From contig CM037870.1 of assembly GCA_021292105.1 (NCBI GenBank), forward strand, positions 3,581,058 through 3,645,057: 64,000 nt of DNA, read 5' to 3'. The stretch is from Anadara kagoshimensis. Taxonomy: Eukaryota; Mollusca; Bivalvia; Arcoida; Arcidae. The notes beneath the pieces were generated by a model. It ran no database searches. It was not told the DNA's origin and worked only from the letters and a program-made list of their open reading frames with translations. Each line of letters begins with the position of its first letter. Within the stretch, counting starts at the first letter, position 1. A program made the position numbers and the translations under genes. Below are positions 1 to 64,000 of this stretch, piece after piece.

Positions 1-698
1 CCAATGAATATCATAAAAAAAATTACAAATAATACATGGATAGGATTCTGGAACTAGAGACTATCTCTAATGTTTACCAGTCTTCTATGTAAACCAAAAT
101 TAAAACATCCAACGAAGTGGTATAATTAATTATATAGCAAATATAACCGCTTTATCTCTAACGCGGCTTTCTTGTCCATTGCACCCCAAACTTTTCTCTA
201 TGTTGGAATGATTCGGAACCAAGGACAATCTTCAATTATGAAGATGAAGGAATACTTTTATTTTTATTTTGTTGTCCCGCAAGCATTAGGATCAAGTACG
301 TCCAGAAAAAAAGTTTTATGATTCTATATTATTTTTACACATTGCAATTTTATTGTTATTTATTAATATTATTTATTCTGTTACACCCCATTCCATTAAA
401 GAAGGTTCTCAATAATTTAGCAGAAATCAAGAAAATTAATAATATTTATGTAAAGCGGAATAAATAAAGCAGACATCATGCTGAAGCTAACTAGCATGTT
501 CATTGCAACCTAGACTTGAATCATGCATATATAAAAAATAACAAACGGTGAACCAACAATCGAGCATGTATATTTTGAAGTCTTTAAAAAAATATTCTTT
601 GTCCATCCTAACTTGAGGATTGTATCATTAGTATTCCCAAAAATGTGTCTGCCTTTTCTTTTCTATTGCACATGCCTTATTTTGGCCGTTTTTTCATT

Positions 699-1035
699 AA
701 CTTTTATGGTTTCGTGTTCTTGGCTTCATTGGCTGTTGCGAAATTTAAGTTTGTAAGTTGCAAATTTCCGTCTTCTAATAATTAGTAGCAAATAAAATAG
801 TTTTTTCTTTGCTTTGCATGTTTTGTCTTACCGTTTGATCATTATCTTGTATTGTGTCGTGTTTTTGGTTGCATTGGCTGATGTTTCTAAGTACATGTTT
901 TAGTTTCTTCTCCTACATGTACATGAAAATCAGGAGTCCCAATATATTTTGCTTTTTGGTGCATTTTTGTGTGATTGTTTTACAATTAACTCGTATTGTC
1001 TTGTTTCGCGTTTTTGGTTGCATTGGATTTTGACT
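699..1035 (+). repeat. Three spaced copies of a ~150-bp T-rich repeat
   Basis: A block around the phrase 'gtttttggttgcattgg' recurs near 711, 855 and 1004, each time preceded by a 'ttttggccg/ttaccg/ttacaa' stretch and followed by 'aagtacatg' or 'gaaattt' text. A fourth, isolated copy lies near 58203-58330 in the last OLA1 intron, so the unit is also dispersed. No coding content is seen. The rest of 1-1455 is AT-rich sequence in which I see nothing definable. Confidence 0.5.
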
Positions 1036-1455
1036 AGTACATGCTTTTGTTTCAAATTTCAATTAAGTAAAAAAAATCCCGCTGGCTTTATCTCTCCCTA
1101 GTTTCAGTGCTTCGAAAACTTTAAAACAATAAATAAAAAATAGAAAAAAAATAATTTCACCTTACACACAAAAAGCTTTGACTAAAGTGTATTTTAAAGA
1201 AGAATATAGAGATTGCGTGACGTTAAATCATATACATTGATCAAAGTTAACTATGAAAATGATATTGTTAATGTAACCTTTGACGCGTTACTCCGCGAGG
1301 TGGCACGGCTTTTATATCTGAAGACAACTAGAAAAACGAAGAGAGTCATAGAAAATGATGAACTACATGGCAGTAAAATTGTTTAGACAAAGGCTATATA
1401 GTTGTGTGACATTTGTATCGGTATTAACCGTTCACTTAACTGCATCATCCTTCAT

Positions 1456-2207
1456 TAGGCCACACCAAATTAATTTCTAGGTCGTCAGAAAACAAATAAT
1501 TATGAATAAAATTTAAGAAGAAAATACAATTTAAAAGAACAAGAAGTGATTGAGCAATTTAAAATTAAATTTATTTTTTCTTCTAAAGAACATTTTCTCA
1601 TTATAGGCGTACACTTTGAACCAGGCGAGCGAGAGTAAAGGGAAAACCGCACAAACAGATAGTTATTGCGTGAAAAGGCAAACAAAAAAAAAAACAAAAA
1701 AAGAAACCCATATAAAACAGAATATATGTTGTGCTTACAAATTCAAATTCCATGTAACAAATGATAAATCAATCAGTGTACTAATATCACAATCCGGGTG
1801 GTGGAATTTGCGAAACAACAAACACTGGTATGATTGACATTCGTCGAAAACGATTTGAAACTGAATATAATTTTATTATGAATATTGTCTTAGCTGGATT
1901 TGGTAAAATACATTTTGATCCTTATGTTTGTCTCATTTCGACATCTTAAAAATATTTAGATATTTACAATTTTAGTGTGAACACTATTGCTGATAAATTT
2001 AATTCCGAAACGACCGCCTTGTGCTGCAAAATTAGAACAGGTTTGTAGTTATGGTGTTCTGTTAGGGTCAAATTTGCGATTTGTACGCGAAGAAGCGAAG
2101 TTGCGAGGATACGATGGCGAAGAGGCGATAAGGCCAATTTAGCCTTGATGGTAATAATTACATGCGGGCGGGTCTGACAAACTAGAAATTAATTTGGTAT
2201 GGCCTTA
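1456..2207. mobile_element. Non-autonomous DNA element with ~23-35 bp terminal inverted repeats
   Basis: The left end (GGCCACACCAAATTAATTTC, from about 1458) is the inverted match of the right end (ending 2205, GAAATTAATTTGGTATGGCC), with one mismatch in the core and weaker similarity continuing inwards (GTCGTCAGA against TCTGACAAA). The interior is non-coding; near 2080-2140 there is a run of 'gcgaag' type words. A related end with the same inner motif (GGACCCACCCG) is found near 43997. The superfamily is not assigned. Target duplication is unclear (a TTA-like flank is possible). Confidence 0.55.
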
Positions 2208-2633
2208 TCTATTCTTTATCTGCCGTGGCGGAGATGACACGATACTGTGTGTTTTAACGTGATAAATCTGCTCTCTGGAGAGTTAAGATTAACTCGGGAA
2301 CCTTGGATGTGATATTAATTAAGTGCCATCACTAGATTGATTCTAGTATTAATACGATTTTATTGTGTGTACGAGTTGAACGGGAAATGTTAAGTGTTGT
2401 TTAGCTCTATTACTTTGTTCATGAGTTATCACCATTTAATCAAATTAACTTAATTTTATAAACCAAAAACAAAATTAATTTTATAGAAATATGTATTCTT
2501 TGCTAAACAGAATCAGTCATATCCGATATCTAATCCTGCTACGGTAACATGAATTCTACTAGCGTTAAATGACACTTAACATTCTACAATTTATGACGAA
2601 ACAAAAGATTGAGCATTTATCTAATATTAGGAG

Positions 2634-3010
2634 CTGACTTCCAACTGGCAAACAAAGTAGAAAACAAAAAAAATACAGATTATAAAAAAGTCATTTTGAT
2701 GAAATGATTTCCAACTGGTAATGGTTATTCAATACATATTAAAAAATAACATTTTCATGAAGTGACTTTCAACCGGCAAAAGTTTATACAAAAATTGCAT
2801 TACAAAAACCACTTTCATGGGCTGACATCCAACTGGCAAAAGGTTATACAAAAATGCATTATAAAAATCATTTTCATGAGATGACTTCTAACTGGCAAAG
2901 GTTATAGCAAAATGCAGATTATAAAAAATACATTTTCATGATGAACTTCTAACTGGCAAAAGGTTATACAAAAATGCAGATTATAAAAAACAAATTTTCA
3001 TGATCTCAAT
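2634..3010 (+). repeat. Minisatellite, six ~62-bp units
   Basis: Six successive units read 'tgacttccaactggcaaaag', then 'gttatacaaaaatgcag', then 'attataaaaa' and 'cattttcatga'. Units differ by scattered substitutions and small indels, so the array is not recent. There is no open reading frame through it. Confidence 0.75.
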
Positions 3011-3722
3011 TTCATTCAGTTTCAACTTCAGTTTAATCCACAAACAACAGACCCTTTCCCTCTACACAGGGAGTAAGTCAGTAAGTGACTTATTGTTTAA
3101 AGTGGCATCACCCTTGTTTCAACTGTCATATACCATTTTTAAAAGGTATCATTCGGTACATTAAACAAAATTGTACATGCCACATCTATTCGTAGTTAGA
3201 AAATGAAAAGATACAATAGTACTAATACAAATTACACAAATCTAAAATTAAATTAAATAGAAGATTAAATAGAAGATCATAAAGCTGATGCTTTACTGAT
3301 AAGAACCAGTTATATCAAAGATAAGTTATAAATAAAACTCTGGAGGATTTTTTACAGACATATACATGTACCATTTTAATTTAATTAGTAAACTGAACAA
3401 GTCTATTCAATTTATTTAAAAACCAAATACAAACCGCAACAAAACAATAAAAATATGAAATATGATGTGTAAGCATTTGACAAAAACATCAAATCTCTTG
3501 TTTCCAAAACACACATATAACACTCACCATTCCATTTTTATACTATATGGATATTATGGGAATTTTTGTGGTCGGATACCGGCGGTAATGGTATTTTATA
3601 TAAGTATTTACGACTAATGAAAATAAAAAGTATTTCGGATTGTGGTGTTCACGTTGATAAAATTAAAATTCAATATGGATATATTGTACCTTAGTCATAA
3701 AATGGTTAATTAAAGCCAATAT

Positions 3723-3916
3723 TTGACGTATCGCCGACCACGCCCACAATGTTCCGACACTGGCCGTCATCACGGTACCAAAGCAGCGTCACGGCAACTA
3801 ATGACGTACTAGTGTCAGTGACGTCTTTAAATGGCGCAATTCAGGCCGAGTTTTCATTCTTTTTGCGTGTAAATCCAGCATCCGGCCATTTGTAGGCGTG
3901 TCCGGCGATACGTCAA
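3723..3916. mobile_element. 194-bp CpG-rich element with 22-bp terminal inverted repeats
   Basis: Ends are TTGACGTATCGCCG...ACGCC on the left (3723-3744) and the inverted equivalent on the right (3895-3916), matching at about 20 of 22 positions. The interior is strikingly richer in G+C and CpG than its surroundings and has several TGACGT/ACGTCA words (near 3725, 3803, 3820, 3910), which are CRE/bZIP-like half sites. It is either a MITE or a compact regulatory palindrome; MITE is favoured because of the size and end symmetry. Confidence 0.5.
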
Positions 3917-4390
3917 TTGGTTAAGGGCTAAGATGTTGAATAAGTATTTATCTAAAATGTTTGTGTTTGATTTAAAACAGTAACCAAAGTTGATTTTTGC
4001 ACTGATACAACGATCTAAACATAGCCCTCAGTTTAATTTTCTATCAAAACCAATAAAACAAATAACCAAGAACAAGAGTTGAATAAGGATACATGTAAGC
4101 CTAAACTCCATAAAGGTGCAAAACAATTATGGGGCACTTGTGGAATCAACTCCAGATCCCTTTGCTTTCAGTCCAAGAACTTTGACCATCATGCTGCGTG
4201 GCACTTACAAATAAACCCCAAAACACTTAAAACTAAAAAGGTTTATTTTACCAAACTGATTTCTTTAGTTTTTATAATTCAAAAATTATAAAATAATTGA
4301 TTATTTTGTACTAGTATTATTTGTTTACAACATTATAACCCATTATTCAATCTTGTATTAAGACAAAATGAATTCAAGATATGAAAATCG

Positions 4391-4456
4391 CATTGTTTTA
4401 TGGTAATTTTTTGCGACAATCGAATTTTTTATGGTAATTTTTTACGACAATCATTT
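4391..4456 (+). repeat. 31-bp direct duplication
   Basis: 'tttatggtaattttttgcga' followed by 'caatc' is repeated immediately with one base change (gcga to acga). This is a simple tandem duplication in non-coding DNA. Confidence 0.7.
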
Positions 4457-5688
4457 CTGATTGATGGTATTTATGTATGTTCTACATTATTACAGCGGAA
4501 AGAAAGTCTCGTGGGACTTGATTGTTACTTCAAAGTGTTTTTAAATTAAAAAATATCATTTTATATGAAAAAAAGGTCTTGTAGCACGAATTAGAGAAAG
4601 GAACCTAAATGAACTCAACTAATTACGGATGGCAAATTTTAAGGAAACAAAATACCTACTATATACTTATAGTTAAGGCCATGTTATTATTTTTTCATTT
4701 TTCAGTAACTCTAAAAGCTAAAGCGTTGGTCCTTTGTACATGGAGTTATAATAATGAAGTAGGGAAAATAAACCGAGTCACATTATTAATCAAAAACAAA
4801 CATACCAATCCATTTTCAAAACACAATCCTAATACAAGTAAAATGCAACATAATTGTCATATTACAATTTGTTTATGTTTCATTCGCCAAATTATGAATT
4901 TTTAAAATACTTGTATTTTATTCAGAAATTTAAAATGTTCATAAAACGACATTGCCACTTGTGTTTTCAAATGATACTTGGTTATTCTTACGAACAATTT
5001 GAACAATGGGGAGTCGTAGTTGACGTGTTGTACAGGTGTTGCAAAATATTCTTAGATGGCATTTGTTACAAAATATAAGCTAAAAAATCAATATACGTGT
5101 GTATATATATACGTGTTTGTATGTTTACCAAAAAGCTGAAATATATTTTTGATCGGTTGTAGCATTAAAAAAACGATACATCGGTTATTGCACTAGGTTT
5201 AAAAGTGCAAGGGACATGCACTGGCACAGATCCACTCTGACATACTACTATTTAAACAAAAATGGGATAGATTGTGTGTTCATCCACTGTAAGGTATATG
5301 GGACGTGGAACTAATAACAAGATTATTAAAAAGGACTTCTCCGAAATATTTTTCAATGCAAATTCAATCAGTCAGATACTAAATGCAAATTTGATAAACC
5401 GACTTCAGCTCAAATTGATGTTATTTTTTGTTGGTGGTCTACGGTTAACTCCAAACAGGTTTGAAGTCGGACTGAGGTAATCCCCCCGTAAACTCACACA
5501 GGCATCAATTTATTCCACATTTATTAAAGTTTAAAAGGCGTGCTAAGGTAATGAATTACGAAATATTTGATGTTAGATTGTCATATTTACCGAGAGACCG
5601 GTCATGAATGAATCTATATCATCTGTATTGCTTGAAATGTTTTCAGACTGCACTTAAAGACCCACACCATAAGGTACCATGAAAATAA

Positions 5689-5945
5689 AAAACAAACATT
5701 CTAATCCATGTCCGAATCACAATCCAGAAACAAAGTATAAAACTTTGGAAGTCAGGTTAGACACTTGAACTTTTACCAGGGAAGTGAGACCGGGTGTTCC
5801 GGAAGGGTAAGTGCCACCTGTTTAGCTAGCTACACCCGCCACGCGTGTAATCAAAATTGTGTGAAAGGAACATGGAACTATGGGACTTCAAATATATCCA
5901 AGGCAATCCTGGACACAGAGACACCAAACTTATTAACAGTACGAA
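5689..5945 (+). repeat. Dispersed repeat DR1, near full-length copy
   Basis: This is one of about fifteen copies of an unclassified ~270-bp interspersed family in the window. Landmarks in order are 'aaacaaacat', 'aatccatgtccgaatcaca', 'cagaaacaaag', 'accagggaagtgagac', 'ggaagggtaag', 'tttagctagctacacccgcc', 'ggaacatggaac' and 'ggcaatcctggacac'. No tRNA-like A and B boxes and no clear terminal inverted repeats are visible. The short open frame across it is a by-product of the repeat and recurs in the copy at 54.8 kb. Confidence 0.75.
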
Positions 5946-6737
5946 AATTGCGTTCTAATCGCGATATCTTAGAAAATGTCATGACTGTCCTTAAAGCATG
6001 CTCTCAAAGCTCAAGGGCCAGATGATTGTACATGACGCGTGTCAAATGTGCGAGAGCATACGTGAATCAATTAGGACCCCATTTGTAAGAGGAATGCTTG
6101 TCTTAGCCAGTGTTAGCATACATAACTAACCATTGAGTCGGTATCTCTTCTGGTGAATGTTTCCTGGAAGATATCACAAACTCAGTAGGCAATAATTATA
6201 AAAACTACCACAAGTGGTTGGTTCAAGTGTAAGTCAAGCACAAGTATAATGTGCTTCTTTTTGGATCATTTTATTTGATAAGAATTCAAAAGTATCACAT
6301 GCCACAAGAGTTTAGAAGTGTACAGTGTATAAATGTAAAGAGCAAATGTTTGCGGTTTTGGCTACAAGTTCGTCAACTTGTGTATGTTGCATCCTTATAT
6401 AAGCTTTGAAAATAAATATTATTTATTGTTTGTTTTGCGTTTTTATTAACCAAATTTACCACATTCCATGCTTTTGCAATGACATGACAGACAAAAGTTG
6501 CAGTATTTTAAAATGTGTTTTTTATACAAAATACAATATGGTGATATATTAGCCAAATGATAAACAATATGAAATCTGCTCAAAAAGAATTTCAACACGA
6601 ATAAAGAAACACTGTTTAATAAAGGAGAAATTCGAGAAAATATTTGAGTTGGATTTTAAGCATTTACTTTTTCTCGTGGTCTGAAAACACTTCTTTGCTT
6701 TATAATTTGATATCTCCATCGGCTACATTCACATCTT

Positions 6738-6790
6738 TTAGTTCTTTTAGATTGTGATTTGAATATGAACTGGTATGTTTGTTGTTTTTT
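6738..6790 (-). repeat. DR1 tail fragment
   Basis: Only the end of the family is present: 'gattgtgatttgaatatgaa' followed by 'ctggtatgtttgttg'. Confidence 0.45.
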
Positions 6791-7107
6791 TTATTTATAA
6801 TTATACGAAATAGCAATTTTTGTGCTAAAACGTTGGTGTCCTCTGAAACTATTGTTGTTTTAAGTTTAGATATAATAGTATTCGAACCTTCATCTTTATG
6901 TATGGGTAACAAGCTCGTAACTAGAAGTGCTTTACATTCAATGTGACCTACCCACAAACTGTTTCGAGTTTGATCTCTTTTTTACATAGGGTTTAACCAT
7001 CCAACTCATTTTACAACCAGTGGTTTCAGAACACTCGGGTTCAAAATAAAAAATATACTTTATTTTACGCAGTCCACCAAAAATGCTGCATTTTCTTATT
7101 ATCAAGA

Positions 7108-7225
7108 TCTTTGTGAAATTACATATTATATCAGTTTTAATTTTACAGCACTATATTACCGTTTCGGAATACAATTATTCATCACTTGTGCTTGGACAAA
7201 AATTAAGAAATCAAAATTGTTATCA
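7108..7225 (+). repeat. Dispersed repeat shared with 31113-31225
   Basis: 'accgtttcggaatacaatta' plus the flanking 'ttacagcactatatt' and 'catcacttgtgcttggac' has a diverged partner at 31113-31225 ('gccgtttcggaatacaattc'). No known family was recognised. Confidence 0.5.
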
Positions 7226-8202
7226 GGATGTTGAAAAGATACCCAAAGGACCAAAATAAATTTTACCAAATTTAGCTAAAGAAATACTTTGCATGAGTGA
7301 GTATAATAATAATTCAATTTTTTATTCAAATATATTTTTTAGATTTGAATAAAACATTATTGGAACAACAGAGCCAATACTTTTACATTTTTCAAAATTA
7401 ATAAATTATTTTACGTTCCACAAATCGTGTAACATAAATCTGAACACGGGTTGGGTCCAAGACAGCACCACTTAAAACAAACTTAATAATTAAAAAAAGC
7501 ATACCATTTAAATCACTTTACTTATAAATTTTATTCAATAAAAAGGCGATTTTTTCATACTCACATGGTGGACTACACTACCCTTTTGTGGAGCAAAAGT
7601 GCATGGCAAAGTTGTTTTCAATTTGCTTTAAAGTGGGTTTAAATGGGTGTATTGTGAAACTTTTCAACAAACTATCCGCATAAGTAAGTGCAGAAATCGT
7701 GGATTTACAAGCAGAAAAATTGTAACTTTAAATAATCGTAAATAAAAATACCCTACCTACTGACAGGTGACAGAAAAACTATACCCAGGGATTTGTATAA
7801 AGTTCAAAGATTTGTATGACTAGCTCATGACTGGAAAATCTTAGGTCACTGATCAAAAGAAAACCCTGTCTAGTTGTCGGACTTGAATTGATGAAAACTG
7901 GTCACCGGAACCAGATGGGGCAACCATGCCGAAAAAATGACTAAAAGATTACAGGAAAACCGAAAGGTTTTTAAGTCCGGAATAGTTATACGCGTTTGTA
8001 AATTGACTGGAAATTGTTTTGATATTTGAAGTTAAAAAACTTTATCTTAAAGTATTGTAACAACTCTATTGTATACTTAAAGTCGTAACTTATAATCACT
8101 TTATTTATTTAAAGTAATTAAAATAAAATAAACTTTGGTGGAGACGCTCCTTGCTCCCTTTTATCAACTAAATTGTTAAAATGGGAAAACTTAAAATAGG
8201 CA

Positions 8203-8434
8203 CCAGGCCCCTGTTTCAAATCATTTCTTAACTAGGTTTTCTAGCAAATTTGAAAACTTGACAAGTTTGTTAGTTTTCAAAATTATTCATAAATCAAAGG
8301 TGTCATTTTAAAGATCGTCTAATCATACTACATCTATATTCTAGTTTGTTAAAACTATAAAATATTGTCAAGTTATACCAGATTTAAGTAAAAGAAAACT
8401 TAAGATATGAAATGATTGTGAAACTGGGGGCAGC
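8203..8434. mobile_element. MITE family A copy (CCCCAGTTTCACAA ends)
   Basis: The left end 'aggcccctgtttcaaatcat' is mirrored by the right end 'atgattgtgaaactgggggc', with the family's inner 'cttaact' and 'aaacttaag' words. Other copies in this window are at 36242-36502, 39803-40045, 43071-43324 and a split copy at 52912. The superfamily is not assigned. Confidence 0.6.
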
Positions 8435-10477
8435 TGGATCTTGATTTGGAAAATATTCACAATTTTGTTTTCTAGAAAATCATTATTGAACAAATAAATC
8501 AATTTAACAAGTAAACCTTTTAAGCAGCATGTTTCTATTTCCAAAACAACATGACCTGTAGTTGTTATTTTAAAAAAAGAAGAAGTTTCGGATATCGATA
8601 TATGCCAAGTATTACAATTCGATTATTTTATTACGCATTAAAATGGACAATAATTTCAGTTGATATTACTCATTAATGACATCTGACCATTAAAATTAAT
8701 GTTTTAAAAGAACTGGAACCAACTCATAAGTTAGACACTTCAGTTTATTTCAAACAATCACATGGATGTAAAATAATAATGAAATATTAATACTTGTAAA
8801 TAGTGAAATGTTTTATGTCGAATCTCAACCTTTTTAAATACATGTACATTGTCTGGTTAGCGTTTATTGCAAAACCACGCGACAAGTTTTAAAATATCAT
8901 ATATCTATTATGTTAGTTTTATCAATAATTTTTGATTGGTTTTATTATGATGGAAATCTTCTTTTCCTTTTTTCATCGTCAAGGCAAGTTGCTAAAATAT
9001 TTCCAACTATGTTTAAATTAATTTTAATGACAGTGATTCATCCGTTTCCTAAACAATAATATTGCTATATATTTTTGGAATAGTAAGGATGACAAGTTTC
9101 GTAAAGCATCAGCTTTATAATCCGCGAATTATCTCAATATGTGTTTATTTTACCAAGTTTTCTCACTTCGTCTTTTTGTGTTCTCTATTGCAATGACTAT
9201 CGTCATGATCAGGTTGAAGTTTTTTCAGATTTTAAAAAATCCTGTTTAAAAAAGTGTATAAATGTTGAAAATGCAATGCATAATAACATTTATATTTTTT
9301 CTTTCATGAAGCACACACACACGTAAGAAGTATCGAAAAAATAACAACTTTGAATGCTCAAGCTTCATAAGTTATATCACCATCGATCTACTGTAAAGAC
9401 GGCCGTAAAGACCGATCTAGTCATTATTCTAAATTAAGACGTTTGAAACGGAAAATTATACCAAATCTAGGAAAATTACCCAGAGAATATTGCTAAAACA
9501 AACGATTCATTACCGCATTTGAAATTGAAATCACAGAAACTATCCCCCGCATCCATCGAATGATTAGAATGTGAAAAATCTGTAATCGTCCAAATATTAT
9601 TTCTAAAATTTAAGCAGATGGAACGGCAACTCAAGCTATCATTTACGAGGCAATCGCAATTATTTACAATGAAAAGTACGCGAAATAGAGGGACGTATTA
9701 CAATGGATGCAACTATTGTACACGTGCCTATGACGACGGGACATGACTGCACTGCATTGATGATTTAAGAATCATTGTGGAGTTAATTTGTACTTAGCAG
9801 GCAAAGATCAATTTGGCCCTCAAGTAGTATGTGATCTAATTGACAACCACAATCAAATGTATTAAATCTTGAAAATGCCATCTAATGAGATTTCCTTTAG
9901 AGAATTTGAACAATTCACAGCATGTTTATTAAAACAGGCGCCAAATTTTATTCATGTTATCTTGTTTGGAGAAAATTTTAGTTTTATTAACTTTTACTTG
10001 AGCTATTTCCACGGTCATCTGAAAAGGATCATTTGAACAATGAATTCATTAGCCTTTGATGCTGTTAGCCGTGCTCATATAACTAATCAAGCATGGAGCA
10101 ATAACAGATTTATATATAGGCAACCTTGCATCAAAAATAGTTTTAAAATTTGTTCCGATAGATGGATTTTCTGCTTTATAAACTATATTTGATATTCGGA
10201 AATCGTGAATCATCAAATTGGAATTTAATATTGCTACAACTCTTTTCTATCGAATATCTATTTTATTCTTTTGCTATGTGCCTGGGTCAGCGAGGACAAA
10301 ACATTTCGAGTCAGTTTTATTGGATGGCAAATGTGCATACCTTATTATTTCTGGATCAAATTTTAAGCTTATTGTGCATTTACGATGTATAAAATACAGC
10401 TTGTATATTATTAATTTGGAAATACTAGTCGATTTTCTTGTATGTACTCGCTTTTGTGAATGTAAATCAACCTACAA

Positions 10478-10935
10478 ACATGCCGATCCACGTTAAAATC
10501 AAATTCTAAAAAGCAAAGTTAAAATGAAAACTGAAAAATACGTAAAATACGCGAACTGTCACCAGGGAATTGAGACCAGATGCTCTGGAAGGGTAAGAAT
10601 TATCATAGCCGTATTAAAATACGAAAAAGAGAATGTGTAAAAACTAAAAATTGTGTTGCAGTTAACTCTCTTTTTGTGGCAATTGCGTATCCATCTATTT
10701 AGGTGCTTACCCTTCTGGGGCACCCGACCTTACTTGCCAGTAAAACTTTGAACACTGGTAAATTTAGTTAATACACGCAGGAAGTGAGGACGGATGCTCC
10801 GGAAGGTTAAGCGTCTCCTGTCTTCTACGAAGTGTGAAATTAAAACTGAGACTGGGAGGAACGTGGAAATATGGGATGTGAAATATATCCAGGACGACCA
10901 TGGATTCGGAGACGTCATACTTATCAACATTATTA
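10478..10935. repeat. Cluster of DR1 fragments, partly inverted
   Basis: A + copy fragment (10478-10600, ending 'ctggaagggtaag'), a minus fragment (about 10700-10750, 'ggtgcttacccttctggggc') and another + fragment (about 10775-10935, 'gaagtgaggacggatgctcc' through 'tatatccagga') lie together. The head-to-head arrangement forms a loose inverted repeat. Confidence 0.55.
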
Positions 10936-11734
10936 TTGTGAAAATTTGAGCTGTGTACAGTGTTTTGCCATTCTTATATAAAATGGAACGTTTGTACAAC
11001 TTGAATCAAATGTTCATGATGTTTTTTCTGACTTCGAAATAAGGAAAACAACCACTTCTATCAAAGATATAAATCCTCGGTTGATTTTTCTTTTGAAAAG
11101 CGTATTATACTTTGATGTGTTCTTGGGAGATATTCGGTTAAAATCTTGATAACTCTTATATAAATGTACTGTTTGGCCATCAATAATCTTGAAGTTCATT
11201 TTTCACAAAGAGTTTTAAAAAATAAAATAGACTTTTTAAAATGTTTTAACTATTATCTGAAACGTAAATCTTTTAAATGTACTGACCAGATCATTCGTTT
11301 ATAATCTTCAAAGCCACAAATTGATATTGTGTACTTTACGATCTGATTGGGCCATCTTAAATTTGTGCACTTTTTAACAAACAGAATTTGCAACAGAGAA
11401 GTGGGTATAATCCCTCTTTGAAGTATTAAGAAGTTTATGAAAGAAGCATCTGTTGTTGGCTTACTTTGCACGCCCCCTTTGTTTGTGTGGCTACTTTCGT
11501 GTGTTCTGTTCGTCTTTTGTGGTAACATTTTGCATTGGTCTTTTTACAATATTGTTTGTGTGTGCGACACATTTTGACCACAAGTAAAGCTTGTTTTCAC
11601 TGTTTGAACTTTGAGAATCACTAAGTACGGTTCCTAAACGCTGATAAACGTAAAGTAGTAAGTAAACACAACAAAAGGTACATGTCCTTGTAATTTGTCA
11701 GCAAAGTCGAAAACGATAGATGCATCATTTTGGA

Positions 11735-11892
11735 TACAGTACATACCTGTCGAACGTAAACTCTGAGATAACGATAAGGAATCAAAGCTCAGCTGCTGGG
11801 TAGGCAGAGTATCCAAAACCTATCAAGATATCGGTAAGAGGGGGCCTATTTGATACTTATTCGTTTAGCTTGGTGTTAAATGTTTGTACTGT
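11735..11892. mobile_element. MITE family B copy, degraded right end
   Basis: It begins TACAGTACATACCTGTCGAA and ends in a weaker inverted match near 'ggtgttaaatgtttgtactg'. It is the poorest of three copies; better ones are at 15764 and 30207. The TA-CAGT start resembles the Tc1/mariner/pogo group. Confidence 0.5.
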
Positions 11893-12369
11893 CGTTGTGT
11901 TTTCGTTTCGGATGTATTGCTTCGGTTCCCATTGGTTCCTGTCGATATACCAACTGTGCGTATATAACTTTTCTTACCTCGTCTTTATAATGTACCGTGT
12001 AAAATATGCATCTTAAGTGAATTTTCTTTTAATTTTATTTAACTTTCATAATTTGATTCACCTACATTGGAATTATTTACATGTACACTGAATTCCAGAT
12101 TCTAAAAACGGGGTTAATTTGATTCAACTACATTGAAATTACTTGGGAATTCCAGATTCTGAAAAACCGGTGTTTATTCCAAAACAATACCTGTATGTAC
12201 TCCTCAATAAATTCTGAAAGAATTCTTTTCCAATACACATTAATAAATAAATCAATCTATAGAATTTTACATGGAAAATTAATAAAACATTTTTGACAGT
12301 TACAACTACTCAAATTTTACGCTTGTATCTTTATGTATGAGTTTCATTATAATTTCACCACAACTATTT

Positions 12370-12560
12370 AGATTTTAATGAATCATGGATCTTTATTATC
12401 GCTTGATCAATCGATACGAGGCTAAGTGCACTCTTAAAGTGCTTATTGCACCTCAGCTAATTAACGGCACAGGTAATGAATACACATATTGAGGCGGACT
12501 GTTGCACACAGGTGTATTTAGTGTTGTAAGGTGTAAACAACAAACAAACTATTTAGTACG
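12370..12560. promoter_or_regulatory. Motif-dense non-repetitive stretch, candidate enhancer
   Basis: Within 190 bp there are a GATCAATCGAT word, a homeodomain-type CTAATTAA, two AGGTGT T-box-like half sites (near 12510 and 12530), the second running into GTAAACAA, a forkhead-like core, and a short hairpin (AAGTGCACT...AGTGCTT). No repeat family was recognised here. This is a by-eye inference; conservation in other molluscs would be the real evidence. Confidence 0.2.
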
Positions 12561-12689
12561 TATCAAATTGCGTTTTTTCTTTAATGTGGATTTATAGAAC
12601 TCGAAAATTAATTGATAATATGTTGTTTTTGCGAACATGATAGAGAATTATCAGGTAAAACATATTTAACCCGGGCAAACACGATATAC

Positions 12690-12915
12690 CTGTACTTTTT
12701 CAAATCCCAAAATCCCAAAAGCAAAGTTAAAAAAGGCGTTGAAAAGGGGAAAATTAAGTAAACTCGATCACGTGAACTTCAAACTGAGAAGTGAGGCCAG
12801 GTATAGATAAGTCCATGTTCAAAACAGAATCCCCAAAAGCAACGCAAAAAACTTTGAAAAATGGCAAATTAAGTTGAACACATGAACTTTTACCAGAGAA
12901 GTGGGGTCGGGTATA
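12690..12915 (+). repeat. Two tandem left halves of DR1
   Basis: 'aaatcccaaaagcaaagtta' to 'gaagtgaggccagg' is followed by a second run, 'cagaatccccaaaagcaacg' to 'gaagtggggtcggg'. The right half of the family is missing in both. Confidence 0.55.
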
Positions 12916-13164
12916 TTAACTGATAAATAACATGACTGTGTCATGTATTATATCCGCCGGAGGCTGTAATTGAACTTATCCCGACATAGAGGTCTAAATT
13001 TGCATTCGAAATAAACATTTCTCAAACAATGGTTTTTAACAAGTGCATACAGCAGATGCCATTTTAACCTTCTTATACTGTTTAAGAGGCTTAATAAAGA
13101 TTATCTTTTAACTTGGGATTTTGAATCTCCTATAAATCAAGTACACTAATGATATTATATACTA

Positions 13165-13345
13165 TGAATGGAAAAAATAAGAAAAAAATATTCCAAAAAC
13201 CCATATAATGCAAAATATTTTTAAAAATATGGAAAAATAAGAGAAAAAATTAAAACCCTAAGAATATAAAAATATTTGAAAAATATGGAAAATGAGAAAG
13301 AATATTTAAACCCTTAACAATAAAAAATATTTGAAAAAGTTCACT
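13165..13345 (+). repeat. AT-rich tandem repeat, about three ~65-bp units
   Basis: Units share 'aatatttgaaaaatatggaa', 'aatgagaaagaatat' and 'aaaccctaa'. They are degenerate. Confidence 0.5.
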
Positions 13346-14854
13346 TTAGTTCAGTAGAAAATACCACTGTTTCAAGTTATCCACGGATTGTTCTGTAAAT
13401 CTCCACATAGCAACTGCTGAAGTTCGAATCTCAGTAAGTGAATAAAGGCTTAACGGTATCGTACAATGCGTAAATCCTTGAATTTATATGTATAATGATA
13501 AAATTAACTGGTTTTTACTCTTTTTTACTGACACGTGCTCCTGTTGAAAGGGTTGTTCCAAATAAAGCATAGAAACCAACATATCACAACGGTTCTTTGT
13601 TGTTGAGGCAGTAGTGACATTGTTGCATTGTTACAAGCACTAGTATTGCTAAGTATTCAATATTTTCAATTTTTCAATTGACATACATTGGATTTTCATA
13701 AAACACAATCATTGATAAGTAAAAAAAAAATTTATATCCATAATCAGTTTTTTAGTGTTACAGGAATATGTAAGTAGTAAAATAAACTTAGAACTTTCTG
13801 GAATTTTATTTTCGGCGATTTCTATAATAAAAAAAATAAGTTATAACACAAAAAAATATACATCATTTAAAAATCATTGACAGCGAATAACATAAACATT
13901 CGAAATTGTTTGGTAAAACAGGTTCTTCCAGAAGTACTTAAAAAGCATCAGATTCGATTTTCTCATTTTATCCACTGCCTGTCTAGTTTCGAGTGTTGTA
14001 TTCCATCATATAATACCATGTTCAACTATCAAAGTGTTTTGTTTTGTTCCCAAAGTTTAACCAATATTTCCACAATCTTTAAAGATTATTCTTACACGAC
14101 TATGAATAAATTTAAAAAATTAGAAATATTCCTAAAAACATTAGTTTAGAAATAATAACTTTCGAATTTCATTTGAATTTTACACGTGCGGTGTAACTTT
14201 TATTTTCGATATTTTAGAATTGTTTTTAAACGAAATCAAATAAACAATTCACTAAATAATAATAATAATAGTAATAATAAATTTATTTGACGGAACTGCT
14301 CAAATAAGATTTTTCTTATATTCTAATGCAATGAAGGTACATTTTAACGATGTGTCGATTTTGTCCTAAAAGATGACAACATTTGAAAGCTTTAAATGAA
14401 TGAAAATATCAGTTGTTGTCCAATATTTTCTGAACTAAATATTAGTTAAATCAACGGCATTTGAAACAAATGTATTAAATGTCGATGGTTTAATGAATCT
14501 AATTCACTAATGCAATTATTTCCAGTCAATCAATATTTAAAAGAATCAAGGGAACATTGTGCAAAGAAAAAAACTATGTTGAAAGCATTTTGACGTACAG
14601 ACGAGGGACGAGGATTTTTCAAATATAATAAACACCATGAATCATCAGTAACCAAACTTTACATCTATTTGATTTTTATTTCAAATTGTATAATGTTTAA
14701 ATTTAAAAAAATTGCTACAAAATTCTCGACAATAGCCAAATTCAACTAAGAAATTACCTAAATTTACAGTTCGTATCAAAACAACACATATTCTTTATTT
14801 GTACTGCAACACTTTTGGCGAAGATGTACTTGACGTTACATAGTTTCACTAATT

Positions 14855-14995
14855 CTAATTTCACAAGAAGTGGGTGAAGCTAGCTAGACCGAAGGTGCTT
14901 ACCCTTCCAAAGCACCTGGTCTCACTTGCCATAGAAGAAGTTCATGTCCTTTACTTATTTTACCAGTTTTCAAATTTTTTACTTTTGTCATTTGC
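14855..14995 (-). repeat. DR1 fragment
   Basis: 'gctagctagaccgaaggtgc', 'ttacccttccaaagcacctg' and 'gtctcacttgcc' match the middle of the family in inverted orientation. Confidence 0.6.
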
Positions 14996-15763
14996 TGTGA
15001 CAACAGATTTCAAATGAAGTAATGACCAAACAATAATATTAAATTATTTTATCTAAGTTTCAAACGTTAAACTCAATATTTGTATATAACTATTACAAAG
15101 TTTTTTTGAAAAGTTTTATTTCCGGCCACATATGACCTACGAGACACTACATTGAAATATAGTTTGTCGATAAAAATTATTTTTAATTATAATTTGTTTA
15201 ATGCACTTCTAATTTAGAAAACATGAAAAAGAACAGACTCTATTTAATTGCGGAAATCTTCTTCTAAAGTTACACGTATCAAATAATTCTTTTGTTTGAT
15301 ATTAAGATGAATACTGGCGAATTATCACAATGATTGTCATAGCAATTTTCTTCATATTTAATGCATTTCGAAATAACTTCATCGCAATATAAATATGGCC
15401 ACTTAAATACGATGAGCACTTTATTCAACCTTTCTCCGTCTCATTGCAATCTGTCCCCTAAAACAAGAGAAAGAGTTTTCTTAAACCGTTAATCAATTTT
15501 ATCCGCTATAATAAATTAGTTAGATCCCGTTTACTACAGGAAAACGCCATTATTTTGATGCGAAATGGAAGGACGGATAAATTTGTTTTCCTATAAATTT
15601 TAAAACCGACTGAATGTTGAAGATATTAATAGCAGCATTAAGTAATTGTATCTGATTGAAAAGGACATCTAAAACAATTTAATCATTAAATACGAGGTAT
15701 GGAAAATCGGAAAACGGACAGCCTGAAAAGATTTACTGACACATAACATTGATCCACCCTATT

Positions 15764-15967
15764 CAGTATAGACCTGTCGAAAGTTTAACACCGAGATAAC
15801 GCATTGGTAAAGCACGTCCCTCGTCAGCTATATTTCGAAAGCATTGCGACAGAAACTCTCTCGAGAGGTTTCTAGCCATTTTCTAGTCACATCTTAGCCT
15901 CTTGGAAGCCGAATTTAAACTTCTTTTCGTTAGCTCAGTGTTAAACTTTCCACAGGTCTGTACTGTA
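15764..15967. mobile_element. MITE family B copy with ~35-bp inverted ends
   Basis: The left end CAGTATAGACCTGTCGAAAG continues as 'tttaacaccgagataacg'; the right end is its inversion, 'cgttagctcagtgttaaac' and 'ccacaggtctgtactgta'. The interior carries CTCTCGAGAG and 'ctagccattt', also seen in the 30207 copy. There is no coding capacity. Confidence 0.7.
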
Positions 15968-16730
15968 GAACATTATGTATAAAGCGTTATGGTGTTATTG
16001 GTATTGGTATTTGTTTTCATGATCGATGCATTTCCTCTTGACATTTTAATTTAAATTTAATTTTTTAAATTTATGTTTTTTAAGATTTTAAAATTTTTAA
16101 CATCGCATTTCATTAATGAACATTTAACCGTAATGAAATAAAGGAGTGACATTTTATTTTATTTTATTAATTAAAAGTTTCCTTTAATTATATAAATAAT
16201 AATAATTATGATGTGTATCCATTATGGATTTTTCATATAGATATTATGAATTTGATATTTTAAAATAAGGTAATAATGACAAACGAATATACTGCGACTA
16301 AGAAAGGTGAGGTCGGGTGGGGTGGAGGCTTATCCACCCAACTGAAATTGCCTTAATGATACATTTATCTGGAAGTGTTTATAGAAATCAATAAGTGACA
16401 ATTTATTTATTTATTTAAATTTATTTATTCAATTTTAATTCATTCATTTATTAGGTTAAAATATAAAGGTTATTCATTATTTATTCATTTTTAATTCATT
16501 CATTTATTAGGTTAAAATATAAAGCCGTAGTTAAATGTTAGACTGGGTTTATTGAGATAGAATATTGAAAAAAAACTTTATTCGGCATTGGAACTACGCC
16601 TCTTTTTTACACCAGTAACAATTGTTGAAGATACATGTATAAAGAATTTTATTTTATTTTCTAGATATAAAACTACTGGAGATATGTATTTTCTTTTCTA
16701 TTCTGATTTGTTTTCAATATGCAAAAAAGG

Positions 16731-16896
16731 ACGAGGATGATGATGGATGATTTACCAGTATTTATATAAGATGAATATTAGATTTTTCAAGGACTTCATC
16801 ATTTTATTATTTTTTTCGTGATGATGATAATGATGGATACTTTCTCAGTATTTATATTTGATTTTATCTTATATTTTCCAGGAACCTCATCATTTT
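16731..16896 (+). repeat. ~90-bp tandem duplication covering the Sp8/9 splice acceptor
   Basis: 'cagtatttatat' recurs at 16756 and 16846, and 'ttcatcatttta' at 16795 resembles 'ctcatcatttt' at 16886, which already lies inside the Sp exon. The upstream copy thus contains a decayed image of the acceptor and the first bases of the exon (TTTTTCAAGGACTTCATC against TTTTCCAGGAACCTCATC). Confidence 0.5.
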
Positions 16897-18138
16897 GGCG
16901 GTACACCTTTAGCTATGTTAGCAGCTCAGTGTAACAAGATCAGCAATAGAAGCCCTCCACCTCTGGCTGACGCAGCAGTTGGTAAAGGGTTCCACCCCTG
17001 GAAGAAACCACTACCGACCTTAACTAGCACTCCTAGTCCAATCTCATTCTCTGCTCACAAGGACGGAAGTTCAATTAATTCTGCAAATATGACGTCATCA
17101 GGACTTGGTTACTCGCGAGGTAGTGCAACCTCAAATTGTGTATCAAGCTATAACAGCGACATATTTTATCCGATGTCCACGCATGCGCAGTCAGAAAGTA
17201 CTCAGTCATCTTTATTACAAAAGATGCATAGTGAAAGTGGTATCACTGCGCCAACACTTAGTAACATGTATTCTCGAGTCCCGACTGTCACTGCACACCC
17301 GTACGAATCATGGCCGTTCAATATTTCATCAACGAATCCACATAATATAAAAACGGAAGTTACGTCATCAGTGAATGCGGCGTCTTCCTGGTGGGATGTT
17401 CACGCGTCACCGTCTAACTGGTTGAGTGATAGTTCAGCAGCGGTGGGATTACACTCTCAACTTTCATCGAATTACCCCGGTGCTGAGTATTCTATAGGAC
17501 ATGCTCTTGGTGGCAATACTCCGCCATTTCTTGCTTCAAGTCAACATTTGTTGCAGGATACGTACAAATCTATGATGCCACCTCAGAATGATATCAGTGC
17601 TTCGTCCGTTTCATCGCTTCAGCTCAGAACAGGATTGACCGGAATACCCAGCCCAAGATCACAAAGGCGCTATACAGGCCGTGCGACATGCGATTGTCCG
17701 AACTGCCAGGAGGCGGAGAGACTTGGTCCGGCAGCCGCTCATTTGAGAAAGAAAATAACTCACAACTGTCATATACCCGGATGTGGGAAAATATATAACA
17801 AATCTTCTCATTTAAAAGCTCATTTACGCTGGCATACGGGCGAGAGGCCATTTGTGTGTAACTGGTTATTTTGTGGAAAACGTTTTACTCGCTCTGATGA
17901 ATTACAGCGCCATCTACGCACGCATACAGGAGAAAAACGATTTGCATGTCCAGTGTGCAATAAACGCTTTATGCGTAGTGATCATTTAAGTAAACATACG
18001 AAAATTCACTCAAGTGAAAAGAAAACAAGCGGGTCGGATTCTGAGGATAGTCAAGAACAAAATAACATATCATCGCCTCAAACCGCTTCCGGAAATGTCC
18101 GACAACTTCCGAACAGGAACAACGAACCAATGAAATAA
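16882..18138 (+). CDS. Sp8/9-like zinc-finger transcription factor, terminal coding exon
   Basis: Sp-family nuclear transcription factor that would bind GC/GT boxes; vertebrate Sp8/Sp9 act in limb and neural patterning downstream of Wnt and FGF signals. The exon starts after a TTTTCCAG acceptor (AG at 16880-16881), in phase 0, and encodes 418 residues to TAA at 18136. Exon residues 8-20 are the Sp box, [13 protein letters not shown], followed by GKGFHPWKK. Residues 270-275 are the buttonhead box CDCPNC. Three C2H2 fingers span about 296-318, 326-348 and 356-376, with helix contacts KHA, RER and RHK as in Sp1-type proteins. The tail has an acidic SGSDSEDSQ run. The region between is rich in Ser, Thr and Pro. 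[13 protein letters not shown] matches Sp9 (EPRFGTTPLAML), where a very short first exon precedes it; that exon was not found here, so the protein is incomplete at its N terminus. Sp8 versus Sp9 cannot be separated, as one pre-duplication gene is expected in molluscs. Confidence 0.95.
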
Positions 18139-18456
18139 TCGAAAAAAGAAAATGTTGAATTATGTTCAGTTTTATGGATTTAAATGATATTGAATGACGT
18201 TATATTTAACGATTCTTATTATTATAATTTTTCATAATCGAGAATGTTTTTAATTATTATAAATTGATTTAGAAATATTTTATTTCAGGATAAAAAATGA
18301 AAAATCGTTGTGTTTTAGTGTTTATATATATCTTGTGACTTTTCTCGAGTTCAGTGAATCGAAAGGTACCGAGGACTTGTAAAACACTGTATTGTATAAC
18401 TATTTTTTCTCTAGTTGTATGAAGAATTTATTTATGAACTTAAAATTAGAACATTA

Positions 18457-18688
18457 CTGGAAACGTGGTTATTTTCACGTGGTGTAAAGTTTCGTTATTT
18501 TTTAGAATTAAAAAAATTGCTAAAATGACCCTCCAGAAAATTAAAGCAAGTCATATTTCATAAGCTTCGAACAAGAATAATTATCAAATCGCGAAATATC
18601 GCCCTCGTCGCGAAATGCCAACAATTTCATTTCGCAAAAATTTGCACTCGCGAAACTTGAATTAGCACTTGCCAAAATAACCACGTTT
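18457..18688. mobile_element. ~230-bp MITE within the Sp8/9 3' UTR
   Basis: The left end 'aaacgtggttattttcacg' is mirrored by the right end 'gccaaaataaccacgttt', and 'gtaaagtttcg' by 'cgcgaaacttgaatt'. The sequence ACATTA stands on both sides (18451 and 18689) and may be a target duplication. The right half holds several 'tcgcgaaa' words. Confidence 0.6.
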
Positions 18689-18835
18689 ACATTATGTATT
18701 TGTTGTTGACCTATTTTATATTGTTTTGTTTTTCTTCAAATAAGTGCTCTTATTTGAGACGTCGTTTCCTATTTTGTAATTATTATAATTATTGTTTTTT
18801 GGTTTCTGACCATGGAAGTGGATTTCATTGTTCTC

Positions 18836-18841
18836 AATAAA
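18836..18841 (+). terminator. Polyadenylation signal AATAAA, Sp8/9
   Basis: A canonical hexamer about 700 bp after the Sp8/9 stop codon. The cleavage site is not identifiable from sequence alone. Confidence 0.5.
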
Positions 18842-19004
18842 AATACCGAAATATCTTTTTTAATTATTTAGAATTTCAATTCAGAAATTAGTAATGCATT
18901 CTTCCATTCCGCTTAAAAAAGAATTCAATTTAAACAACTTTCAAAAAGTTTTATGACCGTCATCGCAATATTGTGGAGAAGTATCATGTCCATATTCCTT
19001 TCAT

Positions 19005-19085
19005 TTACACATGATAAATGTAGCTAGCTAGGCAGCAGATTCTTGCCTTTCCAGAGCATCCGATCTCGCTTCCCTGGTGATAAAT
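19005..19085 (-). repeat. DR1 fragment
   Basis: 'gtagctagctaggcagcaga', 'gcctttccagagcatccg' and 'tcgcttccctggtg' match the middle of the family. Confidence 0.55.
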
Positions 19086-19439
19086 ACCAAAATATCTTAG
19101 AACTTTATCTTTTTGTTTTGCCAATACAAGCCTACGGCTTTCTAAATGACAAAAAAAAGAATGCACCTATTAAAACAACATTAGTTTGAATCGTTGTAAA
19201 AGTAACCAGGCTTCAGCAGTGAAACATTAATTCATCGTCAGATACATTTAAGCTGTTTCGCAGTATTGCAACCATGCACGTTAAAAAAGAGCAAAATGCC
19301 TCGAAGATATGTTTCATGGAAGGTGGCAATTAGTTACTCGCTTCAAATTCGTGATGTATATATTGCACTGCATTGGAGACTCTTCTATGACTGACTGAAG
19401 AGTAGGAAAGGGTAAAAAACAGACTGACACTTGGAACGG

Positions 19440-19632
19440 AGTGTAATAACAGTTCTTACTAACAGTCAAGATTCTTTCACTTACAATGAGTTTGAAAACC
19501 ACCGATCTTCAGTAAGCAAACTGACAAATTTTCTCACACTAGGATGTGGCCTAAAGTGGGGTTCGAACCAAGGCGGTGAGAGGAGCTGTGATCTGTAATC
19601 GCGTTTAGACCACTCAGCCATAGAGCTCTCGG
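19440..19632 (-). mobile_element. tRNA-derived SINE (Ser/Leu-like head)
   Basis: Read on the minus strand, the head has an A box TGGCTGAGTGGTC and a B box GGTTCGAACCC, followed by a body with 'gtgagaaaatttgtcagttt'. The same body occurs on the minus strand at 49006-49180, and a weaker one at 60315-60500. It is not a functional tRNA: the acceptor stem does not close and no CCA-side pairing is visible. Confidence 0.6.
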
Positions 19633-19650
19633 ACATAAATGGACAAAATA

Positions 19651-19829
19651 CAGTCCAACCTGTCTTAGAGGCCACCACTATATAAGGGTCACCTGCTTAT
19701 AAAGGCCATTAGAATTATATCTCAATTGTTCTTTATTCATATAATTTGAATCTGTATATAAAGGCCACCTGCCAATAAAGGCCACTTTTACTGGTTCCCT
19801 TCGGTGGCCTTTATAGACAGGTTTGACTG
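19651..19829. mobile_element. MITE family C copy, pogo/Tc1-mariner-like
   Basis: 179 bp, flanked by TA on both sides. The left end CAGTCCAACCTGTCTTAGAG and the right end, the inversion of CAGTCAAACCTGTCTATAAA, both start CAGT next to TA, as in Tc1/mariner-type elements. Subterminal 'aaaggccac' words repeat inside. Other copies: 49674-50047 (interrupted), 53535-53696 and 62934-63065. Confidence 0.75.
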
Positions 19830-20754
19830 TAAAACAAAAGATGGGAAGGATAAATAACTTAAAATCGGTCATCCAAAAAACGGTTTAAAAAGATGTTTAA
19901 AGAACCAGACCAACTGCTCAAAACCTTACCATTTCCGGTATGATTGGAGATGTTCATCTTGTCGTTCACCATTCGATTAAATACCAAAAACTGTTTATTT
20001 TACAATAGACTATGCAAAAACATGATACAATACAAAGGAAATACGAAAACCAGACAAGATAAACAATATCAAGAGCACTGATTCAAAACACACGCCTTTA
20101 GGTAAACACTGCGTATAATGACACAATTATACACTGTATGGGTTTTCAGTGCACGTCTACTAGACTTCACTATCCTCTCCAATAAAGCAGTCTTCTTGTA
20201 AGCGAAAAGTTATTGAATTTATCATTAGGATTTTTCAAATCACAGACGCTGTAATTGGGCTTTGCAAAGATTGCCAACTACAACAGAACACCTGTTGTGG
20301 TGTGCACCTGGTTGCTCTTACAATATACACCAAGAACAAGTTTTTCAGCATTAACTTTTCACACATGTACTACATCAAACTTGTTAGGTTCGCATTTCGG
20401 ATCTTTTGTACGAGTTATTTACGGCAATCATACTTACGTAATATTTCTACATGAATTATTTCTTTACAAAATAAATGAATTTTTTCCAATGTATTACTAT
20501 TTGCTCAATATATGACATTTCTCTTTTTATAGTACTAATTGGAAATATTTGTTCAATACAGTTTTTGCCAAAGATACAAATGGAAAAGTTGGTTTTTTTA
20601 TGTTTTCTGAAATGCTTAAAATGGAAAAAGTTTAAAAATCATTATACTTAGTGAGATGCATATTTTAAATTGTGAAGATCCTGGAACATGCAGGCTTTAA
20701 ATGTGTTCAAAAGCAGTGTATCAACTACATGTATGTCTACCAGTTTTATCAACC

Positions 20755-20985
20755 ACAAGCACACCGATCCAAATTCAAATCACAATCCTAAAAGCAAAGG
20801 ACAATCTTTAAAAACTAGCAAAATTAAGTAATGTGTATTGCAGCAACAACAACGGAATATTTCATTACATGGATTTCTTATTGCATTATCATACCGAATC
20901 ATGTTCAAATTGCAATCCCAAAATCAAAGAAAAAACTCTGAAAACTTGAAAATTAAGTAAACACAGAAACTTCAATCAGGGATTA
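20755..20985 (+). repeat. Two separated DR1 left halves
   Basis: 'caaattcaaatcacaatcct' and, 130 bp on, 'gttcaaattgcaatcccaaa' each lead into 'aaaactagcaaaattaagta' type text. Confidence 0.5.
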
Positions 20986-23403
20986 TTAACCCTCATAATT
21001 GTCTGTCAATCCACGAAATCATTGTTATTAGGCTCTTAACTGGTTCTGATTAAACTCTTAACCTTACGTGTCCAAAACTATTCCATTGTTATCTGAATAT
21101 GTCTAGTTGAACTAGCATCCAAACAACAGTAGTAGTGCTGACAGACACCGTCTTGCATATCGCTAATAGAACATACGCACAGTCGTAGCCAATTCTTTAT
21201 GTTGTGCAAAATCAGCAACGGCAACGGCAGCAACAGATCATTTCATGAAATGATAATTATCTACTTACGTGGTTGTGTTATATTGCAACACCAGAACGAC
21301 TAGTCACGTTCGACAACAATATTTCAATATCCCTTCAAATTAATTTAATTTTCAGGAACAAAATTAGTTTAAGTTTTTAAGACTGCATTGAAGATTTCAC
21401 CATGACTGACTAGCTGAATATCTTCAATTTAAACGGATATTTTAGTTGACATATTTCTGGGAGATTGTGATAATGAGTCAACTTTATTTATTTTGGCTTT
21501 CTTCAACAATTCTGGCTGCGCATCTACGTCAGAGGCTCGACAGAAAGTTTGGGTAGCCCTCACTTAGTATACACCAGCATTTAGCAGATGTTAGAATACA
21601 AAGAAAATGTGAAAAAGATGTCTGTCAAACTTTAAACTTGTACTTGTGGATTGGGTTTTCGTACTAAAATTGCATTTGATTTGTAGTTGCTGAGAATACT
21701 GTTACGAAAATTTCCAACCATTGACCATTAATTTTGAAAACAAACTAAGTCAGGAAACCGGAAGTTAATGTTCAAAAGTTTTGTTTCGGACGGACAGATG
21801 GACGGAAGGACAGAGGTAAAACAATATACCCATCTTCTTCGAAGTAGGGCTGTAATTATAAAATTCAATGACATTTTGTTGATGTACAAAAGAACATATT
21901 TCAACGATTTTCCTATTTTTCAGCCATATTGGACGTCATCTTGAATTTTACAAAATGCTCAACGGTGACAGCGTGGCATCAACTTGATTCAAGATCAGAT
22001 ACACATATACTCATACTATTCAACAAAAAACAAACTATAGACCAAATTTTTAGGTTTGGAGAAAATATGGGGTTTCTCTGCCGGACTATAAGCCCATTTT
22101 CAGAAATCTTTATTTTATATAAACATTTCTTGTTTTTTTTTATTTGGTTTTTCAATCCTGTTAGAAATTTAAAACGCTGCTACTTACATCATACATGCCA
22201 AATTGCTGGAACAGAAATAATTGACATTACGCGTACATATGCATAAGCAAAATCTGAATATCGCATTTTATCAGTGGTTATAATTATGGCCATATAAGTA
22301 ATTAAATTTGGTCTTAAACAGAGTTCAATAGAACAAATATGTAATAGGTGTAAATATTCTATTATGAGACTTTCTATTACATTTCAAATCTTAGATTTCC
22401 AGAATACGTCATCCGTCATGAAATAAAATGTCAAGATCTTTTGAAATACAAATAAACATTGTATTTTTGTGGAGGGGTATGGTTCGACAATTTGCAATAG
22501 TATGCCATCTACGTAGGCAGTGGTAATGAGCTTAGTATTGCAATGTTACAGTGTTATTTATTTATTGTGCATCTTTTGAAACTCTACCAGCTGATTTTCT
22601 TGTTACATATACCGATTTAACCACATTACATATCAGTAATGATGTTATCGTATTTCCTAGATTTATTCACTTTGGAATTTTGTATCCATCATTCTTCCAA
22701 ATGCGCATAGAAAATGATACGGATATATATATTTCAATTTACTGTAGGAACCACTGTGACTGTGACAGTGAAATTCTCTTTATATCCATAGAAAATCAAA
22801 TAAATTTCAATAAAGTTCGATATTTTTCACTTACTTGTACCTAGTCGTAACAGGAAATCTGTATGCGCATCCGCGATTGTCATAAAGTATGTCTGTAAAA
22901 AGGAAAATGTTGGCGGTTTTGGGATTTTACAAACGGTGCAACAAATGCATGGTAATCCAGAATCATAGCTAAAATCGTAAACCCTACTGTCTCTGGTTTA
23001 AACGGAGATGCTCATCTTTTCGGTCACTATCGAAAATTCAATACACCTGCATGCAAGGTTGTTCAATATCAATCGGCTAGCATTTTTATCAATATAATAA
23101 TTAGAGTAATTGGTCTCTTGTTCTAATAGGCAACTCCCTAGGGGAATTGCGTTTGTGAGATACCATGACGAATTCATTTCTAAAAAGAACTTCAGCAAAT
23201 ATTAGTCACACCATTCTATCCCTTTAAACTTTGCCACCTCGCTTGTCGTCCACAGTATTTTGAAATCCAAAAACATTTTTCTTCTATGTTTTGTTTTATA
23301 ACCCACCAAATTTATCACTAAGATCCCGTTTATCTATTCACTCAACCACTAGTTCTTTTAATTTTCTCGTAAAGTCGAATTCATTAACATTATGAACTAC
23401 CGT

Positions 23404-23545
23404 AGTAAGTTACTACATATAGCTACAAGAATTTTTACGACATATAGCGTGTCCTTGCTACATATAGCGTGTCCTTACTACATTTGGCGTACATTTCTTA
23501 CTATATTTATAGCGGTGTTCCTACATATAGCGTAGTTACTATATA
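23404..23545 (+). repeat. Degenerate ~20-bp tandem repeat
   Basis: 'ctacatatagcgtgtcctt' and variants recur six or so times directly left of the hAT-like element at 23550. Confidence 0.55.
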
Positions 23546-23549
23546 TAGT

Positions 23550-23851
23550 CAGTGGCGGATCCAAGATTTTATGTTAGGGGGGCACACTGACAAATTTTTA
23601 ATTTGTGTTTGGGGACAAAAGCTATATAGAGCAGTCCTTACCCCATGTTATAGTGTGGTGAAGAGGCTGCGACATCGTTCAATGGGAAATTAGGGGACTT
23701 CAAATTTTTATTGTCAGTTTCACGCAAAGGATTTTAAGAAAAGCATTCTTCTATGGTGTTTTTTGGCATATGCATCTACGATTTTATCCAGATCAAGGGG
23801 TATATCTTCATTATTATGAATACCCGAAAATTTTAGGTGGATCCGCGCCTG
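23550..23851. mobile_element. hAT-like non-autonomous element, 5-bp target duplication
   Basis: 302 bp. The ends CAGTGGCGGATCCA and (inverted) CAGGCGCGGATCCA match at 12 of 14 positions, and ATAGT is duplicated exactly at 23545-23549 and 23852-23856. CAG-starting ends with GGATCC are typical of widespread hAT-derived elements. It has no transposase. Confidence 0.75.
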
Positions 23852-24182
23852 ATAGTGGTTCGAAAATCCCTTATAATATCAATATTTAACAGAACAATTA
23901 GTGACAATAAATCCAAAGGCGACATTGGATCAATGTTTGACTGTACTATGTGGCACCTACAAATGGCGCAGCATGCATATAAGCCAAAAATCTTGTGCTT
24001 GCGCATTTTTTTTATATTTAAAAAAACATTAATTCATTATGTCATTTGTCATTCTGTCAATTGTCATTCTGTCAATTGTCATTTACAATAAACAAATGTT
24101 TTCCTGTATTGAAAACCTGTGGACATGGAAAACAAAAGTAAAAATTCACTAGATTTTGCTTCTTTTTTTTTAAATTTTTCAG

Positions 24183-24373
24183 GGGAGCATTGTAACAACT
24201 CCTATAATGAAGTCCGAACTTCATTAGGCGTTGGACTTAATCAGGAGTTGTCACAAAGCATACTCCCGGGCTCTCCTCGCGTAAACGCACCTGCATCAGA
24301 CTTACACACAAATGTTTTGCTGGCTACACCAATGCCTACAATGTATTATGAAGTCCCAATGCTGCTGCCGTAA
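24183..24373 (+). CDS. Orphan terminal-exon candidate, 62 codons
   Basis: A run of T residues ending in TTTTTCAG (AG at 24181-24182) is followed by a 191-bp open stretch ending in TAA at 24371. If spliced, two bases complete a split codon and the peptide begins after it as EHCNNSYNEVRTSLG and ends YYEVPMLLP. G+C content is clearly above the surrounding DNA and stays balanced across codon positions by eye. I do not recognise the protein. It lies 6 kb downstream of the Sp8/9 stop on the same strand, so it could be an alternative last exon of that gene, the last exon of an unseen gene, or chance. No AATAAA follows closely. Transcript data would decide. Confidence 0.35.
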
Positions 24374-24655
24374 TAACACCATATTGTATATATACTGAAC
24401 TATGTTGTTATTTGATATATTTTGGAAGATGAAGGCGGCACCGGTTATTGGAATAATGGCAAAGGACTAAATCAAAATGTCAAATAGTGAAACAGTTATA
24501 ACACATCTTATATCAAAGGTGTTTCTTGTAACCAACTATTACTTCAACAGAAGCAATGTAAACCTAATAGGTATCCTATTTAACAATGACAAATCTTCTA
24601 AATGGCAAGTGGGTTGATCGACGCTTCTGTCGAGCCAAATGTTTTACCTTGCCTT

Positions 24656-24748
24656 ACCTACACACCTACACACATTTCTTTGCCTTTTAACCTACACACC
24701 TACACACATTTCTTTGCCCTTTAACCTACACACCTACACATATTTCAG
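24656..24748 (+). repeat. Three ~37-bp tandem units
   Basis: 'cctacacacctacacacatt' plus 'tctttgccttttaa' is repeated; the third unit is truncated. Confidence 0.8.
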
Positions 24749-25484
24749 CATCATAGTCCTTTCAGTAATGTTATAGTAAAAGGGTAAGTGACTTACGATA
24801 GGCATTAAGAATGGATTAATATTGTATCGCAAAACATAATCAGAAAATGTAAACTTAAGTTAGTAGAAGTGGGCGAAAAACTTAATTCAAATCCAAACAA
24901 GTACCAGACTACTTTCGTCTCTTTGATGACATTATTGAAACCACTGAGTACGGATGGTGTCATCTTATTTTTGATTTTCTAATTTCAAGTGCGTTACATA
25001 GCCTCCACATTTGTAATCAGACTTGGCATAAATGTACCCTTGCATACAACCTTTAGGTGTGTAGGTCAGATGTAAAATCCGAAGATTACTTCAGTTAAAT
25101 TCCCACATCGGACATTTTGGAGGGTTGGGTGTATTTCGCTCGTTAGATGCAGATCTAATTTCTACTCGATTCTAGAATTCACATGAATAATACGTCATAA
25201 AAATTCAATACATTTTATTTGCTCTGAGTTTGATGAAATTCCAACCAAGCATTTAAAATTCATGGAACGAACACTATGACACAAAGGCAGACATAGTTAT
25301 TCCTATATACCGCTCCCTCTAAAAACGTTCGAGAGGGTTTACAATAATCAATAATCCGGTAACAATGCATTTGAATGCGTAAAACCTTAATATGGTATAG
25401 TTCTCCTGCAGAAGTACTGAGTACGTTTAATCTGGATTTGCGAGTATGTTAGTATTTGTTGTATTTTCTGCATGTTATAAATGT

Positions 25485-25620
25485 TTGCTTACCCTTCCGG
25501 AGCACACGAACTCGCTTCATTGGTGAAATTTGCGTGTTAAACTTAATTTGTTAGTTTTCAAAGTAGGATTGTGATTTGAACATGGATTGGTATGTTTGTG
25601 CTTGATTTGATTGATGTATT
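25485..25620 (-). repeat. DR1 right part
   Basis: 'gcttacccttccggagcaca' through 'gattgtgatttgaacatgg' and 'attggtatgtttgtg' match the family in inverted orientation. Confidence 0.65.
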
Positions 25621-26420
25621 TTTATTACTTCAGCATATGTTGATAAGACTGTGTGGCACATGTTTCTTAATTGCCGTGGATTATATTGAATGATACTAAA
25701 ATATGAGTTTGAACATTATAAAAGTATGACTATGAAAGCTTGAAATAACTTTTCATATTAATTTTAATTGTTTTTAAAAAATGCAAATAAAATGCACACA
25801 TTGGTGAAATTGTTGTTTTAAACTTTATATTTAGACATAGATAAGGCTGGTAAAGTAATAAGCAGTTATTTAATATTTTATTCCTGTGTTCTTTTTTCTG
25901 TTAGTGTGATGTCGATTAATGACTAATACTATAGCATTTATAATACAACAAAAAATATAGTGCTGAGAATAGAAACTGATAGTGTTCCAAATGGAACCAA
26001 AACACGAAAAAGATAAACAGATATTTAGAACACTGATTAAACAAGCACAGTTATATAAGTTAATTAGAACACAATACAAAGTGAATATATATTGGGACCG
26101 TGATATGGTTATAAAATTCACACTACTTTTGACGTGCGCTGGAGCTAGTGTCTAATGTTTCTGTTATAGTGATGTGGCAGAACCCTTAAACACCCAACTC
26201 GTTTTTCTCAACCAATGATCCATAAAAATACACACATTTAAAAATGAAACAAAGTCGTGTTTAACCAAAACAATATGCCAGCCGCTCTTGCAAGTATATG
26301 TTATAAATAGAATTAAGGGAAACACGTTTTTAAATTCTATTTTAATACCATTTTTTAAAAAATATTTTTGTTTCTTTTAGTATAAGATATTAATTATCAT
26401 CAAAAACTTTTAAACTTTGT

Positions 26421-26423
<3 letters not shown>

Positions 26424-26474
<51 letters not shown>
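26424..26474 (+). repeat. (GA)n microsatellite, ~25 units
   Basis: An uninterrupted GA dinucleotide run of about 50 bp. Confidence 0.95.
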
Positions 26475-26476
<2 letters not shown>

Positions 26477-26856
26477 TATTTGCCAAGACACCAGTGTCAA
26501 TGACCATGTTTAGCTGTGGGTGTAACGTAAACTCCATAAACTGTAATATTTCACAAATAATTCAAAGAAATTGTTCTTAATCATCGCAAAAAAAGAAGTT
26601 TTAGGTTTTTTTTAAACAACGATATGGTGTCTTATTATTTCAGTTCCTACGGGTATCTTTCATGAGGATTAAAAAGTTATGACTTCATTGGGGATCAATT
26701 CCCCAGAGCAATTTAATAATAAATGTTTTGATTTTATCGATAAATATGTAATTCTTGCCTTTTTAAATAATTACTTTGGTACTTTCTGCTTAACCAATGT
26801 AATGGAATACAAATAAAAAATCAATTATAACAGTCAATACATTTATCCAAATTTTG

Positions 26857-26925
26857 GTCAGACCCTACTGGGATTCGAACCCCGACACCCCACATACGGG
26901 TCTGAACTACTGTAATTGTGGTCAG
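26857..26925 (-). mobile_element. tRNA-like SINE head fragment
   Basis: On the minus strand GGGTTCGAATCCCAGTAGGG followed by TCTGACC resembles the B box and first body bases of the SINE at 41285 (GGGTTCGAGCCCCGACCGGG, TCTGACC). The rest of the element is missing. Confidence 0.45.
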
Positions 26926-26956
26926 AGGAAGAGCTGGTTTAAAAGGCCGTCATCAC

Positions 26957-27224
26957 AGTATTGTTGATAAGTTTGATGTTCTGTGTCCAGGATTGCCCTG
27001 GATATATTTGACGTCTCATAGTTCCATGTTCCTTTCACAAAATTTTGATTTAACACGTGGCGGGTGTAGCTAGCTAAACAGGAGGTGCTTACCCTTTCGG
27101 AGCACCCGGCCTCACTTCCCTGGTGGAAGTTCGCGTGTCTGGCCTAACTTGTCAGTTCCAAAGTTTTTACTTTGCTTCTGGGTTGTGATTCGGACATGGA
27201 TTAGTATGTTTGTTTTTGATTAAC
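26957..27224 (-). repeat. Dispersed repeat DR1, full-length copy
   Basis: This copy shows the family best in the inverted sense, from 'cagtattgttgataagttt' through 'gtagctagctaaacaggagg', 'ggagcacccggcctcacttc' and 'gattcggacatggattagta' to 'tttgtttttgatt'. A small internal hairpin (GGTGCT...AGCACC) sits in the middle. Confidence 0.8.
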
Positions 27225-28349
27225 ACATGTCAATAAAGATCCATCCCCGCCAATGTCAATGACTTGCAATAGCTTCATAATGAATACCACCTATTGTAAC
27301 ATCTGGGTAACCTTACCAAGTGAGTAAAAAAAATTCTCAAAATTATCCAAAATACAAAAGATAAGATCTAGAAAAATTTATCGGTCAGCAAAAGATGATA
27401 AAACTAAGACGCATTTTGATGTTAGACTCATTCACATTCACATAGAGTATAAACAGGGGCAAAAAAATTCATCCAGTGAAGTCTTCCTTCCGCCCGGGTG
27501 GTTATCCTGTCGGATGGATTTAGTGTTTCACGCTCTGTAACCTGTACTGCCGAAGATAATGTAGATAGTTTCAAAAGGTTTGAAGGTTATCAAATATCAT
27601 CTGTTGATCTCATAAAATTTGACAAAACGAAACAATTAAGATATCATTTACAGAGTATATACCGTAAACTTTGTTACAAAAGAAAGAAAAATTACAGGTG
27701 TATGACTCAGGTGCGATTTTACTTGATTTTCTTTTTATGGATTCACACGTGTCCCCCAATTTGTTGAATTTAAGGGTCATAAACTGTACATATTTAATAT
27801 TAGTTAATTCCGAATTTGAAGAGGGTCGGATAACACATATTTGTGTGATTTTGGTATAGATCAGATTTCTGAATAAGTAACACTTGTCGAGGAAGTTACA
27901 ATTTTAAATTTTGATTTAAATTTTACATCTTAGTTGTAAGGTAATATGATTGAGAGTAAGTATAAGGATGAATCCACATGGCTTGTGTTAAATAAAAGGA
28001 ATTATGGTAGATTAGGCTGAATGGATTAAATAGTTAAATAAATTAAATTAACGGGAAAATTTCTGTCATCATCAAGGCGAAATGATGTAACTGGGTTAGA
28101 GAAAAAACATTTCATGTTCTTGTTTATTAAGTGGGTCAGCGACCTTTTAATATTTCATTTTGATAGACAAACTTGATGTTTAGTTGATTATAGGGAAAAC
28201 AACTATATTATGACTCTATATCTTTTGAAATGCATGGGCTTTGAAATGATAGTTTGAATAATAATTCGCAAAACAAACTGTAGGGTCCTTTATTACATCG
28301 TTGATCTCTAGAATGTTGAGGGTTTTTCTGTATCAAAATTGGTAATGTT

Positions 28350-28650
28350 TCAAATCAAACACGAACATACCGACCCATGTCCAAAACACAATCCCCAGGC
28401 CAAGTAAAAACTTAAAAAACTGACTAATTAAGTTTAACATGCAATGAAGTATAGTATGTTGTGGTCTAAGGGAGACAATGCTTTGTTGTGGTCTAAGGGA
28501 GACAATGCTATTGATAACTAGATTACGCCCCTTGAAAACCATGTGAGAAGGCGGCTACTTCATGCGAACTTTCACCTAGGAGGTGAAGCCGGGTGCTCAG
28601 GAAGTATAAGTACTTCTTGTCGACCTAGCTACACCCGCCACGTGCGTAGC
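28350..28650 (+). repeat. DR1 copy split by a ~110-bp insert
   Basis: The left half ('acccatgtccaaaacacaat' to 'taagtttaacatgc') and the right half ('gaactttcacctaggaggtg' to 'acacccgccacgtg') are separated by unrelated DNA. The insert itself holds a tandem duplication of 'ttgtggtctaagggagac' plus 'aatgct'. Confidence 0.6.
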
Positions 28651-28954
28651 TTGCAAAACTGGAGATATTTATCTAGGCTCATTTCACTCCAAGTTATCCT
28701 GTGATACTTATGCATGAAATCGATGCTTTATTAACCTGATCGTGTTTCACTATTCGTTTTAATTTGTGCTTGCTGCTTGTGCAAGCTAGATCACGCTAAG
28801 GTTTCCTTTACCGGCAGTGTGTATTGTGCACATGTCTGAGTCGCGCCCAATGCGACTTTTAGATCCTTGGCTTTTCTGGATAACAGGAAGACACATCGGC
28901 ATCAGTAGTACGAATTAAAGATTCTTGCTTTTGGTTACAACATGCCTCCATAAC

Positions 28955-29210
28955 GGAATTGAATCCACTGGATCATTGGATCTTGAGTCAGACGCTCAAC
29001 CACTTGGGCTACATACTTCCATATCTGTCAGGTTATTGGTTCAATGATTTGCCTACAGATTTATCAACTCACAATTTTCTTAATGTCGGGGTCTTAGAAG
29101 CTGAGTGGTCTAAAGCGCGCGCTTACGCATTACGGTTCCTCTTACCATCCGGATTTGAAACCATTCAAGAATTTACATGTACTCTCTCCCAATATATTAG
29201 TGAAAGAGCA
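28955..29210. mobile_element. Two tRNA-like SINE heads, opposite orientations
   Basis: 28955-29030 on the minus strand has AGCCCAAGTGGTTGAGCGTC with a weak B box (GGATTCAATTCC). 29091-29210 on the plus strand has GAAGCTGAGTGGTCTAAAGC, the A box of the Ser/Leu-like family seen at 19.5 kb. A 175-codon open frame running through both (28959-29486) is therefore not taken as a gene. Confidence 0.4.
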
Positions 29211-30206
29211 ATTGACTTTGGGCGTAAAAGAACATCACTCAAATCCGCTCATTTTAACATTGCTGATAAGGAGTTAGATTCATACATATCTATTGAACAT
29301 CAAATAATGTGCTTACTGAGTATTTCACAGTTGATTCCGTTAACTACAAGTATTCGTCAACACATGATGACACTCAGAATTAAGGGCAAACATGTTTTAA
29401 TTTTGATAAAACTATGTGAGGTACTTCTCGTCATTGTGTATGTTTATACGGCTCGTGCCCCAGGGGTGGGCAATTACCCAAACTAGGAACAAGTGATCCA
29501 CGGCATCTGTCCCGTGACATTTCAAGACCAAACAAAAGCAGGTTATGGTCATTGTCCGAATTCCATCCACCGGAAAACTATCAGCATGACGTTCACCTGT
29601 TTCCCACGTTTAAGCCCAAAATTAGGGCCTATTTTCACATTTTAACACATTCTGATTAAAAAGACACGAAAACGCACTAATTAAAATTAAATCTGCGTAA
29701 AAGTTCTACCTTAAGCTCACCTGAGAACTAATGATGATAATTCCATTATTAGCTTCTTGAAGTGAAAACAGCAAGATAAACGTATAATTAAAATACCAAT
29801 TTAATATACAAAATCTAAAATATTCGTATTTTTTAAATTTCAATGCAAAAATGCGAAATTTTTTGACATGATGAATATTTTTAATTGTTAGGAAATTACG
29901 GTCTTCCCTCAAAATGGTACAAACATCGTATGGTTCCGAGCTGATTTGAATTTGTAATGAAGCTATCAAATATGAGAAATATCATTGGTATGAATAACAT
30001 TTATAATATGGCTTTGACCAATGTTAACATACCAATTAATTTGGTTTGACATATATGTTCTGTTGAGCACTTTGGACGTTAAAGTCAAGACACCTCAATG
30101 CATCACAATGAAAAATGTAACCCCAACATCTTGCTATATGTTTATATCTGAAACAATTAAGGCATTGAAAAAAAACAAAAAACGGGCTTGAGGTTAAGTC
30201 ACCATT

Positions 30207-30410
30207 TACAGTACAGACCTGTCGAACATTAAGAAAAAGATCCAAAGCCCGGCTTTCAAGTGACCGAGATATGACTAGCAAATGGCTGAAAAGCTCTCGA
30301 GAGAAAAATAGTATCTGACGGAAAGCTGTCGAGATACAGCGTACGAGGAGCAGAGATGTGCTGTGCCAATGTGTTAGCTCAATGTTAACTTTCAACAGGT
30401 CTGCACTGTA
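30207..30410. mobile_element. MITE family B copy, both ends intact
   Basis: It starts TACAGTACAGACCTGTCGAA and ends with the near inversion 'caacaggtctgcactgta'. The interior shares 'atggctgaaaagctctcgag' with the 15764 copy in inverted sense. Length is 204 bp. Confidence 0.7.
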
Positions 30411-31244
30411 CTTGCTATTTTACGAACCAGACATTGTCTCTAAATGATGTAGCATATCTAAGTTACACCGGCCAATTTCTACAGAGACGGGCAGTCGCAG
30501 TTTCGTACCCTCAATGTTACCACCTTTTCAATAAAAATTCCTACATGCACTAGTATATACATTTTTGAAATATTTCCAAATGAAAAAAAAGAGATACTCA
30601 GATTACCATATTGGTCAGGGTCACTGTGGATGAGGGTCATTGTGGACAGGTCAAGTGTTTTGTTGTACAACAAAATTAAAATCACATGCATGCAGTAGCC
30701 AGTGTTGTGATTTATGAGCCGTGTTGAAACATAATTACGAAAGGTCATTTAGTTTGACCAACTGCATCCGCATTTTGAACCATTATAAAGTTAAAGAGGT
30801 AGGCGTGATTTATGCTATCATAAAGAAATCTCTTCATTGGTTTGACCATGAGTGACCAATATCGTGTTGTCCATGTGTCAAACACAAATGTCAGAAATAG
30901 TAGGAGTTAATTAATCCATGCATTTATTATGGTTTGTTTGTTAGTTTTAAGAATTTTATTCTTTCCTTTAGTAGTAAATCTGTCATTTTAATTGGTTTAA
31001 GAGGTTAATCTTTGACAGAAATAGAGTTATAAAAACCAACAAAATCATCCAACAATAATTCCAAATATTTGAAGGGTTGGTCCTCTAAGTAATAAAATGT
31101 TCCGTGTTTAGAATTCTTGGGATTACATATTATATCAATTATGATTTTACTGCACTAGATTGGCCGTTTCGGAATACAATTCCTCATCACTAGTTCTCGG
31201 ACCAAAATTTTGAAATTGGAATGTAATAGACCCTCATGTTAAAC

Positions 31245-31850
31245 CGTCAGTATCAAAATCATTGCTTAATCAAGACTTTCCTTAACTTAAACTTGGAAAA
31301 TTTTGACAATACTTTTGGAACTAACAATAAACATCATTGGACTTAATATGTGTCCTCGTGTTTAAAAGCCCAAGGCCTAGTCTTACAATCATTTTCAATT
31401 TTACAGTTCTTTCCTTAAAACCTTTCATAGACTTAAACTCGGCAAATTTTTACAACATTTTTGGAACTTAGAAAAAAAATTGATTGGATGAAATATATGC
31501 TTTATGTTTAAAGACCAAAGGCCCCAGTTTCACAATCATTCCTTAACATAGGCTTGGCAAATTTTAGCAAAACATTTTGGAACAGAGAACAAACATTTTT
31601 GGATGTTCATGTAATATGTGCTTCATGTATAAAGGTCCCAGGCCCCAGTTCCACAATTTATTATTTTTATATCTAAACTTTTTTCTTAAATTAAACATGG
31701 CAATTTTGCAATACTTTGTAGAAGTAAGAATAAGTATGTTTTGGACGTAATATGCGCATATGTTTAAAAGTCTCGTGTCACAGTTTCGTAATCATTTCCT
31801 TCATAAGATTTCCCCTACCTTTGCAAATTTTCGCAGTACTTTGTCTTTTT
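31245..31850 (+). repeat. Array of five ~120-140 bp units derived from one arm of MITE family A
   Basis: Near 31272, 31413, 31541, 31681 and 31799 the sequence returns to 'ccttaacttaaacttggaaa' type text followed by 'ttttgacaatacttttgg', and each unit is preceded by a 'cccagtttcacaatcatt' variant. Only the left arm of the MITE is present in each unit; the mirror arm is absent. Confidence 0.6.
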
Positions 31851-32554
31851 TTAAGTTGCCATATTCATATTTCAGCTTCAGAAGGTAAAAAAGACACGCG
31901 TATTCACATGTATTACTAGGACATTTGCACTTAATTCGTCAGTGAAAAGTACACGACACCTATATTTATTTTGACAATATTATACTATAGTGAAATGAAT
32001 GTGTCGGAATTATTTTAGTTGACTGATGTCGCCAAGTCTTTTATGTGTCCATTCGCATTATATACATGCGTTTGTCAACAACAAAACATCTTTATTTTTG
32101 CTATACATGTATAAATGAATTGAATGGAAGTGGAGTGGAGTAATTGCATTTTATGTCCATGTATTTCACATAACGAGACGTTTAGACCAATCATCTATCG
32201 AGGGTTGGCTTTAAACAAAACGTAATCTATCTCACATTGATTCAAAAGAAGCCAATTCCGCAATTTAGCTAATATTTATACTGTTAAAATTTTGGATTGC
32301 AAACCACACCAGGTTCATTTGAGCAGTTACCAAAATGTGTTATGCTTTGATTCAGCATACCTAATAGGGTTCAATGTTAACATTTTGTATTTTGTCTAAA
32401 ACATGTATTACTTGTTTGATCCAGTTCTGGTTTATTATAAAATGGCGGTGAAAAAATTATAATTTGGCGTTTCCAGTTCTGGTTTAGTCTACTCTTGAAA
32501 TTGTTAGCATTGTCTGATTCTACAGATTCTTGGTCGAGGCTGTTCGGTGCTTGA

Positions 32555-32655
32555 TATACGAATCGCAATCGAGAAGCAAAGCAAAAACTTTGAAACTGAC
32601 AAATTATGTTAAACACATGAAGTGAGGTCGGGTGCTCCGGAAGGGTAAGCAACTA
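32555..32655 (+). repeat. DR1 fragment
   Basis: 'gcaaagcaaaaactttgaaa', 'gaagtgaggtcgggtgctcc' and 'ggaagggtaag' match the family; its right half is missing. Confidence 0.6.
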
Positions 32656-33767
32656 ACAAGACTTAAAAGATGAGCCAATGTTGATACACAGCATTTTGTG
32701 TGGCAAAATTATTATTGAGGAACAGTTGCACACGGGCGCCTTTTAGAATGAACACTGTGGTATAGAAATGACAGTGTCAGAATTAAAAAAATGAAGTGAC
32801 ATGCTTGAGTGTTAATGATCTGTGGTACATGATCATATACAAAACATTGATTTTGAAGGAAGACTAATAAAACTAACTACAGTATAGTGTAATAGATACG
32901 TACTTGTACGGGTAGAGAAAAATAGACGCAATTTATTTCTGAAAAACTTAAGACATATGCAAAGTAAGAAAAGACCTCCATACAAGAATGCAAATTTATT
33001 TTGGTAGAGGTTATCAATTTAAGTCACACAAACAAGGGATGTCAGATCTATGAAGACAGAAAACCATGGGTATGCCTGCCAGGTTTTTGTACAAAACCGT
33101 GAGAAAGCAAATTATGCTACAATCGAAATTTTTTCATACTTAAACTGTATAATGTTACCAGTATGTTGAAAATCGGTATCATTTACCCAAATTTGGATTC
33201 CTATTTGCCGGGGCAAGTGTATTATAAATCATTTGAAATGACTGTTATATAAATCTTTCATCCATAAAATAGGTAAAATTTCAGAAGAAAAAGAGATAAA
33301 TGGACAAAATTAAACAAGACGAATGGTTGTTTAATATACCTGTTCTGCTTTTCACAGAATACCGAATATCCGTTGTAGCAATAATTAGCAATTTAATATA
33401 TGTTGATAGAATTTGACCCGTGCTAAACTATTAACTTTAAATACCTCGTCTTGTTATAAATGTAGGATGGACCATGATTATTAGTTTGAACACACAAAGG
33501 CTAAGACACAAACAAATGATTACTTGTAAATAAGACCCGCAACTGATACTTACATTCATCAATGGTCAATTTCTTTGAGACGTGACCCATGACCTTGATT
33601 CTCTGCACGCGCTGATCCTTGTCGACCTTGTCACTTCAACACATTTGTATCAATTGATTTCGATGTTCGTGTCTCGCATTATGAATTATTTTTCCTATAT
33701 TTGATCATTTTTACACTTAATCGTTATGCACTCTTAAATCTGAAGGTTCATATTCCTTTCTCATATA

Positions 33768-33962
33768 CAGTGTAACCCCATTATGACGCCACCTGGCTTA
33801 GCACCAAAGTATTGAAAAGCCCCAAAATCTATGTCTTCTGTTGTTTTCCTTTATTAGTATCCCTCGATTTATCGCCACACCCTTTCTAGTTTCATAGTGC
33901 CAACACTGGGCAAATGGTGGGGTTTTAATTGAAGCAACATTGTTGTAATCAAGGTTTTGCTG
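33768..33962. mobile_element. MITE family D copy, Tc1/mariner/pogo-like
   Basis: It starts TA-CAGTGTAACCCCATTATGA and ends near 'aatcaaggttttgctg', a decayed inversion. The interior 'tttatcgccacaccctttct' is shared with the copy ending at 50307. Confidence 0.5.
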
Positions 33963-36241
33963 GATTCTTATGCAAAGTGTAAAACAAAGTTTATTTCAGC
34001 TTTCTATCTGAATATAACTAAAGAAGAGTAACCACCTTCTGACTAGCTGGCTATATCCGCCACAACATACGAAGTTGCATATTATAATGACAAGGAAACA
34101 ACTTGAAGTCAGCAACTAACATTCTTGAGCACGAAGTCACTTGTGGCCCAAACGTATTTAAGCATCGATACTAGTATCCATTTGCAATATGTATATATAA
34201 ATATCAATCAAGAATATTTTATCAAAAGCCCCAGTAACTTTAAAATCATTTATTTTCGTTGTTTCCAATTTTGGTGGTATTAAGAAAATATGCAATTTCG
34301 TTGAGCCGGATAAATTCGTGATTTGTGGTTGCCATTTTATGTATGTTTTGTAATATACATACTGTTTCGTTGGCTTGTAAATTCGTGGGCCAATGTGTCC
34401 ATGAACAAACGAATATTGGGGATACCTCGAAAATTATTGATATCACAATACATGATAATTTACCATATCGGAGTACATGTTTAAATAATAATTGATTCAC
34501 AAAATTTGAGCATTTCGTTTAAAAATTTAAAAATTTTAATAAGTAAGGAATGTTACAGCAATAAAATTCCTACAGTGAGTATCTACTCAGAGGTAGATAT
34601 AACGTCATAACCAGCCCTGAAGTGTTTTAAAACGCGCACCTGTAGGTAACCCTTTGTTATGTTGCGATTCACTCAAAATTGGGAAATGTAATATGCGGTC
34701 ACACTGAATAGGAATCGTCTTCATACTCTCTATTCTGTTCCTAATTAAAAATGACACTCGCTTGATCATGTAAGACAAATCTAAGTGTTCCACCCTTTAT
34801 ACTACCCGAGTATAAAGAATTGAAATGTCTTGTAAATTTAACAAGTTATGAAAGATTGAGATAAGGTTAAATTACGTCCTGACACTGCCTATATCTAATC
34901 AATGTCGGTCCTATCTTCTGATAAATCTGATATCTTTAAACGATTTGTAATTAGAATTTATCTTAATATTACAATTATTCATCAACTCTCTATTCTATTA
35001 CAACACTTTGAATGATATTGAAGAGATTACGTCTCTTTAAGCGATGACTAATTACATTTACACACCTGTGAAGACGGTACATCGATTGTAGAGGATTTCT
35101 CAACTCACTCACTCATATTTCTCACACTTATTATAAACCTTTAAATTTAATTTTACTCATCAAGTTTCAATGCTGGTATTATGGATTTAACAGCTACCTA
35201 TTGATGGCATTTTCCTGCCCACTTAATTACCAGAAACACCTCAAGAACCTCCTAACAGAGCGCGCCATTTCACCTTTACCATATCATTTGAAGCAAACTA
35301 CACGGCTAACGATATACAAATGACCCCGTGGTGAGGTACGGACCTCATCTTGAAAACTTTAAGGGGGCGCAGCCTTAAATTATGACCTAACAATAACTGT
35401 TTATTAACTTTTTCATTTTAATATGTTGTGTCGTTAAGCAAATTAATAAGTGAAATGTACAAAGACAAATTGTCACATTTATACCTAACGACCTTAACGA
35501 ATTTACAAGGTTCACCTTCATATTGTCAGTATACGTTTTATAATTTCTGACTATTTGTTTAGTGTCGGGTTTTTGTTTATTTTTTATTGAAGGGGTCAGA
35601 ATGGTTGTGGTTTACTTATACCCAGTTTAGGGTCAATATATTGTATTGATGGGATAAATTGGTTTATTCCCGGTATTAGAGACTTTTTAACATAATGAGG
35701 AATGCATTGAGAATCTTTTTCAAGTGCTGTTTGAAATGAATTACATGGACAATGAAATCGACAAGTTTGACATCTGTATTTAATTCTGAAGTGTGGAGTT
35801 TTAACTAGTTTAGTTGTTATTACACAATAATGTCGTTTTCAAACATACGTGGGGTTTTATAAACTAGTTTATATAATTGTTGGTATAGTCATAAACATGA
35901 ATGGACATTGTGCTCTTGCTGCTCCTTTTTATGCTTAGCGCTTGCGCAATCAGTTTTATAGAACTCCATTCTATGTGTCGGTTGAAAAAAGCATCCACTA
36001 ATTCTAATTTTGACTGAAACACATTTAAATTGACGGAATCAATCCAAATTATTTAAAAATAAACTGAATAATTTTGAAAAAAATTAAATAGAATTAAATC
36101 TTTTAAGTCAGGAAAAAATTTTGAAAAAAATTACATATCCATTTAATGGATTAAAGTTACAAAAATCCGGCTATTCCCTAAGCAAATAATATCATGCCTA
36201 TCAGCCACGCTATATATATATACGTGTATTAGCGTTAGTTC

Positions 36242-36502
36242 AGGCCCCGGTTTCACAATCATTTCTTAGCTAAGTATTTTCTTAACTTAAATTTAGCAAA
36301 TTTTTGTAATCTCTTTTTGAAACTATTGGTGAATATTTTTGTCAAAATTAAATGCAAATGTGTTAATCTAGAAGTGAACTTAAAAATGACACCTTAAATT
36401 CCTGAATATCTTGAAAGTTAACAAAATTATAATGATTTGAAATTTTGGAAGATTTAAGTTAAGGAAAATCTTAGCTAAGGAATGATTGTGAAACCAGGCC
36501 CT
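36242..36502. mobile_element. MITE family A, best copy
   Basis: 261 bp. The left end 'ggccccggtttcacaatcat' plus 'ttcttagctaag' is mirrored by 'cttagctaaggaatgattgt' plus 'gaaaccaggccc'; inner 'cttaacttaaat' and 'atttaagttaagg' also pair, so nearly 60 bp of each end can fold. There is no coding capacity. Confidence 0.75.
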
Positions 36503-36901
36503 GGAACATAAATGTTTACTACAGCATGCTTTAAGAATAATTTGTGTTTTTAAATACAAAAAACTAACCAAAAACTATTTTCCAAAGGATATAATCAAAA
36601 AAATAGAATGTGTAGGTTAGTGCTTGAAAATACGATGTTCATTATTCCCAATGCTTACCGTAAATTTTGTACACGTATTTTGCTGCGCTAAAAATCCTCT
36701 TTGCCTTAGCATGCCTATGTTTAATCTAAAACAAACTTAATAAATTGTCACTTAAGATATCATCCACAGGCAGTATATAACATGTACAAATTCATAGCCA
36801 ATGCAACAAAAAAAAACACGCAATTGAATGAACAAACAAAGTAACAAACTAGCATTACAAAACAAAAAACATTCATTGAGACCACTGACTGTAAACTTTT
36901 A

Positions 36902-37817
36902 TTGAATAATTTTCCAAACAATGATTCAGAAACGAAAAAATGCGTATTTAAGTGGAAAAAAGTCTCTGACTTCCAAAGTTTGATGCATATATCAAAAAAG
37001 ACTGTAATTATTATAAATAACGTAGTTGATCAAAGTCTATCTGAAGTAGAAATGAAAGAGAGACAACTCTTACTGAATAATTTGACTTCTCAAATTCAGT
37101 GCAATTTTGATGACAAGAACTCTTCCAGATACATGGACCGTCAAATAACACCAATAGTTCCATGCTCTTTAGTATTCATTATACACTGGAATTCATTAAT
37201 CGTTAAACATGTTTAAAACTGGTCATATCATTACAGACTGAAAATCTTCACAAAATTAAATTGTTGAAAAATCATTCTGTTAAAGCTCAGTGTTTCCAGC
37301 TAAAATAGTCTTTTTATTTTGAAAAATATTTCCCCACATTTTTATATCTTCCTCTCTAACATTTAAAAAAAAACAACCAAGAAATTGTTTTTCAAGAAAA
37401 ACAACTTTGTTGCATATACATTTGGATAATTAAGTTAAGATACAACTTCCAGTTACTGTAAAAGTTTTAATTTTTCAATTCTATGCTTGGATAGAATTTC
37501 ATATAAACCCAAATATTATAAAAATGCAATATTTGATTAAAAGTAAAAATTATCAAACATTGTCTGACTTATGCAAGTTTATTAGGGAAGGTCTGAAGGC
37601 ATATTAGATATTATATTATACTTTAATTACTAATTACTTTCTGTGTCATTATTATTATTATTACTTATCACCAAAATATTTGTTTGTAACTGTAATATAT
37701 ATTTTTTGTATTCTTAAACTTGACATGCATGTAGATACTGTTAATATAATTATTGTACCTCTTGTACCACCTTCGGTGGTTTTTGAGTGAATAAAAGAAC
37801 TTGAACTTGAACTTGGA
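36902..37817 (+). mobile_element. Probable LINE remnant with 3' tail
   Basis: At 37768-37817 a small hairpin (ACCACCTTCGGTGGT) is followed by 'gaataaaagaacttgaactt' with 'gaac/ttgaac' repeats, the sort of 3' end found on CR1/L2-type LINEs and SINEs that borrow it. Upstream, 36902-37216 is an open frame of 104 codons whose FKWKKVSDFQSLM and following helical, polar text resembles the linker between endonuclease and reverse transcriptase in such LINEs. No RT motif was found in between, so the copy would be internally deleted. The link between the two parts is inference. Confidence 0.3.
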
Positions 37818-39802
37818 TAGAATTTTATATTATGTATAAAATTATTTCAATTATAAATCTTAAATAAATAGTGCTCCGGTTGTTTTAACTAATCATGGAA
37901 TTGTGTCTTAATATCAATTAATATTTTTCCAAACAATTTTAAAACGTCAACAAGAGGACAATCGGTGAGCTTATGTACCCATACCTCTATTTCCCTTACT
38001 GTGTAACATAGATAAGTATGGGTTCAAATAAGACAAAACATTAAGATTTAATTACACCTTCTGACGTCCATCTGTGGGAGTTTTCAATGATCGGACACTA
38101 AATATGTCGGCTTTGTTTCTTAGTCTCATGGCTACTGTTTTACGTGACAAGAATTTTGATATATCGGGGCACAAAAGCTACATTTGTTTTGGGGTATCGT
38201 CCGAGAGAGGATACAGAAATACTATACAGATAGCAGATGGACACTGTATCATCTAATGACTGACACTGTTGGACATCGATCAGTTTGTCTGGTTGCATTC
38301 GGATCTATTTCTTCATTTGATACTTTGCGCACGTACACATTGATTTGTTTCCTTGGTTACATTGGCTAAATTACAAAGTACATATTATTTAGCTTCAAGT
38401 ATTTTATATAGATGTATTCTGAAATCATCAATTTTCGCGGACACTCAGGCCCGCGAATTAACATGTTAATGAAACAGTTGATGCAAAGGATTGGTTAAAA
38501 ATTGTTACTAGCATTTGTGTTTAAACAACGAATTAATCATCCAACAACAAGACTTTTTCTTAAACAACGAAAATTCGATGCCACGAAAACTGATAAATGA
38601 TTCGTTTCGTTACACACCGATCAATAAAAAGTATGGTATTTACCATACTCTTGTTAGTCAAAATGATCGGATAATACGGAGTAAAAATAGATGTTAAAAT
38701 TAGCTTTTAACATATTTTTACAATTTTAATCTTTGTACATGTTGTGTGTGGTTTCTGTGAACGCCTATTACACGTGTGTAGGAACTAGCTATTCCATCAA
38801 TATTTCTCCTGAAGCCAGTCCTCGTCATCAAACTTTAGAAATTTTGTAGCTCATTTAATACCGACATGTGTTTTGTTTTCTTTATGAAGAGTGTGAATTG
38901 ACGTTCCATACATATTCTTTTCATCAAATTTTACAATCTATCTACCGTGCCGAAGTTAATTCAGTTTGTCTGCATCTTTAGATAACGAGGCAAGAATCAC
39001 CTGCCCCTCCGACCACGCCCATTCCACGTGGGCAGATCGTATATCCGATTTAATGATAGATTAGGACGGGAAGGGTCTTATTTGGCTGTCAGAGCAGGGT
39101 TTTAATTCCAGGCCTCGTCTTTGACTAATGTACTCCATATATCCTCCAAGGCATGCAGTTTTAATCATCATTAATTTTGTTCAATGTAAACTGTAACAGG
39201 GTCCCGTCACTCGGAGTTAGTTGATCGACGATTTTAATTTATGGTCCAAACTATTCGAAGACTAGATAGGGAACTGTATCCGGTAATTTTAACTCAGTTG
39301 ATATTAAAATGTTTTCCCACATTCAGGTTTTTATATAACACAGTAATCAACACATAGGATATCAAATCCGGAAAATTAGGATGGAACGCCTGTTAAAAAT
39401 CCTGGACAATCTTACATTATAGAGATGCTAAATAAGGGGATTATTAACGCGTATCTAAAATAAAGAAGTCAAGTAGTGAAATAGTACACTTATTGGCATT
39501 ATTTTCCCACCCCTAGCCTCCCCTTTCCGCCCCACGCCGCCTCTCTTATTTAATGGGATGGGTATTTTTTCTGGATTATGCTTGGAATGATGATGACCCA
39601 CAAATTAAACTTTTTGAAAATGAAATCTGATAATAATTATTATAATTCAGGCTGCATGGTGGACTAAAGTGATGTTTTACCTCAGGAATTTTAATTTACC
39701 AAGTAATTTAGGATTGTTTAGCATAATTACAACAAACGTTTTGCAAACATTTATATTGTGTTTGATTAAGTTTTAAAAATAGACCGATGAAGACAGACAG
39801 TT

Positions 39803-40045
39803 TTGGCTACAGTTTCACAATTATTCCTTAACTTAGATTTTCCTTAACATAAAATTGCTAATTTTTAACAAGTTTCATGATGCTGCAAGAAAAAATTAAA
39901 CAATATTAGAATATACATGAAGATGTAAAAAGCTTGATTATTTTGAACATGAACACCTTATTTTTATGAATACCTTAAAAATATCAAAATTGTTCATATT
40001 TAAATCAATTAAAATCTCAAGGTATGACTGTGGAATCACATGAGT
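39803..40045. mobile_element. MITE family A copy, diverged
   Basis: The left end 'ctacagtttcacaattattc' with 'cttaacttagattttcctta' is clear; the right end ('ggtatgactgtggaatcaca') is a weak inversion. Confidence 0.4.
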
Positions 40046-41284
40046 CTGTTGCATAAGACAATATTTCATGAGTCAATGTGCACAAATTAACAACCAAGTT
40101 TAGATAACCAATGCAAGCCGTCTGTCCTAATACTCAGTACCTTATGTGTGGAGTAATAGAGTAGTTGTTCACGCATCTTTACAATGTTTTCATTTGTTTG
40201 AGCCATCAAAAAAAGATGTTTCATACCATCTAGATAGACGTCGTTTCCAATAAAATAAGCTGCAAAAGCGAAGATTTTTTTTTCATTTTTTCATTTCAAA
40301 AATATCAAATAAAAATATTATGAAAAATTATAAAAACTGCATACGTATGTATTTCATGGTAAGCAATCACATGCCACTAAATATTCAAGTAAAGCACAAT
40401 TTTCTATAGGAAAAACAACATTATAATACGTATTTACTAAAGACAATGCCATGTTAATTTTATGTTTATGGAAGAAATTTTTCTGACGTACTGTTTCAAA
40501 AAACTCAAAATATTATATCACAGCAAGAGAGAAAGTTTACAAGAACCAGTGCACTAACACTGGTTGAACAATATTTTTAAAAAATTAACCATTAAAAATT
40601 CTTTGAATTAAACTAAAATTATTGTGCATTGCAAAACATAAATTTGAGTAAGATTGTTGTTTAAAAATCATTTATTTTATTTATTTCATCTTTATTTTTC
40701 TATTTTATTTTTTTTCTGTTTGTTCCTAAAATAAAGCTGATTCATTTGGCGTTTAATCATTGATTACATAGAGAGATAACCCCTTTGTAGAAATTACAGT
40801 TATTCTTCAAAAACATATGGCGATAATGAACAACCACATATTATAACCATTACACCAACAAATTTGTATGATACAGGGTGCAAATAACAAAATATGGAGT
40901 GTAAAGAGGTACGAACGAATTTAATTAACGGTCTATAGGCACACGCCAATAAATTCGGGAACCCTAAACAACACAAATTATTGTGATTAGTGGCTACAAA
41001 CTGACGTTTAAAAGGCAGCTCAAGATGTTTACTTTCAGTTTCTCTCCACCCATTTCCTACTAGTAAATTATTATTAACAGTTATTATAAAGGTTTCGTAG
41101 AATTTTTTTGATATTATCGCTGATTTTATGAATATATATTACTTTCACTTAAAACAATCTTTCAATTAGGCAGATGTACTGGGAAAAATAATTTGTATTC
41201 ACTTAAACCTAATGAAAATATTGAAGTTTAAATACGTTAATAACCACTTCTGCTGCGCAGTTGTAGTGCGTTCGCCTAAAGTGT

Positions 41285-41590
41285 GGCAGGACCAAACCTC
41301 AGTTGGTAGAGTGCTCGCATCGTAAGTTGGACGTCTTGGGTTCGAGCCCCGACCGGGTCTGACCCAAGATTTGACATTGGGCAGTGACTATTATTTCGCC
41401 AAGCACTTGGTATTACGAAATGAAAGTCATGGTTCTTTCTGATGAGAACTTAAAATGAACTAGGTCCCGTGTCACGTTAAGTGTGACACAGTAAAGAACC
41501 CAGCGCAACCTAGAGGTAAAGTTTCTGCCCTTTCCGAGTTTCGTCTATGGCTGGCAACGTCTCGATATAAGTGAATTATTCTTGACTTGG
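41285..41590 (+). mobile_element. tRNA-derived SINE, near complete
   Basis: The head has an A box (CTCAGTTGGTAGAGTGC) and a B box (GGGTTCGAGCCCC) at normal tRNA spacing, followed by a ~230-bp body ('gtaaagaacccagcgcaacc', 'ctggcaacgtctcgatataa') and a tail 'ttcttgacttggacttt'. A matching tail fragment lies at 50440-50505 in OLA1 intron 4. The pol III promoter is internal. I cannot name the family. Confidence 0.7.
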
Positions 41591-42293
41591 ACTTTAAACA
41601 TCATTAATCAACTCAACTCGTAGTCCGTCATATTATACCGAGGGTTTTGCTTCAGATCGTCATTGAACATAACCAGGGTGTCTTACATGAAGCTAAGGTT
41701 AACGGTCAGAGCCATGATCTTGACTGTATATTGTCATGGGGGTTCCAAGATTTTATGTGTTCATGACGTGACCTTCAAAATTGTATCAAGGTCAAAGGTG
41801 AAGGTACTGGCCTAGTTCTTGACCTAGGTTCTTTGGTCATTATTTAAGCTGTGTTTTTTGGGAAATATTTCAAATCAGACATAGTTTGTTTAGAAACAAT
41901 ATGTTTCTACATGAAGTCAAGGTCATTGTCATTACAATATTGAGAAAGAAGTTTTAAATGGCTGAATTTTAGCAATTTGTCGTGTTTTTAACATGAAAAT
42001 TTCTCTTTTGATGCTTTCCTAAACCGGTCCACGTAACCATAATTAATCGGGCTGGCATATAATCAGACCAATTGGGATTCCTGTTTTCGTAATTATTTCC
42101 AGTTTTAAGATTTTATCTTAGTGGTATTGAAGAACCACTTTCTGCATTTTTTGCATTCTTTAAATACAGTTTTTGCTACATAATTGCATTACTTTGTGAA
42201 TTTGGTTTTACACAATCTTCAAAATACAAAAAAATGGATGTATTTTGGAACAAAAGCACTTCAACTATCAATTTGGTCAGGTGCCACCTCTTG

Positions 42294-42560
42294 TTAGATA
42301 TTCAACAATTCATCATCACTGTTAGCTGAAGCCACATGTTCACTGGTAAATTCAGCCCAAGTTGAGTACTGGACAAATTCATAATCAAATGGATAGAAAA
42401 AATAGAAAGTTCAAACATTAAAAAACAAAAACAATCAAATGGTCAAAAAGTCACCACACTTACCAATTTCTTCAAAGATCCAGGCCACCATTTTCCATTT
42501 CACCCTGTAACCACTGCCGGTCCTTTTCATATAGAGAGAGTATCCCACAGGGGAAGTGAG
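42294..42560 (-). pseudogene. Exon-like relic: two exons with a 95-bp intron
   Basis: On the minus strand, a stretch ending ...TGGTGGCCTGGATC and AAGAAATTG is followed by GTAAGTG (donor at 42463-42462); 95 bp later CCAG precedes a 75-bp open segment (42368 down to TAA at 42294) encoding YSTWAEFTSEHV and ending SDDELLNI. In the frame that passes through the junction in phase 0 the upstream exon reads NGKWWPGSLKKL, faintly PWWP-like, but has a stop 12 codons before the donor. The upstream segment is duplicated at 42603-42753 with its donor kept but that frame broken. It is most likely a decayed gene or transposon exon; I do not recognise the source. Confidence 0.25.
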
Positions 42561-42755
42561 GGATTAAATTAATTATATTTTAAGGAAGTTAAACAATTTA
42601 AAAAAATCAAATGGTCAAAAGGTCACCACACTTACCAATTTCTTCAAAGATCCTGGTCACCATTTTTCATTTCACCTTGCAACCACTGTCGGTCTGAGAA
42701 CCCCGCAGGGGAAAATGAGGGAATAAAATGGTTATATTTTAAGGAAAAATAATCC
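42431..42755. repeat. ~170-bp tandem duplication (two copies)
   Basis: 'caaatggtcaaaaagtcacc', 'acacttaccaatttcttcaa' and 'agatccaggccaccatttt' are repeated 172 bp on, with about 85-90% agreement, up to 'ttatattttaaggaa'. Both copies keep a GTAAGT donor-like site on the minus strand. Confidence 0.8.
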
Positions 42756-43070
42756 ATTTTAGAAATTATTTACAAGTGAAAATAACAAATTTACAAATGC
42801 AAAATAATTCTTATGGAGTTTAAAAATTTTTTTGGTAGAAATTATCAATTTTTTAAAATTAAAAACTTATAAAATTTAGCCCCCATAGGGAGCCCCATTA
42901 AAATTTGGAGTGTTAAATTGTGACAAAAACGTGAAAAGCAACGTTTTGAAACTTTTGGATGTGAACGTGACCAGCGCGTGCTGAACACCTGGCACAGAGG
43001 TGTGTCAATTTCCAGACATGATTGACAGGTGAACAGAAATGTCAATTTCACCATTTCCAGTAACCTGGCC

Positions 43071-43324
43071 CCAGTTTCACAAACAAGCCTTAACTAAGAT
43101 TTTCCTATGCTTAAATCTGACGAAATTTCTAATCTTTTTAATGTTATTCATTATAAAATGTTCAGGAATTTTAGATGTCATTTTGAAGATCACTTCAGGC
43201 TTTAAAAATGTTTTAAGTTTTGTCAAAAAATATTTATTCGAAAGTCCAAAAAAGATTGCCAAAATTTTCTCAATTTAAGTTTAGGGAACACTTAGTTAAG
43301 AAATGGTTTTGAAACTGAGGCCTG
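43071..43324. mobile_element. MITE family A copy
   Basis: The left end 'ggccccagtttcacaaacaa' and the right end 'gaaatggttttgaaactgag' plus 'gcc' are inverted matches; 'ttaactaagattttc' pairs with 'gaacacttagttaag'. Confidence 0.65.
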
Positions 43325-43996
43325 GTGATTTTGTGGTCAGTTTCTATGTCCATTTCACTTTGGGTGCTAAAGTGTAAATATTCCTTCTTTCAGAATGTTT
43401 CATATGATTATCAAAGATTTGTACGCTTCAGAATTTTCAATTATGAAACAAAAAACAATCAACAACGTCAAAATCACAGTTGAGCACTTTCTTTATAAAT
43501 TTGTTTCAATGTTTAAACTGTGTATCAAATGCCTAATTTATAATCCACTGCACCATCATGCAGAAAAGACAGAAAACAGCTTTTAGCTTACGCCGGTGAA
43601 GTCTGCATTCGCTGTTTGGCATAATTTATTGTAATATTCCGTGTATGCTATACCACAGTGGTTATTGCCGATGATCATTCAGCTAGTCGTGCCAAAATTC
43701 CCAATGAACAGGGTTTGTACAATATTTCCTTACAAAACTGTACAGAATCCTTGGTGTTGGTAATTTTCCAAATTTTGTAAAGAACTAAAATTCTCGCGGA
43801 TTTGGATGGTCAAACATTTTATTATCAAACAAAGATGCAATCTGGTTCAAAAGGAGTTCATGGTCAAGACTACGTGCCAGTATTTTGAATAACATACCAA
43901 AACTTTAGTAATTATGTTCTGATGTCTAAATAGTTAATTTGAGCTCATATCTTTATCGCCAAGGCAATGCTGTTTCTAAACCATTATCATACATTA

Positions 43997-44130
43997 GGTC
44001 GAGCCAAATTAATGTGTTGTTCTGCGGACCCACCCGTCTGTAAAATTTAGAATGAAGAAAACATTTGCCTAAATTCTTTTTCAATTTGTTTTCCGTTTTT
44101 CCAAAATGGCCCGCGTGTTCAATTTGGCCA
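43997..44130. mobile_element. End fragment related to the 1456-2207 element
   Basis: 'gagccaaattaatgtgttgt' and 'gcggacccacccgtctg' correspond to the inverted right end of the element near 2160-2207. The other end is not identifiable. Confidence 0.35.
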
Positions 44131-44465
44131 ATTCTTTCGTTTCCGTGATATAGAATTTTTCAATGATACATTGAGAACGACGACGTACGTAAACCATGCC
44201 AGTGTTGGTTGTTTTGGAAAACTTCATTGTCGAGATTGTGATATATGGACCCCGGTTGATTCAATATTGTTTGCTATATTATATGGCACTAAGTTTGCTA
44301 AAACAGCATATCCTGTGCTTTTGTTTATGCTTGTACATTTTTGGTGCCTTGTCATGCAATAACAATCTTTTTGCACAGTTTTTATACGTTCGCCTGTTTC
44401 AAATTTTGTGGCCCTGAAGAAAAATGGTTTTTAGAATTTTTAAAAGAAAAAAAAACATTTACATA

Positions 44466-44478
44466 ATTTTTTTTATTA

Positions 44479-44509
<31 letters not shown>

Positions 44510-44522
44510 TTTTTTTTTTTTT
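44466..44522 (+). repeat. (TTA)n / poly-T low-complexity tract
   Basis: A run of TTA units bordered by T homopolymers; it produces meaningless poly-Asn/Lys frames on the minus strand. Confidence 0.9.
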
Positions 44523-45092
44523 AATCGATCGCCGAGTCGCCTCTCATTTTCTTCAAAGAAAAATATTGGTAAAACTTTTTTCTTGAACTGACTAACATGC
44601 AAGTTGCAGTCTTCAGAAAAAATGTATTGAACCAATGCAACAAACTCAGGAATGAGCATTGTTCAACGGTCCGACAAAACACTGACTTGACTAAAACAAT
44701 TTGTCAGTGTTATTCTTCTTTATTAATGTTTTTCATTTTGATTTTTAACATATTTAATTTCAGCATAAAATTTATATAAAGCGTATAATTCTTCTCATTA
44801 TTTCTACAGTATCTGATAATTCTTTTAAGAATGGCATATTATGTACTACAGTAGTAATTGTGCTTTAACTTCTAAGATATATTTTATTGATGTATAAATG
44901 ATGAAACTAAAATAAACTATTTTAGTTGTTTTGTATTCCACCTTTGAAAATAACTGTGTTGTTCGGTCAGAATAAATAAACTGACTGAAAACGCACAGCT
45001 TTCGCTTCTCACTGACACATGATACTCAGTTATGATCAATCTCCTTATTGGGTAAAGTTAGGTATAGGACATTAATGAAAAGGTACGTTTGT

Positions 45093-45122
45093 ACCGGAAG
45101 TTAAAAAACCGATACTTCCGGT
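45093..45122. promoter_or_regulatory. Inverted pair of ETS sites, candidate OLA1 core promoter
   Basis: ACCGGAAGT (45093-45101) and ACTTCCGGT (45114-45122) are exact inversions of each other and match the optimal GABP/ELK-class ETS site. They lie about 40 bp before a good splice donor (45164) and 2.55 kb before the OLA1 start codon. Paired ETS sites near the start of transcription are usual for TATA-less housekeeping promoters. No TATA box is evident. Confidence 0.5.
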
Positions 45123-45163
45123 TCATGCTGTCAATTTCACCACATTTGGAAACCACGTTGCCG
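45123..45163 (+). other. Candidate non-coding first exon of OLA1 (3' end)
   Basis: CCG|GTAAGG at 45164 is a strong donor directly downstream of the ETS pair. The first coding exon begins with an acceptor (CAG, 47651-47653) 21 bases before the ATG, so an upstream leader exon must exist; this is the best candidate. The exact 5' end is unknown. Another possible donor is AACAG|GTAAGA near 45260. Confidence 0.4.
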
Positions 45164-45580
45164 GTAAGGTTTATTTACAAACAAAAGTAACTTTATCCTT
45201 ATTTGATGATAGAACTATCACAAAAATTAACTTGCTCTATCAAACTGGTTAAATAACAGGTAAGATTTACCATAAAACCAGTTAGAATATGGCACATTGC
45301 CCATGCTGAAGCATGTTAATGTTCCCTCCTTTTAACTAGACCTTTTTTCCAAGTGCCCATTTCTTGAAGGATTGAATTTCGAAACCCACAGCACTTTGGC
45401 AAAAAATCTCAAATTTTAGGGGATTCTAGGATCCATGTGAGTGGGGCGTTTAGATTCCCCATGATTTGTGTATTTAATTTGAGGCTGTGGCACTTGGATC
45501 CCTTTCAGCTGGTTAGATTTAGAGTTATAATCAGCTAGACATATTTCCTTTACAAATATCAACCCCCCTGATTACCAGTT

Positions 45581-46390
45581 CAGAGCTCCAGATAATTTTT
45601 AAGTTTCATGGGTATTCACTCATCAAATTTTAATTTTATGAGTAAAAGCAATTTAGTGATGAGTGAAATTACTCATAAAATTTAACAATGAGGAGTAAAA
45701 CCACTTTTACAGACAAATTTTGATTAAAAAGTAAGTGTAACTTAAAATATCTTAAATTAAAAGTTGAAACTAGTGAATATGATTGTGTTTTTTTTTATTT
45801 TACATTTTTCTGTCCTGTTGGATTTTGTTCAAAGCAGTGTAGCTGAATAAGAAAATGCATGGTGTTTCCCGACGTTTGGACAACCAACCACGGGTATTGT
45901 GCCTGCCACTGTAATATTGTTTCTTTTTTTTACATTCTGTCCATTGGGTTTTTTCTTAGACTCATTGATACAGCCAGTAATTAAATCTTCAATAATTTGT
46001 TTGACAAATAATTCGGGACCTTACGATTTTGTCGTCAAAAATGTTTGTTTTGACTTGGTCATATTCCGCGGCATCTGTCATAAGAAGAACTTTGATTGGC
46101 TGACACTGACGTACATGATACCACAAGGTTCATCATTGTCACAAAAGCGATTTCAAATCCATGTCATGTAAATGTTATTATCAAGCGTCTACATGACTTG
46201 GCTGTAGACCGGGAGTTTCTACTTTCGTTTTCAGTTTCAAGTTGTAAACATCGATACGCGGGGATTTAACTGATTATGCGTAAGTGCCCATAACCATGCG
46301 TAAGTAGTACGCTTCTTATTGAAATATTTGGCGTATTTAAATAAAATCTATGCGTAAAATACGCAGATATGCAGCTTATCTGGAGCTCTG
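45581..46390. mobile_element. hAT-like non-autonomous element in OLA1 intron 1, 5-bp target duplication
   Basis: 810 bp with perfect 15-bp inverted ends (CAGAGCTCCAGATAA) and CAGTT duplicated exactly at 45576-45580 and 46391-46395. Subterminal sequence is rich in 'actcat/atgagt' words on the left and 'atgcgtaa' words on the right. The internal 90-codon frame (45899-46171) has no recognisable transposase motif. Confidence 0.8.
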
Positions 46391-46684
46391 CAGTTTATTT
46401 GATTACACCGTACATATAATCTGATCATTCACATGTTTATGTGATATGTTTACCAGTTTTACCTTTTTGTTCATGGGTTATGAAAAAAAAAAAACATAGC
46501 CAAAGTTAGATAACTCTATTATACTCATGATATACAACTGTTGTGTACATTTCAGATTATTACATCATCTGGGCCTAATACAAATGTGTCTGACAGTTTG
46601 TGCCAGTAAAAGCTTGTATAGATATCAAATCATTTTCAAATTGTCATCAACAAATAGGAAAGTAATGCATGGTTGGACTGGGGG

Positions 46685-46905
46685 GGGGTGTTGAACCAGA
46701 GAGCTCCTGCACTACAGACAAGTGTTCTACCAACTGATCTACCTAAACAACTACATTCCTCCCCTGTTATTTTTTAATTTCCCACAGTCCCACTTGGGAA
46801 ATCTTGCCAAGTCTGTCACTTCTGGGGGCCACACAGGCGACTAAATTGTAACAAGAAGAAAACTTGCATGGTATTACTGGAATCAAACCTGGCACTTCAT
46901 GCACT
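46685..46905 (-). mobile_element. tRNA-derived SINE head(s), minus strand
   Basis: Near 46690-46760 the minus strand reads TAGATCAGTTGGTAGAACAC (A box) and later GGTTCAACACC (B box). About 130 bp upstream (in the minus sense) a second head, CAGTTGGTAGAACACTGGG with B box GGTTTGATTCC, is split by the LINE at 46906-47416; its A-box half lies at 47428-47470. The two heads may form one dimeric element. Confidence 0.55.
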
Positions 46906-47416
46906 CCCTACCTACCTAGTCCTTTTTATGCCCGGGGGCACATAGGGCAAGGACTAGAGTTTTCCACTTTTCTCTATCTTGTGCCATCCTCTCCAGTTCT
47001 CCCCAAGTTAGTCTATGTTCTTTCATTTCCTTTTCAACAGTTCTCCTCCAGGTGTTTTTGGGTCTGCCTTGCTTCCTTTTTCCTTCAGGCGTCCATCTGA
47101 GAGCAACTCTTGTGATGTTATTCATAGGCTTTCTGAGCACATGTCCTATCCATCTCCATCTTGATCTTGTCAGAACAGTTCTTATATTATCTGTGTTTGT
47201 GTTTTTATGGAGCTCCTCATTGGTGATCCTAGCTGGCCAGTAAATCCTCATGATCTTTCTGAGGCACCCATTGTGAAAGCTGGAAAGTTTGTTGGTATCT
47301 TTTTCGGTCATTCTCCAGCATTCTGCTCCATATAATAGAACTGATAAAACACAGCTGTTGTAAAGTCTTAGTTTTGTCTTTCTGCTTATGCAATTTGTTT
47401 TCCAGATGTTTTTTAG
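46906..47416 (-). mobile_element. 5'-truncated RTE-like LINE fragment inserted in a SINE
   Basis: The minus strand encodes about 165 residues of the C-terminal end of a non-LTR reverse transcriptase: RLYNSCVLSVLLYGAECW, then RRWIGHVLRKP-type text (RWRWIGHVLRKP), GKRKQGRPKNTWRR and a terminal LTWGELERMAQDR and ALCAPGHKKD before the stop (46916-46918). The 3' end is very short and closes with GTAGGTAGG, as in RTE elements with tiny UTRs. AGTGCATGAAG is duplicated exactly on both sides (46895-46905 and 47417-47427 on +), so this is a typical 5'-truncated insertion. The apparent Met-Lys start belongs to the target duplication. The frame is unbroken, which suggests a fairly young insertion. RTE assignment is moderate. 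Confidence 0.8.
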
Positions 47417-47674
47417 CTTCATGCACTACCGCACTATAACCCAGTGTTCTACCAACTGAACTACTTTGACCATTACAAACGTTAGTTTGAAAGATAAATG
47501 TGATGACTAAAAATAAATGCAGTCAATTATGGTTTTATAAAACATTTCCTCTTTATTAGTCTAAACATAGTCATGTTACAGTTACAAAATGCTTAAGCTA
47601 CATGTCATTTTCTATTTTCCACTATTTTGTTAATTATTTATTTATATTTTCAGGCATTTTGATTTGAAAAAAAA

Positions 47675-47778
47675 ATGCCTCCAAAGAAAAAAGATGATGC
47701 TTCCAACAAGCCACCTCCCCTTATTGGCAGAATGGGGACTAATCTTAAGATCGGAATTGTTGGTTTACCAAATGTTGG
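47675..47778 (+). CDS. OLA1: OLA1 coding exon 1
   Basis: Residues 1-34 and two bases of Gly35. The exon begins at 47654 after CAG; 21 bases of leader precede the ATG. The P-loop GLPNVGKS is split by the intron after two bases of its second Gly. Donor GTAAGT. Confidence 0.95.
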
Positions 47779-50700
47779 GTAAGTGTAGCTTTACTAGTCA
47801 AGAACTTTATATACATGAATCTACCATTATAATCAGCATTTCACTTTGACACATGCAAATATATGGAAATGAATTCTTGTAAAACTAACATGTTGATTTT
47901 TATGTCAATACATTTAAATGTACCTAATTGAAATTCTGGCCCAATTCTCCACAAGGAGAGATGGACATAAGTCAAGTAAGTCAATTGAAATTGAAAAGCT
48001 AGTCATGATGATGTTGATTACAACACTGTTTCTTGTTATTGCAGGAAGTCGACCTTTTTCAATGTTTTAACAAAGAGTATGGCAACTGCAGAAAACTTTC
48101 CATTCTGTACCATTGAACCAAATGAAAGTTAGTATATATGATATATACATGTACTGTGAAATCATGAATTTTCGTTGTGTCCCAGTTTAACATTTTGTGA
48201 ACACAAATTTACATGTCAAGAAAACAGTATATATTACAATCTTACCTAGAGCAGTAAACACAATCACTTTATCACCCCGCAGACTTCTTGTCTTAAAATC
48301 ACAAAAATATCTCAAAAATTAGACACAAGAATACATACATGTGTTTCATGTTTCCTAAACTTCTGTTGTCTATTTTTTGAAATGTATTCTTGATGTGGTT
48401 TGAATGCATTACCTAATGATTTATGTACACGTTTTCTTTGATTTCCCATATATAAAACATACCTTCTCAATTTTCCTGTACATGATAGAATTTTTTCCTA
48501 TCTAGACTGTTTTGATACCCCCGCTTAAAAAGTGGGGGTATATAGTGATAGGGGTGTCTGTCCATCCGTCCTTTTGTTACACCTTAGGGTACCTATCTCT
48601 TATCCGCAACTCCTTCTAAACCCTTCAATGGATTTTCATGAAACTTTCACACAATCTTTGTGATATAATGTAGATGTGCACCTCCTATTTAAAAATTTGA
48701 TCTGATGGATTTTTTTTATGTGGGTGGAGTGGGGGGGGGGGATATTTTTTGTGAGCTTGTGGCTCACAGTTTTTCTAGTTTTTAACTTATTTTAATTATG
48801 AATCAATTATGTTTATTGTGATATTATTATATTATTATTTATGTTTTGCTATTTACTAGGTCGTGTTCCAGTGCCAGATGAAAGATTTGACTTTTTGTGT
48901 TCACATTATCAACCAGTATCGTAAGTTCCTTTAAAAGAAATAGGACCAGTGACTGAGTGGATTGAAATAATGCTGTTTTATGGAAGTTAAGATTTTGTCA
49001 CTTATACCAAGGCAATCAGTTCTTAGATTGCAGGAAACCAAACAACTAGCCTTTAGCAAATGAACTGACAAAATTTCTCACAGTAGGATCTTTCTCGAGT
49101 GTGATTCATGACTAGGCGGTTAGAGGCACGAATTTGTAAGAGCACATGTTGGACCACTCTGCCACTGGGGCCCCATCAAAAGTTTGATATCAATCATGTC
49201 CCAACTGCATCTTTGTAACTAAGTTAGACTTATATAAGTAATAATTAACCATTGCACTATGTCTAATGAATTAATAGTTGCTAAAAAAAAAACAGTAGCA
49301 TGCAGGAGAGACTGGGGTAGTTGTATGGAGAATATTATGGTTAATAAAAACCTCACAAGCTTTATAAAGTAGGAAAGCCCTTCATGTAAAAGGCGAAGGT
49401 TTCTATCCCAGGCTAGTGACATAAGATAGGGATAAAATTGTGACTTTTCTTTAGCAAGTATGAAATAATTACAATATAAAATTAGCATTAGATAATTTAT
49501 TTCAATTAATATTTTTTTCAGAAAAGTTCCGGCATTTTTAAATGTTGTGGACATTGCTGGTCTTGTGAAAGGCGCTCATGAAGGAAAAGGTCTGGGAAAT
49601 GCATTTTTATCCAACATAAATGCTTGTGATGCAATATTTCACGTAGTCAGTAAGTCTTATGTATATAAAATAACAGTAACAGGGCTCTCGCTGGGTCATT
49701 TTTGGGGCCGATATTCTGCCCCATTCACAATTCAAAATCTTATGGTGTTTTCACAATCACTTTGCTAATTTTCACAATTTTGTAAATTTCAGCTTTAAAA
49801 CCAGTATATTTGGAGTTTTCTTTTTCACAATTTTGGCTATTATGATGCTTTATTCACAATTGCAAGGGCCCTGGCCCCATTCACAAAAGGGTGAGGGAGA
49901 GCCCTGAGTAAAACCTGTGTATAAAGACCACCCAAAGGACCTAAGAAATATTTATATTAGAGACAGGTGATCTTGCTTGAAATATGAAGCAAAGGGACTT
50001 TAAACACACTGGTCTTTATAGGGTGGTCGCTAAAGCTAGTTTTATTGTATATAGAAGTTAAGTTAAATCTGATATTTTATTTGTTTTATATAAGTAGCTC
50101 TGATGAAAAAATTGCAAAAAATCCTAGTAAACCCTAGATTTATTGCCACCATTTGTCTAGTTTGATTTTGGCATTATAAAGGGGGTTGGGAATAAATAAG
50201 AGGGGAATTTGAGAAAGACATGAAATAAAAAAAAACTTTGGGTTTCAAAATACTGTGATAAGCAAGGTGGCAAAGCTATTGAGGAGCTTTATAATGGGGT
50301 TGAACTGTATATGTAATATTTAATGAGTTATGCTAAAATTGAAGTTGACTTAATTTAAGCGGTTATGTTATAAGCCAGGTATGTTTCATTAAAGAACACT
50401 CTATGCACATTGCCCTGAACACACTGCAAAGGTAAAAAAAAGTAGCTTTTAGTTGGTGATGCCTGGATATAAGTGAAATATTCTTGACTAGGATTAATAA
50501 AACCACATTCAACCAGCCAGTCAATCAATCCTAAAGGGGGTGGGACATGTACATGGATCAATAAACAAAGTTATTCTAGGCACACAAGAAATATAAACCC
50601 AACTATTGATGCATGTAAATGTATTTTCTATATTTTACAGGAGCGTTTGATGATGAAGAAATTGTTCATGTAGAAGGCGATGTTGATCCCGCCAGAGATT

Positions 50701-53700
50701 TGGAGATCATCCATGACGAATTACGATTTAAAGACATGGAATATCTTAATAAACATATGGGAACGCTAGAGAAAAATGTCGGTCGTGGAGGAGATAAAAA
50801 ACTGAAACCAGAATTTGTAGGTATCAAAAACTAAAACCAAAAAAAAAAAGAAGATGAAATTAAAAATGTTATGTCCAGACACTTCTTGTTTGAAGTAATT
50901 CTCCAAATATATGTAGCACTATTTCACAAAACTTGGTGCAAAGCATCAACATTGATAGGAGATGTGCATATTGTGAACCCGAGTTGGTTTGCTTATTTTC
51001 TTAGGAGTTATTGCCCTTTGAACATAAGTGAAAATCAAAAAACAAAAAGGACCTGCTTGCAGGGCATCCTAATTCACTGAATTTGCATGTTAAAGTACTG
51101 TGTTACACAATTACAAAAAATGCAATTTTAAGATGTTAGATGTACTCTTGAGTTTCATTGTTTTGAAATGGCATTTCCATTAAATTTATCTTATTTGCAT
51201 TTTGTTCCATTTAAACATATTTTGGTCAATAGTGAAAATATAGATTTACCCTGCATCAAGTCTTGAATTATAAACCTCCACTGAGAAGAGCAGAAGTAAT
51301 CATTTGTTTGTATTGTTTGTTTTCTGCCAAAGAAGGGAACAGATCATCAATTATTTAATATTTTAATCTGTAGCTTAAAATCTTATCACAATTGATTGGT
51401 TATCAATTATATTATGCCAATGTTATCTAAATTTACTTTGTATCTTCATAAACAAATTTATTCTTTGCTAAATAAATTTGATATATATTTTTTAGGACTG
51501 TTTATCCAAAGTAAGAGACTTGTTGGAGGATAAAAAATGGGTCAGGCACTGTACCACTTGGGATGCCAAAGAGGTAGGACTTTATTGATGTCTCTAAAAT
51601 TTGTCTGTTCATTAGTTGAAAGAAATTTCCCTATAGGACCTTGATGATTTAAAGAATAGCAAAGGAGAAATGTAGCAGTCTTAGAAGCTCAGTTGGTTGA
51701 ACCTATAGTGCTGGAAGGTCCTGGGTTTGATCTCCAGTCCAACTGCATTTTTCTCCATCCTGTTTCAAGTGCATAACCTTAATTTTATTGTATCATTTTT
51801 TAATGTGGTATGTGTCACTATCTATAATGTGCTTACCCTTTTGGAGTACCCAGTTTCTCTTTCCTGTTGGAAGTTCATTTGTTTAACATAATTTGCAAGT
51901 TTTCAAAGTGTTTACTTTAATTTTGGGATTGTGATTTGGACATGGATTAGTATGTGGTTGTGATTTGGACATGGATTAGTATGTGGTTGTGATTTGGACA
52001 TGGATTAGTATGTGGTTGTGATTTGGACATGGATTAGTATGTGGTTGTAATTTGGACATGGACTAGTGTGTGGTTGTGATTTGGACATGGATTAGTATGA
52101 GATTGTGATTTGGACATGGATTAGTATGTGGTTGTGATTTGGACATGGATTAGTATGTGGTTGTGATTTGGACATGGATTGGTATGAGATTGTGATTTAG
52201 ACATGATTTAGTATGTGGTTGTGATTTGGACATGATTTAATATGTGGTTGTGATTTGGACATGGATTAGTATGTGGTTGTGATTTAGACATGGATTAGTA
52301 TGTGGTTGTGATTTGGACATGGATTGGTATGAGATTGTGATTTGGACATGGATTAGTATGTGGTTGTGATTTGAACATGGATTAGTATGTAGTTGTGATT
52401 TGGACACGGATTGGTATGAGATTGTGATTTAGACATGATTTAGTATGTGGTTGTGATTTGGACATGGATTAGTATGTGGTTGTGATTTGGACATGGATTA
52501 GTATGTGGTTGTGATTTAGACATGGATTAGTATGTGGTTGTAATTTAGACATGGATCAATATGCTTGTTTGATCTTTTTTTAGTGAATCTTCTAACATGT
52601 TTTTGTTTTTTGGTTTTTTTCAGATTGACATTTTGAATCAACATTTATTTCTAACATCCAAACCTGTGATATATTTAGTGAATTTGTCAGAAAAAGATTT
52701 TATTAGAAAAAAGAATAAATGGTATGTTATTTAAACTAAATAAAAAAAGAGAATTCATATTTCTTAATTAGATTTCTGCCACTTCACTTATACCTGGTGA
52801 CTTTTCTTGACTGGAAAATAAAGCCTTATTCAAACAATCTTAATTTGATTCACTAACAGCAGGTGACTGTACTTGTACGCTTAATATTGTGTTTTCACAT
52901 CTTGGAAACAGGTCCCGGTTTCACAATTTTTCCTTAGCTAAGATTTTCCTTAACTTCAGTCTTGCAAAATTTCAAATCTTCATAATTTTGTTAATTTTCA
53001 AGATATTCAGGAGAATTTATGGTGTTATTTTTAACAGGGCTCGTACAGGCCTTGAAAAGTCCTAAAATGACCCTAAAACAGGTCTGACCCTAAAAAGCCC
53101 TTGAATTTATCCTGAAGGCCCTAAAAAGCCCTTGAATTTGGCCAGTTGGATGTCTGTAGTTCGATATTAAGTGGTTTCAAATAGACTGATTTAAATAAAT
53201 AAATTAATTAATTAATAAGTAGCGTTGAAATGAGCAATTTAAAGGTACCTGTCCCTCCTAATCGCCCAACTTCAACATCCACTTCAAGTGTTGTTACTAT
53301 GGACACGCAAGTAATTGTTTTATTGATTTAATTGCCTTTGCACCAATATTTTTTTGCTAAAATTGTCCCTCTGATTAGGCCTTAAGTTTGCTAATAAGAC
53401 CCTGAAAAGACCCTAAAAAGTCCTTAAATTTGGATTCCAAATGTCTGTACGACCCCTGTTTAAGAGTTATTGCCCCTTGTCCATTTCTATTAACAGTTCA
53501 TACAAAGCTATTTTCTTTAATTGTGGATATTATACAGTCGAACCTGCCTAAAAGGCCACCTCTATGTAAGGACCACCTGCTTATAAAGGCCAGTAGAATT
53601 GTGTCCCAATTGTTCTTTATTCATATTATTTGAGCCTGTATATAAAGACCACTTTTACTGGTTCCCTTGGGAGGCCTTTATAGACAGGTTTGACTGTACT

Positions 53701-56700
53701 TGTAAAATACAAGTGTATATGTTGTTTTATTTTCTTACTTAGGTTAGTAAAAATAAAGGAATGGATAGATGTAAATGATCCAGGTGCTATGGTTATACTG
53801 ATGAGCTGTGGGATAGAACTTAAATTATTTGACATGTCACCTGAAGAGAGAACAGCTTACCTCCAAGAAGCTAAGATACAGAGGTTTGTTGATACATGTA
53901 GCGGTATATACAAATCTGTATTGAAAATAGGCAATTACAAAACCAGGGTGATAAAAGTAATTGCATTTTAATTGTTGACCTTGGATGAACCTATGAGGTA
54001 ACCAAGAGAGCATACTACAATCGATTTTAGTAAATAATGTAAATTTTTCTCTACATCAGAGAATAACAGAAAATGTAAAAACAATATTAAAAATATTTTT
54101 GATGTGCTTTTTATTTTAAAAACAAAAAATAACTGTTATGTTTCAAAAATTAAAGAGGTATAATACATGCAGTTATTTAAGGAAATAGCTGGCTCTAAAC
54201 ATTAAAGACAAACATTCATCTTTGACGGGGTACATGGGGTCGTGTAACCTGCCAAAACCCTGTATAATGTTTTTGTCACCCTTCAAAGTGATACTAACTA
54301 GATCTTTTTAACTTCCATTTCGTATTTTGTGTGGCTTGTGTACGTTGTTGCCATGTTTGTTTACCGTAACTAGACGTCCGTGATGTATGAGTTACTTCCC
54401 TTATACCGCTAAACGTCGCATGCGTTTATGTACCCCGGCAGATTTCACTTGAAGGGTGACAAGGTGTATTTATACAGTATTTATAATTGTTTTGGAGCAC
54501 TAATTTTGTTTTACACATTTGTTTTTTTTTCAGTGCCCTAGACAAAATCATCGTAAATGGATACAAAGCTCTGAATCTTGTGTACTTCTTCACCACTGGA
54601 AAAGATGAAGTCAAAGCTTGGACAATTATGGTCAGTATAAGTTTAGATAAAGTTATAATTTAAAAGTTAAAGTTTTCAAGCAGTCCTGGCTTTGATAATT
54701 TCAACATTTTCTATGATGGTATATAGAAGACTATTGAAAAAGTACTTGTAATAAAAAACAAACATACTAATCCATGTCCGAATCACAATCCAGAAGCAAA
54801 GTAAAAACTTTGAAACTGAAACTGACAAGTCCGTTTAGACACATGAACTTCCACCAGGGAAGTGAGGCTATGTGCTCAGGAAGGGTAAGCACCTTTTGTT
54901 TAGCTAGCTACACCCGCCATGTATGTAATCAAAATTGTGTGAAAGGAACATGGAACTATAGGACGTCAAATATATCCAGGGCAATCCTAGTCCTCCCCAA
55001 AAGTTACCAGTCTTGTACTGTGGGACTGGATGTTATTTTAAACACTAAATTTGATCATGTAATGTTCTACATATAGAATAAATGTTGGCTAAATATTACT
55101 ATTAGGAACCTGTAGCTGTGCATTTCAACATATATCAGTATACATAAGGAGACCTACTTAGATTCAGTATACTCTGTATGTCGGTTACAGGTGAATTTAT
55201 TTTATTTCCATGTCTTTACTTTTTATAGGTTGGAACAAAAGCCCCACAAGCAGCAGGTAGAATACACACAGATTTTGAAAAAGGTTTTATCATGGCTGAA
55301 GTGATGAATTATAATGATTTTAAGGAGCTTGGAAGTGAGAATGAAGTCAAGGTAAAGTTTAGAATTTAGAGTGTAGGCATACATTTAGATGTCCAAATGC
55401 ATCTCTCTGTAGACACAATTTCGTAGCAAGTCCAGCTCGCCAGACACAAGCCAAGAGTCTACCAAATCATGTTTACATTATTTCACTGCACTGTTACAAC
55501 CGCTATTGAAATAACGACTTCTATTGAAATAATATTTCAATAGCGGTTGAGAATGCACTGAAATAACGACCACTATTGAAATAATTTCAATAGCGGTTGA
55601 GAATGCACTGAAATAACGACCACTATTGAAATTGGAAAAATTATTTCAATAGCGGTTGAGAATGCACTGAAATAACGACCTCTATTGAAATAATTATTTC
55701 AATAGCGGTTGAGAATGCACTGAAATAACGACCACTATTGGAATAATTATTTCAATAGCGGTTGAGAATGCACTGAAATAATTACCTCTATTGAAATAAT
55801 TATTTCAATAGCGGTTGAGAATGCACTGAAATAACGACCTCTATTATTTCAATAGCGGTTGAGAATGCACTGAAATAACGACCACTATTGAAATTATTTC
55901 AATAGCGGTTGAGAACTGAAATAACGACCACTATTGAAATAATAATGTCTTAAGAACTTTTTTCTACACGAATAACCTAACCGCCTATTGAATATATTTG
56001 CGATGACGATTATGTTTATCACTGCACAACCAGTGAATATGATCTTATTCGTTAATTAATAGTAATATATTTTACCATACCAAAAACAAAAGTTATAAGA
56101 GGTGTTTGTTGAGGAGCAGTCGTAATTTACCTCTGTTTTCTAATGTATAGTATATACTGGTAAGTTTATACATTAGCTTGTTTCCTATAAACAGTATATA
56201 CTGGTCAAAATTATTACGAAAACCTTGCATGTACAGCTGCATTTTTCGAATTTAAGGTGCTTTGATTTTATTATTAAGATATCCGTTTAAATATTTTTAA
56301 GAAGGGTTTTTTCTATAACATTCAGTTTATAAACATAATGAACTATAATCCATACATATTAACCGCAATTTTTTTCAGAGAAGAAAATGATAAGATATTT
56401 CAGATCTGATATATAAGACCCAAGTTAAAAATAACATTGAGCTAAATTATACAATGCATAAGTACAGGACTTAAAATCTTCTTCAATGATACATCAAAAT
56501 TGCACAGCTTGTCCAGTGTGGTTGGAGATAACTTATTCAATTTTGTTAGCTTTCTTAAATATAAAATGTAGCACTTTGCTTAAAGTATTTAGATTAACTG
56601 CAAAATAATCTAAATATGGTTGATCTTTTATTTTCTATGGCACGTCTGTACTGTCTAACGGTCAGAAGTTATCAGCCATATTTAAACGCAGCGCGCCTTT

Positions 56701-58772
56701 TATACTTTACTGACGTAGGTTGACTTAGGATATGCATAAAAGGACATCCTGATGATCAATTCTGTAAGGTTTGAGTGAAATCCCTTCAGTAGTTTGGAAG
56801 GAGTTGAAGATACAAGCTTTCTGGACGGACGGACGGCTGAACGGACAGACGCACATCCGACAACAACGTCCTTTGGATATGCATAAAAGGACTTCCTGAT
56901 GATCAATTTTGTAAAGTTTGAGTGAAATCCCTTCAGTAGTTTGGTAGGAGTTGTGGATACAAGCCCGGACAGACGGACAGACTGACAGACGGACATCGAC
57001 TATCACTATAATCCCCTTTCGGTTTCACCGATAGGGGACTAATAATTATTTCAATATAGGTCGTTATTTCAGTGCAGATACAACCGCTATTGAAATAATT
57101 ATTCCAATTTCAATAGTGGTCGTTATTTCAGTGCATTCCCAACCGCTATTGAAATAATAGAGGTCGTTATTTCAGTGCATTCTCAACCGCTATTGAAATA
57201 TTATTTCAATAGAAGTCGTTATTTCAGTGCATTCTCAACCGCTATTGAAATAATTATTTCAATAGTGGTCGTCATTTCAGTGCATCCTCAACCGCTATTG
57301 AAATAATTATTTCAATAGAGGTCATTATTTCAGTGCAGATACAACCGCTATTGAAATAATTATTCCAATTTCAATAGTGGTCGTGATTTCAGTGCATTCC
57401 CAACCGCTATTGAAATTATTTCAATAGTGGTCGTTATTTCAGTGCATTCTCAACCGCTATTGAAATAATTATTTCAATAGTGGTCGTTATTTCAATAGCG
57501 GTTGCAACACTTGCACTGATTTTTACGGAATTTTTCTTTTCCTTTGATAGATTTTTGGAAAAAAGCAGCTTTTCACTCTTTTTTGGCACCTAGGGTATTA
57601 TTTCCAAATTTGTAAATTTTAATAAATAGAGGATCTTGCATGAGTGTTTATGTAATATTGAATTTATTAAACGAGTTGAATAATTTTTTATGCAACGAGC
57701 CTTGGCGAGTTGCATAAAACATTATTCAACGAGTTTAATAAATTCAATATTGCATAGACACGAATGCAAGATTCTATTTATTATATAATCCCATAAAAAA
57801 TGTTTTTTCGTAGATTTAAAACTTGTCTTCTCATTATAAAGAAAACAGCTGATTGGCCGAAACACAACAAGCTAAGTTCACGTAAATGTGTACATGCACC
57901 AAAATTAATCCTGCTGAAATATTAAAAGTAAACAATAGTCTGTCCGCAGGATACAAAAACAAAACAAACATTTTCAATTTAAATACAATGTATCCTCTTT
58001 TTAGAAGAAAAGTACAAAAGTATCAGCTTAAATTAGAATCAACAAACAGTGTCAAATGAAACAAACATCTGTGAACCAGGTCAATCGTGTGACGTCACTC
58101 TGGAATGACTTGTATGCTTTTATGACGTCACACTCATTCAATACGATTTTTATTGTATGACCGTATTACATGGATTATTGAGTAGATTATATAATAAAAT
58201 ATCTTATTGGCCGTTTTATCATTGTAATAACTTGTAATGTGTCATGTTTTTGTTGCATTTGATGGTGCCAAACATATATTGTGTATTTATTTCAGCTGCA
58301 TATTTCCTTCTTCTTTTATATAATTTGAAATTATAAACATTGAAATTAGGGATGGCAATTCAATCTATAATCGCTAATCAATTAATCTTCAAATGGTCCC
58401 GGTATGTAGAATTAATTTGCTATGTACATTCTTAAGTCAAAAGTAAAAAATTAATTCACATATACACCTCGCCCACCCCATTTTGTATAAAATGACAGTC
58501 AAGTATATCGAAGATATTGGGGTACTCTAAAGTAGGACAATTTAATTTGTTATCAAAATTAAATTAAAATAATCCAAGGAATAAACAATTAATTGGTGAA
58601 TTGTCACCATTTATTTTTGAAATACACTGTACCTTTACATGTATCGACTCATCATATTTTACAGGCTGCTGGTAAATACAGACAGAAAGGCCGGGATTAC
58701 ATTGTGGAAGACGGAGATATTATTTTGTTTAAATTTAACGCAGGTGCTGGACTTAAAGACAAGAAAAAATAA
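47675..58772 (+). CDS. OLA1: Obg-like ATPase 1, complete gene of 11 coding exons
   Basis: Cytosolic P-loop NTPase of the Obg/YchF family that prefers ATP to GTP; it is linked to translation control, ribosome association and stress responses. Joining 47675-47778, 48045-48127, 48860-48920, 49522-49649, 50641-50816, 51496-51573, 52624-52721, 53743-53883, 54534-54630, 55229-55351 and 58665-58772 gives 398 codons (human 396). All introns are GT-AG and all phases join without a stop. Motifs: G1 GLPNVGKS at 30-37, G3 DIAG at 93-96, and NLSE at 230-233 replacing the usual NKxD, the change that gives the family its ATP preference. The G5-like SGA of human is SCG here (about 264-266). A C-terminal TGS domain covers about 306-389, ending [13 protein letters not shown], then a Lys-rich tail. 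The start MPPKKKDD matches human MPPKKGGD. Introns 4, 6, 7 and 10 are full of transposons and satellites, but every exon is intact. Confidence 0.97.
48045..48127 (+). CDS. OLA1: OLA1 coding exon 2
   Basis: Residues 35-62, starting with the Lys-Ser of the P-loop ([11 protein letters not shown]) and running through [13 protein letters not shown]. Acceptor TTGCAG, donor GTTAGT (weaker than consensus). Confidence 0.95.
48501..48778 (+). mobile_element. Short non-autonomous Helitron in OLA1 intron 2
   Basis: 278 bp. It begins TC (TCTAGACTG), inserted between host A and T, and ends CTAG preceded ten bases earlier by a hairpin (GTGAGCTTGTGGCTCAC, 48751-48767), which is the canonical Helitron 3' end. 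A second strong hairpin lies near the 5' end (TACCCCCGCTTAAAAAGTGG onward, 48516-48540), and 'gtctgtccatccgtcc' follows, as in many mollusc Helitron derivatives. There is no coding capacity. Confidence 0.7.
48860..48920 (+). CDS. OLA1: OLA1 coding exon 3
   Basis: Residues 63-82 with two bases of Ser83: [20 protein letters not shown]. Acceptor TTACTAG, donor GTAAGT. Confidence 0.93.
49006..49180 (-). mobile_element. tRNA-derived SINE, second copy of the 19.5-kb family
   Basis: Minus-strand A box GGCAGAGTGGTCCAAC and the body 'gtgagaaattttgtcagttc' match the element at 19440-19632. The B box is decayed. Confidence 0.5.
49522..49649 (+). CDS. OLA1: OLA1 coding exon 4
   Basis: Residues 83-125 and one base of Arg126. 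Carries the G3/Walker B segment [19 protein letters not shown] and [15 protein letters not shown]. Acceptor TTTTTTCAG, donor GTAAGT. Confidence 0.96.
49674..50047. mobile_element. MITE family C copy interrupted by a hAT-like element
   Basis: Removing 49680-49906 plus one copy of its AGTAA duplication restores CAGTAAAACCTGTGTATAAA, the standard left end of family C; the right end, an inversion beginning at 'ggtctttatagggtggtc', closes at 50047 beside TA. The order of events is therefore MITE first, hAT-like element second. Confidence 0.65.
49680..49906. mobile_element. hAT-like non-autonomous element, 5-bp target duplication
   Basis: 227 bp with ends CAGGGCTCTCGC and (inverted) CAGGGCTCTCCC, and AGTAA duplicated exactly (49675-49679, 49907-49911). 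'ttcacaat' is repeated five or six times inside. Confidence 0.75.
50124..50307. mobile_element. MITE family D copy, inverted relative to 33768
   Basis: The right end ATAATGGGGTTGAACTG beside TA is the inversion of the family's CAGTGTAACCCCATTAT, and 'tttattgccaccatttgtct' matches the interior. The left boundary is approximate. Confidence 0.45.
50440..50505 (+). repeat. SINE tail fragment
   Basis: 'ggatataagtgaaatattct' plus 'tgacta' matches the tail of the SINE at 41285-41590. Confidence 0.45.
50641..50816 (+). CDS. OLA1: OLA1 coding exon 5
   Basis: Residues 126-184: [20 protein letters not shown] through [13 protein letters not shown]. This is the start of the coiled helical domain inserted in the G domain of Obg-like ATPases. 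The donor is taken as TTT|GTAGGT, which keeps phase 0 and matches human KPEY|D. Confidence 0.95.
50860..51080 (+). repeat. Common mollusc-type repeat fragment in OLA1 intron 5
   Basis: 'cacaaaacttggtgcaaagc' and 'ggagttattgccctttgaac' are phrases I associate with a very abundant mollusc interspersed repeat; the identification is from memory of such genomes. The 69-codon frame across it is not a gene. Confidence 0.35.
51496..51573 (+). CDS. OLA1: OLA1 coding exon 6
   Basis: Residues 185-210: [20 protein letters not shown] to WDAKE, end of the helical domain. Acceptor TTTTTTAG, donor GTAGGA. Confidence 0.93.
51690..51765 (+). mobile_element. tRNA-like SINE head in OLA1 intron 6
   Basis: GAAGCTCAGTTGGTTGAAC and GGGTTTGATCTCC are A- and B-box-like at tRNA spacing. 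Only the head is clear. Confidence 0.4.
51815..52590 (-). repeat. DR1 copy whose tail has grown into a 29-bp minisatellite
   Basis: 51815-51927 is the right part of DR1 ('gtgcttacccttttggagta' to 'tactttaattttgg'). The last family motif, 'gattgtgatttggacatgga' plus 'ttagtatg', is then repeated about 22 times with a 29-bp period (51928-52562), and only after the array comes the normal DR1 end ('cttgtttgatc'). Units alternate between 'gtggttg' and 'gagattg' forms; the latter recur near 52099, 52185, 52331 and 52418, and an eight-unit block around 52185 is repeated near 52418, so growth included larger block duplications. Confidence 0.85.
52624..52721 (+). CDS. OLA1: OLA1 coding exon 7
   Basis: Residues 211-242 and two bases of Trp243: [20 protein letters not shown] then [12 protein letters not shown]. 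Includes the NLSE nucleotide-base recognition motif (230-233). Acceptor TTTTTTTCAG, donor GTATGT. Confidence 0.96.
52912..53034. mobile_element. MITE family A arm cut by the hAT-like element at 53035
   Basis: 'ggtcccggtttcacaatttt' to 'ggtgttatttttaa' matches one half of the copy at 36242-36502, and stops exactly at the insertion point of the next element. Confidence 0.55.
53035..53458. mobile_element. hAT-like non-autonomous element in OLA1 intron 7, 5-bp target duplication
   Basis: 424 bp. Ends CAGGGCTCGTACAG and (inverted) CAGGGGTCGTACAG; TTTAA is duplicated exactly (53030-53034, 53459-53463). Inside both ends there are repeated 'ccctaaaaagcccttgaatt' words. Confidence 0.75.
53535..53696. 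mobile_element. MITE family C copy in OLA1 intron 7
   Basis: 162 bp between TA dinucleotides. The left end CAGTCGAACCTGCCTAAAAG and the right end, the inversion of CAGTCAAACCTGTCTATAAA, are as in the 19651 copy, with which it is co-linear throughout. It ends only 46 bp before OLA1 exon 8. Confidence 0.75.
53743..53883 (+). CDS. OLA1: OLA1 coding exon 8
   Basis: Residues 243-289 and two bases of Ser290: [20 protein letters not shown] onward to [16 protein letters not shown]. Same length as the matching human segment. The donor is GTTTGT, a non-consensus but usable site fixed by phase with exon 9. Confidence 0.94.
54534..54630 (+). CDS. OLA1: OLA1 coding exon 9
   Basis: Residues 290-322: [20 protein letters not shown] then [13 protein letters not shown], leading into the TGS domain. 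Acceptor TTTTTTTTCAG, donor GTCAGT. Confidence 0.95.
54750..54995 (+). repeat. DR1 near full-length copy in OLA1 intron 9
   Basis: 'acaaacatactaatccatgt' to 'cagggcaatcctag' follows the family from end to end, with a small internal duplication ('gaaactgaaactga'). It starts about 120 bp after exon 9. Confidence 0.8.
55229..55351 (+). CDS. OLA1: OLA1 coding exon 10
   Basis: Residues 323-363: [20 protein letters not shown] and [21 protein letters not shown]. This is the core of the TGS domain and the best conserved stretch of the C terminus. Acceptor TTTATAG, donor GTAAAG. Confidence 0.97.
55484..57518. mobile_element. Foldback-like element: inverted satellite arms around a 1.1-kb centre
   Basis: The left arm (55484-55942) has eight ~54-bp units containing AGCGGTTGAGAATGCACTGA and 'aataacgacc'. 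The right arm (57041-57518) has eight units of the same satellite in the opposite orientation ('tcattctcaaccgct'). Each unit also contains a short palindrome centred on TTGAAATAATTATTTCAA, complete or shortened. The outermost ends pair beyond the satellite (TGCACTGTTACAACCGC against TGCAAGTGTTGCAACCGC). Long inverted repeats built of subrepeats around a unique centre are the hallmark of foldback transposons. No transposase is seen in the centre, so it would be non-autonomous. An ATTT flank on both sides may or may not be a target duplication. Confidence 0.65.
56728..57039 (+). repeat. 147-bp tandem duplication with (GACGGACA) runs and end hairpin
   Basis: 'ggatatgcataaaaggac' to 'gatacaagc' is repeated at 56728 and 56875, each time followed by gacggacg/gacagacg words, and the second copy ends in a hairpin (CCCCTTTCGG...CCGATAGGGG) followed by ACTAATAA. 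This is a common mollusc-type repeat sitting in the centre of the foldback structure, against its right arm. Overlapping minus-strand frames of ~95 codons across it are repeat artefacts. Confidence 0.65.
57622..57781. repeat. 160-bp near-perfect palindrome
   Basis: Two ~79-bp arms (left arm 'aataaatagaggatcttgca' onward, right arm its inversion ending 'tgcaagattctatttatt') meet at 57701-57702 with almost no loop, at about 85% identity. It lies 100 bp after the foldback element. Confidence 0.8.
58087..58133. promoter_or_regulatory. Inverted pair of perfect CRE sites
   Basis: GTGTGACGTCA (58087-58097) and TGACGTCACAC (58123-58133) are exact inversions, each holding the full CREB/ATF palindrome TGACGTCA, 25 bp apart. 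They lie in OLA1 intron 10 in a stretch that may itself be part of a transposon, so a regulatory role is only possible. Confidence 0.3.
58665..58772 (+). CDS. OLA1: OLA1 coding exon 11 and stop
   Basis: Residues 364-398: [20 protein letters not shown] and [15 protein letters not shown], then TAA. Finishes the TGS domain. The tail is two residues longer than in human. Acceptor TTTTACAG. Confidence 0.97.
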
Positions 58773-58795
58773 TTGTGAATACTAAGAACAGTAAT

Positions 58796-58960
58796 TTTAT
58801 TTATGAATTTACACTGTGTGTCATTATAGAAAGGCAAAAAAACAAACATTATTTATGAATTAACACAATGTGTTATTGTAGAAAGCAAGAAAAAGTGAAC
58901 TGATTTTTGTAAACATTGTTTATGAATTAACACCATGTGTCATTATAGAAAAGTAAGGAA
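58796..58960 (+). repeat. Three ~60-bp tandem units in the OLA1 3' UTR
   Basis: 'tttatgaattaacaccatgt' followed by 'gtcattatagaaaggcaaa' recurs three times with substitutions. Confidence 0.75.
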
Positions 58961-59229
58961 ATTAAAATGACTTCTTGAACATCATAATAGAATGAGTTTT
59001 ATACATTATAGAACTATGATATGCTACAACTACTGTTTCTGTCTTTTAATGATGGTTTTACTTCATGTTCGTCTCTTCTAATTCCGAACATCAGTCAGCT
59101 AGCACCAAGTATATTACACACAGTAAGATGTACATGTATTTAGAAATTTTTGTGTCAGTTTTGGCAAAAATTCATTTCAAGCTATTTGCTTACTTTTAAT
59201 TTCACGTCGTTGGATGATGATCTGTGAAA

Positions 59230-59255
59230 AATAAATTGAAGTATATCCAAATAAA
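59230..59255 (+). terminator. OLA1: Two polyadenylation signals, OLA1
   Basis: AATAAA at 59230-59235 and again at 59250-59255, about 460 bp after the stop codon. Confidence 0.6.
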
Positions 59256-60314
59256 ATATTTGCGAAATTTTATTTTCAGACTTTGTTACACTTGCTATTA
59301 TTGAACAAATACTATCTGTAATGTTGACTATGGTATTTATACTATGTATGAATTTCAGGCATTATATATTTGATAAAATTATTTTTATTTGTCATCGGAA
59401 TATCATTAAAATGTCCAAAAATTTAATTGATATTTATAAGTACCTTGTATAACAGTATCATGACAGAATTCCAAGTCTTGGATTTTTTGTAAAAAAAAAA
59501 ATATTTTAAGTCTTTTGGAGAACATACTTCAAATTTACTTTATAAAAGCAATTTGTCACAAATGCAACTTGGAAGCAAAATTTGACAAAAAAGAAGACAA
59601 GAATCTGTACCAAATTAATAAACTATTACATTGGGTTCCAGAATGTGTTATTTTTTTACCCAATTTGTCTGACATCATAAGTGGTTATACAAGTCATGAT
59701 AAAGAAGGGTTAAGTTGCATACAAGTTTTAGTTAAGATTTTACCTTAACTTTCAAAGTCTACAGAAGGAATGGAAATTTTAGAACTTGTGATAACACAGT
59801 CTGCTTTATTCAGAACCACCTGAGCTGGTTTTTTTCATTGAAATTAAAGTTAAATTGAAAAAAGTTCAAATGTTGGAGATTATTTATATGGATTTGAAAT
59901 TTTAGATAAAATTAATTTCTGTTTAAATGATAATTTATACATGTAGTTTATTTTTAGAAGTGAAAACTGAAATTGTTTGGTAAATCTTGCTTGTTTAAAC
60001 AGGACAACTGATATGAATAAGTTTCATACATGTATATAGTGGTTATGTGTATTTAGATTAAACATCCAAAGACATGACATTGGATGGTTGGTGTAAACAG
60101 TGTGATGTTTCAGTCAAGATTATTTATCAAGACACTTGTGTACAGTGACACATGTACTTTTTAAATGCCCATTTTGTTCTAGACGTTTGCAGCTTTCAAA
60201 TAACCAAATTAATGAAGTTAATTGTTTTGAAGAGTATTTCTTCTACTTGGATAATTTGGTAAGTTCAACAGCAGTTGGGAGTTGAATTGCAGTGTGATGT
60301 TTTTGGCTCAATCA

Positions 60315-60500
60315 AGATTCACTGTATTGAGGTAGTCTTCAGGAATAGTCGAGGAAACCTGAGTGCCAAGAAAAAAACACCGGCAAACAGCAAGTGCACA
60401 TACAAACTTTCTCACACTAAGATCTGTCACAATTGATATATCAATCTTGTCAGTGAGGGGATGCTGTAATCCGTAAACCAGCACTTCAGAACATGGAAAC
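60315..60500 (-). mobile_element. Decayed tRNA-derived SINE body
   Basis: 'caaactttctcacactaaga' plus 'tctgt' resembles the body of the 19440 family. The head is barely recognisable. Confidence 0.3.
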
Positions 60501-61409
60501 CCAACCACCACCACCCCACCCACCCCAACAGCAGTTGGGAGAATGTACCAGACCTGTCAATAAAATCCCCTGGAAATGTTAAACCTGTCAGTACATGGAG
60601 TCAATTTCTGACCAATGAAAATGATTAAGATAACTGGTATCCAATCAGTTCCACTTGATGTATCACAAAATTGTTTTATGTCAATTGATGGGACATATTT
60701 TAGTATACCCTCATCTGTCCATCAACCTTTTTGCGTGTGCATTAAACTACTTTTACAGATTTTAAGCAAATTTTTCAACTTTGCAGGTCTGTTTCTAATG
60801 ACTTGAGGATGCTGTGTACGTTTTTTCTAGATTGGAAAAAATCAAAATTTAATATAAATGAAAGCAGGACTGCTTCATTACAGCCTTGTTTATATATATA
60901 TTTCCCTCCTTGGCGGTGCTTTTATTTCTTCTGGTATCACTTACTATCTAAGACCACTGTAACCTTGACCTTCCTTCAAGGACAACTAACTTAGCAAACT
61001 TTTAGGTTGTAACCATAGGTGTTTAAGGTCACCGATGAAGGAAAATGTGTTCAACTTCAACAGACTTGTAGTCTTTCCACTACAAGCTTAAAGTTTTAAG
61101 CTTCTACGCCATGCAGTTCATGACAAGAACCTGTTCTTAAGTTTGACTATATAATGTTTGTCACTTTGGATGAAGGACATGGTCAACCAATATTGTAAAC
61201 TTGGTAGCTCTTTATGTGCCGGTGCCTAAATATTAAGTACTAGTACATCAAGTTACTTTGATTGTGACATAAAGCTTTTCTAAGTATTACATGTAATACA
61301 TCTCCATCTGGTTGTTCAAAGCTCTGTTAGCTTAACCAAATGGTTACTAAAAATTCAAAATGTTATTAAAATAAAACATATTTGATATGAAATACAGTTC
61401 TGACTTTAA

Positions 61410-62413
61410 GGTAGTTCCATACTTTACAAATCGCCTGAAAACATACATTGAAATTTTGATATGTTGTAGATGAGCATAAACCATTCAACATGCCAAAATT
61501 TCAGGGCAGTTATTTGACTTGCGTAAGAAATTCTGAAGTACCACCTGGTGGCCATTTTCACAACATAAATGATCAAAGTATAACTACTGTTGTCAACAAA
61601 TAAGCTTTAATAATTTTTTGTCATGCTTAGAAACCAAACGTCTCTTGAATTTAAATGAACCATTGTGTCATGAGGATTATTTAGACCAATGGAATTTTAC
61701 TTTTGGTCAAGTGGTATTTTTCTACAGCACCACCTATCAAGGGAGAACATTTCATTTCCGGAAAACTGAAAGTAACACCCTTTCGTTAATTTGTAGATTT
61801 AAAAAGAACTTAAGTCGAATACGACCCCTGATTTTCACATATATTGCACATGAATACATAAGTTTGGTTTTCGAAAACAAAAAATAGAGGGTTGTCAAGC
61901 TACTTTTTTCATAAAATTGCATCAAAATCCTGACACAAGAAAAAAGCCTTATTCCTTACGTAAGAAGTTACCAATAATGTCCTAGAACTCAATGTTTTTC
62001 GTTTGGTATTAACAAAAGTACTGATTGTGAGCTATTTGGTTGTGCAAAACAAAACCAATTTAAATATCATATGATCTGTTACTCATAGAAACCCATAGCA
62101 ACCGTTACCCAACACAGATCAGTTAAAGTGGAAAAGGGATTCGTATACATTGATGGAGCGTTCTTGATTCTAGGCCGCTGAATGAAACGCAAATACAAGA
62201 GCATAGTCAAACTGCTAAAATGTGACACCGAGAAAAATCATCATACAGTATGTTTATTTTTGTAAATGCAGAAAATTATTCTACTGAATGATAGCATAAC
62301 AGCATTCCCGCCATAACTCTGTAGGCGCCGAAGACCACACATTCGTGACATCATAGATAAAAAAGATGTCAAATTTGACATTGCGGCCGTACGTGGTATG
62401 GTATGGAACTACC
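61410..62413. mobile_element. 1-kb TTAA-flanked element with short inverted ends
   Basis: GGTAGTTCCATAC (61410) and its exact inversion GTATGGAACTACC (to 62413) are each bordered by TTAA (61406-61409 and 62414-62417), giving a symmetrical TTAA-target element of 1,004 bp. TTAA targets are used by piggyBac- and Kolobok-type transposases; the ends do not show the CCC start of piggyBac. The only longer frame (61618-61887, 89 codons) has no transposase motif, so it is non-autonomous. Confidence 0.6.
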
Positions 62414-62933
62414 TTAACTAACAATTATGTGCAGTAACTTTTTCAGAGAAATTTTAGAAATATTACCTAACACAAAATACTAATTCTGGCTTTGAACAGC
62501 CAGACACTGGTCACTAACATTGAATGTGGTAGACCAATGGTAACCAATAGCATATGGCAACCAGGAAACACATGTGCTCTTAAGAAATAAAATCACAACA
62601 AAAAGCCCACATTTTATATCACAAAAATTAATTTATTTCAGCTGAAATGAATACAGAGAATATAAAATATTCTTCAATATTACAAGAAAAACTTAAAAAC
62701 CTGATGTTTCAAAATACACATACATTGTACATGTATATCCACTTGATATTATAAAACCGCTTTAAATTAAGAAAAAACCCATGACAACAACAGCTAACAA
62801 ATGGACAACTTTCAATGATGAGACCTGCCTCTTGTCTTCCATAGAGATGATGAGAGTTATTAATGTGCTTTGAATAATGAGATTAGTTTTTATGTACCGA
62901 GCAGCTATTTACATATTCATATCCAATCAAATA

Positions 62934-63065
62934 CATCAAACCTGTCTATTAAGATCACTCAAAATAACCAGTAAAAGTGGGCAGGTGGCTCTTATACAGA
63001 TTCAAATAAAATGAATACAGAGCCATTTGAATAAAACTTATTGGCCTTTAAAATAGGTTTGACTG
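62934..63065. mobile_element. MITE family C, short copy
   Basis: 132 bp between TA dinucleotides. The left end 'catcaaacctgtctattaag' and the right end 'aaaataggtttgactg' are inverted matches; it is in the opposite sense to the 53535 copy. Confidence 0.6.
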
Positions 63066-64000
63066 TATAGCCAAAATGTTTTTTTTTACCTCTGTTCTCG
63101 ACCATGAACTGACTATTCTTTTTTCAATGACCTTGACACTACATATACACAGCATTATGAACCACATTTTCTTGAAGTTTGCTATCATTTTTCAGTCTTT
63201 TTTTTCAATTCAATCTGAAACTTGCTGCAGCATTAACAAACTCCAAACCTGATAATCTTGATCTGGTTTATTTTAATTTTATCTGAATAAGATGGATGGA
63301 CAAATTGAGGTGTTATAACCTCATAAGAAACTTAACAAAGGCATCAATGACATTGATAGACATTCACAATTACCTTCATACATGATAGCATATTCTTACA
63401 ATGGGCTTCCAAAAAAAGAGAGAAAAGAAACTCTCAAATTTACACACAATAATTTTAAAATTTGTAATAATATGCACAAAATTTTCATCAGTATGAAGTT
63501 ACAACAAGATAATTTAATATACATATACATGTAGATCTAATATGATGTATCTGATATATTATACTCTCTCTCACACACATACAAAAACTACTGTGAAAAT
63601 ACCAAATACATGTAGCAGTTTTCAATCACTTTCTTCACATAAAATTATTTTAATTTGCGTTCACATTCTGACTTTTTTAAACAAACTCTATCGAGTAACT
63701 TTTAAAACATCAGTAAAATTACTTTTTTTTAAAACAATTTTTTCCCATTATGGGACAATGTAAGACATTTTCAGCTAACAGGTCTTTTTCAAGGGACCAA
63801 CTTTAAATTATTTTCCTTGACAACAGTTTATCAGCTGAAAGTTTCCAATGAGTATGCACATGTCATTTTTTATAATTTCAATAGTATTAAAAAATTTCAA
63901 AGAATCAGATCATTTGGTGATGATAATAACTTAAAACTTACATTTATACTGAGGTCAGTTGTTGTCGTAAGATTCTAAACTTTAAAATGTGCAAAGCTCA

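Follow-up and report, generated by a model that had tools for sequence, protein, structure and literature searches.

The element at positions 55492-57509 of the window (the whole 64-kb stretch of DNA analysed here) is best read as a non-autonomous foldback DNA transposon, internally deleted from a larger cut-and-paste transposon that encodes an rve (DD34E)-OTU protein. We give this reading a probability of about 0.8. Copies of the element have common ends and 6-bp target duplications, are dispersed through the genome, and derive by internal deletion from one parent, which contains the rve-OTU gene. Judged from the sequences, the rve-OTU enzyme probably once moved the window element, and the preferred explanation ties the ends TGTTRCAACCGC to this transposase.

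The element in the last OLA1 intron has opposed satellite arms

The element spans 2018 bp, and its refined edges are TGTTACAACCGC ... GCGGTTGCAACA. It lies in the last intron of OLA1, because one OLA1 exon is found upstream (~55229-55351, plus strand, reading frame followed from 55232) and the last coding exon is found downstream (~58665-58772, plus strand, limits approximate, with VEDGD at 58704). An earlier sequence-only reading had placed the structure in an OLA1 intron, and the two adjoining exons on the same strand confirm this.

Two opposed arms, each of ~8.5 units of a 53-bp repeat, flank a 1.1-kb centre. The left arm (55492-55943, plus strand) starts with the tip TGTTACAACCGC and continues with ~8.5 units; Tandem Repeats Finder reports 8.5 copies of the 53-bp unit at 55507-55943. 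The right arm (57045-57509, minus strand) holds the opposed units and ends in GCGGTTGCAACA. Here, the program finds a period of 53 bp in two stretches (57112-57307 and 57156-57494) and one of 162 bp, equal to three units, at 57045-57494. The two arms are 95% complementary over 268 nt (55533-55800 versus 57200-57467). Thus, Tandem Repeats Finder and the arm complementarity both bear out the opposed satellite arrays that had been described from the letters; the unit counts and the 1.1-kb centre are also as claimed, while the unit measures 53 bp and not 54 bp. The AT-rich palindrome ascribed to every unit does exist (CTATTGAAATAATTATTTCAATAG), with some units carrying only shortened forms of it. 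The target-site duplication reads CTGCAC on the left (55486-55491) and CTTGCAC on the right (57510-57516), the right copy having one T more.

Counting the 16-mer CAACCGCTATTGAAAT with up to 2 mismatches, we find 28 matches in the window, all of them within 55497-57504, and none in any of 100 shuffles. The element has nine copies of CAACCGCTATTGAAAT per strand, of which TGTTR precedes only the outermost.

The predicted RNA fold of the element reaches -938 kcal/mol, compared to -424 (s.d. 11.5) for 12 shuffles, and pairs 431 of the 452 left-arm bases with the right arm when the strand is folded in isolation. The giant hairpin proposed earlier is therefore supported as a prediction, the fold being far more stable than that of the shuffles. 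The OLA1 copy may be an intronic passenger whose transcript can form a long hairpin.

Two other repeats lie in the window. Just downstream of the element, at 57616-57789, an inverted repeat of 86 bp, with 81% complementarity and a spacer of 2 bp, may represent a further small palindromic element. A separate tandem array with 22 copies of a 29-bp unit occupies 51929-52563.

The window family is dispersed and flanked by 6-bp duplications

Searching the genome with the tip TGTTRCAACCGCTATTGAAA, we found 251 matches (126 forward and 125 reverse), compared to zero for the reversed control. Among the 100 ends listed, 76 could be matched into 38 facing pairs with spacings of 104 bp to 21.9 kb; the other 24 were single. 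An A-type tip at one end and a G-type tip at the other were seen in 37 of the 38 pairs among the ends listed; a 131-bp copy has the G-type tip at both ends. The left arm with the edge of the centre, used as a query, gave at least 94 matching pieces (40 of 251 candidates scored), and the centre gave at least 43 (40 of 125 candidates scored). The genome search that the sequence-only reading had recommended, for other loci with both arms and a common centre, thus returned many loci, and their 6-bp target duplications uphold its proposal of a mobile foldback element.

The 6-bp target duplications were exact in 23 of the 39 copies inspected, in L019 behind a decayed tip. Four further copies (L009, L010, L023, and L041) showed a one-base mismatch between the duplications; the remaining 12 had an insertion or deletion in the duplication, a lost tip, or no match. 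For 28 copies, we joined the two flanks and compared them with the window and with the loci fetched, and three of these (L013, L017, and L018) match across the junction. At two related loci of 86-87% identity, the site corresponding to L017 is clearly empty and has a single GATGCAT. The match of L013 is less clear (79% identity), and the candidate junction-spanning matches of L018 reach 75-77% identity. The expected empty site was hence found as a paralogous one for L017; for the window copy, none exists among the window and the fetched loci. The centres of the six copies in the subfamily of the window copy show differences of 0 to 1.7%, so this subfamily spread recently.

A 28-base unit pattern has 388 + 391 exact matches in the genome, and at least one exact tip accompanies each of 14 unit clusters (14/14) among the matches listed. 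As far as these matches show, the 53-bp repeat is no free satellite.

Some copies have unusual arrangements. An inversion between C5:51037408 (L054) and C5:52418640 (L055) was suspected from duplications that looked swapped, and was dropped. The flanks on both sides match at ~93% in inverted orientation, and for this reason we read the two as probably one insertion within a duplicated inverted segment. Their elements measure 278 and 393 bp, so the array length probably changed after insertion. An 18.8-kb copy (L037 and L038; C1:15310629-15329447) has one tip of each type; on its A-type side, the units of one arm recur in six blocks with a period of 2.92 kb, and the interior of the copy seems to be repeated about six times. 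At C9:38352561-38354866, several arm matches lie close together, which suggests clustered or nested copies.

A 21.9-kb parent copy carries an rve-OTU gene

The longest copy (C3:67318710-67340602, 21.9 kb) is bounded by exact ATGCGA duplications. The window copy and L009-L028, 21 long copies in all, each tile on it piecewise. The tiling involves at least 10 clearly different joins, or twelve patterns counting breakpoints within 30 bp apart; the right-hand breakpoints often fall within tandem repeats and are hence fuzzy.

The window copy is an internal-deletion derivative of this larger parent structure. The left part of its centre (55944-56505, plus strand) is colinear with the start of the 21.9-kb copy (L039, to 1282). 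At the first deletion junction (56505), L039 1282 is joined to 9293, and the middle part (56505-56722, plus strand) corresponds to L039 9293-9515. The second junction (56722-56724) joins L039 9515 to L040 8750, with loss of the rve-OTU region. Next come two units of a tandem repeat that is rich in GGACGGAC and has a period of 147 bp (56724-56994, plus strand); further units of this repeat are present in L040.

The reading frames of the rve-OTU gene lie at L040 3872-6409 and overlap one another, the gene being broken. Searching the frames of the 21.9-kb copy in Pfam, we obtained the integrase core (rve, PF00665) at 1.2e-10 and the OTU protease (PF02338) at 1.8e-5. The D, D, E catalytic pattern, with 34 residues from the second D to the E, is found in this family and in the second family described below. 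Against NCBIfam, whose models for this comparison are bacterial, the enzyme matched IS481 best (98.9 bits) and IS3 next (42.6 bits), both below the cut-offs. Among solved structures, retroviral integrases matched best, and for the fragment from the window family it was the foamy-virus integrase. On the minus strand at C8:1349547-1350743, we also find a remoter rve relative (36%), whose open frame spans 765 aa.

A second family has the same tip, target preference, and arm design

The nearest genome relatives of the integrase of the 21.9-kb copy are ~53% identical and belong to a second family. The second-family gene encodes 1012 aa (rve 5e-15, OTU 2e-9). In three copies the protein is identical; others have split or shortened genes or genes with stops. 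In the C3 and C7 copies compared, the genes stand between inverted arrays of a 178-bp repeat. The second-family tip is TGTTACAACGC, and the tip TGTTACAAC is common to both families. The tip pattern TGTTRCAACGCATTTGGTAAC gave 102 + 104 matches, with zero in the control. Among the 100 ends listed, 33 pairs (66 ends) lie 310 bp to 16.9 kb apart, and 34 ends are single. All seven gene matches at 53% on C1-C7 (the query's own excluded) are located within 9 kb of a listed tip.

Exact 6-bp duplications flank 9 of the 11 second-family copies with both ends compared, a count made up of 8 of 9 pairs and the second C1 element, with C7 unmatched. The flanks of the C7 and C4:15875024 copies have no match; in the C3:33575070 copy, the right tip is no longer present. 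Two neighbouring second-family elements at C1:43553293-43584527 (L070-L072) are separated by one TAGCTT, and each outer edge of the pair is also bordered by TAGCTT.

Positions 3-4 of the duplication are GC in 15 of 23 cases in the window family and in 7 of 9 in the second family (6 of 8 when the TAGCTT common to the two neighbours is counted once), while GC makes up 2.7% of the dinucleotides of the window. The target preference is thus similar in both families, NNGCNN. Sequence from behind the tip is found again in the units, as CAACCGCTATTGAAAT in the window family and as ACGCATTTGGTAACAAAAA in the second, so the units of both families reiterate this region but not the tip. Otherwise, the 53-bp and 178-bp units have no relation in length, nor in sequence when inspected by eye.

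Alternative explanations

The above observations raise the question of whether the rve-OTU gene is a passenger or a nested insert, the window family being moved by another enzyme that makes 6-bp duplications. The broken gene is the single coding copy known in the window family, and the ~6.5 kb to its left (L039 9815 to L040 3872), which include a frame that we take to be a Tc1/mariner remnant, are absent from the other 21 copies; both points would suit a passenger. However, L015 retains the sequence from L040 6459 onwards, 50 bp beyond the point where the rve-OTU frames stop, and the 21.9-kb copy contains no further exact tips besides its own two ends. The nearest relatives of the gene, moreover, reside in a family that matches the window family in its tip, the length of its duplications, its target preference, and the design of its arms. 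We therefore regard a passenger gene as improbable.

A Mutator-type foldback element (like FB, Tetris, and Tm1), moved by a MULE transposase, would have an identical architecture, and a MULE transposase frame does occur within the 21.9-kb copy. This frame sits in a 6-kb insert (L039 1415-7459) together with FLYWCH and zf-C17orf113 frames, the latter presumably hAT-like. However, the insert is missing from all 12 copies that keep both of its sides, and the other 9 of the 21 long copies have deletions across the insert point. The target duplications are also 6 bp long, compared to 8-10 bp in Tetris. Taken with the insert, this leaves a Mutator-type origin very unlikely.

We give even less credence to a degenerate Polinton/Maverick derivative, a type of element with an integrase, 6-bp duplications, and long terminal inverted repeats. 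An integrase gene is present here, and excerpts of PMC10045372 report 6-bp duplications for Polinton. Against such an origin, no Polinton-kind capsid or polymerase domain appeared in the ten L039-L041 frames searched in Pfam, and a scan found no relatives among viral contigs. Likewise, in two 8.5-kb pieces of second-family elements, which are 14-17 kb long in full, the frames of at least 150 aa were the rve-OTU gene and frames overlapping it only.

Finally, a local, immobile inverted duplication of a satellite, which the sequence-only reading had named as the case against itself, could in principle build satellite arms, and we dismiss it almost entirely in view of the 251 tips genome-wide, the dispersed arms with common centres, the target duplications, the empty site of L017, and the presence of at least one tip in 14/14 unit clusters among the matches listed.

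Proposed mechanism of transposition and arm growth

In the preferred explanation, an rve-OTU enzyme supplied in trans would bind the motif reiterated in the arm units, and the bound enzyme would pair (synapse) the two ends of the element. We assume that cleavage would take place only at the outermost copy of the motif, because the TGTTR tip exists only there, and that insertion would occur at NNGCNN sites. The arms may have grown as the binding region behind the tip was reiterated in tandem, and unequal exchange or template switching may have kept the units alike. The fact that the units repeat what follows the tip but leave the tip out suggests that the arms are arrays of transposase-binding sites.

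More tentatively, at somewhat less than even odds, we propose that the two families represent a new eukaryotic cut-and-paste lineage with constitutive satellite arms; in each family, the satellite would be its own subterminal binding site reiterated, born in the ends of an active transposon and used there as a binding platform. Such a lineage would be defined by rve DD34E plus OTU, the tip TGTTRCAAC, and 6-bp NNGCNN targets. If this is true, an integrase-type lineage with unrelated units in two families would speak for satellite arms as a repeated outcome of transposase-site reiteration. The idea of a binding array is directly testable, since the second family keeps three copies with identical intact proteins.

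Comparison with known systems

Both families have the foldback architecture, which denotes a structural class and not a lineage. Drosophila FB elements have this architecture, with arms of short tandem repeats, and they have 9-bp duplications and a Mutator-related gene. The likeness to FB noted in the sequence-only reading holds for the architecture; the 6-bp duplications, the TG..CA tip, and the rve-OTU gene differ from FB and indicate a different transposase lineage. More generally, the Mutator-type foldback elements (FB, Tetris, and Tm1) make duplications of 8-10 bp, unlike the 6 bp found here.

According to excerpts of PMC4079207, foldback elements of known affinity are mostly of the Mutator type, with exceptions such as Galileo (P) and one other. 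Within the open-licence literature searched, in the portions of the papers covered, we found no foldback element with an integrase-type transposase. Tetris of Drosophila virilis, in the same excerpts, has long inverted ends that hold tandem repeats, and copies without a transposase. Its 220-bp repeats also form long satellite arrays, have 37 bp in common with the outer domain, and are proposed to be binding sites; with 8-10 bp duplications and no enzyme found, it was placed by its authors in Mutator (PMC4079207). In contrast, the elements described here have 6-bp duplications and a candidate rve-OTU gene, and the 53-bp unit occurs only with element tips among the matches listed.

Galileo of Drosophila, of the P superfamily, has long, internally repetitive ends, and excerpts of PMC3573991 describe secondary transposase-binding sites in one subfamily, deletion copies, and chimeric copies without matching duplications. 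The internally repetitive long ends and the deletion copies are features that the present elements have as well. The two differ in the enzyme and the target, with a P-type transposase and 7-bp duplications in Galileo versus an integrase-type gene and 6 bp here.

Ginger1 encodes an rve transposase, with an OTU domain in several families, and has TGTNR ends of 40-270 bp and 4-bp CCGG/CCGT duplications (excerpts of PMC2836005). The 5′ TGTNR end (here TGTTR) and the C-terminal protease domain, which is OTU or Ulp1 in Ginger1 and OTU (PF02338) here, are like Ginger1. Unlike Ginger1, the duplications here are 6-bp NNGCNN, and the arms measure ~450 bp or more in full copies. The Ginger1 HHCC zinc finger gave no match in either protein to a strict pattern, which could miss a degenerate motif. 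The strict GPY/F pattern was also without a match; HPF and VPY occur behind the integrase core.

For IS3EU/GingerRoot, excerpts of PMC10045372 report 6-bp duplications, no HHCC motif, and ends that are mostly TA..TA and occasionally TG..CA. The term OTU has zero occurrences in the text of that paper, and the excerpted description does not mention satellite-built arms. The 6-bp duplications and the lack of an HHCC match are shared with IS3EU/GingerRoot; the ends are TG..CA here versus mostly TA..TA there. For oyster, a satellite table lists two satellites under IS3EU and a single one under Ginger1 (excerpts of PMC8268682). In summary, compared by features, the nearest known family is IS3EU/GingerRoot, and the ends together with the duplication length make membership in IS3EU possible.
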